This document shows, piece by piece, positions 1-64,000 of a stretch of 64,000 nt of DNA. Positions within the stretch are counted from its first letter, which is position 1, and every line of letters starts with the position of its first letter. The stretch is from positions 1 through 64,000 of the forward strand of contig JASJDJ010000001.1 in assembly GCA_030065635.1 (NCBI GenBank). The letters run 5' to 3'. Under the pieces are notes generated by a model that did not search any database, was not told the origin of the DNA, and saw nothing but the letters and a program-made list of their open reading frames with translations. This stretch comes from Xenococcaceae cyanobacterium MO_188.B32. GTDB lineage: Bacteria; Cyanobacteriota; Cyanobacteriia; Cyanobacteriales; Xenococcaceae. A program made the translations under genes and the position numbers.

Positions 1-162
1 CAAGAAATGAAACGCGACCGCGATCATATGTACGGTATCATGCGCGATTTAGCTCAAAACCAAAGCCGAGTTTATGATGTGATGCGAAATTTAGACGACA
101 GACAAAGACAACTAACTAACCAACAACAACAGTCGATCGAAATTCTCAAAAAATTGTCTTAA
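1..162 (+). CDS. C-terminal part of a small coiled-coil protein (5' end outside window)
   Basis: An open frame enters from the left edge and ends at TAA 160-162, giving 53 residues rich in Gln, Arg, Asp and Asn. Heptad-like spacing (MYGIMRDLAQNQSRVYDVM) suggests a coiled coil. No known family is recognised. A second, broken copy of the same coding sequence lies at 5144-5365 and shows what the missing N-terminus probably looks like (it begins MNDKKSDLEQLIES). This copy has no internal stop in the visible part, so it may be the intact parent. Function unknown. Confidence 0.6.
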   Translation, partial: QEMKRDRDHMYGIMRDLAQNQSRVYDVMRNLDDRQRQLTNQQQQSIEILKKLS

Positions 163-205
163 TTACTTATTTTCTAGCTACCCTGAAAAAATAGCCTTGA
201 TTATT

Positions 206-373
206 CTATTCTGGTTTCAGCCAACCCTTAATTGCAGCTTTCCCAATATTGACATAAGAGTTATCCAAGAATTCTTCGATCGCAGTCTCTCCAGCACCTT
301 TTAAAGCACCAACTACACGACGTTTGAAACTAGGACTAGTGTTATCATTCAGATTAACTTAACGATCGCTCAT
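206..373 (-). pseudogene. 3' remnant of an unrecognised gene
   Basis: On the minus strand a readable frame ends at a TAG at 206-208 and contains FKRRVVGALKGAGETAIEEF followed by a stretch ending GWLKPE. An ATG at 371-373 is followed after three more codons by an in-frame TAA, so no functional start exists. About 48 residues remain downstream of that stop. The amphipathic tail resembles the C-terminal ends of some cyanobacterial hypothetical proteins, but I cannot name the family. It lies directly downstream of the glycosyltransferase gene and is probably a decayed gene end. Confidence 0.4.
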
Positions 374-424
374 GGATATGCTTTAGAAAACCATTTATTA
401 CTCATTGTAGTTAAAGACATTATA

Positions 425-2128
425 CTAAACCTGAGCAACTTTAATAGCATTAATTTTAGGATCGCGATCGAATAATACTTTGGGTCGTAGTAGGATTTTA
501 AAGAGTAGCCAGAGCGATCGTAATTCTCCTGGTGTATTGCGCCGTTTCCATTGTCCTGGACGACAGAATAAAAGAGTTACTAGTTTTCTTTCTTGTTCTA
601 GACTTAACTTAGCAAAAGCAACTTTTACTGTAGGGAAATCACCATCAAATCCCGTTTCTGTAATTTTCCCTTGTAAGCAAATTTCTTCTTCTAGTAAAGA
701 CAATTGGATGGGTAAAATTTCCCCTCTAATCAGTCTCGGAAATCCTGGTTGTGTCAGGGATATATCTGCACCAACTTCCGATATTTGAGTAGTTACTCCC
801 CAAAATATTTGTTGTTTATTTTCTGGAGAATCAAGGGTAATTTTTACTAGTCTTCTGAGGTTAAACCATTCATGTAAATCTGGTTTGGGCACATCTAATA
901 AAATTAGTAATGCTGTCCCAATAGTAATTAAATTATAAGTACTCCAAATCCAGCCTAAATTTAGTCCGCGCATTTGTTCTGGATTACTGTGCATTTCTGC
1001 TAAAGCACAAGCGCATAAATTTGACCACAAACTAATAGCAGTAAAAACAAATAAAATAAGTAAAGGAGAAGCTAATTTCCAGTTAAAGGAAAAGCGGTCA
1101 TTCTTCGTTCCTTTTACCACAAAAGATGTACCAGAACAAACTACACTACCAGCAGCGTCTTTAATAGGCTGTAGTTGGCGATAGAAAACTTCTTCTTCTG
1201 GCGTTAAAACATCTTCTAGTCCTAAATTACGGGCAATAGGATCGGTATTATAAAAACTTTGGGGAGTTTGCACTAGGGCAACACTTTTATCTTCAAAAAA
1301 GCCTAACGTTCGCTCTAAAAAATTGCGTGTCGGTACAAAATCGGCATCAAAAATGACAATGAATTCACCCTCAGTCAAAGGAATAGCATGATTAATATTA
1401 CCAGCTTTAGCATGAAGATTATCAGGTCTAGTTAGATATTCACAACCTAATTCTGCTGCTAATTGTTTAATTCTCGGTCTTCTAGTATCATCTAGTAAAT
1501 ATATTTTTTTATTTTTATAATTAATTGCTTGACAACCAATTACAGTTCGCCTCAGAATAAACTCTGGTTCGTCATAGGTAGGAATAAAAATATCAACAGT
1601 AGGTTGAAATTTGCCCTCAATAACTTGTGTTGATAATCGCTCTGCTTCCCGTTGACGATTTTTAACTTTAAGCATTAAAAATAATTGCAAGCTACTACTA
1701 AAAATAACTAGTAGTTCTAAAGCAAATAAACTAATACTAAATACGCCGTCTAGAGGACTACTTAAATTTAGAGTAGAAAGCGATCGCCATAGTACATAGC
1801 GAAGAGTTAAACCTAATAAAATAAATATAACCAGTACTCTTGCCAAACTAAGAGGTTGAGGGCATATTTTCATCACTATTAACGCTAATAAAAATAGCAA
1901 AATAGTTGGTGTAAGTAGAAATTCTCCCATTACCATTGGTGCTTCTACCCACATCGGTGGACTTTGTTGGAGTAAATTTAAATAGGCAAAAATATCCTGA
2001 ATTTGTCCTACTCCAGCAGCCCAAAGAGCAACAATAAAAGCTGATAATATAATAATTCCTGCCAAGATTAAGGTGGCAAATTTGGGTTGTAAATTTTTAG
2101 CTTTTTGCTTATTATTAAAGGCTGTCAT
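425..2128 (-). CDS. Cellulose synthase-like GT2 glycosyltransferase with internal deletion
   Basis: Related to BcsA, the inner-membrane processive glycosyltransferase that makes beta-glucan from UDP-sugar. N-terminal membrane helices are followed by a GT-A domain with the first Asp (IYLLDD) and the DxD motif (IFDADF). After CSGTSFVV the protein jumps straight to KGTKNDRFSFNW, which in the family normally follows the channel helices. The third catalytic Asp (TED), the QxxRW motif and most channel helices, roughly 200 residues, are therefore absent. A PilZ-like C-terminal region remains. The ATG at 2128 is preferred over an upstream in-frame ATG at 2203, because the extra residues come from a TTATCAG-type spacer repeat that overlaps the neighbouring gene. 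Probably catalytically dead; an assembly collapse is the alternative. Confidence 0.8.
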   Translation of the reverse strand: MTAFNNKQKAKNLQPKFATLILAGIIILSAFIVALWAAGVGQIQDIFAYLNLLQQSPPMWVEAPMVMGEFLLTPTILLFLLALIVMKICPQPLSLARVLVIFILLGLTLRYVLWRSLSTLNLSSPLDGVFSISLFALELLVIFSSSLQLFLMLKVKNRQREAERLSTQVIEGKFQPTVDIFIPTYDEPEFILRRTVIGCQAINYKNKKIYLLDDTRRPRIKQLAAELGCEYLTRPDNLHAKAGNINHAIPLTEGEFIVIFDADFVPTRNFLERTLGFFEDKSVALVQTPQSFYNTDPIARNLGLEDVLTPEEEVFYRQLQPIKDAAGSVVCSGTSFVVKGTKNDRFSFNWKLASPLLILFVFTAISLWSNLCACALAEMHSNPEQMRGLNLGWIWSTYNLITIGTALLILLDVPKPDLHEWFNLRRLVKITLDSPENKQQIFWGVTTQISEVGADISLTQPGFPRLIRGEILPIQLSLLEEEICLQGKITETGFDGDFPTVKVAFAKLSLEQERKLVTLLFCRPGQWKRRNTPGELRSLWLLFKILLRPKVLFDRDPKINAIKVAQV

Positions 2129-2192
2129 TAGAAGCGATCGTATTATAGACAAATTTAAGTAATTATTATTGTTACCTGATAACTGATAACTG

Positions 2193-3527
2193 TTAAAGCT
2201 CAAGAACTACTTTGTCAGTTTTGGGTTGAGAAATACAAATTAAAACAGAACCATCATCGGGAGTACCAGTAGGTGGTTCGGTGTATTCTACTTCCCCTTC
2301 ATTAATTTGACACATACAAGTCAGACAAATTCCCTGACGACAACTATAAGGTGGGTTAATGCCATTAGTTTCTGCAAATTCGAGAATAGTACCATCTCCC
2401 TTTTGCCAAGTTAAAGTTTTACCAGATTCAGTAAAAACAATTTCTGCACTGTCTAAATTACTATCACTTTTAGTTTCAGCGGTTGCTTTACTTCCTTTAC
2501 TAAAAGATTCAAAGAAGACTCTATTTTTGGGTACTCCTAATTCATCTAATCCTGTCCTAATTGAATCCATAAATGCTGGCGAACCGCACAAGAAATATTC
2601 TGCATCAGTAGTACCATAGATTCTTTCGATTTCAGGAATTACGGATTGTTCTAGCAATTCTTTGTCTACATATCCTTGACTATGATAAAAATCTTTGTCT
2701 TCCGATCGAGGACGACTATAGCTATAATGGACGTGTAAATTGGGGTTTTCTTGCGCGATCGCGTTCACTGCATCCCGAAAGGCATGGAATTCTCCATTTC
2801 TAGCACCGTGTAGAAACCAAATGTGACGCTCTTTATTTAAACGGCTAGCAGCTTTCGCCATCGAGATCATCGGCGTAATACCTACTCCATTACTAATTAG
2901 TACCGCAGGTAGAGATTTATTGAGGTCTAAGAAAAACTTACCGTTAGGTGGCTTGGCAGGAATAATAGAACCTTCTTTAATGCGATCGTGCATAAAATTA
3001 GAAGCAACACCAGGAGGCACATCTAATCCTTTTGGCGACCCTTCTCGTTTAATAGATAGACGATAGTATTCTCCAGAATTGGGAGAATCAGAAAGAGAAT
3101 ATGTACGAATTACAGGGCGTGGTTGTTCGGGAATATCTAGTTTAATTGTTAAAAATTGACCTGGTTTAAAATCGGGAATATGCTCTCGGTCTTGTGGTTT
3201 GAGGTAGAAAGAAGTAATTTCTTTACTCTCTTTAACCTTGCGATCGACTACAAAATTACGCCAATCTTTCCAAATATCATTATCTGTTTTTGTATCTGCA
3301 ACAGATGTTTTTTGTTTCGATTTATCTACTACAACTAAACCTAATACTCCACCCAAAACAGTTGCTATTAAAGAAACATATACCCCAGATTTATAGGCAG
3401 ATTTGTTTTTCGGATTAGCTGCACCAATTGCTACAGCAGAAATCATAGTTACGATAGCCAAGGCTGTACTAGCTGCCACAGTGCTTCTGAGTACTGGATT
3501 TTTAACTTTACTTAGACTTTCAAACAT
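2193..3527 (-). CDS. Membrane-anchored FAD/NAD(P)H reductase with C-terminal 2Fe-2S ferredoxin domain
   Basis: A 444-residue electron-transfer protein of the Hcr / flavohaemoglobin-reductase type. Two hydrophobic segments lie within the first 70 residues. Next come an FAD-binding domain with the RTYS motif, an NAD(P)-binding domain (ISNGVGITPM), and a plant-type ferredoxin domain with YSCRQGICLTC plus a fourth Cys in VLICIS, matching CX4CX2C...C. It would pass electrons from NAD(P)H through FAD to the iron-sulfur centre and on to an unknown acceptor. It lies 64 bp upstream of the cellulose-synthase-like gene on the same strand, so they may be co-transcribed. Physiological partner unknown. Confidence 0.85.
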   Translation of the reverse strand: MFESLSKVKNPVLRSTVAASTALAIVTMISAVAIGAANPKNKSAYKSGVYVSLIATVLGGVLGLVVVDKSKQKTSVADTKTDNDIWKDWRNFVVDRKVKESKEITSFYLKPQDREHIPDFKPGQFLTIKLDIPEQPRPVIRTYSLSDSPNSGEYYRLSIKREGSPKGLDVPPGVASNFMHDRIKEGSIIPAKPPNGKFFLDLNKSLPAVLISNGVGITPMISMAKAASRLNKERHIWFLHGARNGEFHAFRDAVNAIAQENPNLHVHYSYSRPRSEDKDFYHSQGYVDKELLEQSVIPEIERIYGTTDAEYFLCGSPAFMDSIRTGLDELGVPKNRVFFESFSKGSKATAETKSDSNLDSAEIVFTESGKTLTWQKGDGTILEFAETNGINPPYSCRQGICLTCMCQINEGEVEYTEPPTGTPDDGSVLICISQPKTDKVVLEL

Positions 3528-3666
3528 TATTATTAGGGGATAGTGAATAGAAAATAGGTAATAGTTATTAGTTATTAGCTATTAGTTCTTAGTAAAGAAA
3601 ATAACAATTAAAAAAGAACGACTAAAAACTTTATAGCCTTTCTCAAATAGGTGAGATACGAAATAT

Positions 3667-3730
3667 TCCGTACGCGAAGCGACTACCGAAGGTCTCTCCG
3701 TACGCGAAGCGACTACCGAAGGTCTCTCCG
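3667..3730. repeat. Two tandem copies of a 30-bp repeat
   Basis: The unit starting TCCGTACGCGAAGCGACTAC occurs twice back to back (3667-3696 and 3697-3726), followed by the first four bases of a third copy. It sits in the 272-bp spacer between the reductase and DM13 genes, which also contains TTATTAG-type simple repeats (about 3555-3590). No gene is visible in the spacer. Similar GC-richer units are common in cyanobacterial intergenic DNA. Confidence 0.85.
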
Positions 3731-3799
3731 AACTCCGAACTTAATCTCAACCAAGGTGTACTTCACAAAGAGCGAGAAACGCTATATTTACGCCCATGC

Positions 3800-4267
3800 T
3801 TACTTAGTTAGAGGTGCATAACCAAAAGTAGCATTAAACTGTTCGCACCAAATAGCTACAGAATTGTATTCACTCAAATCTATATCGTCGGGAATTGCGT
3901 AACGTTGATTACCACTAAACTCTTGTAATGCACCCAGACTAATGTAATCACCTTCTTCTAACTTCAAATTTACTGTTTCAGCACGATGCAAAATTACTTT
4001 TAAATCTGGACCTCGATCGGTTTGAAAATCAGCATTTAATTCTAAATAGCGATTGTTCCCCTCTCTTACAATACTTGCTTGTCCTTGGGTAGGATGTTCG
4101 ACAGCAACAAAATCACCATTAGCTAAAGATTCAGCTTCGGCTATAAGTATGGTTGGACTTATGGTCGATCTATTTAAAATAGAGTCAAATTGTGTAGAAG
4201 CCATTACAGAATTAACATTAGAAGCAAAAACAAGAATAGAAACTGTTCCTAACAATAAACGTTGCAT
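3800..4267 (-). CDS. Exported DM13-domain protein
   Basis: 155 residues. An N-terminal signal peptide (hydrophobic run LLLGTVSILVFASNV, cleavage likely near VMAS) is followed by a DM13 domain with GPDLKVIL, YISLGALQEFSGNQRYAIP and an AIWCEQFNATFGYAPL end. DM13 domains are proposed to act in redox or electron transfer, and the conserved Cys in WCEQF is present. The product should be periplasmic or thylakoid-luminal. A Crp-type regulator lies just upstream on the same strand, 133 bp away. Substrate and partner cannot be told from sequence. Confidence 0.85.
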   Translation of the reverse strand: MQRLLLGTVSILVFASNVNSVMASTQFDSILNRSTISPTILIAEAESLANGDFVAVEHPTQGQASIVREGNNRYLELNADFQTDRGPDLKVILHRAETVNLKLEEGDYISLGALQEFSGNQRYAIPDDIDLSEYNSVAIWCEQFNATFGYAPLTK

Positions 4268-4400
4268 TCTTTTAATCCTCGAAATAATTAATCAAAAATT
4301 AAACATTAAAATGAAATTGGCGTAGCCAAATAAAACTAGATTTTAGAGTAAAAAAAACTAATATGCGGTATCTATAAAAACCAAAACTACTTGATTTCGC

Positions 4401-5015
4401 TCAAGCTACTGAGGAATTATGTAAGATAATTTTATTTTGTTGACGATCGATTTTCCCTTCTTGCTCTAGTCTTAATAAGGCTCTAGAGAGAGTTTCTGGA
4501 GTGAAACCCAGTTCGAGTGCAATTTCTTTATAAGGTCGATCGAGGTTAATAACTCGATCATTATCGGCAGTAGCCAAATATCTCAAATACTGAAGTAATC
4601 GCTGATGAGCAAGACGAATATTACGTAACTCTAAATTTACTTGCAAAGATTGCATTTTTTTGACCAATATCGCTATTAAATCTCCTGCTAAGTCAGGATC
4701 TTCTAGCAACGAAGAAAGAAGAAGTTGCTTGGGATAGACGATTACAGTTGAATCTACCAGAGCGATCGCGCTACTATCATAAACATCGGTAAAGATAGAG
4801 CGATCGCCTAAACTATCCCCAGTCTTAGCAAATTCTAGATTAATTACATTGCTAGTATCGAAATAACGAATTAGTTTGAATCGTCCAGTTTGAACTATAA
4901 AAAAATATTTAGCTGAATCGCCTTGTTGAAACAACCTTTGTCCAGTAACTAGCTGTTTAATAAAAGTGCGATCGCGTAAATTTGGCGGTAGACTATTCTT
5001 ACTCAAAAGTTTCAT
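4401..5015 (-). CDS. Crp/Fnr-family transcriptional regulator
   Basis: 204 residues: an N-terminal cyclic-nucleotide-binding-like beta-roll (LFQQGDSAKYFFIVQTGRFK), a long dimerisation helix, and a C-terminal winged helix-turn-helix (YKEIALELGFTPETLSRALL). The HTH pattern ETLSR is typical of the family. No N-terminal Cys cluster is present, so it is not a classic Fnr oxygen sensor, and the usual cAMP-contacting residues cannot be confirmed. It may control the adjacent DM13 gene. Effector unknown. Confidence 0.9.
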   Translation of the reverse strand: MKLLSKNSLPPNLRDRTFIKQLVTGQRLFQQGDSAKYFFIVQTGRFKLIRYFDTSNVINLEFAKTGDSLGDRSIFTDVYDSSAIALVDSTVIVYPKQLLLSSLLEDPDLAGDLIAILVKKMQSLQVNLELRNIRLAHQRLLQYLRYLATADNDRVINLDRPYKEIALELGFTPETLSRALLRLEQEGKIDRQQNKIILHNSSVA

Positions 5016-5143
5016 AGTGCGAGTTAATTCATGCTCAAATTTCGTATATTCAATAATCTCCCCTTAAATTCTGAGTTTTGCCTGAATAGTGGATGAGAAC
5101 TAATCTTTCTTTATTCTTAGTTAAATTTAATGAGATAAAAAGA

Positions 5144-5365
5144 ATGAATGATAAAAAAAGTGATTTAGAACAATTAATAGAATCAAACGCCAAAGCTATT
5201 GCAGCCTTAACAGATGATATTCAAGAAAGGAAACGCGACTGCGATCGTCTGTAGGGTATGATACGCGATTTAGCCCAAAACCGAAGCCGAGTTTATGATG
5301 TGATGTAAAATTTAGACGACAGACAAAGACAGCTAACTAACCAACAACAAATTTTTGCAGCTTGA
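5144..5365 (+). pseudogene. Degenerate second copy of the coiled-coil gene found at position 1
   Basis: Starts at ATG 5144 (MNDKKSDLEQLIESNAKAIA), then meets a TAG in CDRL-stop and a TAA in YDVM-stop before ending at TGA 5363-5365. The stretch from RKRD to NLDDRQRQLTNQQQ aligns nearly residue for residue with the open copy at 1-162. Two nonsense changes inside an otherwise collinear frame mark it as a dead duplicate. The remaining spacer on either side (5016-5143, 5366-5495) holds no other gene that I can see. Confidence 0.8.
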
Positions 5366-5495
5366 GGAGTAGTAGCTATCGCTGCAATTGGTTGCGATCG
5401 AGCGCTCGAAATAAGAATTACTCACAGGGGATTAAAATACAAAAGTAAAGCATATTATAGGCTTGTGCTGAGTTACTGAACTCTGAAAAAATAAC

Positions 5496-6101
5496 ATGAG
5501 GTTAATTAGCGATAAATTATCTGTCAATACAGAAAAATTTGCCCAATCGGACCAAATATTAATCTTAACTGGTGCAGACTGGGATTGCTACGAAAAATTA
5601 GATTCTCCAGAATATAATTCTTATTTAATTTCTTTTTTCAATGGAGAAATAACTATCGTGTCACCAGGAAGAAATCACGAACGAATAGCAGATATGATTC
5701 GAGATATTATTACTGGCTATTGTCGAAAATTTGATATTCGTTATTTTGCTTTTGGTAGTACCAGGTTGAAAGAAGAAGATAAAGAAGGAAAAGAGCCTGA
5801 TACAGCTTATGCTTTCAATACAGACAAAAATAAACCAGATTTAGCCGTAGAAGTCAACTTTTCTAGTGGTAGTCTTAACGATTTAACTAAATATCAATAT
5901 CTTAAGATTAAGGAAGTATGGATTTGGCAGAATCAAGCCATAAAATTCTACTTATTGCAAGATAATCGATATGTAGAAGTAGAGCAAAGTATTAATCTAA
6001 AAGGTATTAAATCGAGTATTTTAATTAATTATATAAATCGAAGTTTTACAGATAGTCCGTTAGATATTGAAAGAGAATTTTTTCAAGAGTTTGAGAAATA
6101 A
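5496..6101 (+). CDS. Uma2-family PD-(D/E)XK endonuclease-like protein
   Basis: 201 residues of the Uma2 (DUF820) family, very abundant in cyanobacteria. The fold's catalytic elements are visible: KEPDTAYAF (PD motif), then PDLAVEVNF (Asp and E-x-N replacing the usual E-x-K), then KYQYLKIKEVWIW. The family is predicted to be a nuclease of the restriction-endonuclease fold, often in mobile or defence contexts, but the biological role is unproven. It stands alone, without an obvious methylase or partner. Confidence 0.85.
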   Translation: MRLISDKLSVNTEKFAQSDQILILTGADWDCYEKLDSPEYNSYLISFFNGEITIVSPGRNHERIADMIRDIITGYCRKFDIRYFAFGSTRLKEEDKEGKEPDTAYAFNTDKNKPDLAVEVNFSSGSLNDLTKYQYLKIKEVWIWQNQAIKFYLLQDNRYVEVEQSINLKGIKSSILINYINRSFTDSPLDIEREFFQEFEK

Positions 6102-6194
6102 CGCGAGCTATCTATAGCCAGGGTCTGATTCTTCCTTAAAGGTCTAATTTAAGCGGATTTTCAGTTGACCGATCTTGAATACCAAATTACTCTA

Positions 6195-6959
6195 ATGCCA
6201 TCATCACAAAAAATTGCCGTTGCTTTCCAAAATGTAAATTACCAGGTAAAAGGAAAAAAACTTTTATCTCAACTTAATTTAGCGATCGAGCAAGGAGAGG
6301 CTTTAGTTTTGTTGGGGCGTAGTGGTAGCGGAAAAACAACTACCTTAAAATTAATTAACAATTTACTTACCCCCACAGCAGGAATCGTAACGGTGGAGGG
6401 GAAAAACACAACAGAATGGCAGGAAATTAAACTGAGGCGCAATATTGGTTACGTCATCCAAGAAATCGGTTTATTCCCTCACTTTACCGTTGCCAAAAAT
6501 GTCGGACTCGTACCTAGCTTAGAAGGTTGGAAAGCGAATAAAGTGCGATCGCGGGTATATGAATTATTACATTTAGTTGGACTCGAACCAGAACAATTTG
6601 CCCAACGCTATCCCGATAGTCTTTCGGGAGGACAAAAACAGCGAGTAGGTATTGCTAGGGCATTAGCAGCCGATCCCCCAATTTTACTCATGGATGAACC
6701 TTTTGGCGCACTCGATCCCATTACTCGCTTAGAGTTACAACAGCAGTTTCGGCATTTACAATCACGATTAGGTAAAACCGTTATATTTGTCACTCATGAC
6801 ATTCAAGAAGCCTTTTTTCTAGCTACCAGAATTGGTTTAATGTCTGCTGGCGAATTAGTAGTCTTGGCAACACCAGAAGAATTCGTCAAATCTCAACACC
6901 CAGAAGCAAAACGCTTTCTAGCTTGTTTAGATACCTTAAACTTTTTGCATAAATCCTAA
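6195..6959 (+). CDS. ABC transporter ATP-binding protein, osmoprotectant (OpuA/ProV)-like
   Basis: A complete nucleotide-binding domain: Walker A GRSGSGKTT, Q-loop (VIQEIGLFPHFT), signature LSGGQKQR, Walker B ILLMDEP, D-loop and H-switch (FVTHD). The QEIGLFPH form of the Q-loop and overall spacing match glycine-betaine/choline-type importers, but the C-terminal CBS domains of ProV are absent. No permease or binding protein gene is adjacent, so the partner must be encoded elsewhere. The ATG at 6195 is preferred to an in-frame TTG at 6165; neither has a clear ribosome binding site. Confidence 0.85.
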   Translation: MPSSQKIAVAFQNVNYQVKGKKLLSQLNLAIEQGEALVLLGRSGSGKTTTLKLINNLLTPTAGIVTVEGKNTTEWQEIKLRRNIGYVIQEIGLFPHFTVAKNVGLVPSLEGWKANKVRSRVYELLHLVGLEPEQFAQRYPDSLSGGQKQRVGIARALAADPPILLMDEPFGALDPITRLELQQQFRHLQSRLGKTVIFVTHDIQEAFFLATRIGLMSAGELVVLATPEEFVKSQHPEAKRFLACLDTLNFLHKS

Positions 6960-7002
6960 TCGATTGGTTGAGGAAGACAAGAAAGATAGAGGAGACAACT
7001 AC

Positions 7003-7032
7003 TGCACGGGCGAACGGCTGTTCGCCCCTACT
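7003..7032. repeat. Palindromic intergenic repeat (GGGCGAAC...GTTCGCCC)
   Basis: An inverted repeat with 8-bp arms (7008-7015 and 7020-7027) and a GGCT loop, followed by TGTTGACTGTTGACT direct repeats. It belongs to the same family as hairpins at 29435, 30728 and 54903. It lies between the ABC ATPase and htpG and could also act as a transcription stop for the upstream gene, although it has no T-tract. Confidence 0.7.
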
Positions 7033-7172
7033 GTTGACTGTTGACTAAAACAAAGGTAGGGAAATCCGCATCTTTATTGGTGTATAATCCTCGACTCATA
7101 CGGGAAAAACGATCGCTCATAATTGAATCATTAAAATATAAGCGTATTGGTAGTAATCAGAAGATAAATACT

Positions 7173-9152
7173 ATGGCAGTACTTGAAAAAGGTAATATCA
7201 CGATCCATACCGAAAATATATTCCCGATTATCAAGAAATCTCTCTACACAGATCACGAAATTTTCTTGCGGGAATTAATATCTAATTCGGTTGATGCTAT
7301 CTCTAAGCTAAAAATGGCATCGCTTTCAGGAGAAGTCAGCGGTGAATTAGACGAACCAGAAATTAAGATTACTCTAGATAAGACAAAAAAAACCATCTCC
7401 GTCTCCGATAACGGTATTGGAATGACTGCCGATGAAGTGAAAAAATATATTAACCAAGTAGCTTTTTCTAGTGCAGAAGATTTTATCAAACAGTACGAAA
7501 AAAGTGCCAACGACTTAATTGGACATTTTGGGTTGGGTTTTTACTCCTCTTTCATGGTGGCAGCAAAAGTAGAAATCGATACTCTTTCTTATAAAGAAGG
7601 AGCAGAAGCGGTACACTGGTCTTGTGATGGTTCTCCCGAATTTGAGCTAACAGAATCCGAACGTAAGACTAGAGGGACTACTATTACTCTTACTCTCCAA
7701 GATGAAGAAGTAGAATATGCCGAACCTACTAGAGTTAAGCAATTAGTCAAAACTTACTGTGACTTCATGCCCGTTAAAATTATCCTAGACGGGGAAGTAA
7801 TTAATAAACAACAGGCTTTATGGAAACAATCTTCTCAAAATCTAACTAAAGACGATTATTTAGAATTCTACCGTTATCTTTATCCCTTCCAAGAAGACCC
7901 TTTATTATGGGTACATTTAAATACCGATTATCCTTTTTTACTCAACGGCATTCTCTATTTCCCTAAACTAAAACCCGATGTAGATTTTAGTAAAGGACAA
8001 ATCAAACTTTTCTGCAACCAAGTATTTGTCAGCGATCATTGTGAAGAAATTATCCCCGAATTCTTGATGCCTTTACGGGGTGTAATAGATAGTCCCGATA
8101 TTCCCCTCAATGTTTCTCGTAGCGCTTTAACCAACGATCGCACTGTACGCAGAATAGCTGATTTTATTGCCAAAAAAATAGGCGATCGCCTAAAATCTCT
8201 CTACAACGAAGATCGGGATGAGTATATCCGTTGTTGGGAAGATGTAGGTACTTTCGTTAAATACGGTTCTCTCAAAAACGATAAATTTAAAAAGCAAGTA
8301 GAAGATTTAATTATCTTCCGCACTACTTATCAAGCAGCTACCACAGCTAGTAGTGAAGAAACTCCCAAAGTTGAAGTCCAAACCGACTCAGGAGATGCTT
8401 GGGAAAATGTAACCCCAGAAGAAAATAAATCATCCAGCAAGCCTTATACTACTCTCAAAGAATATCTAGACAGAAACAAAGAAAAACAAGAAAATACCGT
8501 CTACTACTGTAGCGATCCTTCTACTCAGGGAACTTACGTCGAACTCTACAAAAATCAAGGTTTAGAAGTCATCTACATGGACTCCTTTATCGATGCTAAC
8601 TATTTTATTCCTTTCTTGGAAAGAGAATATTCTGACGTAAAATTCTCCCGTGTAGACTCCGAACTGGATAAAAACTTAGTTGAAGATGACAAAGCCCAAG
8701 AAATTGTCGATCCTAAAACTAATAAAACTCGCAGTGAACTAATCAAAGAAATCTTTGAAAAAGCCCTCAACAAACCCAGAGTAAATATTAAGACTCAAGC
8801 TATCAAATCTGACGATCCTCAAGGAACACCTCCTGCGATGGTACTTTTACCCGAAGCCATGCGGAGACTACAAGAAATGACTGCTTTGATGCAAGAAAAA
8901 ACGATGGCGTTTCCTGAAGATCATATTTTAACGATCAATACTTCTCATCCTCTGATTCAAAATATTGTCGAACTCAGTCAAGGTTCGATTATTCAAGGTG
9001 CTGGTGATTCTCCTTCAGGGGAGTTAGTCAATTTGATGTGTCAGCACGTTTATGACCTAGCCTTAATGGCACAAAAAGCCTTCGATGCAGAAGGAATGAA
9101 AACCTTTGTGGAACGTTCTAATCAGGTGTTGACTAAGTTAACCGAGAAATAA
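7173..9152 (+). CDS. htpG: Molecular chaperone HtpG (Hsp90)
   Basis: 659 residues. ATP-dependent cytosolic chaperone of the GHKL ATPase fold. N-terminal ATP-binding motifs are intact: FLRELISNSVDAISK with the catalytic Glu, DNGIGMTADE, and GHFGLGFYSSFMV for the lid. The middle domain has the catalytic-loop Arg region (NVSRSALTNDRTVRR) and a full C-terminal dimerisation domain follows. An upstream in-frame start at 7041 would add 44 residues that lie in a repeat-containing spacer and match no Hsp90, so ATG 7173 (MAVLEKGNITIHTENIF) is the true start. In cyanobacteria HtpG supports heat, high-light and phycobilisome assembly functions. Confidence 0.97.
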   Translation: MAVLEKGNITIHTENIFPIIKKSLYTDHEIFLRELISNSVDAISKLKMASLSGEVSGELDEPEIKITLDKTKKTISVSDNGIGMTADEVKKYINQVAFSSAEDFIKQYEKSANDLIGHFGLGFYSSFMVAAKVEIDTLSYKEGAEAVHWSCDGSPEFELTESERKTRGTTITLTLQDEEVEYAEPTRVKQLVKTYCDFMPVKIILDGEVINKQQALWKQSSQNLTKDDYLEFYRYLYPFQEDPLLWVHLNTDYPFLLNGILYFPKLKPDVDFSKGQIKLFCNQVFVSDHCEEIIPEFLMPLRGVIDSPDIPLNVSRSALTNDRTVRRIADFIAKKIGDRLKSLYNEDRDEYIRCWEDVGTFVKYGSLKNDKFKKQVEDLIIFRTTYQAATTASSEETPKVEVQTDSGDAWENVTPEENKSSSKPYTTLKEYLDRNKEKQENTVYYCSDPSTQGTYVELYKNQGLEVIYMDSFIDANYFIPFLEREYSDVKFSRVDSELDKNLVEDDKAQEIVDPKTNKTRSELIKEIFEKALNKPRVNIKTQAIKSDDPQGTPPAMVLLPEAMRRLQEMTALMQEKTMAFPEDHILTINTSHPLIQNIVELSQGSIIQGAGDSPSGELVNLMCQHVYDLALMAQKAFDAEGMKTFVERSNQVLTKLTEK

Positions 9153-9218
9153 AAATTTTTAGGAATATTGTCTTAGTCACCGTTACACCGCCACGTCCGT
9201 CAACACCAAGGGTTGGAT

Positions 9219-9344
9219 ATGCGCGGGAGACCCGCGCATCCCTCTCGGTCATAAACGCAAGGGGCTGTGTGCGGAATTGGATTCCGCACCTTGAAAGCCC
9301 CGCCTGGGGAGACAACCCGCTGTCACTTGGGGTTTCCCCAAGTG
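9219..9344. repeat. Cluster of three perfect hairpins downstream of htpG
   Basis: Three inverted repeats in a row: 9219-9239 (ATGCGCGGG, 3-nt loop), 9269-9289 (GTGCGGAAT, loop TGG) and 9324-9344 (CACTTGGGG, loop TTT). All arms are 9 bp and perfect. The block is much richer in GC than its surroundings, and no credible protein is encoded on either strand. The first hairpin could terminate htpG transcription. The array resembles short palindromic repetitive elements. The rest of 9345-9570 holds no gene. Confidence 0.7.
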
Positions 9345-9570
9345 TTTATACGCCCCGCCTGACGGCGACGCGGACTCATTATAGCGGTGCGCGGGGAGGG
9401 GGGTTTTATAACTAAACAGACAAGCTTGAAATACATACTTAAAATTATTAGAACCCCCCCTTCCACCCCTAGGGCTGTTTCAGCAGCTAAGAAACGCGCA
9501 CTCCTGTCAAGACGGTGCCTGCGCTGACCGTTGGTCAACATTTAAACCAAGATGTAAGTGGACAAAGCTA

Positions 9571-9597
9571 GTTTCAAATTATCTTATTATTTGAAAC
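9571..9597. terminator. Hairpin GTTTCAAAT / ATTTGAAAC in spacer
   Basis: Perfect 9-bp arms (9571-9579, 9589-9597) around a 9-base loop, followed on the plus strand by AAGTTTTCTTCG and T-rich sequence. It could be a weak bidirectional terminator at the far end of the htpG spacer. The AT-rich stem makes this uncertain. Confidence 0.35.
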
Positions 9598-9708
9598 CAA
9601 GTTTTCTTCGCTTTATTTTTGTTAGTTTTCCTGTTTCAATTTCACCTACAAGATAGGCGAGCGCACTTTTGAAAAATATTGGAACGGAGAATTTGTAAGG
9701 AGAAATTA

Positions 9709-9837
9709 ATGTTTAAATTTAGAGAAATACAGCCACCAGAACACAGTCCATTTATTTAAATCTACAAAAACTGGCAAAATTCAACAGAACAAAAATGTTT
9801 TATAGACAATTTTTTGCCCACAAATACTAATAGCTGA
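9709..9837 (+). pseudogene. Tiny frame with strong ribosome binding site and one in-frame stop
   Basis: TAAGGAG (9697-9703) precedes ATG 9709 at ideal distance. The frame reads MFKFREIQPPEHSPFI, meets TAA, and continues in the same frame for 25 more codons to TGA 9835-9837. Either a 16-residue peptide is made or this is a small gene killed by one nonsense change. No family is recognised. The remaining spacer to 10137 contains one GCGATCGC site and no other gene that I can see. Confidence 0.25.
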
Positions 9838-10137
9838 AACTGAACTGTCTTACTACAGAGCTAGTGCGATCGCGTCTCATAAATGGAGTAGCACAAAGTA
9901 AAACCCAACATCATCTAATTCTGATTTTAGTAGACTGACAATTAGGATAATTTATTCCTTATATTATCAAATCATCCATCCAGGATGCAACGCTCTATTT
10001 CCTAAGATGCTTAAAACTTGATTTTGCCCATCCTACAATATGCGATCTTACTGACAGTGCCAATACAGATGACGGTACAGAGAAAAAAATAATAATATGA
10101 CTATATCGTATATGTTACTGAGAAATTAAGCTAAAAA

Positions 10138-10767
10138 ATGAAGCATTTACAAAGTTTAGTCAAAATTTCTGTTGCTTTTGGTATCGCTACAACTAGCACA
10201 TTTTGTTTTACTCAACCAGCCAAAGCTTTATTAATAAATACTTTTGAATTTACTGATGAGGATGGAATAAACGGCGGTGCATTTGGTACAGGCAGTAAAG
10301 TTACAGGAGAAATTAGGTTTGATAGTATCAATCCAGGAGATAGTGCAAATAATTTGGCAGCTGATAGCGTTATCATTAATAATGATCCTGGGTTAGAAGA
10401 TGCCTTGGGCACTAGAGCTTTTGGCTATTTCGATTCCAATTTAGTTAGCAAGCCAGCTTTCCAGATTTTCAATAATAGTTTCAACATAGAAAACGGTGTA
10501 ATTTCATCAAGTTTGTTTAGTTATAATAATGGCTTTGACTTCTTCGTTATAGACAGTTCTGATCTGAGCCAAGCAGGAACTGCGTTTGGTGGTATACAAT
10601 CGGATATTCCAGTATTTATCCAAGACAATGATTCAAGCTCATTAACTTTCTCAGCATCAGCAGCCGTTCCTTTTGAATTCTCCCCTTCATTCGGATTTTT
10701 TCTGGTAGGAAGTGTATTTACTATTTTTCGCTGCAAAAAAAGTTACAAGGACATAAATTCATTGTAG
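10138..10767 (+). CDS. Exported protein with cyanobacterial PFE-CTERM sorting signal
   Basis: 209 residues. An N-terminal signal peptide (KISVAFGIATTSTFCF, cleavage near AKA) precedes a low-complexity Asn/Ser/Asp-rich domain. The C-terminus has the sorting tripartite pattern: motif VPFEFSPSFG, a hydrophobic helix (FFLVGSVFTIF) and a basic tail (RCKKSYK). This is the cyanobacterial variant of PEP-CTERM, processed by an exosortase, so the product is probably surface-attached or secreted in a matrix. The central domain is not recognised. A hairpin terminator follows at 10805. Confidence 0.8.
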   Translation: MKHLQSLVKISVAFGIATTSTFCFTQPAKALLINTFEFTDEDGINGGAFGTGSKVTGEIRFDSINPGDSANNLAADSVIINNDPGLEDALGTRAFGYFDSNLVSKPAFQIFNNSFNIENGVISSSLFSYNNGFDFFVIDSSDLSQAGTAFGGIQSDIPVFIQDNDSSSLTFSASAAVPFEFSPSFGFFLVGSVFTIFRCKKSYKDINSL

Positions 10768-10804
10768 CGACTTAGAGATTTTAACTCTTGCTACTTTCTT
10801 TAAA

Positions 10805-10845
10805 AAAACTTGCGGGGATTTCTATTAAAAACCTTGCAAGTTTTA
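10805..10845 (+). terminator. Intrinsic terminator-like hairpin after the PFE-CTERM gene
   Basis: AAAACTTGC (10805-10813) pairs perfectly with GCAAGTTTT (10836-10844), so the 3' arm ends in a T-run, 38 bp past the stop codon. The loop is long at 22 bases, with possible inner GG/CC pairing. Confidence 0.6.
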
Positions 10846-10939
10846 TACTAGAGCGAGCGCCCGTGGATACCTAATTAAATAAGATATTATGCTATCAAAT
10901 ATAACATCTAATTCTCAAAAAGAGTCGGCTCACAGATAA

Positions 10940-11080
10940 GCTTTACTCAACCCAGAACAAAAAGTTTATCTCTACAACGATACCCAATACACAGGAACAT
11001 TAATTCGATCCATCGAAAAAACCTATCCCCAAAAATGGACAGTAGAAATCGACTCTAATCACTTTGAACATAAACTTTGA
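10940..11080 (+). pseudogene. C-terminal gene remnant upstream of rpmB
   Basis: A 46-codon frame, bounded by TAA 10937-10939 and ending at TGA 11078-11080, reads NPEQKVYLYNDTQYTGTLIR and continues to HFEHKL. Codon use and composition look protein-like (Lys/Tyr/Thr-rich), but no start codon with a ribosome binding site exists. Most likely the tail of a deleted gene. Family not recognised. Confidence 0.35.
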
Positions 11081-11118
11081 TATGATAGGAGATCGTGATG
11101 TAAAATAGGAGAATTACT

Positions 11119-11355
11119 GTGTCTCGCAGGTGTCAACTAACTGGAAAAAAAGCCAATAACGCCTTTGCTGTATCTCACTCTCACCGTCGCACTAAAAGAT
11201 TACAAAACGCTAATCTACAATGGAAGCGAGTTTGGTGGCCCGAAGGAAATCGATGGGTAAAATTGCGTCTCTCAACTAAGGCAATTAAAAGCCTAGAGAA
11301 AAAAGGAATAAACGCAATGGCAAAAGAAGCTGGTATTAATCTTAATAAATATTAA
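11119..11355 (+). CDS. rpmB: Ribosomal protein L28
   Basis: 78 residues, normal length for bL28, a small basic protein of the 50S subunit. The family signature [20 protein letters not shown] is followed by the Arg/Lys-rich [11 protein letters not shown] core. Start is GTG at 11119, supported by AGGAG at 11107-11111. It appears monocistronic. It follows a gene remnant and precedes a mazF-type toxin on the opposite strand. Confidence 0.97.
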
Positions 11356-11619
11356 AAACTTAGATTTTGAATTGATTTCTAGAAAAAGCGATCGCCCGTA
11401 AAAGAGAAGAGCGATCGCTAATTTTAAATTAATCTGATAAATAGTTATTAACTGTTAAAAAATCTCTGAGATAGACGTTCTGCCACAATTTTTACTTGTT
11501 CGGCTCATTGTTTGATAATTAACTTTACTCATCAGATAATTTTTCTGTCGATCTTATTTCTAGTTGATTAGTCCTAAATATAGTAAATAGATCGCTAATT
11601 TTTTAGCATAAGTTGAAAA

Positions 11620-11940
11620 CTAATAAATAAACATTTCTTGTAGTATTGATAAGACTTCTTTTATCTCTTTTTTTGACAAAGTTCCCAATTTTTTAATTAA
11701 ACGCTGCTTATCAATTGCCCTAATCCGATCGAGCATTACTTGCCCTTGTTTCCCGTCAAAGTCGATCTCAACTCTGCTTTTATAACTCCGCACTTTTGTT
11801 GTCATTGGGGCAATAATTATGGTGCGGATATATTTGTTCATTTCATCGGGAGAAACAATGACACAGGGACGATTTTTTTTGATTTCCGAGCCTACAGTGG
11901 GTTCTAGATTAACAAGATAAACTTCTCCTCGCTTTACCAT
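11620..11940 (-). CDS. MazF/PemK-type toxin (endoribonuclease)
   Basis: 106 residues from ATG 11940. A PemK-like beta-barrel ribonuclease that cleaves single-stranded mRNA. Family hallmarks: MVKRGEVYLVNLEPTVGSEI, KKNRPCVIVSP and an IIIAPMTT strand, then a DRIRAIDKQRL motif near the catalytic Arg/Thr surface. The preferred start overlaps the TAA of the upstream antitoxin remnant (11934-11936), which is classic mazEF coupling. The antitoxin itself survives only as a C-terminal tail, so this toxin should be unneutralised in cis unless silent. An ATG two codons upstream is less likely. Confidence 0.9.
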   Translation of the reverse strand: MVKRGEVYLVNLEPTVGSEIKKNRPCVIVSPDEMNKYIRTIIIAPMTTKVRSYKSRVEIDFDGKQGQVMLDRIRAIDKQRLIKKLGTLSKKEIKEVLSILQEMFIY

Positions 11941-12035
11941 TCCCACTCTCGATCGTATTCAGTAGAGATGGTATCGTCGATTAAAAGCTCATCATCTTGA
12001 TTAGCTGCCATTGCTTGAAAAGATTCTTCCCATCC
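11934..12035 (-). pseudogene. MazE-type antitoxin, C-terminal tail only
   Basis: In frame on the minus strand: GWEESFQAMAANQDDELL ... EWEW, then TAA overlapping the mazF start. The GWEE...M...DDELL pattern and the acidic, Trp-rich tail match the toxin-wrapping C-terminus of MazE antitoxins. Immediately upstream is a TGA (12036-12038), and the DNA there belongs to a different gene. The AbrB-type DNA-binding domain and promoter are lost. About 33 residues remain. Confidence 0.75.
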
Positions 12036-12108
12036 TCAAAAAGAACTGAAAAGATATCAAGTCAAAGCTGTTCGTGATTTTTTACTTAATGCAGGAGTCG
12101 AGCTATGA
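12031..12108 (+). pseudogene. HicA-type toxin, C-terminal tail only
   Basis: The plus-strand frame HPQKELKRYQVKAVRDFLLN ends AGVEL-TGA, with TGA 12106-12108 overlapping the ATG of the next gene. The K-x-Y-Q-V-x-x-V-R-x-F-L pattern is the C-terminal helix of HicA mRNA interferases, and the position directly before a HicB gene supports this. No catalytic His region remains. Sequence left of about 12031 belongs to the divergent mazE remnant. Confidence 0.65.
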
Positions 12109-12422
12109 ACTATAAAGGATATGAAGCCACTGTAGAATTTGATAATGAAGACCGTTTATTTGTGGGTCGAGTAATTAATACACGGGATGTAATTGTTTTT
12201 GATGGCTTATCGGTAGATGAGTTAGAACAATCTTTTCATGCTGTTATTGATGAATATTTAGAAGACTGTCAATCGTTAGGTAAAACTCCAGATAAACCTT
12301 TTTCTGGTCGATTTAATTTACGTATCTCTTCTGAGTTGCATCGAAAAGCTGCGATCGAAGCTTCCAAGAGAGATATTAGTTTAAATACTTTAGTCGAACA
12401 AGCTCTCTTACAAATTCTCTGA
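12105..12422 (+). CDS. HicB-family antitoxin
   Basis: 105 residues. An N-terminal HicB partial RNase H-like fold (YKGYEATVEFDNEDRLFVGR, then DGLSVDELEQSFHAVIDEYL) is followed by a C-terminal ribbon-helix-helix (GRFNLRISSELHRKAAIEAS). It normally binds HicA and represses its own promoter. Its ATG overlaps the stop of a hicA tail whose 5' part is missing, so this is an orphan antitoxin that has probably lost its native promoter. Confidence 0.9.
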   Translation: MNYKGYEATVEFDNEDRLFVGRVINTRDVIVFDGLSVDELEQSFHAVIDEYLEDCQSLGKTPDKPFSGRFNLRISSELHRKAAIEASKRDISLNTLVEQALLQIL

Positions 12423-12665
12423 CCTTTGATGAGTTTAGAAGAATTCCTATTCTAGATAGCGAATATATAAAAGCGATCGCTCTTTGATGGCGATTGATAA
12501 TATATGCAATTACATTAAGAAGCTTTAAGCTTTACCCTAGATAATAAATCGCTTCAAACTATTTATTGGCAAACATCACACCGATTCCAAGATCGAGATC
12601 ACAGCTAATTTCTTGCTGACAAGTCACACTACTAGTACTATTGGAAATTTTATGCTTATTTCTAA

Positions 12666-14222
12666 ATGAAACTTCTATTTAAAGTTTTTCTCTTGAGTCG
12701 TCCGAAGGAAGAAGGTTTTGTTCTTCCTGTGGTTATCGCTTTGGGATTGATCATGACACTGGTAGGGACAATTAGTATTTTCCAATCTAGTGACGAGCAA
12801 TTGACAGCTAGTAGTCAAAGATCGACCTCTAAAGCCTTAGCTGCTGCTGAAATAGGAGTTGCTCGCTATCGAGAATTAATAGATCAAAATAAAATTATTG
12901 CTACTTACCCCGCTTGTGAAACTGGTACGTGGACAGGTGCTAACTGTGATGACAATGGTAGCCAGAAAAGCTGGAAAAAGGCGACTAATATTCCTAATAT
13001 TACTTATTCCTGTTTAGCAAATCCAGCTTCAACTGTAGCGGGAATGGCGACAAGAGATTGGCAAAATATATCAGCCAATCCAGAAGATGGGCAATATAGA
13101 TTAATAGACTATACATATACTTCTAACTACAATTCGGGTACTGGTACTTACGATAGTCAACCAGTTGGGACTCTAATAGTAGAAGGTAGAGTAAACCAAA
13201 GTAATACAAATTTAGCCAGAGATCCGCAAGCAGCAGTGGCGCGGGTAGCAGTAGATTTACCAATTCAACCAGGTATACCTAATCCCGATACTACCGAAAT
13301 TGAATTAGCAGAAAATTTTAATCATTTTCATCCTGCTTTGTGGATAACAGGTGATTCTGGAGGTGTAGCTGATGCAAGAGGTCTTGAAGTTGATGGCAAT
13401 ATAGTTGTGACAGATTTAGACGATGGCTGTACGCAAACTAATACTACAGATGATACTAAAATCACTACCAATAATTTAAAAGACAGTAGTAAGCAGTCAA
13501 TTATCCTCACTCCTATGAAACCAGATAGGAAGACTTTTGTTTTATCAACAGCGACAACTTTAGATAACGATCCAGATCTTGATGTCAATGCTCTTCTTGC
13601 TACTGATATTAATAATGGTATTACGTTACCGCGCCCAGGAGATTTTTCAGAACATCAAGACGATAATAACGACGGTAAAGTAGACCCAGGGGAAGAAGTT
13701 TACTATCACTATCTTGTAGTTGGAGATATAGACCTGACTAACGAAAGCATTAAAATTGTTGCTGGTAGAAAAGTAATACTTTATCTCACCACTGGAGACA
13801 TTACCCTTACAGCCAATGGTAGTTCTAATAGTGTCGATATTAACCCCGATAATCCATCCTATTTTTTAGAAATATATGGTGGTCTTCTTACCGATGAAAT
13901 CACTTTCAAGAGTGGAAGTTCAAGTGGGAATGAAGGATCAATTAATATTAATGCGTTTATTCATGCTCCCGATGCCACGGTCAAAGTTCAAACCAATCCC
14001 AAAGTAAAGATTAAGGGTGCAATGTGGGTCAAAGATTGGGATGGTAAAGATCTGACACCAAAGGTGAGTATTGAACCAGATTCTTCAGATCCTAATGAAA
14101 TATCCAAACAATACTATAACTACACATATATAAGAGATGATTTGGTTACTTCTAATGTGAATATGAAAGTTGACCCAATTATTTCCGTTCCTTCTCGTTG
14201 GGAAACCCAAGAAGCAGAATAA
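12666..14222 (+). CDS. PilX-like pilus/pseudopilus assembly protein, first gene of pseudopilin cluster
   Basis: 518 residues. A short basic leader ends EEGFVLPVVIALGLIM, resembling a prepilin-type cleavage site followed by a membrane helix, but without the usual Glu at +5. The helix continues into an alpha-helical spine (QRSTSKALAAAEIGVARY), typical of PilX N-terminal domains. The large C-terminal part is a Thr/Asn/Asp-rich extracytoplasmic domain, possibly a beta-helix (DVNALLATDINNGITLPRPG). It overlaps no neighbour and is followed 5 bp later by a PilV-type pseudopilin. Likely a minor tip component of a type IV pilus-like or hormogonium-polysaccharide secretion system. Confidence 0.75.
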   Translation: MKLLFKVFLLSRPKEEGFVLPVVIALGLIMTLVGTISIFQSSDEQLTASSQRSTSKALAAAEIGVARYRELIDQNKIIATYPACETGTWTGANCDDNGSQKSWKKATNIPNITYSCLANPASTVAGMATRDWQNISANPEDGQYRLIDYTYTSNYNSGTGTYDSQPVGTLIVEGRVNQSNTNLARDPQAAVARVAVDLPIQPGIPNPDTTEIELAENFNHFHPALWITGDSGGVADARGLEVDGNIVVTDLDDGCTQTNTTDDTKITTNNLKDSSKQSIILTPMKPDRKTFVLSTATTLDNDPDLDVNALLATDINNGITLPRPGDFSEHQDDNNDGKVDPGEEVYYHYLVVGDIDLTNESIKIVAGRKVILYLTTGDITLTANGSSNSVDINPDNPSYFLEIYGGLLTDEITFKSGSSSGNEGSININAFIHAPDATVKVQTNPKVKIKGAMWVKDWDGKDLTPKVSIEPDSSDPNEISKQYYNYTYIRDDLVTSNVNMKVDPIISVPSRWETQEAE

Positions 14223-14227
14223 TATCT

Positions 14228-14734
14228 ATGCTAAAAATCACAAAAATTCTGGTTAAAAAGCCACAATCTGAAGCAGGTTTTACTTTACTAGAAGTACTAG
14301 TTGCTATGCTAATTGCTACTTTTTTTGTAATTGGTTCTATGCAAGCTTTGGTACTATCCACTGCACTAAGAGTTAAAGCTCAAGAAAAACAAAGAGCCAA
14401 TCAATTAATCCAAGAAGATATCGAACAAATTTTATTTACAGCTAAAGAGTTAGGTCGAAATGATAGCCTTTGTAGTGCATCTGCCTATAACGGGGGTTAT
14501 GCTCAAAGTCTTTGGACTAATTTACCATCTATACCTACTGACAAGCAACTATTAGACGGTAAAGGCAAAACTTACAGATTGAGTCGGACACGTAATGGTA
14601 ATAGTACTGCTAAAGTTTTAAAAATTGATTTTGAAGTCAAAGAATTCAATGGCACTAATGTAGTTGGCGATGCAATTGCCACAGATTATATAGAGGTAAT
14701 TCCTAATGCAGCGATCGAAGAATGCCCGAATTAG
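14228..14734 (+). CDS. PilV/HpsB-type pseudopilin
   Basis: 168 residues from ATG 14228. The prepilin peptidase site is clear: leader ending QSEAG, then FTLLEVLVAMLIATFF with Glu at +5, so it is cleaved and methylated by PilD and assembled into a pseudopilus. The soluble part is short with two to three Cys. An upstream ATG at 14198 lies inside the previous gene and would lengthen the leader, so the inner start is chosen. Context and size match cyanobacterial hormogonium-polysaccharide pseudopilin B. Confidence 0.75.
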   Translation: MLKITKILVKKPQSEAGFTLLEVLVAMLIATFFVIGSMQALVLSTALRVKAQEKQRANQLIQEDIEQILFTAKELGRNDSLCSASAYNGGYAQSLWTNLPSIPTDKQLLDGKGKTYRLSRTRNGNSTAKVLKIDFEVKEFNGTNVVGDAIATDYIEVIPNAAIEECPN

Positions 14735-15236
14735 CGACCGAGGCTTCACTTTAACTGAAATGCTGGTAACACTTATTGTTGCTGGAGTTTTAGCAGCACT
14801 TGCTGCTCCTAGTTTAGTGGGATTGTTAAATAGAAATCAAATAAATGAAGCCCAAAGACAAGTCGAAAGTGCGTTAAGAGAAGCCCAAAGACAAGCGATC
14901 CGTCGCGGTAGAAGTTGCAGCGTAGAGATTAATACAACTAGTAAAACTATTTCTAGTCCTGATAGCGGTTGTTTACTCAGTCAGCGCGATGTCGGCGAAA
15001 ATACTTTAGTAGGGGGAGATACAGTATCTTTAAAAGCTAATGATCCTACTGTAACAATCAATTTTACTCATAAAGGTGCTACTAACAGTAATGCAGTAAT
15101 TGTCATCGAAAGTTCTTTAAATAGTACAAAAAAATGTGTCGCTATTGCAGGTACCCTTGGTTCAGTTAAAACTGGTATTTATACAGGTGATTTAAATACA
15201 ACTCTCGATCGTGATAATTGTAATCCTGCTGATTAA
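14706..15236 (+). CDS. GspH/FimT-type pseudopilin (copy 1)
   Basis: 176 residues. Prepilin signal: 13-residue leader ending SDRG, then FTLTEMLVTLIVAGVLAALA. The FimT/GspH pattern follows (AAPSLVGLLNRNQINEAQRQ; a-l-REAQRQAIRRGR). Four Cys (RSC, SGC, KKC, NC near the end) match a paralogue at 17220. The start overlaps the previous gene by 29 bp, suggesting translational coupling. FimT-like minor pseudopilins can bind DNA in some bacteria; here the RRGR patch could contribute, but this is conjecture. Confidence 0.85.
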   Translation: MQRSKNARISDRGFTLTEMLVTLIVAGVLAALAAPSLVGLLNRNQINEAQRQVESALREAQRQAIRRGRSCSVEINTTSKTISSPDSGCLLSQRDVGENTLVGGDTVSLKANDPTVTINFTHKGATNSNAVIVIESSLNSTKKCVAIAGTLGSVKTGIYTGDLNTTLDRDNCNPAD

Positions 15237-15736
15237 AATTATTTGTTTACAATTATATTGATATTTTTAATTATTTAGATTTACCTAAAATTCAATTTAT
15301 TTATATCGTTTCTCCGTATTTACTCTCTTAACGCCTCAAATAATAGTTGTTATAAATATGATATATAGCAAGGGGAGTTCGGAATAAAATTAAAAATTCA
15401 GTCATTTAAACACTGATATTTTTTTGATAAATTTACGAGCATTTGACGAAGAAATACGCAAATAGTTTTAGGATGAAATACCTATATAAATTTTTACAAT
15501 TAATTGAAGATTACGAGAAGAATTGCTTATTTATAGGGGGTTATGTATCTCATTACTCTCGATTATAGTTAAAATAAAACAACAAATATATTTCAAAAAT
15601 GTCTTTGAATAATAATTGAGATTAGATAAATTTTATTTGAATTGTGATTATTTAGTTTAGAGAAAAATAATGAGAATTATTTTTTGTTAGAGAGATACTC
15701 TATTCAACTTAATTATAAAGAAATTAGATAGATACT
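15237..15736. other. 500-bp AT-rich spacer inside the pseudopilin cluster
   Basis: No protein-like frame on either strand. Very AT-rich with long T and A runs. It probably carries the 3' end of the first transcript and a separate promoter for the gene at 15737, but no convincing -35/-10 pair or factor-independent terminator can be named. Confidence 0.5.
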
Positions 15737-17095
15737 ATGAAGAATAATACATTAATCGAGCTATTTAATAGACCAAAACATTCTGCTGGCTATACATTAA
15801 CAGAACTAATTATTGGTGCAGGTATTTCTGTGGTGGTAATTGGGGCTGCAGGCATGGGGTTAATGAATTTAATGAGAGGCAATAACACTTCAACTAATCA
15901 AGCAGACAGAAGAGCCGAAGTTAACCGCGCCCTAGAATTTATTTCCGATGAAGTTAGAAGAGCAGAGACGATAGAACTAAATCCTGGTAGTGTTAGTAAC
16001 CTACCTTCTGGTTTTGGTACTAATGGAGAAGAAGCAGTTCTGGCATTAGATGTACCCAATCTCGGACAAAAGAATCCAGATGATAAAGTCATCTACTACG
16101 TAAAACCTAAACCCAATAACGACAACACTTGGCTTGGACCCAATATTATTTATAGATATGGTCCTCCACTAGATACCAGCGGTGGTAGCTACACAAATGG
16201 AAATTGGGTCGATCAGGCATTAATTGACAGAGTTAATAATCAAACCATTACTCCTAGTTGTAGTGGTGGAACAGCTATTCCTGCCAAAGGTTTTGCTGCT
16301 TGCGTCGATAGTGGTGAAAAAATTGCCAAAATTTACGTAAATGGAAAATTTTCGGGTAGTAGTAGCGATGAATATAAAGCTGATATGCAAGTTTATGCGA
16401 GGGCAGAAGCAGAACATTTAGATGGTGAGGAATCTAAAATAGATTTCGAGATAACAAAAAGTTCTAATAATTCAACAGTTAAAATTATTGCTAGCCAAAT
16501 GGGTTGTTCCAGCGATATTGCTGAATATAATAGTGGCGGTGGAAAATGCACCATAACAACAGATTTCAAACAAACAGATGGCACATTAATCGCTACAGTC
16601 AATTCTGGTTCTAGTCCTGTAAATATAGGTACTAACAGTCCATTTAAAGTCACAGTTGCTCCCTCGACTACTGGCTTAGGCTCTCCTTTTTCTTCTTATT
16701 TTGATGTTAGTGGTAATCCTCAAACGGGAGGAGAGCAAAATAACAACAAAGCTATAGAGATAGAAATTGATTTATCAAAAGACTATTTAAATGAAAATCC
16801 AGTAACAGTATTAGATACTAGTAATTTTTCAGCAGACCAAGTTAAGTTACTGGGAGATAAGTCACAGTTTAGCGATATTGAATCTTGGAATTTAAACGGC
16901 TTAACAGACCCAACCAAACAGTTTAAGAAACTGAAAGATATATTAAAAACAGAAGGTTTTCTCGATAAAGACGATGAACTTAAGCTGAAATCTAACCAAT
17001 ATCTTTTAGTCTTTGAAATTGGTCAAAAAGATCCAACTCATCCAGGCTTTGACTTACAAGACCAAATTATACTAGTGACTGTTCAAGACAATTAG
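15737..17095 (+). CDS. HpsC/PilW-type large pseudopilin
   Basis: 452 residues. Leader ends PKHSAG, followed by YTLTELIIGAGISVVVIGAA (Glu at +5) and the spine QADRRAEVNRALEFISDEVR, typical of PilW/GspJ-like and hormogonium-polysaccharide pseudopilin C proteins. The extracytoplasmic domain contains four Cys in the middle (PSCSGGTAIP, AACVDSGE, MGCSSD, GGKCTITT). It is a minor pseudopilin probably located at the pilus tip, with the neighbours at 12666-15236 and 17220. It likely has its own promoter, given the 500-bp gap upstream. Confidence 0.8.
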   Translation: MKNNTLIELFNRPKHSAGYTLTELIIGAGISVVVIGAAGMGLMNLMRGNNTSTNQADRRAEVNRALEFISDEVRRAETIELNPGSVSNLPSGFGTNGEEAVLALDVPNLGQKNPDDKVIYYVKPKPNNDNTWLGPNIIYRYGPPLDTSGGSYTNGNWVDQALIDRVNNQTITPSCSGGTAIPAKGFAACVDSGEKIAKIYVNGKFSGSSSDEYKADMQVYARAEAEHLDGEESKIDFEITKSSNNSTVKIIASQMGCSSDIAEYNSGGGKCTITTDFKQTDGTLIATVNSGSSPVNIGTNSPFKVTVAPSTTGLGSPFSSYFDVSGNPQTGGEQNNNKAIEIEIDLSKDYLNENPVTVLDTSNFSADQVKLLGDKSQFSDIESWNLNGLTDPTKQFKKLKDILKTEGFLDKDDELKLKSNQYLLVFEIGQKDPTHPGFDLQDQIILVTVQDN

Positions 17096-17219
17096 TGTTG
17101 TAGTTTGGGTAAGTCTACAATACTAACTCAAGCTTCCCATATTTCTGTAGAAAACATACTTGAAGTAACAAAAAAGGCGATCGCTTTAAATTAAGTATCA
17201 AATCTGAATAAGAGCTATT

Positions 17220-17756
17220 ATGCTGTTAAAGTACATCAAGAAAGGAGAAAAAAGCGATCGCGGTGTTACTCTTACAGAAATGTTACTAGCAGTAATTGTA
17301 GTTAGTATTTTGACTGCGGTTACTGCTCCTAGCACGATCGGCTTATTTAATCAAAATCGAGTTAAAAACGGCTTTGTTCAACTTAAAGGAGCAATTAAAG
17401 AATCACAAAGACTAGCTATGCGTCGAGGGAGACGTTGTAAAATTCGCCTAGATACAACTAATCAAGAAGTTAAAATTAGTCCTCCTGATGCAAAAGGTAA
17501 CTATACTGGCTGTTTGTTGGGGGAAAGAAAACTACCTGAGGGAGTATTATTCAAAACTAACAGTCATCCTAACATTGTTTTTTCCGCTAAAGGAAATACT
17601 AATAGTGCGAAAACAATTGTCGTGTATAGCCCTAATACTAAAACTCAAAGGTGTCTTGTCATCTCTCTAGGATTAGGAATTATGAGAAGCGGAAACTATA
17701 CGGGAGATGTTAGTGACAGTCTCAAGTCTGACAAATGTCAAACTACAGACTTTTGA
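17220..17756 (+). CDS. GspH/FimT-type pseudopilin (copy 2)
   Basis: 178 residues, a diverged paralogue of the gene at 14706. Leader ends KSDRG, then VTLTEMLLAVIVVSILTAVT, with Val instead of Phe/Tyr at +1. It shares the APS..GL.NQNR core, the AMRRGRRC patch, the TGCLLGERKLPEG segment, a third Cys (QRC) and the C-terminal SGNYTGD...KC block. The conserved four-Cys pattern suggests two disulfides in the periplasm. It closes the cluster, 124 bp after the large pseudopilin. Confidence 0.85.
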   Translation: MLLKYIKKGEKSDRGVTLTEMLLAVIVVSILTAVTAPSTIGLFNQNRVKNGFVQLKGAIKESQRLAMRRGRRCKIRLDTTNQEVKISPPDAKGNYTGCLLGERKLPEGVLFKTNSHPNIVFSAKGNTNSAKTIVVYSPNTKTQRCLVISLGLGIMRSGNYTGDVSDSLKSDKCQTTDF

Positions 17757-18066
17757 ATAAACTTCCGAGGAAACCTTCTCGACTCTAATACCTTCACCTA
17801 GTTTATGTCGGTACAACTTTTCGGCAGTTGTTTCTAGAAGAAACCACTAAGATCGTACTGCTTCACCACTATAGCACTACGCACTTAGATTAGGACACTC
17901 ATTACTTATTACTCATTACTTATTAAATCTATCACCTACTAATAACCTAAACAAAGTTGCACATAGTTGTGTCTTGTGTAGGCTCGGGACTCGGTGACTT
18001 CCCTAAATACAATTCTTCTGCTTACTAACCAAATAGAGGCTAAAAGCCGTCCCAATAACATCACTG

Positions 18067-18276
18067 TTAAAAGGAGCTATCTATAGGGGTTTTCATCCAC
18101 AAGAAAGGTTGTGCATTTACTGCACCATGGTGGTTCAATCCTCTGGTCTCCCCTACCATGAACATCAGTGAAGCGATGTTGCTTTTAACAATACCATCTG
18201 TGGTTTCATTTTTGGTAATAGTTACACAAACTTTAGAAGAATGTATGATTTTGTATAAGAAAGCGACCGCTAGAAT
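18067..18276 (-). pseudogene. tnpB C-terminal tail (remnant)
   Basis: A minus-strand frame, stop to stop, reads TITKNETTDGIVKSNIASLM, then GETRGLNHHGAVNAQPFLWM and ends at TAA 18067-18069. Position directly behind a tnpB N-terminal fragment, and a Gly-rich unstructured character like TnpB tails, suggest it is the end of that gene. The DNA here would also encode the 3' scaffold of the guide RNA. No zinc ribbon or RuvC residue remains. Assignment rests mostly on context. Confidence 0.4.
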
Positions 18277-18383
18277 TCAACAGCAAGCAAATAGTTGTAT
18301 TGATGCCTTAACATATCTAACCATCTGTTAATTTCTTGGCGTTGATTAGTGTTGGGCAACAATTTATATTGGAATGCTTGCAC
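18270..18383 (-). pseudogene. tnpB N-terminal fragment
   Basis: From GTG 18383 the frame reads QAFQYKLLPNTNQRQEINRW followed by LDMLRHQYNYLLAVEF and TAG (18270-18272). This is the standard N-terminus of IS605 OrfB/TnpB RNA-guided nucleases (helix-turn-helix, R-W-L-D-M-L-R-x-Q-Y-N). The next roughly 300 residues, including all RuvC catalytic residues, are deleted. It is divergent from tnpA with a 55-bp gap. Confidence 0.8.
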
Positions 18384-18438
18384 ACGTAGCTAACAAAACA
18401 TCTAAACTAAAATTAGTGTATCACAAAAGCTAAAGTTA

Positions 18439-18858
18439 GTGCCTAAAAAGTACGATGATTTAATTTCAAGTGCTAGAAGTGTTTCGTCGCTTAAAGCTCA
18501 TTTAGTGTTAGTACCTAAATATAGAAGACCATTATTTAATGATGAAATGTTGGTCAGGCTTGAAGAAATAGTGAAAGATTTATTGGCTAAATGGAATTGT
18601 AGGTGTATTGAGGTAAATGGAGAGAAAGACCATTTGCACGTGATTTTACAATATACTCCACAAATTCAATTAAGCAAGTTAGTTAACAATCTTAAAACTG
18701 TTAGCAGTCGCTATTTAAAACAAGAATTTCGAGATCGATTCTCTCAATTTTACTGGAAAGATGCTCTTTGGTCGGGTAGCTATTTTATTTCATCGTGCGG
18801 AGGAGTTACTGTAGATGTATTGAAACAATACGTTCAAGAGCAAAATCGTCCTGCTTAG
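18439..18858 (+). CDS. tnpA: IS200/IS605 TnpA, Y1 HUH transposase
   Basis: 139 residues from GTG 18439. Single-strand DNA transposase that excises and inserts the element through a 5'-phosphotyrosine bond. HUH metal-binding motif is present as KDHLHVIL, and the catalytic Tyr lies in the C-terminal helix VDVLKQYVQEQ. Also visible is AHLVLVPKYRRPLF, the conserved first strand. Length and motifs suggest a functional enzyme, able to mobilise the element if its ends are intact. Confidence 0.92.
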   Translation: MPKKYDDLISSARSVSSLKAHLVLVPKYRRPLFNDEMLVRLEEIVKDLLAKWNCRCIEVNGEKDHLHVILQYTPQIQLSKLVNNLKTVSSRYLKQEFRDRFSQFYWKDALWSGSYFISSCGGVTVDVLKQYVQEQNRPA

Positions 18859-19179
18859 TTATTATTTGTGGAGTCGCTTACATCCCATCGTCTCTCTTCG
18901 AGTAGGCGTGGGTCTTACGCGACAAAGATAAAGATTTTGTCTCAAAATTGTCAACCGATGACCGAGCGCGACAACGCGCTCGTTTTCATCCCGACTCCTG
19001 TCGCAGAGCGACAAGGAGCGGGGCTTCCCACTCGCCAAGCTAATATTTTTAAGTTAAATTATTTTAAGAGATTTTTTAAGTATTTTTACTTAGAAAAACT
19101 GGGAAGCTTTTCGTATTTTTACTGAAGCACTAAAATTCTGAATGCTCTTTTGAATCGAGATGGGAAGAAATTATCAATT

Positions 19180-20046
19180 ATGATGGAACAGTCTCAGGAT
19201 TACTATTCTATTTTACAAATATCGCCAGATGCTACCCCAGAAGAGATTAAAACCGCATTTCGTCGTTTGGCTCGTCAATATCATCCCGATCTGAATCCAG
19301 ATAATACGGAAACTACAGCCAAATTTCAACAAATCTCTCAAGCTTACGAAATATTATCAGACGAGGAAAAACGTCATCGTTACTATCTGGAGTGTTACCT
19401 CCCTCGCTACAATCACGACCGCCATAAAAGTAATACAACTGTTGTTAACAATCCCCCTCAATTTACTTCTAATCGTCGAGCCGAAAAATTTTACAATCAG
19501 GGATTAAAAAAATTCCAACAACGACAATATCAAAAAGCGATCGCTAAATATACCAAAGCCATCAAGGTCGATTCTCAATTTATTGATGCCTATCTTAGAC
19601 GTTGTGAAATTTACTATAAGCTAGGAAATCATCAAGAAATTTTATACGATTGCGAGCGGATAATTCAAATCGATCCTTCTATTGTTAAAGCTTTTTATTA
19701 TCAGGGAAGAGCGCGTTATAGTTTGGGCTTTTTTCAAGGGGCAATTGATTCTTATAGTGAAGTAATTCGTCAGGACTCTCATCATGCTCGAGCCTATTAT
19801 TATCGGGCTATAGCTTATCGGGATATTCAAGATACTTCATCTGCGCTCCAAGATTTTCAAATCGCAGGAGACTTATTTATCGCCCAAGGAAATCAACAAG
19901 CTTATCTTCTTATCAAGCAAAATATTGATAATTTAACTCCAGCTAATTCCCAATTAGACCATTTTGTCGGAGGCTGTTTTAAAGCTTTACAAAATAGTTT
20001 GAAAACTGCTGCTGGTGTCGTCAAAGTGTTATGTACATCTAAATAA
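19180..20046 (+). CDS. J-domain plus TPR protein
   Basis: 289 residues. An N-terminal DnaJ domain ([23 protein letters not shown] motif in RQYHPDLNP) that stimulates Hsp70 ATPase is followed by a linker and about four tetratricopeptide repeats ([40 protein letters not shown]). The C-terminus [19 protein letters not shown] is amphipathic. Likely a co-chaperone that recruits DnaK to a TPR-bound client. Start at ATG 19180 (second ATG 19183) rather than TTG 19150. Confidence 0.88.
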
Positions 20047-20051
20047 AAATA

Positions 20052-21395
20052 TCAATCAAAGTATTGATTCAATAAAGCTCGAACATCAATTACTACTTTA
20101 AGACGGTTATTTTCGATATTTTCTAACAGAGTACAACCACAGACATAATTGGGTGTATTTAAAATAGGAGTAAAAGACTTGAGAGTTAATGAAGATTCTA
20201 CTAAAGGTTGTTCCACCCCTATCTCTAGGGCAATTAAATTAGCATTATGTCGAACAACTAAAATTAATTTAGAAGGATGAATCCTCAAATCATCTCGGAG
20301 CAGGTAATTATAATTTAGCAATTCAGATAATTGATAAAGAGGAACATTTTGTTCTTGCCAAATAAAAATTTGTCGATTATCTATGTATTTAATTTGCTCT
20401 GCTTGAGGTATAACCATTTTAAAAACAAGGTTAGCTGGTAGAAAAAAAATATTATAGCCAGATAACCACATAAAAAACTGTTCGGTTTGAAGAATTCGTT
20501 CCGCAGAAAAGTGAGGTATTTCCTCTGGCTTAATTTCTGGGATAACAGTAGTGGAAATTAAGCCTCGATCGCTTTCTAAAAGAAATAAATAATTACGCCA
20601 ATCTTTGAATCGCTCGTTTGTAGTATTTTTTGCTAAAGCAGTTTGTACTGCTTGCCAACAAGCTAATGCTCTTTGGGTGATTAATTGATTTGCAGGAAGA
20701 TTATCTTCTAGACAAATAGCCACAGATTCGGCGATCGCGATTAAGTCTTCTAATTCCAGTAATTCCCCCAAACCAGAAAATATATCTGCTTGGTGTTTTA
20801 ACTCTGTTAATTGTTCGGCTAAATTAGGGCTATCTAAAACTAATTCTAGATTGGCTAAACTTTGAACCATATCTTTATGAACCATAGCTTTCTGCAAGTC
20901 TGTATCTAACCCTGCCGATACAGTTAAACGATCTTGGAGTTTGGCAAAAGAAAAAAGTAATTCTCCTTTAGCTAAAATACCCAAATTACTTGAGGGGGCT
21001 TGACGAAGAAAAACCAGAAGAGAATACTTTAATCTGATATAAGTTTGCCAAAGCTCGTTAAACTCTAACCAATTATCTTGAGGGGTTTGTTCTAAAAAAC
21101 TTGATAATAAATTGTGAAGATGGTTAATTAGACTCTGAAGCTTATCTAAATTAACAACATCAGAGATAATTTTGATAATTTTGCCATTTGTCGAGCGAGC
21201 TTTTCTAACTTGAATCGTTCCCGAATTGAGAGCATCTAATAAGTAAAGAAGATCGGTAATCGTGTTATGGGTTAGATCGGAGTTAATTTCGGGTTGGCTG
21301 TAGTTTTGAACGAGTTCTTCTAAGCCTGCCTGAATAAGCGGTAATAATTCTAAAGCTTCTTCCAAAAAAAGAAGATATGTCTCTTTTGGCTTCAT
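20052..21395 (-). CDS. CheA-like protein with degenerate HPt domain and C-terminal CheW-like domain, no kinase
   Basis: 447 residues. The N-terminal helical bundle aligns with a CheA P1/HPt domain (FLEEALELLPLIQAGLEELV), but the phospho-accepting His position reads DALNSGTIQ, with no His. A long helical middle has no H/N/G boxes, so there is no ATPase. The last 130 residues look like a P5/CheW coupling domain (LVVRHNANLIALEIGVEQPL; VCGCTLLENIENNRLKVVID). It probably scaffolds receptor signalling without phosphotransfer. Its ATG overlaps the stop of the broken MATE gene (ATGA), and the receptor-like gene at 22195 is upstream on the same strand. Confidence 0.7.
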   Translation of the reverse strand: MKPKETYLLFLEEALELLPLIQAGLEELVQNYSQPEINSDLTHNTITDLLYLLDALNSGTIQVRKARSTNGKIIKIISDVVNLDKLQSLINHLHNLLSSFLEQTPQDNWLEFNELWQTYIRLKYSLLVFLRQAPSSNLGILAKGELLFSFAKLQDRLTVSAGLDTDLQKAMVHKDMVQSLANLELVLDSPNLAEQLTELKHQADIFSGLGELLELEDLIAIAESVAICLEDNLPANQLITQRALACWQAVQTALAKNTTNERFKDWRNYLFLLESDRGLISTTVIPEIKPEEIPHFSAERILQTEQFFMWLSGYNIFFLPANLVFKMVIPQAEQIKYIDNRQIFIWQEQNVPLYQLSELLNYNYLLRDDLRIHPSKLILVVRHNANLIALEIGVEQPLVESSLTLKSFTPILNTPNYVCGCTLLENIENNRLKVVIDVRALLNQYFD

Positions 21396-22074
21396 CAGTT
21401 ATCGAGCGTATAGTAATTATTATAGGTTTGAGGGACTCTGAATCCTAAAGTTATACTTCTAGCTGCCATAAATAAAGATAACGCTAACCAAAGTAGATGA
21501 CTATTTTGATGATGCCAAGCAGCGATCGCTACAGGTGCAAACCCCAAACTCGCAGCTATAATAGTAGACTGACGTAAAATTTTCCCTTCACTTAAACCAA
21601 GAAAATAACCATCTAGCATATAGGCAAGAGAACCAAAACCCAGCACTGGTAACAGCCAAATAACATAATTATTAATAGTTTTAATCACTGCTGAATGATT
21701 AGTTAGTAACCCAAATAGAGGCTGAGGCATCAACCAAAAAACCACAGACAAACTCAACTGTTGTAAAATCAGCAGAATTGTGCCAATAGCGATCGCCATC
21801 AAACTATTGCGTAATAAAATTAGTATTACCTCTTGACTATCCCCCTTTCCCGATGCTCTAGCAGTAGTCCCCGTTCCATGCGGAGAAAACCAAAACTCCA
21901 GTATATATAGTTAAAGAGGACAGTAGCGAGGGCTACTCCTCCCAGATGACGAATTTCTGCTAAGTGTCCCAAAAATGCTACATCGATCGAACTCGCCAAA
22001 GGTACCATTAGGTTAGAAACAACATTGACCGATGCCAACCGCCAAAAGCGTTGTTGCAGTTTTTCCATTAACAA
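21395..22074 (-). pseudogene. MATE-family efflux transporter, shortened and frameshifted
   Basis: Two frames together encode a MATE transporter. The first (from ATG 22074) has SSIDVAFLGHLAEIRHLGGV and ends after GFLRM. One missing base near 21880 breaks it, because adding a G restores GTGTTARASGKGDSQEV in the next frame. The second part, through WLLPVLGFGSLAYMLDGYFL to the end, is the C-terminal half of a MATE protein. The combined length is about 225 codons versus the usual 440-460, so the middle (roughly helices 4-8) is also deleted. Not expected to transport. Confidence 0.85.
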
Positions 22075-22091
22075 AATTAGGTCTTTAACTC

Positions 22092-22194
22092 TTGCTAATA
22101 ACGTAGACCATGAGTGGTCTTAAGCGGGTCAGCGATCGCTAGCTACAGCTAGAGGCAAGAAGCCCCGTTCGCGTGATTCACGGGGTGCTGACAT
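22092..22194 (+). mobile_element. Hairpins resembling an IS605 right end / omega-RNA 3' scaffold
   Basis: Contains AGACCA-TGAG-TGGTCT, a GCGATCGC site, and AGAAGCCCCGTTCGCGTGAT continuing to ACGGGGTGCTGACAT, with CCCCGT/ACGGGG arms. The AAGCCCC...GGGGTGCTGACA arrangement is characteristic of right ends downstream of TnpB in cyanobacteria. No tnpB frame survives upstream on the plus strand. It abuts the stop codon (TTA on plus, 22195) of the receptor gene. Probably a leftover end of a deleted element. Confidence 0.5.
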
Positions 22195-25100
22195 TTACTT
22201 TGAGGTTTTTAATTCTTCTGCTTCTGTTTTTAATTTTGTCAGAGATGCCATAATGGTTTGAGATTGTGCCAAATTTTTACGAGTACTAGGATCGCTCATT
22301 AAAGAAAGAGATTCACCTACTTCCCGTAAAGCCTTTACTTGCTCTGTAGCAGCCTTACCTAAATCATTAACGATCGCCGTAATTTGTTGTTTGGCAGCAT
22401 TGACTTGCTGAAACTTCTGTTGGGTTTGCTCTTGTAATTGAGCTACTTTATTTATCTGATTTTCTTCTAATTCGAGAATAGAATCTATCTCTTGCACGTC
22501 AGTTTGAATGGCAGATGCTAAAGGCTGAATTAGAGCAAGCTCTTGGTCTATTTCTTGAGCCAAACTATGAATTTTTTGGGAAACGGCAGCAAATTTTTGA
22601 CTTGTTTCTCGTTTACGGGCTGCTTCTAAAACTCCATTCATTCCTTCTAGTTTTAGTTGAGCAATACGCTCGCTAATAGTATTTAATATTTGTAAAAGTT
22701 CTTGGGATGAATGGATTAAATGCTTAGTTTTGGTACTAATTTCAATCGTACTCAAGCGTAGGTTTTGTTCGCTGTCGATCGCTTGAGACCAACTTTCTTG
22801 ACTATCAGCAAAAGATTTTAACCACTCATTTTCTTTTTGTTCTGCTTGCCGAGCAATACTATTTAACTCGACTACAGCATCAGTTATAGTTTGGATTTGC
22901 CGATACATAGCTGTGAGAGATTCTCGATCGCTCAGGTTTTGCTCGGATAAGTTAGCGACAATCTGTTCGCTATGATTCAGTAAGTCGAGTATTTGAGTTA
23001 GTATAAGATCTTTTGTCTTTTGTTGTTGAATAGCAGTCGTTTTTACTTGATAATAAGATTGCTCGCTGTGATTGACTATTCGGCAATGCTCTAGGGCAAA
23101 ACTAACCTGACTGGCAATGCTGGAGAATAAATTAACCTCCCATTCTTGCCAACTATAAGGGGCAGAACAGTGATTGGCAATCAGTAATCCCATTAACTTC
23201 TCATCTTTGAGAATAGGAGCAACTAAGTTGGCTTTAATTTGAAAATGCTCTAGTTGTTCGATATGACAAGATGTCAACCCTGCTTTGTAGATATCATCAA
23301 CCACTTGCATGCGTCCGGCTTGATACTTTTCTACGTAACCTTCCATAAAACAAGGGTCTTTAATTTCTCTCCATAGAGCTTTAGAAAAACCTGGAACTAC
23401 GGATTCGGCCACCACAGTACCATTCCACTGAGGATCGAAATTATAGACCATAACTCGATCGCATTCTAAAACTTTGCGTACTTCTGTTACCGCTGTATTT
23501 AAAACATTTTCTTCGACTAAAGACGAACGAATTTTTCGACTAATATCGGCGATTAATTTATTTTGTCTGCTCTCAGCTTCTAATTTTTCGACTAATCTAA
23601 CTCGACCTAGAGCAAAACTGATTTGTTGGGCTACTTGGGTAAATAATTTAACTTCCCAATCTTGCCAATAGCGAGAAGCAGAACATTGATGGGCAATTAA
23701 CAAACCTAATAATTTATTGTCTTCGAGAATGGGGGCAACTAAATTAGCTTTAACTTCAAACTTCTCTAGCTGTTGAAGATGACAATCAGTTAATTCTGCT
23801 TCGTAGATATTGTCTAATACTTGGACTCGACCTGCCTGATATTTTTCGATAAAACCTTCGGCAAAACAAGGGTCATAAATTTGGGCTTGGAGCATGGGTG
23901 GAAAATCAGAAACAACTGATTCTGCTGTTACCGTGCCATTCCATTTCTTATCAAAATTATAAACAATAACGCGATCGCAATTTAAAAATTCGCGGATTTC
24001 TTCTACTCCATCAGCCAAAATTTCTTCTGAATTGAGAGAGGTGGAAACACGATGAGTAATATTTTCTAGTAATTTGTTTTTGTCTCCTTCGGCTTTTACC
24101 TTAGCTAATAATCGAGCATGCTCGAGAGCGAAACCTACTTGGGTAGATATCTGGGAAAATAAGTTTATCTCCGAGCGCAACCATTGACGGGGAGCAGAAC
24201 ATTGATGGGCTATTAGTAAACCAAAAAGCTTACCATTATTTACAATAGGTGTAATTAAACTAGCTTTAATTTCTAGTTGTTTCAATAATTGCAAATGCTC
24301 TGGATGAAAATCTGCTTCAAAGACGTTATCTATAGTTACAATACGACCTTCCATGTAGGCTTGAATTAGATGTTGAGGAATACAAGGGTCTTTAATCTCT
24401 TTACTTAAAGCACGGAGCCATCCAGGTAAAATAGATTCAGCCGAAATATAGCCACTCCAATTAGAATTAAAACTATAAACTAATACTCGGTCTGCTCTAA
24501 TTTCTTGGCGTAGTTTTTTAACAGTAATATTTAATACTTCGGTTTCGTTTAAAGACTCTCGAATTTGGTGAGATAGTTCGATAAACTTTTGAGCTTGTTC
24601 TGCCTTAGCATCTGAATTTTCCAATATTTGGGTGTGTTCGAGAGAAAAGCCTACTTGTTGAGCTATGTGAGTTATTAGTTCGATTTCTTGAGGTTGCCAA
24701 TTACGAAAACTATTACATTGATGGGCTATTAGTAATCCTAAAAGTCGCTCACTTTTATTACATTTTATCGGAGCAATAATATTAGCTTTGACAGCAAATC
24801 TTTCTAAAAATTTTAAATAACGCTCGCTTAAATTAGCTTGATAAACATTGTCGATCGCCCGAATATAATCTTTTTGATAATTTTCTAAGTATTCTAATTC
24901 AAAATTTAGGTCTTCAATAGTTGTCCATAAAATTTTCGGTAGACGAGAAGCAACAGATTCTTCCACAAAAGTTCCTCTATTACCAGATTCTATCCGCAAA
25001 ATTGTTACCCGATCTGCTCTCAAAACGCGTCGAGTTTCTGCTACCGTATTTCTAAATAATTCTTCTACCGAACGAGACCTTTGTAAGGAATAAACCACTT

Positions 25101-25665
25101 CCATGATTGTTTGGAAGTTTTCTTTTTTAGCTTCTTGTTTCCAAAGTAAATCTGGTAATTTTTGCTCGATCAGATTAAGATTAGCGACTAAATTGCTCAA
25201 CTCATCTTCTTCAGTCAAATCATCGGGTATATTTTTTTGAGCATACAAACGGTCTACTATTTTTGCTGTTGTACTTGCCGATTTTAAAATAGGATCGATA
25301 AATCGATCGGCTAGCATAAAAGCGATCGTTCCTGTTACTCCTGCAATAGTTCCTGTCGCTAAAACTAGCCAGATAGATTGTTGATAGAGAATCACATAGG
25401 CTATTTGTTCTTCTTCAGTTGGACTAATTTTCGCTTCGATCGATTGATTTTTAATATAACTAGTAGCTCCCAAAAATACTACAGGAATTATACTTAGTAA
25501 TAAAATTCTTGTTATTATTTTATTCTTGAGGTTTTTGCGTATTATTGTTGTATTGCCATTGCTATTATTTATATTATTATTGTTATTAATTGTCTCGTTA
25601 TTATTTATTTTTGTGGGTAATGAATTTTTATCTAGCTTAAAATCAGAAGAAGGTAAATGTTTCAT
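22195..25665 (-). CDS. Four-GAF receptor with HAMP and divergent MCP domain; two GAFs carry dual-Cys cyanobacteriochrome motifs
   Basis: 1156 residues from ATG 25665 (GGAG nine bases upstream; a TTG five codons earlier overlaps it). Order: Asn-rich cytoplasmic tail, two membrane helices (about 50-70 and 98-117), HAMP-like linker, four GAF domains (about 185-345, 365-520, 540-695, 715-865), then a coiled-coil methyl-accepting-type region with a divergent tip (GVLEAARKRETSQKFAAVSQ). GAF3 and GAF4 each have DPCF (DXCF) and, 28 residues later, a Cys-His (LTDCH, LTSCH). These positions bind the bilin in PixJ-type blue/green receptors. GAF1 and GAF2 lack the CH Cys. Likely a phototaxis receptor signalling to a CheA/CheW-type partner. 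Confidence 0.8.
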   Translation of the reverse strand: MKHLPSSDFKLDKNSLPTKINNNETINNNNNINNSNGNTTIIRKNLKNKIITRILLLSIIPVVFLGATSYIKNQSIEAKISPTEEEQIAYVILYQQSIWLVLATGTIAGVTGTIAFMLADRFIDPILKSASTTAKIVDRLYAQKNIPDDLTEEDELSNLVANLNLIEQKLPDLLWKQEAKKENFQTIMEVVYSLQRSRSVEELFRNTVAETRRVLRADRVTILRIESGNRGTFVEESVASRLPKILWTTIEDLNFELEYLENYQKDYIRAIDNVYQANLSERYLKFLERFAVKANIIAPIKCNKSERLLGLLIAHQCNSFRNWQPQEIELITHIAQQVGFSLEHTQILENSDAKAEQAQKFIELSHQIRESLNETEVLNITVKKLRQEIRADRVLVYSFNSNWSGYISAESILPGWLRALSKEIKDPCIPQHLIQAYMEGRIVTIDNVFEADFHPEHLQLLKQLEIKASLITPIVNNGKLFGLLIAHQCSAPRQWLRSEINLFSQISTQVGFALEHARLLAKVKAEGDKNKLLENITHRVSTSLNSEEILADGVEEIREFLNCDRVIVYNFDKKWNGTVTAESVVSDFPPMLQAQIYDPCFAEGFIEKYQAGRVQVLDNIYEAELTDCHLQQLEKFEVKANLVAPILEDNKLLGLLIAHQCSASRYWQDWEVKLFTQVAQQISFALGRVRLVEKLEAESRQNKLIADISRKIRSSLVEENVLNTAVTEVRKVLECDRVMVYNFDPQWNGTVVAESVVPGFSKALWREIKDPCFMEGYVEKYQAGRMQVVDDIYKAGLTSCHIEQLEHFQIKANLVAPILKDEKLMGLLIANHCSAPYSWQEWEVNLFSSIASQVSFALEHCRIVNHSEQSYYQVKTTAIQQQKTKDLILTQILDLLNHSEQIVANLSEQNLSDRESLTAMYRQIQTITDAVVELNSIARQAEQKENEWLKSFADSQESWSQAIDSEQNLRLSTIEISTKTKHLIHSSQELLQILNTISERIAQLKLEGMNGVLEAARKRETSQKFAAVSQKIHSLAQEIDQELALIQPLASAIQTDVQEIDSILELEENQINKVAQLQEQTQQKFQQVNAAKQQITAIVNDLGKAATEQVKALREVGESLSLMSDPSTRKNLAQSQTIMASLTKLKTEAEELKTSK

Positions 25666-25739
25666 TAAGTAAGACTCCAAGTTTTATTAAAAAAAGTTAT
25701 TTATATATAAATAATATTAACTACTAATCTCAATTATTC

Positions 25740-27251
25740 TTAATTTCGTTCTAGCTTGCTAATTAGAGCTAGAAAACCCAGTCTCCACCAACTACATACT
25801 CCTCTATCTATATTTTGCCGACTAAATACGTCAATACAACAAGCTGGTAAATGTCCTTTGCATCCCTTAAGCTCGAAGGTTAATTCTGAATATTTTAGCC
25901 ATTTTTCTTGACGATACCAACCAACATTTTCAGCAAATTTTTGCCATGCAAAGTAATCCCATTGGTTTTTTTTTGGCAAATCTAGATAAATTTTTCTTTG
26001 AATATTTAAACCAAAGTGACCATTGCTATATTCTTGCCATAAACGGTCGATCGTATTTAATTTTTGAGAAGGAAATTTAATTATATCTTTAAGGGTTAAA
26101 CAACCTTGTAAGCTACGATTAGCAATTTGCAATAATAACTTCCAAGTTTCTTTGTCTGCTTCTAAATAATTTCGCTCGGCTAATAATTGTTTTAGATTTT
26201 GACAATCAGTTTTTCGATCGGTAATCTTTACTCCAGTCAAGACTACTGTATTAGAATTAGTTGTCTTGAGAGGAATCTTATTAACTAATACTTTTTTCGC
26301 TGTATTTATTTCTTGAAGTAAGGGTAACTTTTCTAAATCTCGTTTGACTTCGATCGCCGATTGATAACGATTAGCCACCTCTGGTTGCAGTAGTTTAGCA
26401 ATAATTTTACTAAATTCAGGATTGGGTGTAATTTCTGCTTGTTGCCAAATTAAATTTAGAGGTGTACAAGATAAATTTATTCCCCGGTCTGGAGGTATTA
26501 TTCCTGTTAGTAAATGTAGCGCAGTTACACCTAAGCTGAAAAGATCGCTAGCAGTAATAGCTTGACCTTGGATTTGTTCTGGTGCTACATAACCAGGTGT
26601 ACCAGTAATAGTACCAATCTGAGTGAGAAATTCTTGACTTGATTGTAAAGAACTACCAAAGTCAATCAATACTAAAGTATTATCTTCTTGACAAATAATA
26701 TTGCTAGGTTTTATGTCGCGGTGAATAACTTGTCTTTCATGAATAAATTCTAGGACTGGCAAGAGATTAAGCAAAATTTGTTTAACTTGCTCTTGACTAA
26801 AACGCCCTTTCTGAGTAAGTTTTTCTAATAAGTTTTGACCGGGAATAAATTCTTGAACTAAATATAATCTTTGTTGTTGAGTTAAAAAAGCCAGCAAATC
26901 GGGAATTTGGGGATGATTGCCCAAATTTTTGAGGATAGCTGCCTCTTGGCGAAATAGATTAATTGCTTGTTGTTTATTGGCTTCACTTAATTGTCTGGGA
27001 ACAAACTGCTTGATTACACAAGGGGTTTGGAGACGGTGCTCGTCTACTGCTTCAAAAGTGTAGGCAAAGCCTCCTGCACCAATATAGTTTAAAGCACGAT
27101 AACGATCTGCCAACAAAAGCTTTTCCTGGCAATTGTGGCATAAATATGGACTTCCTAAGTTGATTTGCAAACAATCGGGATTCAGACATTGGCTGACTTC
27201 AGTGGGAATTATTTCCTCTCGGTCGTTTAGAGTCAGAGGTGTCCTATCCAT
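25740..27251 (-). CDS. Ser/Thr protein kinase with C-terminal GUN4 domain
   Basis: 503 residues. An N-terminal zinc ribbon (CLNPDC...CHNC) precedes a Hanks-type kinase with a glycine loop GAGGFAYTF, VAIK-like Lys in CVIKQF, catalytic HRDIKPSN, DFGSS and GTPGYVAPEQ. The C-terminal 130 residues form a GUN4-like porphyrin-binding domain (LLAERNYLEADKETWKLLL, FAENVGWY, GHLPACCIDVF, WWRLGFLAL). Stand-alone GUN4 binds protoporphyrin and activates Mg-chelatase. The fusion suggests tetrapyrrole-responsive signalling, which is notable beside a possible bilin-binding receptor. Cytosolic; targets unknown. Confidence 0.9.
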   Translation of the reverse strand: MDRTPLTLNDREEIIPTEVSQCLNPDCLQINLGSPYLCHNCQEKLLLADRYRALNYIGAGGFAYTFEAVDEHRLQTPCVIKQFVPRQLSEANKQQAINLFRQEAAILKNLGNHPQIPDLLAFLTQQQRLYLVQEFIPGQNLLEKLTQKGRFSQEQVKQILLNLLPVLEFIHERQVIHRDIKPSNIICQEDNTLVLIDFGSSLQSSQEFLTQIGTITGTPGYVAPEQIQGQAITASDLFSLGVTALHLLTGIIPPDRGINLSCTPLNLIWQQAEITPNPEFSKIIAKLLQPEVANRYQSAIEVKRDLEKLPLLQEINTAKKVLVNKIPLKTTNSNTVVLTGVKITDRKTDCQNLKQLLAERNYLEADKETWKLLLQIANRSLQGCLTLKDIIKFPSQKLNTIDRLWQEYSNGHFGLNIQRKIYLDLPKKNQWDYFAWQKFAENVGWYRQEKWLKYSELTFELKGCKGHLPACCIDVFSRQNIDRGVCSWWRLGFLALISKLERN

Positions 27252-27410
27252 AAAAACATTTCAAAGATCATATAATTAGTTTAAGTGAAATTGCTTACGC
27301 GACAACACTTAAAAAATTATTATCTCAGAAACTAGAGATTAGTTTGTAGCAGAACGAGCGCGATCGTAAAATCTTTACAAAATAGCTAAGAATATTAACT
27401 TGGAATATTT

Positions 27411-27758
27411 TTAGCCACCACTAATCTTCACTTTGTAACCTAATTTGCTCAAAAGGGTCACTAATTTTTCTTTGTGTTCTCCCTGAATTTCTAAGGTATC
27501 ATTTTTGACGGTACCACCACTTCCACACTGAGCTTTAAGTTGTTTGAGTAATTTAGTTAAGGTTTCTGGTTTATGTTGAAAACCAGTAATAACAGTTACT
27601 GTTTTACCCTTTCTTCCTGCTCGTGTTGCTTGTACTCTGAGATTTTGTTGTTGAGGTGGTAAATCTGGGACACCTTTTTCTAAGGCAGGAGAATTATCTG
27701 TCCCAAATTCTCGATAAACTAAACGGTTTTTACTAGAAGACTGGCGTTTAGAAGACAT
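27411..27758 (-). CDS. SUI1/YciH-family translation factor
   Basis: 115 residues from ATG 27758 (MSSKRQSSSKNRLVYREFG); an upstream in-frame start at 27803 adds 15 residues that look non-coding. The eIF1/SUI1 fold is clear: RVQATRAGRKGKTVTVITGF, then LTKLLKQLKAQCGSGGTVK and LVTLLSKLGYKVKISGG. In bacteria YciH influences start-codon fidelity on the 30S subunit, but it is not essential. Single gene, divergent from the CIA30 gene. Confidence 0.92.
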   Translation of the reverse strand: MSSKRQSSSKNRLVYREFGTDNSPALEKGVPDLPPQQQNLRVQATRAGRKGKTVTVITGFQHKPETLTKLLKQLKAQCGSGGTVKNDTLEIQGEHKEKLVTLLSKLGYKVKISGG

Positions 27759-27881
27759 ATGAACAAAAGCAAATTGGTCTGAAACCTTTTCATAAGCTAA
27801 CACAGTCTATCCAACCGCTAAAATATTTTTAGCTACATTAACATTGCTCAAATTATTAGTATATTAATAAAACAAAAATTT

Positions 27882-29348
27882 ATGACTAATAATCAGCGTT
27901 CTCGTTGGGATTTGGGAAGATTTTGGCAAACTTTAACTTACTTTGAAATAATTCCCTTTATTAACTATTGGCAGCGTTTATTTTTTCGTCGTCAGTCAAA
28001 GAATAACTATAATACACGAGTAAAAATGAAAATTTTAGTAGCAGGTGGAACTGGTGGAGTAGGTAAGCGGGTCGTACAGAATCTAATAGATAATAATTAC
28101 TCTGTAATTGCTTTAGTCAGAGATGCCAACAGAGGAAAACAGATATTAGGCGATCGAGTAGAATTGTTTGAAGCCGATCTTACTATTCCTGAAACCCTCA
28201 AACCCCAGATGATGAAAGGAGTTTCCGCAGTAATTTGTTGTACGGGAACCAGAGTACAACCAGTAGAAGGAGATACCCCAACCAGAGAAAAATACTACCA
28301 GGGCATCAAATTTTATCTTCCTGAAGTAGTCGATACTCCCGAACAGGTAGAATATGAAGGCATGAAAAATTTGGTTAAGCTTGTATCCCAACATATTCAG
28401 CCTACTAGTCATCAAGTTTTATTTGATTTTACCAATCCTACTACCGATATTAGAGAAACTTGGGGGGCAGTAGATGATGTGGTGATGGGAGGGGTAAGTC
28501 AGAGTAATATTCGCCTAGCTTATGATAAAGCCATCTTTTCTGGTATGGTTTCAACCGATAATAATGGGGGCTTTGCTTCGGTACGTACTCGCAACTTTAC
28601 GCCTCCTCTAGATTTGTCTGACTATGAAGGAATAGAAATTAGAGTTACAGGAGATGGTAAACGCTATAAATTTATTACTCGCTGTGAAGGTAAATGGGAT
28701 GGTATTGGTTACTGTTATTCCTTTGATACGGTTTATAATTTCCCAACTACAATTCGCATTCCGTTTAAAGATTTGATTCCTGTCTTTCGCGCCAAGACTG
28801 TTAAAGAAGCTGGAGAATTTGATTCGAGTAAGGTGTACTCGATGCAGTTGATGTTGAGTAAGTTTGAATACGACGGCGAATTGAATCCTAAGTTTGAAGC
28901 TGGTTCGTTTAGCTTAGAGGTAGAGTATATAAAAGCCTATGGTGGCAAACCCAAACCTCAATTTGTCCTCATCAGTTCGGCAGGAGTAACTCGTCCCAAT
29001 CGTCCTGGTATTAACTTAGCAGAAGAACCACCAGCAGTGAGAATGAACGACCAATTAGGGGGTATTTTAACCTGGAAATTGCGGGGAGAAGAAGTAGTTA
29101 AAGCTAGTGGTCTAACTTACACGATTGTACGTCCTTGTGCGCTGACAGAAAAGCCAGGCAATAAAGTTTTAGTTGCCGAACAAGGAGATAATATGAGAGG
29201 GCAAGTCAGTCGGGATGCGATTGCTCAGTTGTGTATCCAAGCAATTAATTCTCCTGAAGCGGTTAATAAGACTTTTGAAGTTAGAGAGGAAGATATACAA
29301 GGTGAGACTGACTGGCAGAAGTTATTTGCCGATCTGCAACAGGATTAA
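27882..29348 (+). CDS. NAD(P)-binding SDR protein with inserted CIA30 domain
   Basis: 488 residues. After a basic, amphipathic N-terminus the atypical SDR Rossmann fold starts (MKILVAGGTGGVGKRVVQNL), is interrupted at about residue 180-360 by a CIA30 domain (WGAVDDVVMGGVSQSNIRLA; DLSDYEGIEIRVTGDGKRYK), and resumes with FVLISSAGVTRPNRPGINL. CIA30/NDUFAF1 is an assembly factor of mitochondrial complex I. In cyanobacteria and chloroplasts the fused form is proposed to help assemble photosynthetic or NDH complexes. Start ATG 27882; an internal ATG at the Rossmann domain (about 28026) is possible. Confidence 0.88.
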   Translation: MTNNQRSRWDLGRFWQTLTYFEIIPFINYWQRLFFRRQSKNNYNTRVKMKILVAGGTGGVGKRVVQNLIDNNYSVIALVRDANRGKQILGDRVELFEADLTIPETLKPQMMKGVSAVICCTGTRVQPVEGDTPTREKYYQGIKFYLPEVVDTPEQVEYEGMKNLVKLVSQHIQPTSHQVLFDFTNPTTDIRETWGAVDDVVMGGVSQSNIRLAYDKAIFSGMVSTDNNGGFASVRTRNFTPPLDLSDYEGIEIRVTGDGKRYKFITRCEGKWDGIGYCYSFDTVYNFPTTIRIPFKDLIPVFRAKTVKEAGEFDSSKVYSMQLMLSKFEYDGELNPKFEAGSFSLEVEYIKAYGGKPKPQFVLISSAGVTRPNRPGINLAEEPPAVRMNDQLGGILTWKLRGEEVVKASGLTYTIVRPCALTEKPGNKVLVAEQGDNMRGQVSRDAIAQLCIQAINSPEAVNKTFEVREEDIQGETDWQKLFADLQQD

Positions 29349-29434
29349 ATATTGTTTACTCACTTCTGTAATAAAATTTCTGTTGGTTGCTTGTCATACC
29401 AATTCAAAATTTAAAATTAAGCAAGACAACTAAT

Positions 29435-29462
29435 GTACGGGCGGTTCGCGAACCGCCCGTAC
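29435..29462. repeat. Perfect 28-bp palindrome
   Basis: GTACGGGCGGTTCG followed exactly by its reverse complement, with no loop. It is flanked on the right by GGTGATAACTGATAAGGTGA-type direct repeats that reach the trpB start. Same family as repeats at 7003, 30728 and 54903. It could end the CIA30 transcript or simply be a miniature repeat. Confidence 0.85.
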
Positions 29463-29491
29463 GGTGATAACTGATAAGGTGATAACTGATT

Positions 29492-30721
29492 ATGACTACT
29501 ACACCCATTCCTACTAACGAACTTCCAGACGCGCTAGGACGCTTTGGTAACTACGGGGGAAAATATGTTCCCGAAACCTTAATGCCAGCTTTAGCCGAAT
29601 TTGAAGCAGCCTATGCTCGATATAAAACCGATACAGACTTTCAACAAGAATTACAAGGCTTGCTAAAAGACTATGTCGGTAGACCTAGCCCCCTCTATTT
29701 TGCCGAACGCCTCAGTCAATACTACGCTCAACCTAATGGCACTGCCCCACAAATCTATCTCAAAAGAGAAGATTTAAATCATACAGGAGCCCATAAAATT
29801 AATAATGCGATCGCTCAAGCTCTACTGGCTATTCGGATGGGTAAAAAGCGGATTATTGCCGAAACTGGTGCGGGCCAACATGGAGTCGCTACTGCTACAG
29901 TCTGCGCTCGTTTTGGTTTGGAGTGCATTATCTATATGGGCGTAGAAGATATGGAACGCCAAAAGTTAAATGTATTTCGGATGCGCTTACTCGGAGCTAA
30001 GGTAGAGCCCGTAACCGCAGGAACGGGTACCCTTAAAGATGCCACTTCCGAAGCAATTAGGGATTGGGTAACTAACGTGGAAACTACTCACTATATTCTT
30101 GGTTCTGTCGCCGGCCCTCACCCTTATCCGATGATAGTTAGGGATTTTCATGCCGTAATTGGACAAGAAACCCGCCGTCAGTGTGCCGAAAAATGGGGAG
30201 GACTACCAGATATTCTCTTGGCTTGTGTGGGGGGTGGTTCTAATGCAATGGGACTGTTTAGTGAGTTTGTTAAAGATTCTTCAGTGCGTTTAATAGGTAT
30301 AGAGGCAGCAGGAGAAAGTGTAGCCTCAGGTAAACACGCTGCTACTCTCACTCAAGGTCGTCCTGGGGTACTTCATGGGGCAATGAGTTATTTACTACAA
30401 GATAGCGAAGGACAAGTAGTAGAAGCTCATTCGATTAGTGCAGGGTTAGATTATCCTGGAGTAGGCCCAGAGCATAGCTATCTTAAAGATACCAGTAGAG
30501 CAGAATACTATAGTGTAACTGACTCTGAAGCAGTAGATGCTTTTTGTCGTATCTCTAAATTAGAAGGTATTATCCCCGCCCTAGAAACCGCCCATGCTTT
30601 TGCTTATCTAGAAACTCTTTGTCCTCAATTAGAAGGCAGTCCGCGCATTGTCATTAATTGTTCTGGTCGAGGAGACAAGGATGTACAAACGGTGGCTAAG
30701 TATTTAGAGAAAAATAAATAG
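29492..30721 (+). CDS. trpB: Tryptophan synthase beta chain
   Basis: 409 residues, full length. PLP enzyme that condenses indole with serine to tryptophan, in an alpha2beta2 complex with TrpA. The PLP Lys lies in [17 protein letters not shown]. The family motifs [28 protein letters not shown] and the glycine-rich phosphate loop [10 protein letters not shown] are all intact. trpA is not next to it, as is usual for dispersed trp genes in cyanobacteria. Upstream spacer contains the palindromic repeat. Confidence 0.97.
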
Positions 30722-30727
30722 AGTAGG

Positions 30728-30746
30728 GGCAAGGTACTGCCTTGCC
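30728..30746. repeat. Short palindrome GGCAAGG/CCTTGCC after trpB
   Basis: Seven-bp arms with a 5-base loop in the context GTAGGGGCAAGG...CCTTGCC, seven bases after the trpB stop. Same repeat family as at 29435 and 54903, with diverged arms. May serve as a trpB transcription end. Confidence 0.6.
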
Positions 30747-30769
30747 TGGATAAAAGTTCAGGAAATAAT

Positions 30770-31405
30770 ATGGATAAAGATTTAAATAACTTTCAGGTGT
30801 GCGATCGCGATTTAGATGATACTACTCTGTCTCGCTATCTACAAGCAGAATCCATCGCTGTAGATACAGAAACTATGGGTTTGGTTTTAGGGCGCGATCG
30901 CTTGTGTTTGGTACAATTATGTGACCCTGATGGTTATGTTACTGCTATTCGCATCGAACTAGGACAAACCGAAGCACCCAATCTCAAAAAACTATTAGAA
31001 GCAGAAAAAATTACTAAAATCTTTCACTTTGCTCGTTTTGATGTGGCTCAATTCCGCTACACTTTTGGTATTGAAACTAAACCAATTTTTTGTACTAAAA
31101 TTGCCAGTAAATTAGCCCGTACTTACACTTCTAATCATGGACTGAAAAACTTGGTTCTGGAATTAACAGGGGTAGAACTAGATAAAAGCTCGCAAAGTTC
31201 CGACTGGGGTAACTCGGCTAACCTCACAGAAGCGCAATTAAGTTATGCTGCTAACGATGTCCGTTATCTAATTCCCGCAAGAGAGAAGTTAATCGCCATG
31301 CTCAAACGAGAAGACCGTTGGCAGTTAGCACAACAATGTTTTGAGTGTATACCTGTTTTTGTTGCTCTCGATATCGATCGTTATAGTAATATTTTTGAAC
31401 ATTAA
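30770..31405 (+). CDS. RNase D-like 3'-5' exonuclease
   Basis: 211 residues: a stand-alone DEDDy exonuclease domain without the HRDC domain of full RNase D. ExoI is AVDTETMGL (D-x-E), ExoII lies in KIFHFARFDVAQFRY, ExoIII in LSYAANDVRYLI with the Tyr variant. It likely trims structured RNA 3' ends or tRNA precursors. Followed 64 bp later by a conserved-looking hypothetical gene on the same strand. Confidence 0.9.
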   Translation: MDKDLNNFQVCDRDLDDTTLSRYLQAESIAVDTETMGLVLGRDRLCLVQLCDPDGYVTAIRIELGQTEAPNLKKLLEAEKITKIFHFARFDVAQFRYTFGIETKPIFCTKIASKLARTYTSNHGLKNLVLELTGVELDKSSQSSDWGNSANLTEAQLSYAANDVRYLIPAREKLIAMLKREDRWQLAQQCFECIPVFVALDIDRYSNIFEH

Positions 31406-31469
31406 GAAAAAAACTAAGAATCCGCCAAATCTCCCGAAAAATTAAATGCTGTCTAACAAGGGGAAAAAT

Positions 31470-32072
31470 ATGCTCTCATCAATTGTCCGTCCGATGGTCA
31501 ATACTCAAATAAAATTGTTAGCCAAGACTCGAGCTACGCGCCCGACTTTAGTGAAAATAATAGCTAAATGGTTGGGATTTTTAGGCGTTGAAGCCCAAGT
31601 AACCCATCTAGATATTGCCGAAGAGAAAATTCAAGTCTCACTGATAGTCAGCCAACCCGATGCAAGTGCCGATGAAGACTGGCAAAATATCTTACAACAT
31701 CTCAAGAGCAGTAAATCTCCAACAGAAGAATTAGAGCCAGAGCTAGTCAAAATTCCTCCACAGCAGAAAATTAAATATCAACGCCTCCTCGCTTATGCCA
31801 TTCAAATTAACAATCCAGACCGCTCCGTTAATTGGGAGAGTATCTATCCGAAACTAAAGTTACTGGGACTAGAAGAATCCATGTTAATGGGAATCAAATC
31901 CGCCTTAAAAGTACCGCAAAATATCGACCGTCTAGTCAAAGATTTAGATGCTGATGTAGCAGCACTCGCTTTGTCTCAGACCGCTAGTATCGCCCTCTTC
32001 GATCGACAAGTTAACCCTGAGGAATATCGAGTCTTACAAACGTTGATTGAAGTAATGACTAACAATTGTTAA
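31470..32072 (+). CDS. Hypothetical protein (alpha-helical)
   Basis: 200 residues from ATG 31470, chosen because AAGGGG (31458-31463) sits seven bases upstream; an ATG at 31446 has no such site. No family recognised. The protein has a basic N-terminus (MLSSIVRPMVNTQIKLLAKT), a short beta-rich centre and a mostly helical C-terminal half (LVKDLDADVAALALSQTASI). No signal peptide or clear membrane helix. It may be co-transcribed with the exonuclease. Confidence 0.7.
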   Translation: MLSSIVRPMVNTQIKLLAKTRATRPTLVKIIAKWLGFLGVEAQVTHLDIAEEKIQVSLIVSQPDASADEDWQNILQHLKSSKSPTEELEPELVKIPPQQKIKYQRLLAYAIQINNPDRSVNWESIYPKLKLLGLEESMLMGIKSALKVPQNIDRLVKDLDADVAALALSQTASIALFDRQVNPEEYRVLQTLIEVMTNNC

Positions 32073-32172
32073 TCTTCTTATGCCAATTTGAAAAACGATC
32101 GCTACCAATCGATCTTCGTGTCCCCGTGTCTGGAGTGTATACCCAATACTTTTCGTTTAAAGACTTAACTAT

Positions 32173-33477
32173 TTACAAATCTTTATGAGTAAAAAGCTTA
32201 GCATTTGCCCCTGTATAGGTGGCAGCAATATGACCGTCACCAGTGAGTTTATATTTATAAGTTACTAATCCTTCTAAGCCTACGGGACCACGGGGAGGCA
32301 TTTGCTGAGTACTAATACCTACCTCTGCCCCAAAACCATAGCGGAAACCATCAGCGAAACGAGTAGAACAATTGTGGTAAACTCCTGCTGCGTCTACTTG
32401 ATTTTGGAATAATTCGGCAGCTCGATCGTCTTCGGTGACAATGCCGTCGGTATGTTTAGAACCATAGGTATTGATATGCTCGATCGCCTCTTCTGTTGAG
32501 TCTACTATCTTAATTGCCAGAATTAAATCGCTGTATTCGGTACTCCAGTCTTCTTCCTGAGTCGGAATAACATCGATAATTTGACTAGTCCGTTTATCTC
32601 CCCGCAACTCTACTTTATGGGTTGCCAAGGCTGAAACTAGTTGAGGTAAAAATGTAGGCGCGATCGCCTGATGGACGAGTAAGGTTTCGATCGCATTACA
32701 AGCTGCGGGATAGTGAGTTTTCGCATCGACGGTAATACTAACGGCTTTCTCTATGGCTGCTTTCTCATCTATATAAAGATGACAAATACCATCCGCGTGT
32801 CCCAAAACGGGAATGCGAGTATTATCTTGAACGTAGCGCACAAAAGAATTAGAACCTCTAGGGATAATTAAATCGACGTCTTCGTCTAGTTCTAATAATT
32901 GCTTAATTTCTTCTCTAGTTGTGAGTAATTGTATGGCGAAGGGATTAACTTTAGTTTTGCCTAAAGCCTGGTGAATTACTTTAACTAGTGCTTGGCAAGA
33001 ACGAGTTGCTTCTTTTCCTCCTTTGAGAATAACCCCGTTACCAGATTTGATTGCCAGACTGGTAATCTGAATTAAAGCTTCTGGACGGGCTTCAAAAATA
33101 ATCCCTAGTACCCCTAAAGGACAAGTAACTCGTTTGAGGATTAAACCATCATCTAATTCGCGATGGATTTGACAACTACCGATAGGATCGTCTAGTTTAG
33201 CTACATCTCTTACCCCTGCGATCGCTGCTTGTAATTTAGTTTTTCCTAGTTTGAGACGAGCATATAAAGCAGGAGAAATCCCCTCATCTTGTACTGCTTG
33301 GCAATCTGCTGAGTTAGCTACTAAAATTTCTGGTGCTGCTGCTTCTAGGGCGGAAGCAATCGCTTCTAAAGCCTCATTTCTTTCAGAAGTAGAAAGTATG
33401 GCTAATTGACGCGCCGACTGACGAGTTTGTCTAGCAATTTGAATTAGAGAGGGTGAAGTTAATTGAGAAGCAACCAT
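32173..33477 (-). CDS. proA: Gamma-glutamyl phosphate reductase
   Basis: 434 residues from ATG 33477 (MVASQLT); an upstream start at 33504 adds nine doubtful residues. NADPH-dependent second step of proline synthesis, glutamyl-5-phosphate to glutamate-5-semialdehyde. Aldehyde-dehydrogenase fold with [30 protein letters not shown] and the catalytic Cys in [16 protein letters not shown]. Also [17 protein letters not shown] near the C-terminus. Monocistronic as far as seen. Confidence 0.96.
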
Positions 33478-33610
33478 AGAGCGAGCAAAGATAAGTAATA
33501 TCACCTATTTTAACCAATCGATCGTCGATCGATAATCTATTTATAGATTTTAATCAGGATGAAACAGCTCTAGGGATTTAAAAGGCGTATGACCGCAAAT
33601 AAAAGAGCTT

Positions 33611-36142
33611 TCATCGATTCTCTTCTACCTCAGCTACTTTTAGTTTGGTTTTCAGCACCGAATCGGGATTTAAACTAATGGAGTCGATTCCTTGGTGGAC
33701 TAAAAATTCGGCAAACTCTGGATAGTCGCTAGGGGCTTGACCGCAGATACCAATTTTGCGATTATTTCTTTTAGCTGCGGCGATCGCCATCGAGAGCATA
33801 GTTTTAACTGCTCGATCGCGTTCGTCAAACAGATGAGAGACTAGAGCAGAATCGCGATCGAGTCCTAAAGTTAATTGGGTTAAGTCGTTTGAACCAATGG
33901 AAAAACCATCAAACACTTGACTGAATTCGTCGGCAAGAATTACGTTACTGGGAATTTCACACATAACATAGACTTGCAAACCATTTTCACCCCTAACTAA
34001 ACCGTATTTTGCCATTTGGGCTATCACTTTGCGCCCTTCATCGGGAGTGCGACAGAAAGGAATCATCGGAATAACATTGGTTAAACCCATTTCCTCCCGA
34101 ACCCGTTTAAACGCTTGACATTCCATACCAAAGGCTTCACGATAGTTCGGATCGTAATAGCGACTCGCACCGCGCCAACCTAGCATGGGGTTTTCTTCTC
34201 TTGGTTCAAATTGTTTACCACCCAAAAGATTGGCGTATTCATTACTCTTGAAGTCTGACATCCGCACGATAACGGGTTTGGGGTAAAATGCTGCTGCAAT
34301 AGTAGCAATACCTCTGGCTAACTTATCGATAAAGAAATCGGATTTGTGTTGATAATGAACAGTCAGACGATCGATTTCTATTTTTTCAGCCGAGTCTTTG
34401 AGTTCGTCGAACTTAAGTAAAGCTAAAGGATGAACCTTAATGTGATTGGCAATGATAAACTCCAGTCTTGCCAACCCCACACCATCGCCAGGTAAAGCCG
34501 ATAAACTAAAAGCCTCTTCAGGATTGCCTATATTCATCAAGATTTGTGTTTTGGTTGGAGGCAAATCATCTAATTGAGTTGATTCAACAGTAAAAGGAAT
34601 TAAACCACCATAGACTTTACCTTCTTCCCCTTCAGCGCAAGATACAGTAATTTCTTGTCCTGTCTGAATATCTTTAGTAGCATTACCACAGCCGACGATC
34701 GCGGGAATACCCATTTCGCGGGCAATAATCGCTGCATGGCAGGTTCTACCTCCCTGGTTGGTAACGATCGCACTGGCTTTTTTCATAATTGGTTCCCAGT
34801 CGGGATCGGTTTTGTTAGTAACTAAAACTTCCCCTGCTTGGAATCGATCTATCTCCTTCACCTCTGAGATGACTCTGGCTAAACCAGCACCAATCTTTTC
34901 ACCTACTGCCCTACCTGTCGTTAAAATATCGCCAGTTTTTTGTAATTTATAGGTCTGCAATACATTATTAGCTTTCTGAGATTGTACGGTTTCGGGGCGG
35001 GCTTGTACGATAAATAATTTCCCTGTCTCACCATCTTTCGCCCATTCAATATCCATGGGGGTATAAACACCGCGCACATCAGAATAATGTTTTTCAATTT
35101 GACAAGCCCAAGATGCTAAAGTCAGAATTTCTTCATCATTAATCGCATATTGAATTCGTTCTGAAATAGATGTGGGTATATTCTTGGTTAATTTACTACC
35201 GCCCATGTCATATACCATCTTGATTTCTTTGCTACCGAGGCGTTTATCTAAAATTGGGCGATAGCCTCGATCGATGGTAGGTTTAAAGACGATATATTCA
35301 TCGGGATTAACCGCACCCTGAACCACATTTTCACCCAAACCATAGGCAGCAGTGATTAAAGCTGCATTTTTAAAACCCGTTTCCGTGTCGATCGAAAACA
35401 TTACCCCAGAAGTAGCTAAATCCGAACGCACCATCTTTTGTACACCGACAGAAAGAGCTACATTAAAATGGTCAAAGCCTTTGATAGTACGATAGGAAAT
35501 AGCGCGATCGGTAAACAGTGAAGCAAAGCATTTATGACAAGCGTCCAGAACACTTTGGATACCACAAATGTTGAGATAGGTTTCTTGTTGTCCTGCAAAA
35601 CTGGCATCTGGTAAATCTTCGGCTGTAGCTGAGGAACGCACTGCCACATCGATATTATAGCAATACTTTTCACAGATTTCTCTAGCTTTCCCTTCAAAGC
35701 GGTCGCATATGGCAGTTTCTCCAGCAGGAAGGTCGCATGATTCAAAATCAGTATGATATCGCTGACATAATTGGCTGTAGGCTTCGGTAATTGCTGTCGA
35801 TAATTCTTGAGGAAAAGGAGTATCGAGAATCAACGCCCTAGCTTGCTTACCACGCATTTTTAAGTTGTTTACATCTTCTACATCGAGATCGGCAAACAGT
35901 TGACGTAGTTTACTTTCTAATCCAGCCTGTTCGATAAAGTAACTATAAGCATAAGCAGTGGTGGCAAAACCTCCTGGCACATTAATTCCTTTGGGTGTTA
36001 ACTGCTGGATCATTTCTCCTAAAGAAGCATTTTTACCACCTACTAGGGAAACATCTGACATTCCTACTTCTTCAAACCAAAGGATCAAAGCTTTTTCTTT
36101 ATCTGGCAGCAGTTCTCTTTGGCGATCGACTATTGTTACCAT
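33611..36142 (-). CDS. ppsA: Phosphoenolpyruvate synthase
   Basis: 843 residues. Converts pyruvate, ATP and water to PEP, AMP and phosphate. N-terminal ATP-grasp domain (VGGKNASLGEMIQQL, AVRSSATAEDLPDASFAGQQ), the phosphohistidine domain with GGRTCHAAIIAREMGIPAIV (catalytic His), and a C-terminal TIM barrel with the PEP-binding motif GSNDLTQLTLGLDRDSALV. Start ATG 36142 is preferred, because GAGGA lies about ten bases upstream; an in-frame TTG at 36151 is too close to it. Alternative: a PPDK-like paralogue, less likely by motif layout. Confidence 0.95.
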   Translation of the reverse strand: MVTIVDRQRELLPDKEKALILWFEEVGMSDVSLVGGKNASLGEMIQQLTPKGINVPGGFATTAYAYSYFIEQAGLESKLRQLFADLDVEDVNNLKMRGKQARALILDTPFPQELSTAITEAYSQLCQRYHTDFESCDLPAGETAICDRFEGKAREICEKYCYNIDVAVRSSATAEDLPDASFAGQQETYLNICGIQSVLDACHKCFASLFTDRAISYRTIKGFDHFNVALSVGVQKMVRSDLATSGVMFSIDTETGFKNAALITAAYGLGENVVQGAVNPDEYIVFKPTIDRGYRPILDKRLGSKEIKMVYDMGGSKLTKNIPTSISERIQYAINDEEILTLASWACQIEKHYSDVRGVYTPMDIEWAKDGETGKLFIVQARPETVQSQKANNVLQTYKLQKTGDILTTGRAVGEKIGAGLARVISEVKEIDRFQAGEVLVTNKTDPDWEPIMKKASAIVTNQGGRTCHAAIIAREMGIPAIVGCGNATKDIQTGQEITVSCAEGEEGKVYGGLIPFTVESTQLDDLPPTKTQILMNIGNPEEAFSLSALPGDGVGLARLEFIIANHIKVHPLALLKFDELKDSAEKIEIDRLTVHYQHKSDFFIDKLARGIATIAAAFYPKPVIVRMSDFKSNEYANLLGGKQFEPREENPMLGWRGASRYYDPNYREAFGMECQAFKRVREEMGLTNVIPMIPFCRTPDEGRKVIAQMAKYGLVRGENGLQVYVMCEIPSNVILADEFSQVFDGFSIGSNDLTQLTLGLDRDSALVSHLFDERDRAVKTMLSMAIAAAKRNNRKIGICGQAPSDYPEFAEFLVHQGIDSISLNPDSVLKTKLKVAEVEENR

Positions 36143-36191
36143 AAATTTCAATTCCTCGTTTGACTTTTACCTCTTCGCGTCTTGCAAGTAA

Positions 36192-36664
36192 CTTAGTAAC
36201 TTATTGAAGCTTCTGAATCTGTTGTAGATTATTATGTTGGGGAACTTGTGAGGAAATTCCCTATTTAATCTGAGTTCGTATTGAAGCTGAAACTATTGTT
36301 ACAAGATTGCTCGAGCAATACGATTTTTCCCTTAAATTTCCTGGGGAAACCCTGCCAGAAAAATCTCTAAAAAGCTGATAGCTGACATTCGTCAATTAGC
36401 AAACACTTTTCCCCTCAGTAACAATTTATAACTAAGTCATTGACAAATATTACATAATCTTAACTTGTGACGAATGGATAGCTGATAACTAATAGCTATT
36501 CTAACTAATAAATTTTCGTTCGAGAGTCCGAACTGACGTTATTTAGTTCGATCGACAATTTTTGGGAAATATTTAGTTCTCTATATTGCAATTTTCTAAA
36601 CCAATAAAAGATCGAAAGAGCCAAATTTTTCTATCATCATAGGAAGTAGCCAAAAAATTTTTCT
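36192..36664. other. Divergent promoter region between ppsA and uvrC
   Basis: About 470 bp without a protein-like frame. It must contain promoters for both flanking genes because they diverge. Contains a TAACTGATAG-like simple repeat near 36480-36500 and several GATCG sites. No recognisable operator or riboswitch. Confidence 0.5.
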
Positions 36665-38566
36665 ATGACGGCATCGACAGCAGTACAACCCCTACTAAGA
36701 GAACCAAAACGTTTAGAAACTCGTCTCAAAGAAATACCCACAGAAGCAGGAGTTTATTTGATGCGGGAGAGCAATGGGGATATTCTCTATATTGGTAAAT
36801 CAAAAAAACTGCGATCGCGGGTTCGTTCTTATTTTCGAGATTCTCAAAGACTCAGTGACAGAATTGCCATGATGGTGCGTCAGGTAACAGAGATTGAATT
36901 TATTGTTACCGACACCGAAGCAGAAGCGTTAGCTTTAGAAGCTAATTTAATTAAACAACATCAACCCTACTATAATGTACTCCTTAAGGATGATAAAAAA
37001 TATCCTTATGTGTGCATTACATGGTCAGAAGATTATCCTCGCATCTTTATTACTCGTAAAAGAAAGTCAGGCAAAGCCCAAGACCGCTATTATGGCCCTT
37101 ATGTAGATACTCGCTTGTTACGCTACACTCTGCACATTATTAACCGGATTTTCCCTCTACGCCAGCGTCGTCAACCTTTATTTAAAGACCGTCCTTGTTT
37201 AAACTACGATCTGGGGCGTTGTCCTGGGGTATGTCAAGCTTTAATCAGTCCCGAAGAATATCGAAAGATTATGCAAAAAGTAGCCATGATCTTTCAGGGA
37301 CGAACTGATGAACTAGTGAGTAAGCTGCAATCTCAGATGGAAAAAGCCTCAGCAGAATTAAACTTTGAACAAGCTGCCAAATTAAGAGACCAAATTAAAG
37401 CCTTGTTTGCTTTAAATGCAGATCAAAAAGTTTCCTTACCCGATGATACCGTTTCTCGTGATGCGATCGCGCTAGCTGCTAATGAAGAACACTGTTGTAT
37501 TCAATTATTTCAAATTCGCGCTGGTAAATTAGTAGGACGTTTGGGTTTCTTTGCTGAAGCTAAATCTGCTACACCTGGGGCTATTTTACAACGAGTATTA
37601 GAAGAACACTACACTACCGTCGAACCTGTCGAAATTCCTACAGAAATTATCGTCCAACACGAATTACCAGAAGGAGAAATTTTAACCGAGTGGTTGAGTC
37701 AAACTAAAGGGCGTAAAGTTAGTTTAATTGTTCCCCAAAGACAAACCAAAGCAGAGTTAATTGAAATGGTGGAACGTAATGCCAACTATGAATTAGAGAG
37801 AACACAAAGATATCGGAATTATAACGATCGGGCTTTACAAGACTTAGCTACTATTCTCGATTTACCCGATCTGCCCAAACGCATTGAAGGTTATGATATT
37901 TCTCATATTCAGGGTTCTAATGCTGTTGCTTCCCAGGTAGTATTTATCGATGGTGTTGCTGCCAAACAACACTATCGCCACTATAAAATTAAAAATCCGA
38001 CAGTTACTGTCGGTCATTCTGATGATTTTGCCAGTATGGCGGAAGTTATTCGCCGTCGCTTTCGTCCGTACTTAACCTCACCCCCAACTTCTCTCCTACT
38101 AGAAGAAGAGAGAATTGAGAAGGAAAATGATTTTCCTGACTTAGTAATGATCGATGGTGGCAAAGGACAACTGTCAGCCGTAGTCGAAGTATTGCAAGAA
38201 ATGAACTTGTTAGAAGAGGTACGGGTAGTTAGTTTAGCCAAAAAAAGAGAAGAAATCTTTTTACCAGGAGAATCTGAACCTTTAACCACCGAAGCAGAAC
38301 AACCAGGAGTACAATTATTACGGAGAGTAAGAGATGAAGCCCATCGTTTTGCAGTTAGTTTCCATCGCCAACAAAGACTAAAACAAGGAAGGCGATCGCG
38401 TTTAGAAGAAATCCCTGGTTTGGGTTTTAATAGGCAAAAGCAACTCTTGGCTCATTTTCATTCGATCGATTATATTCGGGAAGCTTCAGTTAAACACCTA
38501 ACAGAAGTTCCTGGCATTGGTAATAGCTTGGCACGGGAAATTTATAACTATTTCCATCCAAATTAA
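36665..38566 (+). CDS. uvrC: Excinuclease ABC subunit C
   Basis: 633 residues. Makes both incisions in nucleotide excision repair. N-terminal GIY-YIG nuclease ([20 protein letters not shown]) for the 3' cut; a UVR motif ([20 protein letters not shown]) that binds UvrB; the RNase H-like endonuclease domain ([35 protein letters not shown]) for the 5' cut; and C-terminal tandem helix-hairpin-helix motifs ([30 protein letters not shown]). All catalytic regions appear intact. Confidence 0.97.
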
Positions 38567-38660
38567 TTATTAACTAAGTATTTAGACTTAGAAAAATCTG
38601 CTAAGTTTTATTAAGAAATGTTAAGAAGATAGTCTTAATGGACTCTTAAAAATAGACAGA

Positions 38661-38918
38661 ATGAAGGCAGAGGAACTATTGAAGCGATATGCAGATGGAG
38701 AAAGAGATTTTAAAGGAGTTAACTTATCTGGAGTCAGTTTGTCAGGAGCGATCTTACCAGAAATCGATCTCACTCATGCCATTCTCGATCGAGCAACTCT
38801 CAATCAAACTGTTTTAACTGAAGCTAATTTAACAGGAGCTTCTTTACAGCAAGCTAATCTAAATCGAGCTATTTTGACAGGTGCGATCGTGCCTGATGGC
38901 TCAATATATAGACCATAG
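38661..38918 (+). CDS. Small pentapeptide-repeat protein
   Basis: 85 residues. After a helical start (MKAEELLKRYADGERDF) come about ten A(D/N)LXX-type pentapeptides (GVNLSGVSLSGAILPEIDL; EANLTGASLQQANLNRAIL), predicted to form a right-handed quadrilateral beta-helix. Ends with VPDGSIYRP, a common cyanobacterial cap. Function of such short proteins is unknown. Immediately upstream of a vapBC pair. Confidence 0.85.
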   Translation: MKAEELLKRYADGERDFKGVNLSGVSLSGAILPEIDLTHAILDRATLNQTVLTEANLTGASLQQANLNRAILTGAIVPDGSIYRP

Positions 38919-39042
38919 ATAGTTTCTTGGAAGTGAGCGATCGTCATAGATCGTCTCCTATTAAAGGATCGTGCATCGCTCGAAAAAACTAACATAACAT
39001 ATTGTGTTAAAATAAAATAACAAAAGAACGAGGACAAAAAAA

Positions 39043-39270
39043 TTGAACTTTAGTATTTATCTTAAAGACGAATTAGCTTCTAGGCTGAGTGCGGTCGCGA
39101 AAAAAGAACAGGTGTCGCGAAACAATTTAATTGTCGAAGCAATAGAACGCTTACTCAAAGAACGAGAATCTAGTTTTTGGGGAGAAGAAGTGATGAATTG
39201 GCGCGGTTGCCCTGAGTTTGAGCTACCTGCCAGAGATGATTTACTGCCACCAAAAGAAGAGATTTTTTGA
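39043..39270 (+). CDS. VapB-type antitoxin (ribbon-helix-helix)
   Basis: 75 residues from TTG 39043; no ATG is available in frame before the DNA-binding domain. N-terminal RHH (NFSIYLKDELASRLSAVAKK; NNLIVEAIERLLKERE) binds the operon promoter. The C-terminal tail (WRGCPEFELPARDDLLPP) should wrap the toxin. Stop overlaps the toxin start (TGATG), the standard coupled layout. Confidence 0.85.
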   Translation: MNFSIYLKDELASRLSAVAKKEQVSRNNLIVEAIERLLKERESSFWGEEVMNWRGCPEFELPARDDLLPPKEEIF

Positions 39271-39680
39271 TGGCGTTTTTACTCGATACTTGCACCATTT
39301 CCGATTATATCAAAGGCGATCGCTCTACAATTCACAGGCTCAGACAAGAAAAGCCTTTTGATATTTATATCTCTGCATTGACCGTTTTTGAAATTGATTT
39401 CGGGCTACAGCTTAAACCTAGCCTAATTAAGAAGATTCGCCCTCAGTTAGAAATTATTTATCGAAAAGTAGAAATTATTGATTTTTCAATAAATGAAGCC
39501 TATAGCGCAGCAAAGATTAGAAAAGATTTAAAGTTAGCTGGGACTCCTATTGGATTTTACGATCTTTTAATTGCTGCTACTGCCCAAGCAAATAACTTGA
39601 GACTAGTCACCAGTAACTGTGATGAGTTTTCTCGAATTGAAGGACTAGAAGTTGAAAACTGGAGAAATCATACTGATTAA
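39270..39680 (+). CDS. VapC-type PIN-domain toxin
   Basis: 136 residues from ATG 39270. PIN ribonuclease with the acidic metal-binding set: Asp in FLLDTCTISDYIKGD, Glu in TVFEIDFGLQL, and Asp in IGFYDLLIAATAQA, then TSNCDEFSRIEGL. VapC enzymes usually cut tRNA or rRNA. All key residues are present, and the partner antitoxin gene is intact, so this module looks functional, unlike the mazF/hicB locus at 11.6-12.4 kb. Confidence 0.92.
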   Translation: MAFLLDTCTISDYIKGDRSTIHRLRQEKPFDIYISALTVFEIDFGLQLKPSLIKKIRPQLEIIYRKVEIIDFSINEAYSAAKIRKDLKLAGTPIGFYDLLIAATAQANNLRLVTSNCDEFSRIEGLEVENWRNHTD

Positions 39681-39718
39681 TAATTCGACGCTTAAACCTT
39701 ATAAATTCGGTTGTATAG

Positions 39719-39952
39719 TTAGCGTATAATCAGGGTGTATTCATTAATTTGAGCTTCTATGCGATCGAGTTCCGTATAGCGAACACCAATAACTCGCATA
39801 TATTCTTTTTCAAAAGCATTTAACTCTGCCTGAAAAGTTGCTAAATCTAACTCTTTTTCTGCTAACTCTGTTTCTAATGTAGCTAGTTCGATCTTCTTCT
39901 TTTCAAGTTCCTCTTGTTCGGGGGTAAGCTTATGTATAATTCCATTTTCCAT
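39719..39952 (-). CDS. Short coiled-coil protein, probably a truncated larger gene
   Basis: 77 residues. A Glu/Leu-rich coiled coil (IELATLETELAEKELDLATF) followed by YMRVIGVRYTELDRIEAQIN. This block is familiar as the N-terminus of longer cyanobacterial proteins, some carrying a J domain, but here it stops after EYTLIIR. No continuation is found downstream. It may be a functional short form, but truncation is more likely. Confidence 0.55.
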   Translation of the reverse strand: MENGIIHKLTPEQEELEKKKIELATLETELAEKELDLATFQAELNAFEKEYMRVIGVRYTELDRIEAQINEYTLIIR

Positions 39953-40187
39953 AATTCGGAGAGACTATTACAATAATATCGCCACGATCTTAGTTGACTG
40001 AATTACCTTAAGACTTCAGTAAAATCAGCTAACGATGAAAATTTAAACATAGTATTTTATCAGCGAGCGCATTTATCTCAACCTTGTCAACACCAGAAAG
40101 CTACACTCAAAAATACAATCGACTAAAGCAAAACAATACTTGTCAATCATTCTGAACTTCTGTAACTCCTGACTCCTGAATTCTACA

Positions 40188-40394
40188 TTACTTGTTATAA
40201 GCTTTAGCAGAAGCTCTAATCCAAATAGATGCAGCAGTTAAAAAGGGAATTAAAATAAAAATTGCTCCAGAAATTAAAGGATGATCTCTTACCGCAGAAA
40301 TAGACACCATTAAAGTAATCCCCAATCCACAATACAGCAAACCAACTAAAGGTATACCAATTACTAATAAAGCAAATTTATCATCCGAGTTCAT
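40188..40394 (-). CDS. Small two-helix membrane protein
   Basis: 68 residues from ATG 40394, supported by GGAG about nine bases upstream; a TTG seven codons earlier overlaps that site. Two hydrophobic helices (FALLVIGIPLVGLLYCGLGI and LISGAIFILIPFLTAASIWI) joined by a short loop. No family recognised. The 235-bp spacer before it holds nothing I can identify. Confidence 0.65.
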   Translation of the reverse strand: MNSDDKFALLVIGIPLVGLLYCGLGITLMVSISAVRDHPLISGAIFILIPFLTAASIWIRASAKAYNK

Positions 40395-40439
40395 ATATTT
40401 TTTCTCCAGGTACAATTAGTCAATTTTAAAGCATAAAAA

Positions 40440-40848
40440 ACGATGTCATCTGAGTCGATCTTATTTGAACTCAAAAACTAAATATGCTAATGTCAGTTCG
40501 GGTTAAGCGCGATAAAACCTCCTTTACCCCTACAGCGATTGTTCGTAAAACACTTCAAAAAAATACTCTCTGCGCTCTCTGCTCGGTGCGCGTTCTGATA
40601 GCGAGGAAGCGGAGGAAGCCCGCGTCGGCGAAAGACGCAAGGGAATGTCCTCCAAGACAGCCTCGCCAGGGTCGCACCGCCTCTGCGGTTAATCAAAAAA
40701 TTAATCAAATTGAGGACTAGAGAATAGGGATTTTAGCTTATCCCGAACTCAGGTTGTATAAATTCATGAGTTAAAATCGATCGCCACTCGAGACATAAAT
40801 TTTATAAGCAAAGAATGAGAGTTTCAGCTTATCCCGAACTCAGATTAC
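40440..40848. repeat. Repeat-rich spacer downstream of recJ
   Basis: A GC-rich block (about 40565-40690) with GAGGAAGCGGAGGAAGCC, CGCGTCGGCGAAAGACGC and CCAGGGTCGCACCGCCTCTG resembles palindromic cyanobacterial repeats, including the one inside the histidine kinase gene at 62707. Two direct copies of AGCTTATCCCGAACTCAG lie at about 40736 and 40823, and a related inverted piece (CAGTTCGGGTTAAGC) at about 40494. Open frames here have no protein character. Confidence 0.6.
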
Positions 40849-42837
40849 CTAATTATCTTCCCCTAATGCAGTAAGGGCTATTTTTACTAATTGATAAAAA
40901 TGAGGTTGAGTAACATCGATTTTTTGGGCATTATCTCTGTTTGTACCTAATAAACCGTCTTTACTACCAGGATAAACGGCTAAAACTTTACCTCGATCGT
41001 TTCTAATTCTTAACTCATTGATAGAACCAGATAAACTACAAGCATAAGTACGTCCTTGATAGTTAAATATTGCTTTTTTATTACTTTTGGGATTAGTAAT
41101 TTGAGGAGGTCTTACACCTATAATTTCTAGCTCTACATTAGTTGTATCTTGCCAATGATTTTCTCTTAATTTATAAGCAATATCGAGACGATTGGCTAAA
41201 GGAAAATATTCTTGCCAACGCCAGGCGATCGCTTTTATTTCGGTATCGGAATTATCTTCGGCTAAAGTTAATTTAAGGTGAATTTTACCAACTATTTGTT
41301 GTTCTTTGATTCTGATATTGGGAGTCCAAAAAACAGGAAAAGCATTACCTATACCCCAAGGTTGTAAACTATCGATTTGTTCGTAAAGATTAAGAGATAA
41401 TTGTTTTAAGCTAGCTCGAGCATCGATTTTAATCAGAGGTTTGAGATGTTTTGTCTCTAAACATTGATGGGCAAAGTTACTCAATCTTTGTTGAAAAGCA
41501 ACTAAATTTTGAGTAGGTAAACTAAATCCTCCTGCTGCTTTATGTCCTCCAAATTTCCCTAATAAATCTCGACAAAATTCTAAAGCATCAAAGATATTAA
41601 ATTCTTCAATTCCTCTAGCCGAACCACGAATTTTACTGCGATCTTCTTCTTCGTAAGTACCAATAAATACAGGAACACCATAACGTTCTACTAAACGAGA
41701 AGCAACAATCCCAATTACGCCATGATGCCAACCTTCTTTAACTACTACTAAAACTCTTGCTTGTTGCCAGAGTATAGGAGTATTTTGTACTAACGCGATC
41801 GCTTCTTGTTCGATTTCTTGGCATAGTTGTTGACGACGACGGTTAATTTGTTCGCATTGCATCGCCCTTATCTTAGCTAATCCTGGATCGTCTGTAGTCA
41901 ACAATTCAATAACAGTTTGGGGATCGCCAATACGTCCTATAGCATTAATTCTAGGGCCTAGTTTAAACCCAATATCATCTGGTTGCAATTGCTTTTGTTC
42001 TTCCTTGACTCCTGCTACCTGCATTAAAGCTTGTATCCCTTCTAGCTGGGAGTTAGGCAACTGGCGTAAACCTCTTTTTAACCAACGACGGTTAACTCCT
42101 ACCAAGGGTGCTAAATCCGCAATTGTCCCCAAAGTAAATAATTCTAATAATTGAGTAGTTAGTCCTTTTAGTTTATTTAATTTTTGTGCCGTAGCGATCG
42201 CTAAAATATAAGCAACTCCTACTCCTGCTAATCCTCGATAAGGTGAAGTGACAGGCAATAATTTCGGGTTAAGAATAGCATCGGCAGGAGGTAATTGAGG
42301 TGGTAAATCGTGATGATCGGTAATAATTACACTCAGTCCTAACTCTACCGCCAGTAAAATCGGTTCGTAAGCAGAAATACCATTATCAACCGTAAGAATT
42401 AAACCTACTCCCGCAGCAGCAAATTCTTCGACAATACGAGTATTAATGCCATAACCATCTTTCATGCGACTGGGAATAGCATAGTCTACATCTGCTCCTA
42501 AATGTTTTAACGCCCGCAATAGTAAAGCAGTACTAGTCATGCCATCTGCATCATAATCACCGCAAATAGCAATTTTCTCTTCAGACGCGATCGCATCTAC
42601 TAATAACTCTACACTAGTAGCCAGATCGGAAAATTCCTCTATAGGCGAAGGTAAAGCCTGAGATTCTGGTTCGATATAAACCTTTGCTAAATCTGCCGTA
42701 GCAATACCCCGATTAAGAATTACCTGTGCTACCAAAGGAGCAAACCCAGTACTTAGAGTTAATTCAGATACTTTTTCTGGTTGTACTTCTGCAATTTGCC
42801 ATCTTTGATTTGGTAGCCGAGATCGATCTTCTCTCAT
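40849..42837 (-). CDS. recJ: Single-stranded-DNA-specific exonuclease RecJ
   Basis: 662 residues. 5'-3' exonuclease of recombination and mismatch repair. DHH-family motifs: AICGDYDADGMTSTALLLRA, LTVDNGISAYEP, ITDHHDLPPQLPPADAILNP, then the DHHA1 region with GGHKAAGGFSLPT, and an OB-like domain (SLQPWGIGNAFPVFWTPNIR). All metal-binding Asp/His residues are visible. The C-terminal 100 residues are a lineage-specific extension (VLAVYPGSKDGLLGTNRDNA). Confidence 0.95.
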   Translation of the reverse strand: MREDRSRLPNQRWQIAEVQPEKVSELTLSTGFAPLVAQVILNRGIATADLAKVYIEPESQALPSPIEEFSDLATSVELLVDAIASEEKIAICGDYDADGMTSTALLLRALKHLGADVDYAIPSRMKDGYGINTRIVEEFAAAGVGLILTVDNGISAYEPILLAVELGLSVIITDHHDLPPQLPPADAILNPKLLPVTSPYRGLAGVGVAYILAIATAQKLNKLKGLTTQLLELFTLGTIADLAPLVGVNRRWLKRGLRQLPNSQLEGIQALMQVAGVKEEQKQLQPDDIGFKLGPRINAIGRIGDPQTVIELLTTDDPGLAKIRAMQCEQINRRRQQLCQEIEQEAIALVQNTPILWQQARVLVVVKEGWHHGVIGIVASRLVERYGVPVFIGTYEEEDRSKIRGSARGIEEFNIFDALEFCRDLLGKFGGHKAAGGFSLPTQNLVAFQQRLSNFAHQCLETKHLKPLIKIDARASLKQLSLNLYEQIDSLQPWGIGNAFPVFWTPNIRIKEQQIVGKIHLKLTLAEDNSDTEIKAIAWRWQEYFPLANRLDIAYKLRENHWQDTTNVELEIIGVRPPQITNPKSNKKAIFNYQGRTYACSLSGSINELRIRNDRGKVLAVYPGSKDGLLGTNRDNAQKIDVTQPHFYQLVKIALTALGEDN

Positions 42838-42954
42838 TCAATTTTTTAGTAAAAGGCGAACAACCATTTTACTGTAACTACGGTCAAAGAGAATAACGCT
42901 CTAACTTGATATCTTTTGAATGAGAGCGTTGATTGGGATACATTCATAACGTAG

Positions 42955-43542
42955 TCAATCAGCTGCTTTTTGGTAGCGACTAATTTCAAGATCGCTAAGA
43001 CGATGCTCAATGTTTATACTCGCATTGCGATCCGCCTGTAACACTTCCCCGTCAAAGGTGAAGAATCGATCTCCGTCCCGTCTCCCCAAGAGAGTTCCGT
43101 TACGGCTATCAACCTGCGAAGTGTAGGCTGGATTTATCAACGTCACCACCGATTGACGACGCTGAGAAACTTGCTCTATCGCGGCACGCAATTCACCTTT
43201 ACACCATGCAGCCAAACGACGATTAATCTTTTTGCTCTTCCTTTTATTGCGGATAGGTTGAGATAAATCCTCACAAACAATTTGCTTATGAGTCTGAAAA
43301 ATCTGATGAACGCCCGTTCTAATCTTGGTTCTAATGAGTGCGCGCACCTTGGTTTGAGACTTGTTTTGATTTTTTGTGCCTAAGTTACAGCGTTTAATTT
43401 GGCCATGAGGCTTTTTCCTGCTTAACGCCCAGAGCTTCTGCCTTCTCTTCCCTTTGATGTGGCGTTTTTCTGTAGCAGCAGTCATGATTTGGCCAATACC
43501 ATCAGCATAGACAACATTGTCAGAACCATAAAATGGAGGCAC
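42955..43542 (-). pseudogene. TnpB (IS605 OrfB) C-terminal two-thirds, 5' end lost
   Basis: 195 codons. KGKRRQKLWALSRKKPHGQI is the arginine-rich helix after RuvC-I; IVCEDLSQPI holds the RuvC-II Glu; GEVLQADRNASINI holds the RuvC-III Asp. VTLINPAYTSQVDSRNGTLL corresponds to the zinc-ribbon region but lacks a clear CxxC pair. The first Asp motif and the N-terminal recognition lobe are missing. At its 5' edge (about 43543) the sequence switches to the end of another, oppositely oriented element. Confidence 0.85.
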
Positions 43543-43679
43543 TGTAAGACCAAAGCTAAACTTGTTTGGTGGAGGCTAGAGCCTGTGAGACGGGAAACTC
43601 AAAAGCGGAATAAGACCCGCACCGAAACGCGAGGTTTGGAGATACTCCCACCTCACGAAGTAGGTGGTGAGTAGTTCAT
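43543..43679 (+). mobile_element. Right end of a second IS605/TnpB element with omega-RNA-like scaffold
   Basis: Plus-strand sequence running TGAGACGGGAAACTCAAAAG, CGGAATAAGACCCGCACCGA, AACGCGAGGTTTGGAGATAC and a terminal hairpin CCCACCTCACGAAGTAGGTGGTGAGTAG is the stereotyped 3' end of cyanobacterial TnpB elements. There the DNA both ends the gene and encodes the guide-RNA scaffold. In frame it reads KLVWWRLEPVRRETQKRNKT. Its own tnpB body is absent. Element edge probably near GAGTAGTTCA (about 43669-43678). Confidence 0.75.
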
Positions 43680-43743
43680 AAAGTAGCAATTACTTGCTAA
43701 TTGCTACTGGCTCGACGACTTCCCCATCTTTTCTATTTATAAA

Positions 43744-44187
43744 CTAATTAATATACTGACCTCGATATTTTCGGAGAAGCATTTTGCGGAGAAAATTATT
43801 GTCTGTAGATGCCTTCTGGCTATCTTTTTGGCTCACTTCATCTACTTTACTCCGCTCTTTTTCTGATATTTTACTACTATAAACTGATTGTTGTTTAGCT
43901 TTTGTCGAAGAAATTTGGGGAGCGCACTTTTTTCTATTAGAGTGTAGATTTTCACTTACGTGAGATTGAGTCCAAATAGTAAAGCCGTATTTTTCTTGAA
44001 TTAATAAGATTTTAAGCTTTCTTTTTGCAATTTGTTGACAATATTTCAAAGCTGGCTCTTTGCATCTCAAAGAAAAACTGGGGCCTTTTGCAAAAACTTG
44101 GTTCTCAAAAGTTAATTTTTCACTATTTATCTTGATAGCTCTTGCTGCCAGTTCTTCTTGCGTAATCTGGATGATAGCTATACTCAT
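43744..44187 (-). CDS. Hypothetical basic protein
   Basis: 147 residues. N-terminal half looks folded (LRCKEPALKYCQQIAKRKLK; ILLIQEKYGFTIWTQ); the C-terminal half is low-complexity Lys/Ser/Gln-rich and likely disordered (SSTKAKQQSVYSSKISEKER). No signal peptide or membrane helix. No family recognised. Isolated between IS605 debris and a phosphoesterase gene. Confidence 0.6.
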   Translation of the reverse strand: MSIAIIQITQEELAARAIKINSEKLTFENQVFAKGPSFSLRCKEPALKYCQQIAKRKLKILLIQEKYGFTIWTQSHVSENLHSNRKKCAPQISSTKAKQQSVYSSKISEKERSKVDEVSQKDSQKASTDNNFLRKMLLRKYRGQYIN

Positions 44188-44552
44188 AGGTTCTCAAGTG
44201 GTACTTCTCTAGATTATACTTGTATTTTTTTGTGTTACCAAAAATAGTTGTTTACACTTAATAACTAAGTATAAAATTTATAGTATTGTACAGGAATTTA
44301 CTTAAATAAATTTACTTAATTATCAGTTTTGGTTTTGTCGATGTAGGATCAAAAATTAAGTATGTCAAAATTTGAAGAAGCTCGGGCGAAATATTTGAGC
44401 GTTTAGTAACTTAAAGTCAAAAAAGTTTTTGATATGGTTGAGATCGACTCGAAAACTCAACGTTAATTCCTAGTCTTACTCTGGGTTAACGCTGACTGTA
44501 TTTCGCAGTCAGTTAAACCAAAGAAAACTTAGAGCTTTGAAAACTAGTAGCT
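44188..44552. other. 365-bp spacer, one hairpin
   Basis: No protein-like frame. CTGACTG/CAGTCAG arms around a seven-base loop lie at about 44491-44511, upstream of the metallophosphoesterase. The rest is AT-rich and featureless. Confidence 0.4.
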
Positions 44553-45383
44553 ATGCCTCTAATCATTACTGAGCCATTAAAGATAGAAAAATTAACTATT
44601 GCGATCGCCAATTTACCGAATTCTCTCTCAGGAATTAAAATCGTACAATTATCTGACTTACATTACGATGGCATCCGCTTATCAGAAAAATTGTTAGCTC
44701 AAGCGATCGAAGTTAGTAATCGAGAGAACCCCGATCTAGTAGTCATTACAGGAGATTTAGTTACAGACGATCCTCAACCTATTGAAATCCTAGCGTCAAA
44801 ACTGATAAAACTGCAATCTCCCGTAGGTACTTATGTTTGTTTGGGAAATCACGATAATGTTTCTCTCGCTAGTAGGAAACATATCATCAATGCTCTTACG
44901 AAAGTAGGAATTAGAGTTCTTTGGAATGAAATTGTTTATCCATTGGGCAAAGAGTTAGCTATTGTAGGATTGGCAGAATATTGGTCATCTGAATTTAATC
45001 CCAAGCCTGTTTTTGAGCAAATTGAACCAAATATACCTCGTATAGTTCTTTCTCATAATCCAGACTCCGCAGAGATTTTAAAAAAATGGCGAGTAGATTT
45101 GCAACTCTCAGGACATACCCACGGTGGTCAAATAGTTATTCCTGGGTATGGTGCTGCACCCCTATTATTAAGACAAGTTAGAAAAAAAACCCCCAAATGG
45201 ATTAGTTATTTTATTCCTTATCTTAGAGCCTGTTCTGAAGTATTAAAGCACTGGCAATGGTCAGAAGGATGGCATCAAGTAGGCAAAAATCAACTTTATG
45301 TCAATCGGGGTTTGGGTACTTACTTCCCTGGTAGGTTATTTTGTCCTCCAGAAGTTACGGTAATAACTTTAGAATCTAGATAA
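44553..45383 (+). CDS. Metallophosphoesterase (YkuE/calcineurin-like)
   Basis: 276 residues. Binuclear-metal phosphoesterase with all family motifs: QLSDLHYDG, VITGDLVTDD, LGNHDN, VLSHNPD and LSGHTHGGQI. Close to the UDP-2,3-diacylglucosamine/YkuE-type branch by the DLHYD and GHTHGGQ spacing. No N-terminal signal or anchor is seen, so it is probably cytosolic or peripheral. Substrate unknown. Confidence 0.9.
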   Translation: MPLIITEPLKIEKLTIAIANLPNSLSGIKIVQLSDLHYDGIRLSEKLLAQAIEVSNRENPDLVVITGDLVTDDPQPIEILASKLIKLQSPVGTYVCLGNHDNVSLASRKHIINALTKVGIRVLWNEIVYPLGKELAIVGLAEYWSSEFNPKPVFEQIEPNIPRIVLSHNPDSAEILKKWRVDLQLSGHTHGGQIVIPGYGAAPLLLRQVRKKTPKWISYFIPYLRACSEVLKHWQWSEGWHQVGKNQLYVNRGLGTYFPGRLFCPPEVTVITLESR

Positions 45384-45797
45384 CGATCGATACACTATCT
45401 TGACAAAGTCTTAGAGAACCAAGATATGCCTGAAGTGGTTAGTATTAGTAAGCCAAAAAAAGCAGAAGGTTCGTGAGTTGTTCTTGTCCTGATACTCAAG
45501 GTATTGATGCCAATGGCTCGATTAGAACGTTAGTACTATAGACTAGCCTGGCAATATTAGCTTTTTCACTAGTTACACCCAAAAACAGAGCCGAGTTATC
45601 TAGTTCGAGCGAGGAAGTCCCTGGTAAAGAAAAACTGCCTAATAAATACGTACTGCTATATTTCCCGACCTTATGAAGAGAGGCACCACGCGACCGAATT
45701 TAGATAATTTCAAGAACTCTTGCCACGGCAAATCTTCAATCAAATCATTAACTTGCTACTTGTAAAGACGTTCTCTCGAACGCCTTTACATTACAGA
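45384..45797. other. Spacer with possible gene debris
   Basis: From ATG 45426 a frame reads MPEVVSISKPKKAEGS then stops. In a neighbouring frame, SCSCPDTQGIDANGSIRTL, a TAG, and then a hydrophobic stretch SLAILAFSLVTPKNRAEL run on to TGA 45674-45676. This could be a small decayed gene with a frameshift and a stop, or chance. No family recognised. Confidence 0.3.
45762..45789 (-). terminator. Hairpin at the 3' end of the UbiB-type kinase gene
   Basis: GTAAAGACGTTC (45762-45773) and GAACGCCTTTAC (45778-45789) form a 12-bp stem with one mismatch-type pair and a TCTC loop, nine bases beyond the stop codon of the minus-strand gene. Suitable position for a terminator, but the T-tract is weak. Confidence 0.5.
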
Positions 45798-47816
45798 CTA
45801 ACGCATAGCTGCGACTGGCGGTAAAACAGGTTGTTGTGCTTTAATATTTCTCATGCTGCTACTATTGTTGTCATAGATAGTCTTATCTTCGTCTAATAAC
45901 AGATTTCTAATCAATCTAGCTGCAATCTTTTGAGTTAATTTCTCAGCTACCTGTTGCCCTAATTGTTGTGTTTCTGGTTTGGTAATTATTTTGGTGATTA
46001 GAGAAACAATGCGGGTAGGATCGAAGCCTGGAGTTTGTTGCAATATGCCAATAATATTTTTGAGATGCTTGACGGTGTAAGACTCTTCTCTTAATTCTAC
46101 GGGAGTTTCTTGTACCGCTAGTCCTACTTGTTGTCTAAAAGAAGTAGAAATATTAAACCAAGTCCTGCGTCCCACATTATCTAAGGCATTGACAATTTCA
46201 TCCGCTAGGCGATCGCGAATAAACTGACCTCGTTCGGAGAAGAGAAAATCTAATGCCTGATTGGCTATTTTATCAAAATCATAATCCACTGAATTATTAG
46301 CATTACGCATCAAGTTTTCTAGACGATGCCAACGAAATCCTTCTTCTTTAAATAATAAATCTTTTAAAGAGGCTCTTAATTCTGGTGCAGGATCGGTAAG
46401 TAAACGTTTGGCAATATAAGGGTAAGCCTTACTCAGTACTTTAAAATTTGGTTCGATCCCGATAGCAATCCCTTCTAGAGTTACCATCGAGCGAATAATT
46501 AAAGCGTAGTAGGCAGGTACGCGGAAAGGAAACTCATACATCATTGCCGACATCTGATCGGTAATGCTCTTAAAGTTTAACTCAGCTACACTAGCTCCAA
46601 GGGCATTGCCAAAGACATTAGCTAAGGCAGGAACGATCGGTCTTAAATCTGTATCTGGAGTGAGGAAATCTAATTTAACATAGTCGTGAGATAAAGCTTC
46701 AAAATCGCGGTTAACCAAGTGAACTACCGCTTCAATTAGCCCATATCTCTGATAGGGTTTGATTCGGCTCATCATGCCAAAATCTAAGTAAGCCAGTCTA
46801 CCATCGGGCATGGCTAGTAAATTACCTGGATGGGGATCGGCATGGAAGAAACCATGTTCCAACAGTTGTCTGAGAGAGCATTCTACCCCTACTTCTACTA
46901 AATGGGTTGCATCAATACCCTGCGCCTGAATTGCTTTAATATTGGTCAGTTTAGTTCCACTAATCCATTCCATAGTCAGAACTCTGCGTCCTGTATATTG
47001 CCAATAGATTTTGGGAACGTAAATTTCTTCTATATAGCCATAGAGTCGAGCAAATTTATCTGCATTGCGTCCTTCTTGAACATAGTTAATTTCTTCAAAA
47101 ACACGACCAGCTAACTCATCGGTAATAGCAACTAAATCAGAACGTACTCTTTTAATATTATTTTGTACCCAACTTGCTATAGTACGCATAATATAGATAT
47201 CGAGAGTAATAGAGCGAATCAGATCGGGGCGTTGAACTTTAACAGCAACTTCTTCTCCAGTCTTGAGCTTACCTCGATAAACTTGTCCTAAAGATGCAGC
47301 AGCGATCGGTTGAGGAGAAAGTTCCGCATATATATCTTCTGGTGATGCACCTAATTCTTCTTGGATGAACTTAAAGGCAATTTCATTAGGAAAAGAAGGT
47401 AACTCATCCTGAAGTTTAGTTAATTCGTCTAAATAGGTAGGAGAAACTAAATCTGGTCTGGTAGAGAGTGCTTGACCGACTTTAATATAAGCAGGGCCTA
47501 GTTTGGTTAAAATTTCTCTTAATTTGGCTGCTCTTTTTCTGCTATTAATTACAGATTTATTGGTGATTTTATCCCGCCATACAGCAAAAGCCAGGAGAGC
47601 AAAAGGAATAACAATACTAATTAATCTACCGATAACTCTTAGGGGACGGTAACGATAATAAGCAATTATTTTATCGGGATTGTAACGCCAATCCGCATCT
47701 GTCTCTTCCTCAATGTCAGTGGCTGGAAACTGATATTGCTGTTCGGGTAACTGAGAGGGAAATTTTGTTGATTCCTGTAGGTAAGAAGTTTTATTTATTA
47801 TATTTGTTTGAGACAT
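45798..47816 (-). CDS. AarF/UbiB-family atypical kinase
   Basis: 672 residues, typical of the cyanobacterial/plastid ABC1K group. Signature KxGQ motif KVGQALSTRPDLVSP, the Ala-rich AAASLGQVYRG loop, VKVQRPDL Lys, catalytic FFHADPHPGNLLAMPDGRLA and YLDFGMM. C-terminal helices may reach a membrane. The family acts in ubiquinone or plastoquinone/prenyl-lipid metabolism as ATPase-like regulators. Monocistronic, with its own upstream spacer. Confidence 0.93.
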   Translation of the reverse strand: MSQTNIINKTSYLQESTKFPSQLPEQQYQFPATDIEEETDADWRYNPDKIIAYYRYRPLRVIGRLISIVIPFALLAFAVWRDKITNKSVINSRKRAAKLREILTKLGPAYIKVGQALSTRPDLVSPTYLDELTKLQDELPSFPNEIAFKFIQEELGASPEDIYAELSPQPIAAASLGQVYRGKLKTGEEVAVKVQRPDLIRSITLDIYIMRTIASWVQNNIKRVRSDLVAITDELAGRVFEEINYVQEGRNADKFARLYGYIEEIYVPKIYWQYTGRRVLTMEWISGTKLTNIKAIQAQGIDATHLVEVGVECSLRQLLEHGFFHADPHPGNLLAMPDGRLAYLDFGMMSRIKPYQRYGLIEAVVHLVNRDFEALSHDYVKLDFLTPDTDLRPIVPALANVFGNALGASVAELNFKSITDQMSAMMYEFPFRVPAYYALIIRSMVTLEGIAIGIEPNFKVLSKAYPYIAKRLLTDPAPELRASLKDLLFKEEGFRWHRLENLMRNANNSVDYDFDKIANQALDFLFSERGQFIRDRLADEIVNALDNVGRRTWFNISTSFRQQVGLAVQETPVELREESYTVKHLKNIIGILQQTPGFDPTRIVSLITKIITKPETQQLGQQVAEKLTQKIAARLIRNLLLDEDKTIYDNNSSSMRNIKAQQPVLPPVAAMR

Positions 47817-47923
47817 AAGATTTAAATTGACGTTAGCAACGTTTTGTGAATAATTGTAACAATTAAATGAAAAAAGCTCATCTATCTTGGGGTTAATTAC
47901 GAGCGATTAAACAAAACACCTAC

Positions 47924-49597
47924 TCATCTCCTCTGCTCCCCTGCCCCTCTGCTCCCCTGCACCTGAAGCTCCTCTGCCTCATCTCCCTTCCCAGTCCACC
48001 AAGCAACCGCATAAGATTGAGTTGGCTCGTTAATTTGTCTTTGGTAATAAACACGAATTTTATAGCGTCCAGAAGAAGGAATAGGACAAAAGATATGTTC
48101 GACACTGTCTTCTCTGCTAATCGAAGAACAAGTATTGCGTAAATTGTTATTTTCATTAATAGGCATGAGATAGACATCAAGATTATTTAAACCGCGGTCG
48201 CGAAAAGTTTCACCAAGATCGTATTGATTATTATTATTGCGATCGTTTAGTGATACTAACCGATCCCAAGTTAAGGTAATGGCAATATAATTCCCCTCAG
48301 ATATAGGTTGTTCCAATACATAATCTTTGTAAGAGTTAACTGCCAAAGTTCGGTAATCCCAACCAATTTTTGGTGCAAAAACTTTGGGAGAGCTTTGTCC
48401 TGCACTAAATTGTTGATAGGCACGAAAAACATTAAGCTGTCCTGTTCCCATTTCCATATCTAGAGGAATCCTGGGGTTTCGATAAGCGTCTGACTCTAGC
48501 CAATTAAAATTCTTTTCGCTGAGAATCGTTTTTTCCATGCCTAAAAATATGCTGTCGCCTCGGTCTTTAATTTTGTCAGCAGAGTTAAGCAAAACAGCCT
48601 TCATCACTTCATGACGGCGACAATCGAGGCTACAAAGAGGAACGGACAGATTCTTAATTGATTTAAGATTAACTCTATTACCTTTCATAATTCGATCGCC
48701 ATATTCTTGTAGTAGAGCAACAGAACCCGTAATGTGAGGTGCAGCGAAGCTTGTCCCACTAACTTGTTCGATTTTTCCTCTCTGATTATAGATAGAAATA
48801 TTACTCCCTGGAGCCAACAGACTAATTGCCCGTCTCGTACCGAAATTAATTTCTTTTTTTATTACACTACGACCAATACCAACGGGGAAAGCACTTAAAT
48901 TAGCAAAATCGACTTTGGTAAATATACCTTGGCGTTTAGTAGTATAGGCAGTGGTAATACCGTTAAAGTTATCTGTAGGGATAGGAATACCTCCTTTTCC
49001 CTGATTTCCTGCAACAACATAGAGAGTATTGTGTACTCTGGCTGACCAATCAATACATTCGGTTAGCAGGGCTTTGCCGTCTAATTTAGCATTTTCTCTA
49101 GAGTCTCTGGCTAGAGATTCACCGAAACTAAAGTTGATTGCTCTTACATCTCCTCCATTTTGTAAAGCAATATGTTGAGTTGCCAGACATTCTTGTTCTT
49201 GTCCTCCCTTTTGCAGTGAACCTACAGCAGAAGCATAGAGTTTGGCTTTGGGTGAAATACCCCGCAGATGTTTACGATTGCCGATCATGACCCTAGCTAC
49301 CATAGTTGCGTGATTATCAATATTTTTATTGGAGATAGCCAGATTATCGCGATAAAAAACTGAATAAGGATTACTCCCAGTATTTTTGGCTCCTGCTTTA
49401 TCTAAACCAAACTTTCCCGGTCTACCAATTTCTACTTGACCGATACCAATTTTGCGTCCCAGTAAATTGTAAGGAAACTGATGTAAACGCAGAGCATTAA
49501 TTCCTTGTTTGCCTACAGAATTATTTAAAGCTAAAGCTGGTGCCATTATTCCACAACCAATTAAACTAAATACCAACCCTACCCATCTTTTGCTCAT
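47924..49597 (-). CDS. Exported subtilisin-like (S8) peptidase
   Basis: 557 residues. Signal peptide (VGLVFSLIGCGIMAPALAL) then an S8 catalytic domain: His in NIDNHATMVARVM, oxyanion Asn in YVVAGNQGKGG, Ser in VSGTSFAAPHITGSVAL. Where the catalytic Asp normally lies in D-x-G, the sequence reads GIGQVEIGRPG, so Glu takes the place of Asp. A C-terminal domain with ITLTWDRLVSLNDRNNNNQY and a DVYL strand resembles a pre-peptidase or P/jelly-roll domain. The last residues (GKGDEAEELQVQGSRGAGEQ) are encoded by a G-rich intergenic-type repeat, so the original C-terminus was probably near AVAWWTG. Confidence 0.88.
   Translation of the reverse strand: MSKRWVGLVFSLIGCGIMAPALALNNSVGKQGINALRLHQFPYNLLGRKIGIGQVEIGRPGKFGLDKAGAKNTGSNPYSVFYRDNLAISNKNIDNHATMVARVMIGNRKHLRGISPKAKLYASAVGSLQKGGQEQECLATQHIALQNGGDVRAINFSFGESLARDSRENAKLDGKALLTECIDWSARVHNTLYVVAGNQGKGGIPIPTDNFNGITTAYTTKRQGIFTKVDFANLSAFPVGIGRSVIKKEINFGTRRAISLLAPGSNISIYNQRGKIEQVSGTSFAAPHITGSVALLQEYGDRIMKGNRVNLKSIKNLSVPLCSLDCRRHEVMKAVLLNSADKIKDRGDSIFLGMEKTILSEKNFNWLESDAYRNPRIPLDMEMGTGQLNVFRAYQQFSAGQSSPKVFAPKIGWDYRTLAVNSYKDYVLEQPISEGNYIAITLTWDRLVSLNDRNNNNQYDLGETFRDRGLNNLDVYLMPINENNNLRNTCSSISREDSVEHIFCPIPSSGRYKIRVYYQRQINEPTQSYAVAWWTGKGDEAEELQVQGSRGAGEQRR
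47932..47972. repeat. CTGCTCCCCTGCCCCT-type low-complexity repeat
   Basis: Tandem imperfect units of TCTGCTCCCCTGC (plus strand), a simple repeat common in cyanobacterial spacers. Here it overlaps the 3' end of the S8 peptidase gene and encodes its last residues. Confidence 0.75.
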
Positions 49598-49815
49598 ATT
49601 TCTTGCTCTTGAAAATTGTCGGATGTCCCTACTTTAATATAGTAATTTCCGTACTAATCTGTTAAAATACTTGCACTAAGGAGATTAATAGGTTAAAAGT
49701 AATTAGTGATTGTCCCTTTGTATGTGCATCCATAAGTATAAAGATACGCAATAAAGTCGGGGAACAAAAATTAATAGCAATTTATCCAAATTACATATTA
49801 AGAGAATTTGAGCGT

Positions 49816-50034
49816 ATGACAAAACAGCTTGCTCATCCTATGGTGAAGTTACAGCGTAAAATTGCTTCACTGGTGGAATCTAAAATCATCAAACCAGAAG
49901 ATAGTATTGGCAAAATAGCCTTGCTTTTAGGTAATGATTGGGCTTACTGGAAAAATGAATTGTTAGAATTTGACTTTTCCATGAAAGATCCTGTTAAAGA
50001 ACTACTGATGATAGAAAACTGGGACGAAGAATAG
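49816..50034 (+). CDS. DUF4327 family protein
   Basis: 72 residues. The family pattern HPMVKLQRKIASLVESKIIK, then SIGKIALLLGNDWAYWKNEL and a FSMKDPVKELL..W-D-E-E end matches DUF4327, a cyanobacteria-specific family of unknown function. Full length for the family. Divergent from the protease gene. Confidence 0.9.
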   Translation: MTKQLAHPMVKLQRKIASLVESKIIKPEDSIGKIALLLGNDWAYWKNELLEFDFSMKDPVKELLMIENWDEE

Positions 50035-50092
50035 AATTTTTTCGCTAGTTATGATTGCTTGGTTAAATAAAGAAAAGGAAGTGATAATTGTT

Positions 50093-51307
50093 TTATAGGC
50101 AATCTTCTAGCGCTTCTGATAATTCTTCAGCAGTTTGATAGCGGTCGCGAACTTCCGAACGGCACGCTTTTTCAATTACCTTACCTAAAGAGGGAGCCAA
50201 ACCAGGAATACTAGAAATATCGAATTCATATTTAGCTCCCTTGTAGCGATAGTATTGCATTGGTGCTTTGCCTGTTATTAAAAAGATAATTGTCGCACCG
50301 ACACCGTAAATATCTGATTGAGGGCAAGGTTTGCCCCGATATTGTTCGGGTGCGCTATATCCTTCTACCCCAATACGAGTTTCTAGAGAAGTTCCTAACT
50401 CTTTAACTGCGCCAAAATCCAACAACATCAAACAACTATCGATGTTACGCAAGATTAAATTAGCTGGTTTGATATCCCGATGTACTAGGGGAGGCTCTAA
50501 ATTATGAAGATAAGTAATAATTTGACAAACTTGGATCATCCATCTAATTGCCCTTTCATGGTCTAGAGGGCCTCTTTGATAAATAAATTGTTCTAAGTTA
50601 TGACCGTGAATCAATTCCATAACTAAATATTTGCGGTCGTCCAGCACAAAAAAGTCATAGTATTTAGGAATACCTGGATGATCGAGGGATTTTAATACCC
50701 TAGCTTCTCGCTCGAATAACTCTCTAGCTTTCGCGATACGGAGCATATCTGCGTTCATTTCTTTGAGTACCAATAATAAAGGAACTTTTTTGTTTTTTTG
50801 GGTTTTATCCCAAACTAGATAAGTAGTCCCCATTCCTCCTCTACCCAAAGTCCTGAGTATTTGATATGGACCGACGAATTGTTCTTTCTCTACTAGAGGT
50901 TGACCGCAATGAATACAAAAAATGCTATCGGGAGGATTACCAGAATGACTACAAGCAATATCAGTTTGACGGGGGTCTTGAATCAACTTTGGTTCTTGAG
51001 TAGAAGAACTCAACTCAAATTTGAATAAAGGACCATTTTCTGCTAAGCGAATTAAATCTTGGTCTTTGAGAATTTCTTCGGTGACTAAAACATTATTGAC
51101 CAGAGTACCATTAGTACCTCGACTAACTAATTTCCATTGCTGTTCGACTTGAGTTAGTTCCAAATGTTGTCGAGAAACTTGAAAGTAGCCATGAAGCACA
51201 ATATCATTGTTTTCAGAGCGACCAATACGAATCACTGACTCACTATAAAAACGCCATTGCTGTAGTGGCTGATTGGTGTGTGATTCTAACAAGGTAAGAA
51301 TAACCAT
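50093..51307 (-). CDS. FHA-domain Ser/Thr protein kinase
   Basis: 404 residues. N-terminal FHA domain (VIRIGRSENNDIVLHG, QVSRQHLEL, GTNGTLVNN) that binds phosphothreonine; a zinc ribbon (CSHSGN...CIHCGQPL); then a complete Hanks kinase: GRGGMGTTYLVWD, LVLKEMNADM, VHRDIKPANLIL, LLDFGAVKEL, GVEGYSAPEQY. It lies 51 bp downstream of a PP2C phosphatase on the same strand, a kinase-phosphatase pair that likely acts on shared targets. Cytosolic, no membrane helix. Confidence 0.93.
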   Translation of the reverse strand: MVILTLLESHTNQPLQQWRFYSESVIRIGRSENNDIVLHGYFQVSRQHLELTQVEQQWKLVSRGTNGTLVNNVLVTEEILKDQDLIRLAENGPLFKFELSSSTQEPKLIQDPRQTDIACSHSGNPPDSIFCIHCGQPLVEKEQFVGPYQILRTLGRGGMGTTYLVWDKTQKNKKVPLLLVLKEMNADMLRIAKARELFEREARVLKSLDHPGIPKYYDFFVLDDRKYLVMELIHGHNLEQFIYQRGPLDHERAIRWMIQVCQIITYLHNLEPPLVHRDIKPANLILRNIDSCLMLLDFGAVKELGTSLETRIGVEGYSAPEQYRGKPCPQSDIYGVGATIIFLITGKAPMQYYRYKGAKYEFDISSIPGLAPSLGKVIEKACRSEVRDRYQTAEELSEALEDCL

Positions 51308-51358
51308 ATATTCTAAAATGAACGGAAAAATTTCTTGGTAAAAGTGAATTATCAGCGT

Positions 51359-53353
51359 TTATTGGCTAGGTTTAAGCTTTATTCTGATTAGAATGGCAGT
51401 TATGTTATCGTGACCATTATACTGGTTAGCAAAATCAATTAATTTAAATAAGCCTTCGTCTAAGTTAGCACTCGAGCTAATCAGAGGACTTAGATAAGTT
51501 GGCCAGTGAGATTCTAATAAATTACGATCGCAAAGACCATCAGAACAAAGTATGATAAGACTATCTTCTTTAATTTCTAACATTTGTATTTCTGGTCTAA
51601 CATAGTTTCTATCCCTCGGTCCCAAAGCTTGAGTTAATTGGTATGCATCAGGACGACCGTAGGCAATTTCTGGCTCAACACCTCTTTTGATTTCTCGCTG
51701 ACCCACTTCATGATCTTGGGTAAGTTGTTCTAAACCTCTTTGACGAGTAACTTGATAAATACGACTATCTCCCACATGGGCGATCGCTAATTTGGTATCT
51801 TGTAACAAAGCCATTACTAAGGTAGTACCCATTCTACCACTACCAGAACGAGAATTATCCAGATTAGTTTGATAAAGAGCTTGATTGGTAAGTAAAATTC
51901 CTTCTTTAATCAGTTCTTCGCTAGGTATTGCGTCTTGCCAACGAGTTTGAAAATACTTTTGAAGTGTTTCTACTGCCATAGAACTAGCTACTTCTCCCGC
52001 AGCATGCCCACCCATACCATCGCAGACAATATATAATCCTCTAGTACTAACATTTTTTTCCAAACCATTTTCTTGTTTAATAGTTCTGCTTTGAATACCA
52101 AAAAAATCTTCATTATGGTCTCTTTGAGAACCAATATCCGTACAGCCAGCATCGACTATGCTAGCTAGTTCCATAGGTAAAACGATGGTTGGTTGCTCTT
52201 CTAATTCTCTCTCGTAAGCAATATTTTCTCCCTCGTCATCATCGGCAAAAAAAGCAAAATCTTCAAATTCTTCTGAATCATATTCTGCTGAGGATGGTGA
52301 AGACAAATCAAATTCGTCATCATCAAGAGTCCGATCTAAGTCAAGGTTACTTATTTCTGGAGCGATTTGATGTAATTGTTCGCTCAATTTATCTACAGTG
52401 GGAATTTCACCATCGATAATTTGATTAAGTAGGTTAGTGAGTTTTTCTTGGTTAGTTACTCCTGACTCTTCTAGCCATAGTTGCCACTTTTGGACTAAAT
52501 CTCTTAGGGTGGGCTTGGCATCATCAGAGTCTAAGTATAACTGTTGCAAACAAAAAGACTCATCTTCATCTACCCGTAAATTACTTTTTACCAGTAAGCT
52601 TTGAGTGCAGTTAATTCTGGCTAGAGAATTCCATAGATTGAGCATTTCATTCAAAGACCAAAGAATTTGGATTAAAGGCAAATCTTTTCTCGACCAGATA
52701 TCTGTCAATAAATCCCAGGATGAACGATCTGACAGCAAAACAACCCCTTTATTTTCATATTGCCAAGCATCGTAAATTTCAGGAATAGTTGAGGTGAATT
52801 CCTGCACGATTAAATAAGGTAGAGCATGAGTAGGAAGACCAATTAGATTCCAATATTGAGCAACATTAAGATAAGAGTTATTTAAATCTTGTTTTAATTC
52901 CCCAAATAATTCGGTTTGCTCCGCTTTTATAGTTGCTAAATAAGATTTTTGCAGGGGTCGACGGTCTATAACTCTTCCTTGGAATAGTTCAGTGGTTGAA
53001 GATGGTGTTTCTATAGGTTCTAAAGCTTTCCCTTCACTGAGAGCGAGATGATAGCGTTGATTAGGATCGAGATATTCTAAAGTTTCAACAACTTTTGCTG
53101 GTTGGGCGTTTTGAGAAGAGACTAACGGTGTTTTTTTAGCTGAAGATTTTTGTGGCTCTTTTGGTTGTTCTTGAGAAATTATTCCCCACAATATAGTTTG
53201 GACAGAAGCTCCACAATGAGGGCATTTTTCAGCTTGTAAGGGAATGCTTACTTGGCAATTGTGACAAGTTTTATGTTCTAGATAAGTTCCGCAACCTTGA
53301 CAAAACTTATTGGTATCTGGATTTTCATACTGACAGTGGGGACAAATAAGCAT
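51359..53353 (-). CDS. PP2C-type phosphatase with zinc ribbons and pseudokinase-like middle
   Basis: 664 residues. Double zinc ribbon at the N-terminus (CPHCQYENPDTNKFCQGCG; CHNC...CPHCG). Residues about 90-330 resemble a degenerate protein-kinase fold (SLLVKSNLRVDEDESFCLQQ stands where HRDxKPxN...DFG would be) without catalytic residues. An acidic linker follows (FADDDEGE). The C-terminal PP2C domain is intact: GSQRDHNEDFFG, VCDGMGGHAAGE, AHVGDSRIYQV, LCSDGLCDR and NGHDNITAIL. Manganese-dependent Ser/Thr dephosphorylation is expected, opposing the neighbouring FHA kinase. Confidence 0.92.
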   Translation of the reverse strand: MLICPHCQYENPDTNKFCQGCGTYLEHKTCHNCQVSIPLQAEKCPHCGASVQTILWGIISQEQPKEPQKSSAKKTPLVSSQNAQPAKVVETLEYLDPNQRYHLALSEGKALEPIETPSSTTELFQGRVIDRRPLQKSYLATIKAEQTELFGELKQDLNNSYLNVAQYWNLIGLPTHALPYLIVQEFTSTIPEIYDAWQYENKGVVLLSDRSSWDLLTDIWSRKDLPLIQILWSLNEMLNLWNSLARINCTQSLLVKSNLRVDEDESFCLQQLYLDSDDAKPTLRDLVQKWQLWLEESGVTNQEKLTNLLNQIIDGEIPTVDKLSEQLHQIAPEISNLDLDRTLDDDEFDLSSPSSAEYDSEEFEDFAFFADDDEGENIAYERELEEQPTIVLPMELASIVDAGCTDIGSQRDHNEDFFGIQSRTIKQENGLEKNVSTRGLYIVCDGMGGHAAGEVASSMAVETLQKYFQTRWQDAIPSEELIKEGILLTNQALYQTNLDNSRSGSGRMGTTLVMALLQDTKLAIAHVGDSRIYQVTRQRGLEQLTQDHEVGQREIKRGVEPEIAYGRPDAYQLTQALGPRDRNYVRPEIQMLEIKEDSLIILCSDGLCDRNLLESHWPTYLSPLISSSANLDEGLFKLIDFANQYNGHDNITAILIRIKLKPSQ

Positions 53354-53510
53354 ACTGGAACATCCTCGATCGATCTACTATATCTTTAAGTATTTCTAAG
53401 ATTTTCAATAAATAATTAGCGAGAAAGAATATTAAAAAAGCTATTGATTTTCTAGTCAAAATAACAATATGGTGACAATGTTAGTCTAATAAACTTCATA
53501 ATGGAAAGAT

Positions 53511-54206
53511 ATGAATAGTAAGTATATTTTGCTCACAGGTGGCACTGGTGGATTGGGATTAGGGGTTACACCAGCAATCTTAACTTATGCTACTAAAGTG
53601 ACAATCCCTTACTTGCAAGAAAATGACATTAAATCTCTACAAAAAAGGCTTTCTGCTACTGATTTTGAAAAAATTAATTTTGTTCGAGCTAATTTAACTC
53701 AAGAAAATACCGTCCGGCAATTAGTCAATGATTTGGGTAGAGTAGATGTCTTGATTCATTTAGTTGGTGGCTTTTCCATGGGTGCAACTCATGAATTTAG
53801 TTATGATGATTGGCAACAAGTTTTCAATTTAAATTTGAATACTACCTTTTTGGTTTGCAAACATTGCCTCAGAAAAATGCGCGAACAACAATATGGTCGT
53901 CTTGTCACTGTAGGCTCGAGGGGTGCTGTAGAACCAGCAGCTTCTCTAGCAGCTTATTCGGCAGCCAAAGCAGGAGTGGTAGCCTTAACTAAATCGATCG
54001 CTCAAGAGACAAAAGATTTAAATATTACAGCTAATACTATTCTTCCTAGTGTAATTGACACTCAAGCTAATCGAGAAGCGATGGGAGAAGAAAATGTAGA
54101 CAAATGGGTAAAACCAGAAGCCATAGCAGAACTCATTTGCTTTTTAATTTCCGAAGCAGCTAAAGATATTAGTGGTGCAGCTATTCCCATTTATGGTCAG
54201 GCTTAG
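53511..54206 (+). CDS. Short-chain dehydrogenase/reductase
   Basis: 231 residues, classical SDR. Cofactor loop TGGTGGLGLGVTPA, the active-site Ser region (TVGSRGAVEPAASLAA) and YSAAKAGVVALTKSIA with the YxxxK pair. The loop T-G-G-x-G-G-L-G deviates slightly from TGxxxGxG. Residue after the second strand suggests NADH or NADPH cannot be told. Substrate unknown. Same strand as the next gene with a 77-bp gap. Confidence 0.9.
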   Translation: MNSKYILLTGGTGGLGLGVTPAILTYATKVTIPYLQENDIKSLQKRLSATDFEKINFVRANLTQENTVRQLVNDLGRVDVLIHLVGGFSMGATHEFSYDDWQQVFNLNLNTTFLVCKHCLRKMREQQYGRLVTVGSRGAVEPAASLAAYSAAKAGVVALTKSIAQETKDLNITANTILPSVIDTQANREAMGEENVDKWVKPEAIAELICFLISEAAKDISGAAIPIYGQA

Positions 54207-54283
54207 AAACGATAAAATATATCCATAAAAAACGATATCTCTTAGTTTGTAAAATAGAAGAGGTGCGAGCGATCGCCTAGTAT

Positions 54284-54844
54284 ATGATAATGAGTAATTA
54301 TTTTTTTTCCGCTTTTTTGCCTCCCCTTCCTTTAGACAGTCTTTTTTCTACTCAAGGCATTATGGTGATGCTGCTAGTGGCATACGCGGGTGCTATGTGG
54401 ATGTTCCTTACCAGCGCACCCAAAGTTTATACTATGATGGTGTCCGATCTTCAAGTTGCCCAACAATTTTATGGAGGTTTATTAGATTTACCTGCTGCGG
54501 ATGTGCCACTTCATTACTACTACAACTACGAACAAACTCTAGGTGTGGGTAGTATAGATCCCCTATATATGTCCCCTAATCCTTCTAATTCTGGCATAAA
54601 TGGCTCTGATGGGCTTTGGTATCAATTGAAAAAAAATACTCAACTCCACATTATTTCTGGTGCTAGCTTGGGAGATAAAAGACGGCAACGTCACGTTTGT
54701 TTCGATCGCGAATGCTTAGAGGAAGTTTTACTGCGAGTGCAAGCACGACGCTTAAAGTATAAAATTCGTCGCGATAAACCACTGAATTTTCTGGTAAAAG
54801 ATTACGAAGAACGAGTGTTTGAAATGGCAGAGGTTTCTAATTAG
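54284..54844 (+). CDS. VOC/glyoxalase-like protein with N-terminal hydrophobic segment
   Basis: 186 residues. A hydrophobic stretch near the start (GIMVMLLVAYAGAMWMFLTS) is followed by a vicinal-oxygen-chelate-like half (KVYTMMVSDLQVAQQFYGGL; RRQRHVCFDRECLEEVLLRV). The V-x-D-L-x-x-A-x-x-F-Y pattern is typical of glyoxalase/bleomycin-resistance folds. Metal-ligand residues are not all evident. Known only as a conserved cyanobacterial protein; function unassigned. ATG at 54284 or two codons later. Confidence 0.65.
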   Translation: MIMSNYFFSAFLPPLPLDSLFSTQGIMVMLLVAYAGAMWMFLTSAPKVYTMMVSDLQVAQQFYGGLLDLPAADVPLHYYYNYEQTLGVGSIDPLYMSPNPSNSGINGSDGLWYQLKKNTQLHIISGASLGDKRRQRHVCFDRECLEEVLLRVQARRLKYKIRRDKPLNFLVKDYEERVFEMAEVSN

Positions 54845-54902
54845 GAGTTAGTGGTTAGGAGTTAGTGGTTAGTGGTGGCTAAATTTTTAACGAATGACAC
54901 CT

Positions 54903-54930
54903 GTAGGGGTGGTTCCCGAACTGCCCCTAC
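54903..54930. repeat. Palindromic repeat GTAGGGG...CCCCTAC
   Basis: 28 bp with 13-base arms containing two G-T wobble positions and a CC centre. It overlaps the last bases of the methyltransferase gene and lies between two convergent genes, next to GGAGTTAGTGGTTA direct repeats (54843-54876). Could act as a two-way terminator. Confidence 0.7.
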
Positions 54931-55670
54931 TTGGTAAATATCATTAGATGTTGTTGGGGTAAGATATCTTTGGTTTCTTGCCAGGTTAAGCCTACTGCTT
55001 TCATTTCTTTTTTGACTTGTTTTTGACTCATCTTATGGAGTGGTTTGATCGGAATAAGGGGATTTTCTTGACGATACTCGACTAAAACTGATTTTCCTCC
55101 TGGTTTGAGCGATCGCACGATTCCTTCCATCATTTCTCTGGGATATTCAAATTCATGGTAAGCATCTACCATGAGAGCTAGATCGATACTTTCGTCTGGT
55201 AATTGAGGATTTGTTTCTGTACCCAAAATAGTTTCGACATTGGTTAGTTTATTTTCTTGTTTGAGAAAGTTAAGGGCATCGAGCATTTCTGGTTGAATAT
55301 CCACGGCAAAAACTTGACCTTCTGGGAGTAAATTCGCCATCCGAAAGCTCATATAGCCAGTTCCCGCACCAATATCAGCAACGACATCGTTAGGTTGTAG
55401 GCATAAAGCTTCTACTACTGCTTGGGGTTGTTCTTCTGTTTCTCTGCTCGGTCTTTCTAACCATAGCATTGCTTGATGTCCCATTACATGAGCTATTTCT
55501 CTGCCCAAATAAAATTTACCAATCCCATCTCGACTATGAATGGCTTTTTCTTGATAGTAGGAAGCAGGATTGCTCTCTTTGGCTAGTACTGCTGGTTCGT
55601 AAGTAAAGTTGAATAGAGCGAAAAAAACGAAGGAAAGAGCGATTACTGTAGCAACAGCGTATTTTTTCAT
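54927..55670 (-). CDS. Exported SAM-dependent methyltransferase-like protein
   Basis: 247 residues. A signal peptide or membrane anchor at the N-terminus (VATVIALSFVFFALFNF, possible cleavage at VLAKES) is followed by a class I methyltransferase fold: motif I VVADIGAGTGYMSFRMA, VFAVDIQPEM, DLALMVDAYHEF and SLKPGGKSVLVEYR. A SAM-dependent enzyme outside the cytoplasm would lack cofactor, so either the hydrophobic segment is an anchor with the domain inside, or the activity is different. Similar exported forms are known in cyanobacteria and Planctomycetes. Confidence 0.85.
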   Translation of the reverse strand: MKKYAVATVIALSFVFFALFNFTYEPAVLAKESNPASYYQEKAIHSRDGIGKFYLGREIAHVMGHQAMLWLERPSRETEEQPQAVVEALCLQPNDVVADIGAGTGYMSFRMANLLPEGQVFAVDIQPEMLDALNFLKQENKLTNVETILGTETNPQLPDESIDLALMVDAYHEFEYPREMMEGIVRSLKPGGKSVLVEYRQENPLIPIKPLHKMSQKQVKKEMKAVGLTWQETKDILPQQHLMIFTK

Positions 55671-55842
55671 AAAATTAACCTGAGTTTGGATCGGCTTTAA
55701 CTCTTATTCTTTCATTTATTTAAAATCTATGTCTAATCGATCGTTTAGGTTTAAAGGAGGTTCGATCGGTAAGTAAATTCAGTTAGTGCTTTATTTTAAG
55801 CTAAATTGGCTTAACCCGAACTGAAGTTAACTTATTTTATTT

Positions 55843-57264
55843 CTAGTAACATAGATCGGTAGCCCAATCTTGATGACCTCGATTAGACCGACATTTGTAC
55901 TGTTTACCAGCCCAAATTACGCGCCATTTTTTATTTTCAGACATAGAGCCGTAAGGAGCAAATTCAACTCGATATCTGATACCAAAAACTGAGTCATCGG
56001 CTAAATTAGTTTGGGTAATAGTTACTACGGCTTTATTTTCTTGAGGGTAAGTAACTTCAACTTCTTCGCTTTCGTTTTCAACTTTTTCTGGTAAACCAAG
56101 GGCAGATAAAGCAACTTGTTGGGGATTGTTACCGATAGGTTCTTGCCAAACTTTACTTAATACAAGAGGATGATAATTATTTCTGACTTGTTCTTGAGAA
56201 TTATCTCGCTCGACTTTACCTTTAATTTGCCAGAGAATAATAGTCGGATTGGGAAAATTATCGGATTTTGTTGCCCAGGCTAGCAGATTACCATCGGGAC
56301 TAAAAGTAACGGCACTTGCTTTGCCCTTAAACGGAACGTCAATAGGGGTTTCTAGAATTTTTCCCCTCGGTACATATAATACTTTTCCTTTAGAAAAATT
56401 ACCTGCAATTAAACGTCCACTAGGATTGAGACTAAATAAACCATGTTCGCTAGTCTGAGTTAGGGTTTTTTCTTCTTTACCTTTTTGCCAATTCCAAACT
56501 TTAATCTCACCATCGTAACTACTACTGACTAATTTTTTATCTCTAGCTGTAAAAATAAGTCGGGCAATATTGTTTTTATGTCCTTCTAAAGTGGCTATGA
56601 GTTCTATATTGTTGTTACTCAGTTGCCAGAGTTTAATCTGGTGACTCGTTTCTTTTTGTCGATCGAGGGTAAGACTGGTACTCGCAGTAGCCACGATCTT
56701 ACCATCATTACTTAGGGCAATAGCTTCTACGGGATGTTCGTTATTCAGACTGGCTATCTGTTCTTTACTTTCTATCTGCCAAACTTGAATACCAGAATCA
56801 CAGGAAAGATAAATTTTCTTTCCTTCAGAATCAAAAATAACTTGTCGGCAACCTGCATTATCTAAGCTAAATACTTCTTCCCCTGTAGCAGTATCCCAAA
56901 CAATTACAGATTTTTCTGGAGTTAATAAGCCTTGACTCAAAGTACTACTAGCCAAAAAACGACCATCGGGGCTAAAAGATAGAGAAGTAGGAGCGACTGC
57001 CATTTTAGCTGTTGATGAGTAATGTCCTGGTAGAATGTGTTGTACTTCTCCCGTGGCTAAAGACCAAATTACTATCGATCGAGGGTCTGCACTAGCTAGT
57101 AAACTCCCATCAGCACTAAAGTTAAGTAAAGTGATTTTTTGATGGTGGGCTTCTAGAGTACGAACTGCCGATCTCTGTTTTTTATGTTCTCGAGCGCTTG
57201 TTTTTGGATGAGTGATGACTGAGTTTTGTCGAGGTGAAGCATTGGCTAGTCGATCGAAATACAA
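55843..57264 (-). CDS. WD40-repeat protein, probably exported
   Basis: 473 residues from TTG 57264. At least five WD40 blades are readable (LLNFSADGSLLASADPRSIV; LSFSPDGRFLASSTLSQG; AIALSNDGKIVATAST; AVTFSPDGNLLAWATKSD), then a C-terminal domain with several Cys. Upstream of the TTG the frame stays open and encodes a typical signal peptide (LVRLFCKSVVLVLFLQPS). It lacks a standard start codon, though an ATT at 57325-57327 sits nine bases behind GGAGG. The real protein may therefore begin at 57327 and be exported. Confidence 0.8.
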   Translation of the reverse strand: MYFDRLANASPRQNSVITHPKTSAREHKKQRSAVRTLEAHHQKITLLNFSADGSLLASADPRSIVIWSLATGEVQHILPGHYSSTAKMAVAPTSLSFSPDGRFLASSTLSQGLLTPEKSVIVWDTATGEEVFSLDNAGCRQVIFDSEGKKIYLSCDSGIQVWQIESKEQIASLNNEHPVEAIALSNDGKIVATASTSLTLDRQKETSHQIKLWQLSNNNIELIATLEGHKNNIARLIFTARDKKLVSSSYDGEIKVWNWQKGKEEKTLTQTSEHGLFSLNPSGRLIAGNFSKGKVLYVPRGKILETPIDVPFKGKASAVTFSPDGNLLAWATKSDNFPNPTIILWQIKGKVERDNSQEQVRNNYHPLVLSKVWQEPIGNNPQQVALSALGLPEKVENESEEVEVTYPQENKAVVTITQTNLADDSVFGIRYRVEFAPYGSMSENKKWRVIWAGKQYKCRSNRGHQDWATDLCY

Positions 57265-57418
57265 GCTAGGTTGGAGGAATAAGACTAAGACTACACTTTT
57301 ACAGAATAAACGAACTAAAGATAAAATTTTTTTAACCCTCCACCAACTATAGAATCGATATTTCTACGCGATCGTAGCAAAATTTTAAAATTAAATTAGA
57401 AAGCTCACTCATATCAAA

Positions 57419-57667
57419 ATGGAACAATCACCAGCTCAATTTTTGACTCCAGAGGAATCAGCCAAAATAGAATCTGCCTTGCTATCGTCTTCAGAGAAGT
57501 TTTTAACTCGATTAACTATTTCTTCTTACAGATTGCTGAAAATTATAGCTGAAGATATAGGAATTTCAGTAGATGAATTAACTGCTACTCAAATCGTAGA
57601 ATGGATGGAGAAAGATAGCAAAATCAAACGAGAACAAGGGATAGACGCTTCTGTTCTTAAATGGTAA
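57419..57667 (+). CDS. Small helical hypothetical protein
   Basis: 82 residues. FLTPEESAKIESALLSSSEK, then FLTRLTISSYRLLKIIAEDI and GISVDELTATQIVEWMEKDS. No Cys, no signal peptide; mostly alpha-helical and acidic. No family recognised. Same strand as the metallochaperone gene 74 bp downstream. Confidence 0.7.
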   Translation: MEQSPAQFLTPEESAKIESALLSSSEKFLTRLTISSYRLLKIIAEDIGISVDELTATQIVEWMEKDSKIKREQGIDASVLKW

Positions 57668-57741
57668 GAATGGAAGTTCGGAATTCGGAGTTTAATAAAC
57701 TAATAATCGATCGACCAAGAAAAAACAAAGAATAAGTAATT

Positions 57742-57933
57742 ATGCTTGAATTAAAAGTACCTAGTATGGTTTGTGAAGGTTGTGTAGAAACAGTTACTAA
57801 GGCAATTAAAACTCACGAACCCGATGCTAAAGTAAATATTGACCTCGATAGTAAAAAGGTAACTGTAGATACCGAAGCATCAGCAGAATCAATTAAACAA
57901 ATTATCACTGCTGCGGGGCATGAAGTAGAGTAA
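57742..57933 (+). CDS. Heavy-metal-associated (HMA) metallochaperone
   Basis: 63 residues, a single HMA domain with the metal site MVCEGCVETV (CxxC) and the ferredoxin-like beta-alpha-beta-beta-alpha-beta layout (VTVDTEASAESIKQIITAAG). Probably a copper chaperone of the Atx1 type that delivers Cu(I) to P-type ATPases; zinc is possible. Unlike cyanobacterial Atx1 with its His-61, the loop near the end reads AAGHEVE, which does keep a His. Confidence 0.88.
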   Translation: MLELKVPSMVCEGCVETVTKAIKTHEPDAKVNIDLDSKKVTVDTEASAESIKQIITAAGHEVE

Positions 57934-58246
57934 ACAAATCTAACAAACAGCTCTCTTAAATTTCTGCAAATGTCTGACAGGATGTCTGACAGGATGTCTG
58001 AGAAGTATAATTAGTCACTTAGATCGAGAGCGATCGATTCAACAATTTGACGAAAAAAGTAGCTTTCGATTGAGTCAATCCTATTTAATAGATAGCTTCT
58101 TTCGACTTTTCAGACATCCTCTTAGAATACTTGGCTTTTTTCCCTCTAAATTTTCAATAAAGAATCGATTTTCAGGTATTAAAGACACCAAGCGAGGATG
58201 TTTAAAACTATTGTTACATCAGGGTTTTAGATTTATTCAGCAAACC

Positions 58247-58408
58247 CTATATATGTTCGACTTTAGCTGCTAACTTTTCTAACTCTTGAGGGGATAGGGC
58301 CCAACCAAGAATCATTCCTGTTGCACCACTCAATATAATGGGGAGAAAATTCCAATCAGAATGACTTATTTTTAGGGAAGCTCGATTTAATTTACTATTT
58401 GCTATCAT
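58247..58408 (-). CDS. Possible 53-residue small membrane protein
   Basis: From ATG 58408 to TAG 58247-58249: MIANSKLNRASLKISHSDWN, then a hydrophobic helix FLPIILSGATGMILGWAL and SPQELEKLAAKVEHI. Composition looks protein-like, but the ribosome binding site is weak. No family recognised. It may be a real small protein or the surviving piece of a larger gene. On the other strand a longer frame (58070-58273) has no protein character. Confidence 0.4.
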   Translation of the reverse strand: MIANSKLNRASLKISHSDWNFLPIILSGATGMILGWALSPQELEKLAAKVEHI

Positions 58409-58529
58409 TTTTCTTGACTTATAATTGCTCTACATTCTTCTATTAATTAGGTAAAGAGCATAATTTTTATGCAGTCTTAGAAATTTTCTACAAATTAAAT
58501 AAATATTAAAATCGGGACTTAAACAAAAA

Positions 58530-58757
58530 TTAAGCCCAAACAAAGCCTAAATTCGCTTTATAAGCTATGAATACGTCACGATTATGATTCGGCCATTGGA
58601 CAAAACGATAAGACATGGCTGTACGAAAAGCCTCTAATGCTTCAGGAAATGTGTTCAAAGGTGCCGAATGCACTGCCACTTTCCACCTCGAATTCAATTC
58701 GAGGTGGGTTAGCAGTTTATTTTGTTCGTCTGTAAAATAATTACGCCAGTTAAAAGA
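58530..58757 (-). pseudogene. C-terminal gene remnant (about 75 codons)
   Basis: A minus-strand frame bounded by TAA at both sides reads FNWRNYFTDEQNKLLTHLEL, then WKVAVHSAPLNTFPEALEAF and RTAMSYRFVQWPNHNRDVFI, ending GFVWA. It is strongly protein-like (Trp, Tyr, Asn-rich) but has no usable start, so it is likely the end of a lost gene. Family not recognised. A perfect inverted repeat with 11-base arms (CACCTCGAATT, 58684-58706) lies inside it. Confidence 0.4.
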
Positions 58758-58833
58758 TTATTGGGATGAATCTATTTTGGGAATTACGCTATAAATTCAG
58801 TGTTATTGTTAACAAAATAGTATTACCTTTCTA

Positions 58834-61290
58834 CTATTCTCCCCAGTTAACATTGGTTAAGTCAGCATTAGTTAAGTCAGCATTAGTTAAGTCGGCATTA
58901 GTTAAGTTTGCCCCCATTAATTTTGCTCTACTTAAATTAGCTCCTTGAAGATTGGCATTAGTTAAATCTGCTGCAATTAGTTTTGCTCCTGACAATTGAG
59001 TATTGGCTAAATTGGCTTGTTGTAAATTAGCAGAAATAAAATTAATATTGGTTAAGTTTGCTCCTGCTAGATTTATCTTAGCTAAATTGGCAGAACGAAA
59101 GTTTTTTCTACCTAAAGCAAAACTGGTTAAAAGATTATCGCGATCGCTGACACTGAGAGTTCTCTTTGGTAAGCTTTTCCAGATAAAGGTAAATGTATCT
59201 TTGCTTTTTAATACTTGTTTTATTTCATCATAAAAAGGATAATCGCCAATACCACTAAGATTAACCCAACCTCTAGCCCTAGTTAAAGCGACAAATAGCT
59301 GATTGCGGAGATAAATATTACTTTCATCTTTAGCAATAAAATCTGCACCAATTACATAAACCATGTCTGCTTCTTGTCCTTTAGCACGATGAATTGTAGT
59401 AATAGTGATTGCTCCTTCGCACCAAAATTTATTGGCTCGATCTTGGTTTGATTCAGTCTGAAGAAGATTATAATTACTACTGCTGGGAAGATAAATAGTA
59501 ATATTTTGTTTCATTAAGAATCTAGCTGTTTGTCGTGCTAGTTCGGCTGCATCATTAAAAGAGCCTAAAATGATTACTAATATTTCTCGAGCAGGACGTA
59601 ATCCATCGTGACGAAGATTATATTTAATGTTATTAGTTAAAACGGTTAATTCTTGCTGACGAGAAGGATAAGTTTTAAATTCAATTATTTCTCCTTGCCA
59701 TAATTCGGTAAGAGGATTAGGAGAATTATTAGGAGGACGTTTGAGAGTAATTTGTTGTCCTGTTGCTAATTTTCCTGTTACTTGATAACCAATTGCCAAC
59801 CATTCTTCTGAATTTGTAAAGCCTGCTAGCATTCCTTGGGGACGTAACCAGCCCATCCCTATTCCATGAGCAAAGGTTAAAATTTGATGAGGAGTGCGAT
59901 AGCAACGAGACATTATTTCTGTTTTATTAATCCCATTAGGATATTTGCCTGTAACTAAATGTCCTAATTTATATCCTAATAATTCTCTGGCAGTAGGAAT
60001 TTTTAAACTAGCTAAACTTTGCCCTTCGTCATATGCCCAAATTAATCTTTTTTGCTCGGGATGAATTGGATTTACAGGACGTAATGCTTGATAAGCTAAC
60101 CAATAAAATGGTTGTTTATCTTGATATTTCCAATTGTTAACTACTAGGTCTTGTCCTTCGTCAATTAAAATAGCATCAAACACTTGAGGAATAGTTCTAG
60201 TTTGCAACAGTTGATGACAAATTTCTCCTAAAGCTTCGTTTGGTGCTCGATCGACTGTTTCTCGAACAGTTAGAGAAATACTTCCTGTTAGTTGACAAAG
60301 GGTACTGTAAAAACCTGGTTGGGTTTTTCCTCCCCAAGCATGGAGTATTTTTAAGTTGGAATTGTGACGATCGAAGGTTTGTTGGTTATTAGTAAAGTGA
60401 CGAATCCATTTATCTATTTGCTCGATAATTTTAGGATAGAGACTACGAGAGAAAAAGACAAATGCTATTTGCCAATCGGGATATTTGAGGTGCATTAATG
60501 CTGCTTTTTGACAGAGAATAACTGTTTTGCCAGAGCCAGCTATTCCTCTTATTTGTTGGGCTCCTGGAGGAATTTGTTTACCAATTTTTTCTTGTTGTAA
60601 GTCTAATTGAGCGAGGCGCGATCGCGCTTGTTGCAAAATACTACTACGGCTTTGTTTATGTGCCAAAATAGGTCGAGAAGATGGGGTGTATAAGAGGGTT
60701 CCACCGAGAATTGAGAGGAGTAATTGCCACTGAGTTTCGGTTAGGTTGTTTTCTGAATTTAGGGATGGTTGTTGTTGAATTTGTTCGCAGATGCACGTAG
60801 ACAAACGCAGATGTTCTTGGAAAAGGATCGGTGGAGAGGTGGGGAGTTGATGTAGATTTTTTTGCTGCCATTGTCGATCGGTGATGTGGGGTAAGGCGAG
60901 CAGAATTCTGGCTGGAATTTGTTTTTTGAGGAGTGGTTCGCGATCGATATATTCTAAGAGAGCAAAAAGTTGATTTTCGGCTTGTTGATAGGGATTACCA
61001 TAATCGGTGTAATAATTTTGGTATTGCCAGCGATGTCCTTGAATATTTACTATTTGTTGGATTTCGATCGCTTTGACTTCAATGATAATTAAACCTAATT
61101 GAAAGTCGGCAATGAGGATATCTGGTTCTTTTCTGAATTTTCCTTGGGGTGAAAAAATAGGATAACGCCAATAGGCTATACATCTTCTGTCAGCAAAAGC
61201 TAATTTAATCGCATTCCAAACTAGTTCTTCTCCTGCTTCTCCTTTGCAATTTAGGGGTTCAGTAATAATAAATTGAGCTTGTTTTTTCAA
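58834..61290 (-). CDS. NERD nuclease - SF1 helicase - pentapeptide-repeat fusion
   Basis: 818 residues. N-terminal NERD domain of the PD-(D/E)XK fold: catalytic RKEPDILIADF (about 53-63) and IIIEVKA (about 68-74). Next a UvrD/Rep-type superfamily 1 helicase: Walker A GIAGSGKTVIL (about 249), Walker B AILIDEGQD (about 373), motif III-VI pieces (MSRCYRTPHQIL; TTIHRAKGQEADMVYVIGAD; LFVALTRARGW). The last 90 residues are pentapeptide repeats (FRSANLAKINLAGANLTNIN; ADLTNADLTNADLTNVNWGE), a fold that can mimic DNA. The combination suggests a DNA-processing or phage-defence protein. No methylase or partner gene is adjacent. Confidence 0.88.
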   Translation of the reverse strand: MKKQAQFIITEPLNCKGEAGEELVWNAIKLAFADRRCIAYWRYPIFSPQGKFRKEPDILIADFQLGLIIIEVKAIEIQQIVNIQGHRWQYQNYYTDYGNPYQQAENQLFALLEYIDREPLLKKQIPARILLALPHITDRQWQQKNLHQLPTSPPILFQEHLRLSTCICEQIQQQPSLNSENNLTETQWQLLLSILGGTLLYTPSSRPILAHKQSRSSILQQARSRLAQLDLQQEKIGKQIPPGAQQIRGIAGSGKTVILCQKAALMHLKYPDWQIAFVFFSRSLYPKIIEQIDKWIRHFTNNQQTFDRHNSNLKILHAWGGKTQPGFYSTLCQLTGSISLTVRETVDRAPNEALGEICHQLLQTRTIPQVFDAILIDEGQDLVVNNWKYQDKQPFYWLAYQALRPVNPIHPEQKRLIWAYDEGQSLASLKIPTARELLGYKLGHLVTGKYPNGINKTEIMSRCYRTPHQILTFAHGIGMGWLRPQGMLAGFTNSEEWLAIGYQVTGKLATGQQITLKRPPNNSPNPLTELWQGEIIEFKTYPSRQQELTVLTNNIKYNLRHDGLRPAREILVIILGSFNDAAELARQTARFLMKQNITIYLPSSSNYNLLQTESNQDRANKFWCEGAITITTIHRAKGQEADMVYVIGADFIAKDESNIYLRNQLFVALTRARGWVNLSGIGDYPFYDEIKQVLKSKDTFTFIWKSLPKRTLSVSDRDNLLTSFALGRKNFRSANLAKINLAGANLTNINFISANLQQANLANTQLSGAKLIAADLTNANLQGANLSRAKLMGANLTNADLTNADLTNADLTNVNWGE
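58856..58900. repeat. 15-bp tandem repeat in the pentapeptide region
   Basis: Three near-identical copies of GTTAAGTCAGCATTA (58856-58870, 58871-58885, 58886-58900, the last with one A to G change), in frame and encoding three ADLTN units on the minus strand. Copy number could change by slippage, lengthening or shortening the beta-helix without a frameshift. Confidence 0.9.
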
Positions 61291-61324
61291 TACTAATAAC
61301 TAACAACTAACTACTAACAACTAA

Positions 61325-62800
61325 CTACTTTTTTAATGGTAAAACTAGGGTAAAAGTCGCTCCTTGGTGCAAACGACTATATAGTTGAATTGTGCCTCCA
61401 TGGGCTTGAGCGATCGCTTTGACAATAGAAAGTCCTAAACCCGTACTTTTTGTACCACGATTATTCGAGCCAGTTTGAAAACGTTGAAAAATTTTCTCTT
61501 GTTCCTGTTCGGCAATGCCAGTCCCGGTATCGCGCACCCATAAGCGAAGATAGTTTTTATCGATAGCAGAACCAATAGCTATAGTATCTTCTGGATTAGT
61601 ATGCTTGGTAGCGTTTTGTGCCAAGTTGGTAATTGCCTGAACTAATCTCTGACGATCTACTAAAATTGAACCCGTTCCGACTTCATCTAATTGCCAATGG
61701 CGATCGGCGATAACTTTGGCTTTGGTGTATATTTCTTCAGTTAGAGTACTAACTTTAATGTTTTCTAATTGTAAAAAGTCTGGTTGTTCTGATTTGGCGA
61801 GGAACATCAAATCGGCAATAAGGCGGTTCATTCGTTCTAGTTCGTCTAAAACTACTTCTTTAGTTTCCTGTTGTTCTTCGAGAGTATCACCCATCAATTC
61901 TAAATGCCCTTGAACAATAGTAATTGGTATTCTAAGTTCGTGACCCACATCATTAAGAAAGTTTTTCTGAGTATTAAATGCAGATTCGAGGCGATCGAGC
62001 ATTTCATTAAAGGTTATGCTGAGTTGGGCAACTTCATCATCTCCCTTAACCTCGATACGTTGTTTTAAGTTGCTTTCTGTAATTTTCTGCGCTGTTTTAG
62101 TTAGTAAGCGTAAAGGAGTTAAAATTCTACCGGCAAAAATCCAAGCCAGAATAGAAGTAATTGCTACGGCTATTAGTGTTACCTGAATAATAATAAACAT
62201 AGCTTTTTGAACTTCCTGGCGAGCGCTTTGAGTGGCAATAGCCACGACAAAAACCCCCCGCACTTTGCCCCTAATCTCAATTGGTTCTGCCCAATATTCA
62301 ATTTGCTGCTCACAATTATCTACTTTACCGCGCTCTTGGTCGGTAAGCTTTTGCCAGTGTCTGACCATTTCTGAGTTGCGGTCGATCGATGGTGGTAATT
62401 TTTCGGGATAGGGAATAGAAGCATGAAAACCGTCTGGTAGTAAAGCAATAGTATATTCATTAAAGATCGGTATATTGCGTTTGAGGAATACATCAAAAAT
62501 GGCTCTAATATTTTCACCAAAAGGTTGTGCTGTGTTGGGGTCATTACCACCTACCAACAAACGAAATTCTCGTATTTCCTGATCGAGAGCCTGTTCGATT
62601 CTGGTCTCAAGACGAAATAATAAAACTCGACGAATTGCTAAAACTGCGGATGAAAAAGATAACAAAATTAACAAACAATATACCGCCAGAATCCGAATCT
62701 GAAAGCGGTGCGACCCTGCGGAAGTCTCCTCCGCACTGGGTAGCGCACCAAGAGATCTGTAAGATATATCCTGTCGATTTTGGTCTTGATTTTTTCTCAT
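61325..62800 (-). CDS. Membrane sensor histidine kinase
   Basis: 491 residues from ATG 62800, with TAGGA seven bases upstream; a start at 62851 lacks one. Two membrane helices flank a periplasmic sensor of about 135 residues (RILAVYCLLILLSFSSAVLA; VTLIAVAITSILAWIFAGRI). HAMP follows, then HisKA with the phospho-His in FLNDVGHELRIPITIVQGHL, and HATPase_c (NLAQNATKHTN; RDTGTGIAEQEQ; GLGLSIVKAIAQAHGG). No response regulator gene is next to it. Residues about 15-33 (SLGALPSAEETSAGSHRF) are encoded by a palindromic repeat element. Confidence 0.92.
   Translation of the reverse strand: MRKNQDQNRQDISYRSLGALPSAEETSAGSHRFQIRILAVYCLLILLSFSSAVLAIRRVLLFRLETRIEQALDQEIREFRLLVGGNDPNTAQPFGENIRAIFDVFLKRNIPIFNEYTIALLPDGFHASIPYPEKLPPSIDRNSEMVRHWQKLTDQERGKVDNCEQQIEYWAEPIEIRGKVRGVFVVAIATQSARQEVQKAMFIIIQVTLIAVAITSILAWIFAGRILTPLRLLTKTAQKITESNLKQRIEVKGDDEVAQLSITFNEMLDRLESAFNTQKNFLNDVGHELRIPITIVQGHLELMGDTLEEQQETKEVVLDELERMNRLIADLMFLAKSEQPDFLQLENIKVSTLTEEIYTKAKVIADRHWQLDEVGTGSILVDRQRLVQAITNLAQNATKHTNPEDTIAIGSAIDKNYLRLWVRDTGTGIAEQEQEKIFQRFQTGSNNRGTKSTGLGLSIVKAIAQAHGGTIQLYSRLHQGATFTLVLPLKK
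62707..62749. repeat. Palindromic repeat element inside the kinase coding region
   Basis: 43 bp: GGTGCGACCCTGCGGA at the left and TCCGCACTGGGTAGCGCACC at the right are an imperfect inverted repeat with an AGTCTCC centre. It is GC-rich against the gene, and similar sequence occurs in the spacer at 40565-40690. It lies in frame near the 5' end of the histidine kinase and adds a short cytoplasmic tail before the first membrane helix. Confidence 0.75.
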
Positions 62801-62923
62801 CTCAATTCCTACAGTAACAGCGATCGCTACCAGAGAATAAAAACAATTCAACTTTTATTGGTTTATACTCCCCATGAGGGGTATTTTAATCCTGTTTGTG
62901 TTTACTTTGTACTGTAGATTACT

Positions 62924-63493
62924 ATGTTTTTTTCTTCTTTAGAACAAACTTTAGCTCAAATTACCAACCAACCTGGTTGGGAAAAATATCAACAGTACCG
63001 TCAATTACTTGAATGCTGGCAACAAATAGTAAGTAAAAAAATAGCCCAACAAACTCGTCCTCTTTATATCAATAGACAAGTTCTTTGGGTTGCTACTTCT
63101 AGTTCTGTTTGGGCACAAGAGCTTACTTTACAAAGACATACTCTTCTCAAACAACTAAATACCCACTTAGCTTTTTCTCTTAAGGATATACGCTTTTCTT
63201 CTAGTCAATGGCAACAGACTGGCGATCGCAATTTATTAGGGCAAAATAGCCAAGATCGGCACTCATTGCATCCTAGTTACATAAATATTAATGCTGCCCA
63301 AATTGATAACGACCGCTTACCTTTAGTTAACGCTCCCCAAGCCGTAGTTCAACGCTGGCTTACTGTACTTCAAGAGCGATCGTCTAATTTATCTGTTTGT
63401 CCTCAATGCCATTCTCCTACTCCTGAGGGCGAACTTAAACGCTGGTTTTTATGTTGCCATTGTGCAGCTAAGAACTGGTCAGACAAATATTAA
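62924..63493 (+). CDS. DciA-like DUF721 protein with zinc ribbon
   Basis: 189 residues. The DUF721/DciA core (LLECWQQIVSKKIAQQTRPL; LWVATSSSVWAQELTLQR) is predicted to load the DnaB replicative helicase, replacing DnaC. The C-terminus carries a zinc ribbon (CPQCHSP ... LCCHCAAKNW), a form seen in cyanobacteria. Full length. Divergent from the kinase; the 3' spacer follows. Confidence 0.88.
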   Translation: MFFSSLEQTLAQITNQPGWEKYQQYRQLLECWQQIVSKKIAQQTRPLYINRQVLWVATSSSVWAQELTLQRHTLLKQLNTHLAFSLKDIRFSSSQWQQTGDRNLLGQNSQDRHSLHPSYININAAQIDNDRLPLVNAPQAVVQRWLTVLQERSSNLSVCPQCHSPTPEGELKRWFLCCHCAAKNWSDKY

Positions 63494-63822
63494 TCTGTTA
63501 CCAGAAATAATTCAACTAAAATAAACTTTGAAAACAAACAGCCATCATCCTCAGTCTAGATATCCTCCGATCCCCAATATTTTTATAAAAATATCAGACT
63601 ATCATCAATCCTCTAAATTTTTGTATTAAAAAATACTATTTTGTTATTTATTTATATATATATATGAACCAATCATAAAGAGAATATAAAAAAAACCTAT
63701 CTCGGGGATCGCTACAAGCCATACATAATACTGGCTATAAACCCATAATTAAGGACTCAGTTATTAAGCAAAATATAAATATAAATCTAACTTAAAGTTA
63801 TCCTCCAAAGATAAAAATTCTA
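63494..63822. other. AT-rich spacer with TA-repeat
   Basis: About 330 bp without a protein-like frame. Contains a TATATATATATA run near 63652-63664 and A/T-rich tracts. Promoter for the next gene is likely here, but no -35/-10 pair stands out. Confidence 0.4.
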
Positions 63823-64000
63823 ATGAAAAGAGCAAATTTTTTGGTGTCGGCTTGCCGATTTTGCCGTTTTTTCCAGCCAGAGGGGCGCAGAGGAGGTTCT
63901 TGTCAAAAGCTTAATGTACCCGTCGAAAGTAATTGGTCAGCTTGTGTTCTATCGTCTTTACCATTTACTCAAACGCGGGAAAACCTAGAAGATATTATTT
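63823..64000 (+). CDS. Cys-rich conserved cyanobacterial protein (3' end outside window)
   Basis: 59 residues visible from ATG 63823. MKRANFLVSACRFCRFFQPE, GRRGGSCQKLNVPVESNWSA, then CVLSSLPFTQTRENLEDII. Four Cys in a CxxC ... C ... C pattern suggest a zinc or iron-sulfur site. Resembles a small cyanobacterial protein family of unknown function that I know only as hypothetical. The gene continues past the right edge. Confidence 0.7.
   Translation, partial: MKRANFLVSACRFCRFFQPEGRRGGSCQKLNVPVESNWSACVLSSLPFTQTRENLEDII

Follow-up and report, generated by a model that had tools for sequence, protein, structure and literature searches.

The window analysed here comprises the first 64,000 nucleotides of contig JASJDJ010000001.1 of Xenococcaceae cyanobacterium MO_188.B32. 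On its minus strand we read a single uninterrupted frame of 818 codons (58834-61290) that encodes a NERD nuclease domain, an SF1 helicase and a pentapeptide-repeat beta-helix (Table 1). All three Pfam domains were matched above their cut-offs within this one chain: NERD (PF08378) with 30.5 bits (curated cut-off: 22.1), UvrD_C_2 with 49.2 bits (cut-off: 27.4) and Pentapeptide, at residues ~719-815, with 85.7 bits (cut-off: 20.2). This result confirmed the claim of an earlier note that a nuclease, an SF1 helicase and a pentapeptide tail are joined in one chain. A pentapeptide part belonging to a separate gene, which the same note had considered, was ruled out by the shared frame and by 58 homologues with an equally fused tail; these 58 different proteins, together with the tree described below, also excluded an assembly artefact or a recent chance fusion.

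The Walker A and Walker B motifs, the C-terminal UvrD motifs and the NERD residues D57, E71 and K73 are intact. Motif content and structural model together show a complete UvrD-like SF1 motor and an intact predicted PD-(D/E)XK site. The cut-off of the STM2767 helicase family (NF053713) was not reached (94.6 versus 550 bits). The source assembly (6.39 Mb) contains one NERD gene, and we found no description of the NERD-helicase-pentapeptide architecture in the open-access literature. Seven tailed orthologues are 890-1007 aa long and have 30-110 additional residues, mostly between NERD and helicase.

Table 1. Features of the nuclease-helicase gene and their positions in the window
Feature	Residues	Coordinates	Strand	Remarks
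Complete gene (all three parts)		58834..61290	-	818 aa; TTG start; stop 58834-58836
NERD (PD-(D/E)XK) nuclease domain	16-117	60940..61245	-	Pfam match over cut-off; PD-(D/E)XK fold in model
SF1 UvrD-like helicase	196-697	59200..60705	-	Sequence profiles and structure match to UvrD
Walker A (GIAGSGKT)	249-256	60523..60546	-	
Walker B (DEGQD)	377-381	60148..60162	-	
UvrD_C_2 motifs	628-678	59257..59409	-	Pfam
Connector with capping helix	697-725	59116..59202	-	Model secondary structure
Pentapeptide-repeat beta-helix	726-818	58837..59115	-	Without C-terminal cap helix
Conserved face, coil 2	N750-F751-I752	59035..59043	-	Consensus NLI
Conserved face, coil 3	K770-L771-I772	58975..58983	-	
Conserved face, coil 4	K790-L791-M792-G793	58912..58923	-	
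15-bp tandem repeat		58851..58907	-	3.8 copies; 95% matches; encodes the last ADLTN repeats

The gene follows a same-strand histidine-kinase gene at a distance of 14-34 nt in the MO_188.B32 genome and in the sole other sampled congener. In the window this upstream kinase (HAMP/HisKA) occupies 61325-62851, and the pairing was kept in the congener, not elsewhere. A gene at 62924-63493 probably encodes the replicative helicase loader DciA with a C-terminal CxxC...CxxC zinc-ribbon-like end; the Pfam DciA model matched two neighbour proteins, presumably this product and its counterpart in the congener. The ~0.8 kb beside the tail end (57934-58766) holds no convincing gene and may contain remnant ORFs.

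We compared the locus with 20 other neighbourhoods of up to 20 kb, which gave 21 loci with 118 flanking genes. Among the 21 loci there was no conserved operon and no constant gene partner that would support a repair pathway. The neighbours in the 20 sampled neighbourhoods were housekeeping genes. Upstream neighbours recurred within sub-clades only (Mg-protoporphyrin methyltransferase, DedA/VTT, ExoD and, in the window's genus, histidine kinase), and in lineages outside that genus unrelated genes precede the nuclease-helicase gene. The description of the gene as standing alone is thus correct only in part.

As nearest named relative we found a Xenococcaceae metagenome-assembled genome (83% identity), with Pleurocapsa and Waterburya next. 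The NERD-helicase core was present in 73 of 100 relatives; the gene is therefore dispensable, being absent from the other 27. With a stricter E-value cut-off than the one used for these relatives, the core was detected in 57 of 386 genomes that sample the whole phylum. We calculated a tree of 95 full-length homologues, with the tail columns removed from the alignment. The 58 tailed proteins formed one clade (SH-aLRT 100), and the history of the tail comprised exactly one change, i.e. one gain and zero losses. On this tree, the beta-helix is shown to have been acquired in a single fusion and retained by every sampled descendant.

Among the rows with family codes, tailed proteins span at least 17 families, all of one cyanobacterial order, which includes the Pleurocapsa and Xenococcaceae relatives. 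Single clades were formed by 11 of the 12 multi-member tailed families, compared with two of the seven tail-less ones. Because of the former count, the tailed gene appears to be mainly vertically inherited; the tail-less gene would be more mobile. Tail-less relatives were also detected as plasmid genes in cyanobacteria, Deinococcus and haloarchaea, and tailed and tail-less kinds coexist in some genomes. Three cyanobacterial plasmid homologues without a tail are annotated as 'pentapeptide repeat protein', a name apparently copied from tailed relatives. The tail-less copy on a Chondrocystis plasmid is truncated. In this analysis the nuclease-helicase-pentapeptide combination was seen solely in cyanobacteria. 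Within its own order it is common and had a housekeeping context in the 20 sampled neighbourhoods, which by the refuting condition given in the earlier note speaks against the function proposed there.

The tail-less NERD-helicases of other cyanobacteria, Deinococcus and haloarchaea, which are annotated as 'nuclease-related domain-containing DEAD/DEAH box helicase', share the order of NERD and SF1 parts with the tailed enzyme (34-55% identity over ~700 aa). Unlike the latter, they have no pentapeptide tail, some are plasmid-borne, their inheritance is less vertical and the cyanobacterial ones have often lost the nuclease lysine. The PD-(D/E)XK site residues D57, E71, K73 and Q103 were invariant in all 58 tailed proteins, whereas K73 was missing in 13 and E71 in six of 30 tail-less relatives. 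By parsimony, K73 was lost at least five times independently, each time on a tail-less branch. The summed branch length was 8.5 for tail-less and 16.3 for tailed proteins; if losses were proportional to branch length, the chance of all five K73 losses being tail-less would be ~(8.5/24.8)^5=0.005. The NERD core (residues 51-125) was the block with the greatest rise in conservation from tail-less to tailed proteins (mean identity 51% within tail-less and 66% within tailed), and the trend of helicase identity was opposite. These comparisons suggest that the tail goes together with a working (predicted) nuclease, an association that stems from a single gain and does not imply cause.

We modelled the full chain by AlphaFold2 using 82 own-family sequences (pLDDT 90, pTM 0.90). 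According to the pTM formula (d0 ~9.7 Å), random placement of the tail, which amounts to 104 of 818 residues, is hardly compatible with a pTM of 0.90, and we therefore infer that the tail is set firmly against the core in the model. The helicase part superposed on UvrD with a Z of 26.1 (rmsd 2.9, 362 residues). UvrD, Rep and PcrA have the same helicase fold, with Z reaching 26 at an rmsd of 2.9, but neither a nuclease domain nor a beta-helix. A separate UvrD was present in 100 of 100 relatives. A curated RecC match over cut-off was obtained in none of these 100, with or without the gene; replacement of RecBCD by the enzyme was consequently dropped as a candidate, the distribution offering no informative correlation.

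The best full-length Foldseek match of the model was human SLFN11. With VIA-align, model residues 1-680 aligned with SLFN11 residues 398-897 (9erd, monomer) at a Z of 22.4 and an rmsd of 4.8 over 434 residues. Three other Schlafen alignments gave similar Z and an rmsd near 19, and the domain arrangement agrees in some structures only. The NERD domain alone, superposed from the model, matched Schlafen linkers (SLFN14 399-554, Z 9.2; SLFN12, Z 8.6), with scores that tie with Can2 and exceed those of other PD-(D/E)XK nucleases. When Foldseek was run with the NERD domain alone, SduA and EndoMS came first and no Schlafen protein was among the top 50. In group III Schlafens (SLFN11 and SLFN14) a linker is followed by an SF1 helicase, collinear with the NERD-helicase (residues 1-236, 60583-61290, and the whole model). 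They differ from it by an N-terminal Schlafen RNase core of their own, which is absent here (the chain starts with NERD and gave no Pfam match to the core), and they have no pentapeptide tail. A correspondence of the Schlafen SWAVDL motif to the catalytic strand of NERD was rejected, the motif being helical in SLFN structures. In the Schlafen literature sampled, the linker is given as a connector or as being of unknown function, not as a nuclease. The model supports the view that the NERD-helicase and the Schlafen linker-helicase share fold and order, with direct descent not implied. A PD-(D/E)XK/NERD fold, which the Schlafen literature sampled does not mention, is therefore possible for the human SLFN linker.

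The tail of the 818-aa protein consists of ~18 pentapeptide repeats, and the number varies from ~11 to 26 among tailed homologues. With at least eight contiguous repeats in a quadrilateral beta-helix it qualifies as a pentapeptide protein, and its model superposed on beta1 and HetL with Z ~19 and rmsd ~1. The 15-bp tandem repeat at its end points to a beta-helix that was lengthened recently as repeats were duplicated. In the alignment of the 58 tailed proteins, one of the four beta-helix faces was strongly conserved (N750/I752, K770/I772 and K790/M792), its outward positions being exactly 20 residues, or one coil, apart. Mean surface entropy in these proteins was 0.68 bits on this face versus 2.18 elsewhere. 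The exact permutation test gave its minimum, p=0.0027, for a face that was chosen post hoc and without correction for four faces. By codon comparison with the nearest relative, the tail is under purifying selection (dN/dS ~0.08, versus ~0.15 for the helicase). HetL, which has the same fold as the tail (Z 18.7, rmsd 1.0), is thought from docking models and mutagenesis to bind HetR mainly via one face (PMC7476756) and would be, by analogy, a precedent for one-face partner binding by a pentapeptide protein. HetL and Alr5209-type proteins are free-standing single-domain proteins, however, not fused to an enzyme, and the tail scored under the NCBIfam equivalog cut-offs.

On balance, the gene probably encodes a chromosomally inherited, ATP-driven DNA nuclease-helicase that serves DNA processing and carries its tail as a docking or regulatory scaffold. 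The SF1 motor would load on DNA ends or single-stranded DNA and travel along them, and cutting would be the task of the NERD domain. Through its conserved face (the N-L-I / K-L-I / K-L-M stripe) the rigid beta-helix would dock either within the enzyme itself or on a cellular partner that stays constant, and would position or restrain the nuclease. Most likely, the enzyme processes DNA ends, gaps or stalled forks; that it restricts foreign DNA is possible but less likely. An extra enzyme for DNA-end or gap processing is plausible because RecC was found in none and UvrD in all of the 100 relatives.

A patchy spread is typical of single-gene defence. The earlier note had proposed such a role, and a nuclease-helicase that degrades invading phage or plasmid DNA, with the tail sensing an invader protein, has some points in its favour. 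The helicase part matched the PADLOC model 'Helicase' PDLC03002 at 9.8e-85 and, more weakly, the NERD+UvrD and GajB models, and NERD is present in other defence systems (PMC10952713). PDLC03002 is not diagnostic, since the model begins after the NERD domain and also matches in seven of 14 well-known control genomes. The tail-less relatives, plasmid-borne in part and less tree-like in their inheritance, would also fit defence, and the wider family may have such a role. The tailed proteins, in contrast, are mainly vertically inherited and have housekeeping neighbours. PADLOC detected no complete defence system among the 118 flanking genes of the 21 loci, where its matches were generic, methyltransferases foremost; a defence island was found near none of these loci. 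Other genes of the window were likewise discarded as defence candidates, their PADLOC matches being mainly to PD-T4-6 models and read as ordinary protein kinases. Moreover, the conservation of one tail face suggests that any partner stays constant and does not change fast. No homologue was found in phage records at E 1e-10; viral contigs gave 11 matches of at most 33% identity, and none of the matched stretches reached the tail repeats. Single-gene defence is thus mostly unsupported, and we consider it unlikely for the tailed enzyme.

Less likely still is a tail that acts as a passive stabiliser or solubility cap and makes no specific contact. Its variable repeat number and the near-identical 15-bp copies that encode its last repeats are what a passive tail would permit, but the stripe on one face that is conserved across the families, the low dN/dS and the coupling to nuclease integrity speak against it. 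Very improbable, finally, is a DNA-mimic tail that inhibits gyrase or a DNA-binding protein of phages, as the earlier note had suggested, or that keeps its own enzyme inactive by occupying the DNA groove. The tail does share the fold of MfpA (90 residues superposed with Z 17.4 and rmsd 1.0). DNA-mimic pentapeptide proteins, however, are dimers formed via C-terminal helices, as used by MfpA, Qnr and AlbG, and are reliant on electrostatics (PMC8145042). These two defining features are lacking here because the tail is near-neutral (net charge +2 in the 818-aa protein, median -1.5 over the 58 tailed proteins), with lysines rather than acids on its conserved face, and because by sequence and model the chain terminates within the beta-helix, where no dimerising C-terminal helix follows. 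The scores are also far under the curated cut-offs of the Qnr (31.1 versus 240) and MfpA (23 versus 360) families, so that with these proteins the tail has the fold alone in common. On these three grounds we rejected DNA mimicry.

We return to the enzyme as a DNA-processing nuclease-helicase with a docking tail. A wider reading, which we put forward tentatively and rate as possible rather than probable, joins it to the Schlafen comparison: the NERD-helicase would correspond, in prokaryotes, to the C-terminal half of vertebrate Schlafens, the SLFN linker would be a degenerate PD-(D/E)XK/NERD nuclease in front of the SF1 helicase, and the beta-helix, gained in this cyanobacterial branch, would be a permanent docking module that protects the nuclease from loss. 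If the Schlafen match holds, it would provide an explanation for an unexplained human domain. Enzyme-fused pentapeptide domains are poorly understood (PMC8145042). Here, the tail was fused once, was kept across at least 17 families and has a defined conserved face, and the active-site residues are invariant in the tailed branch. The tailed enzyme would thus allow a test of whether a pentapeptide beta-helix can serve a DNA enzyme as a module for docking or control.
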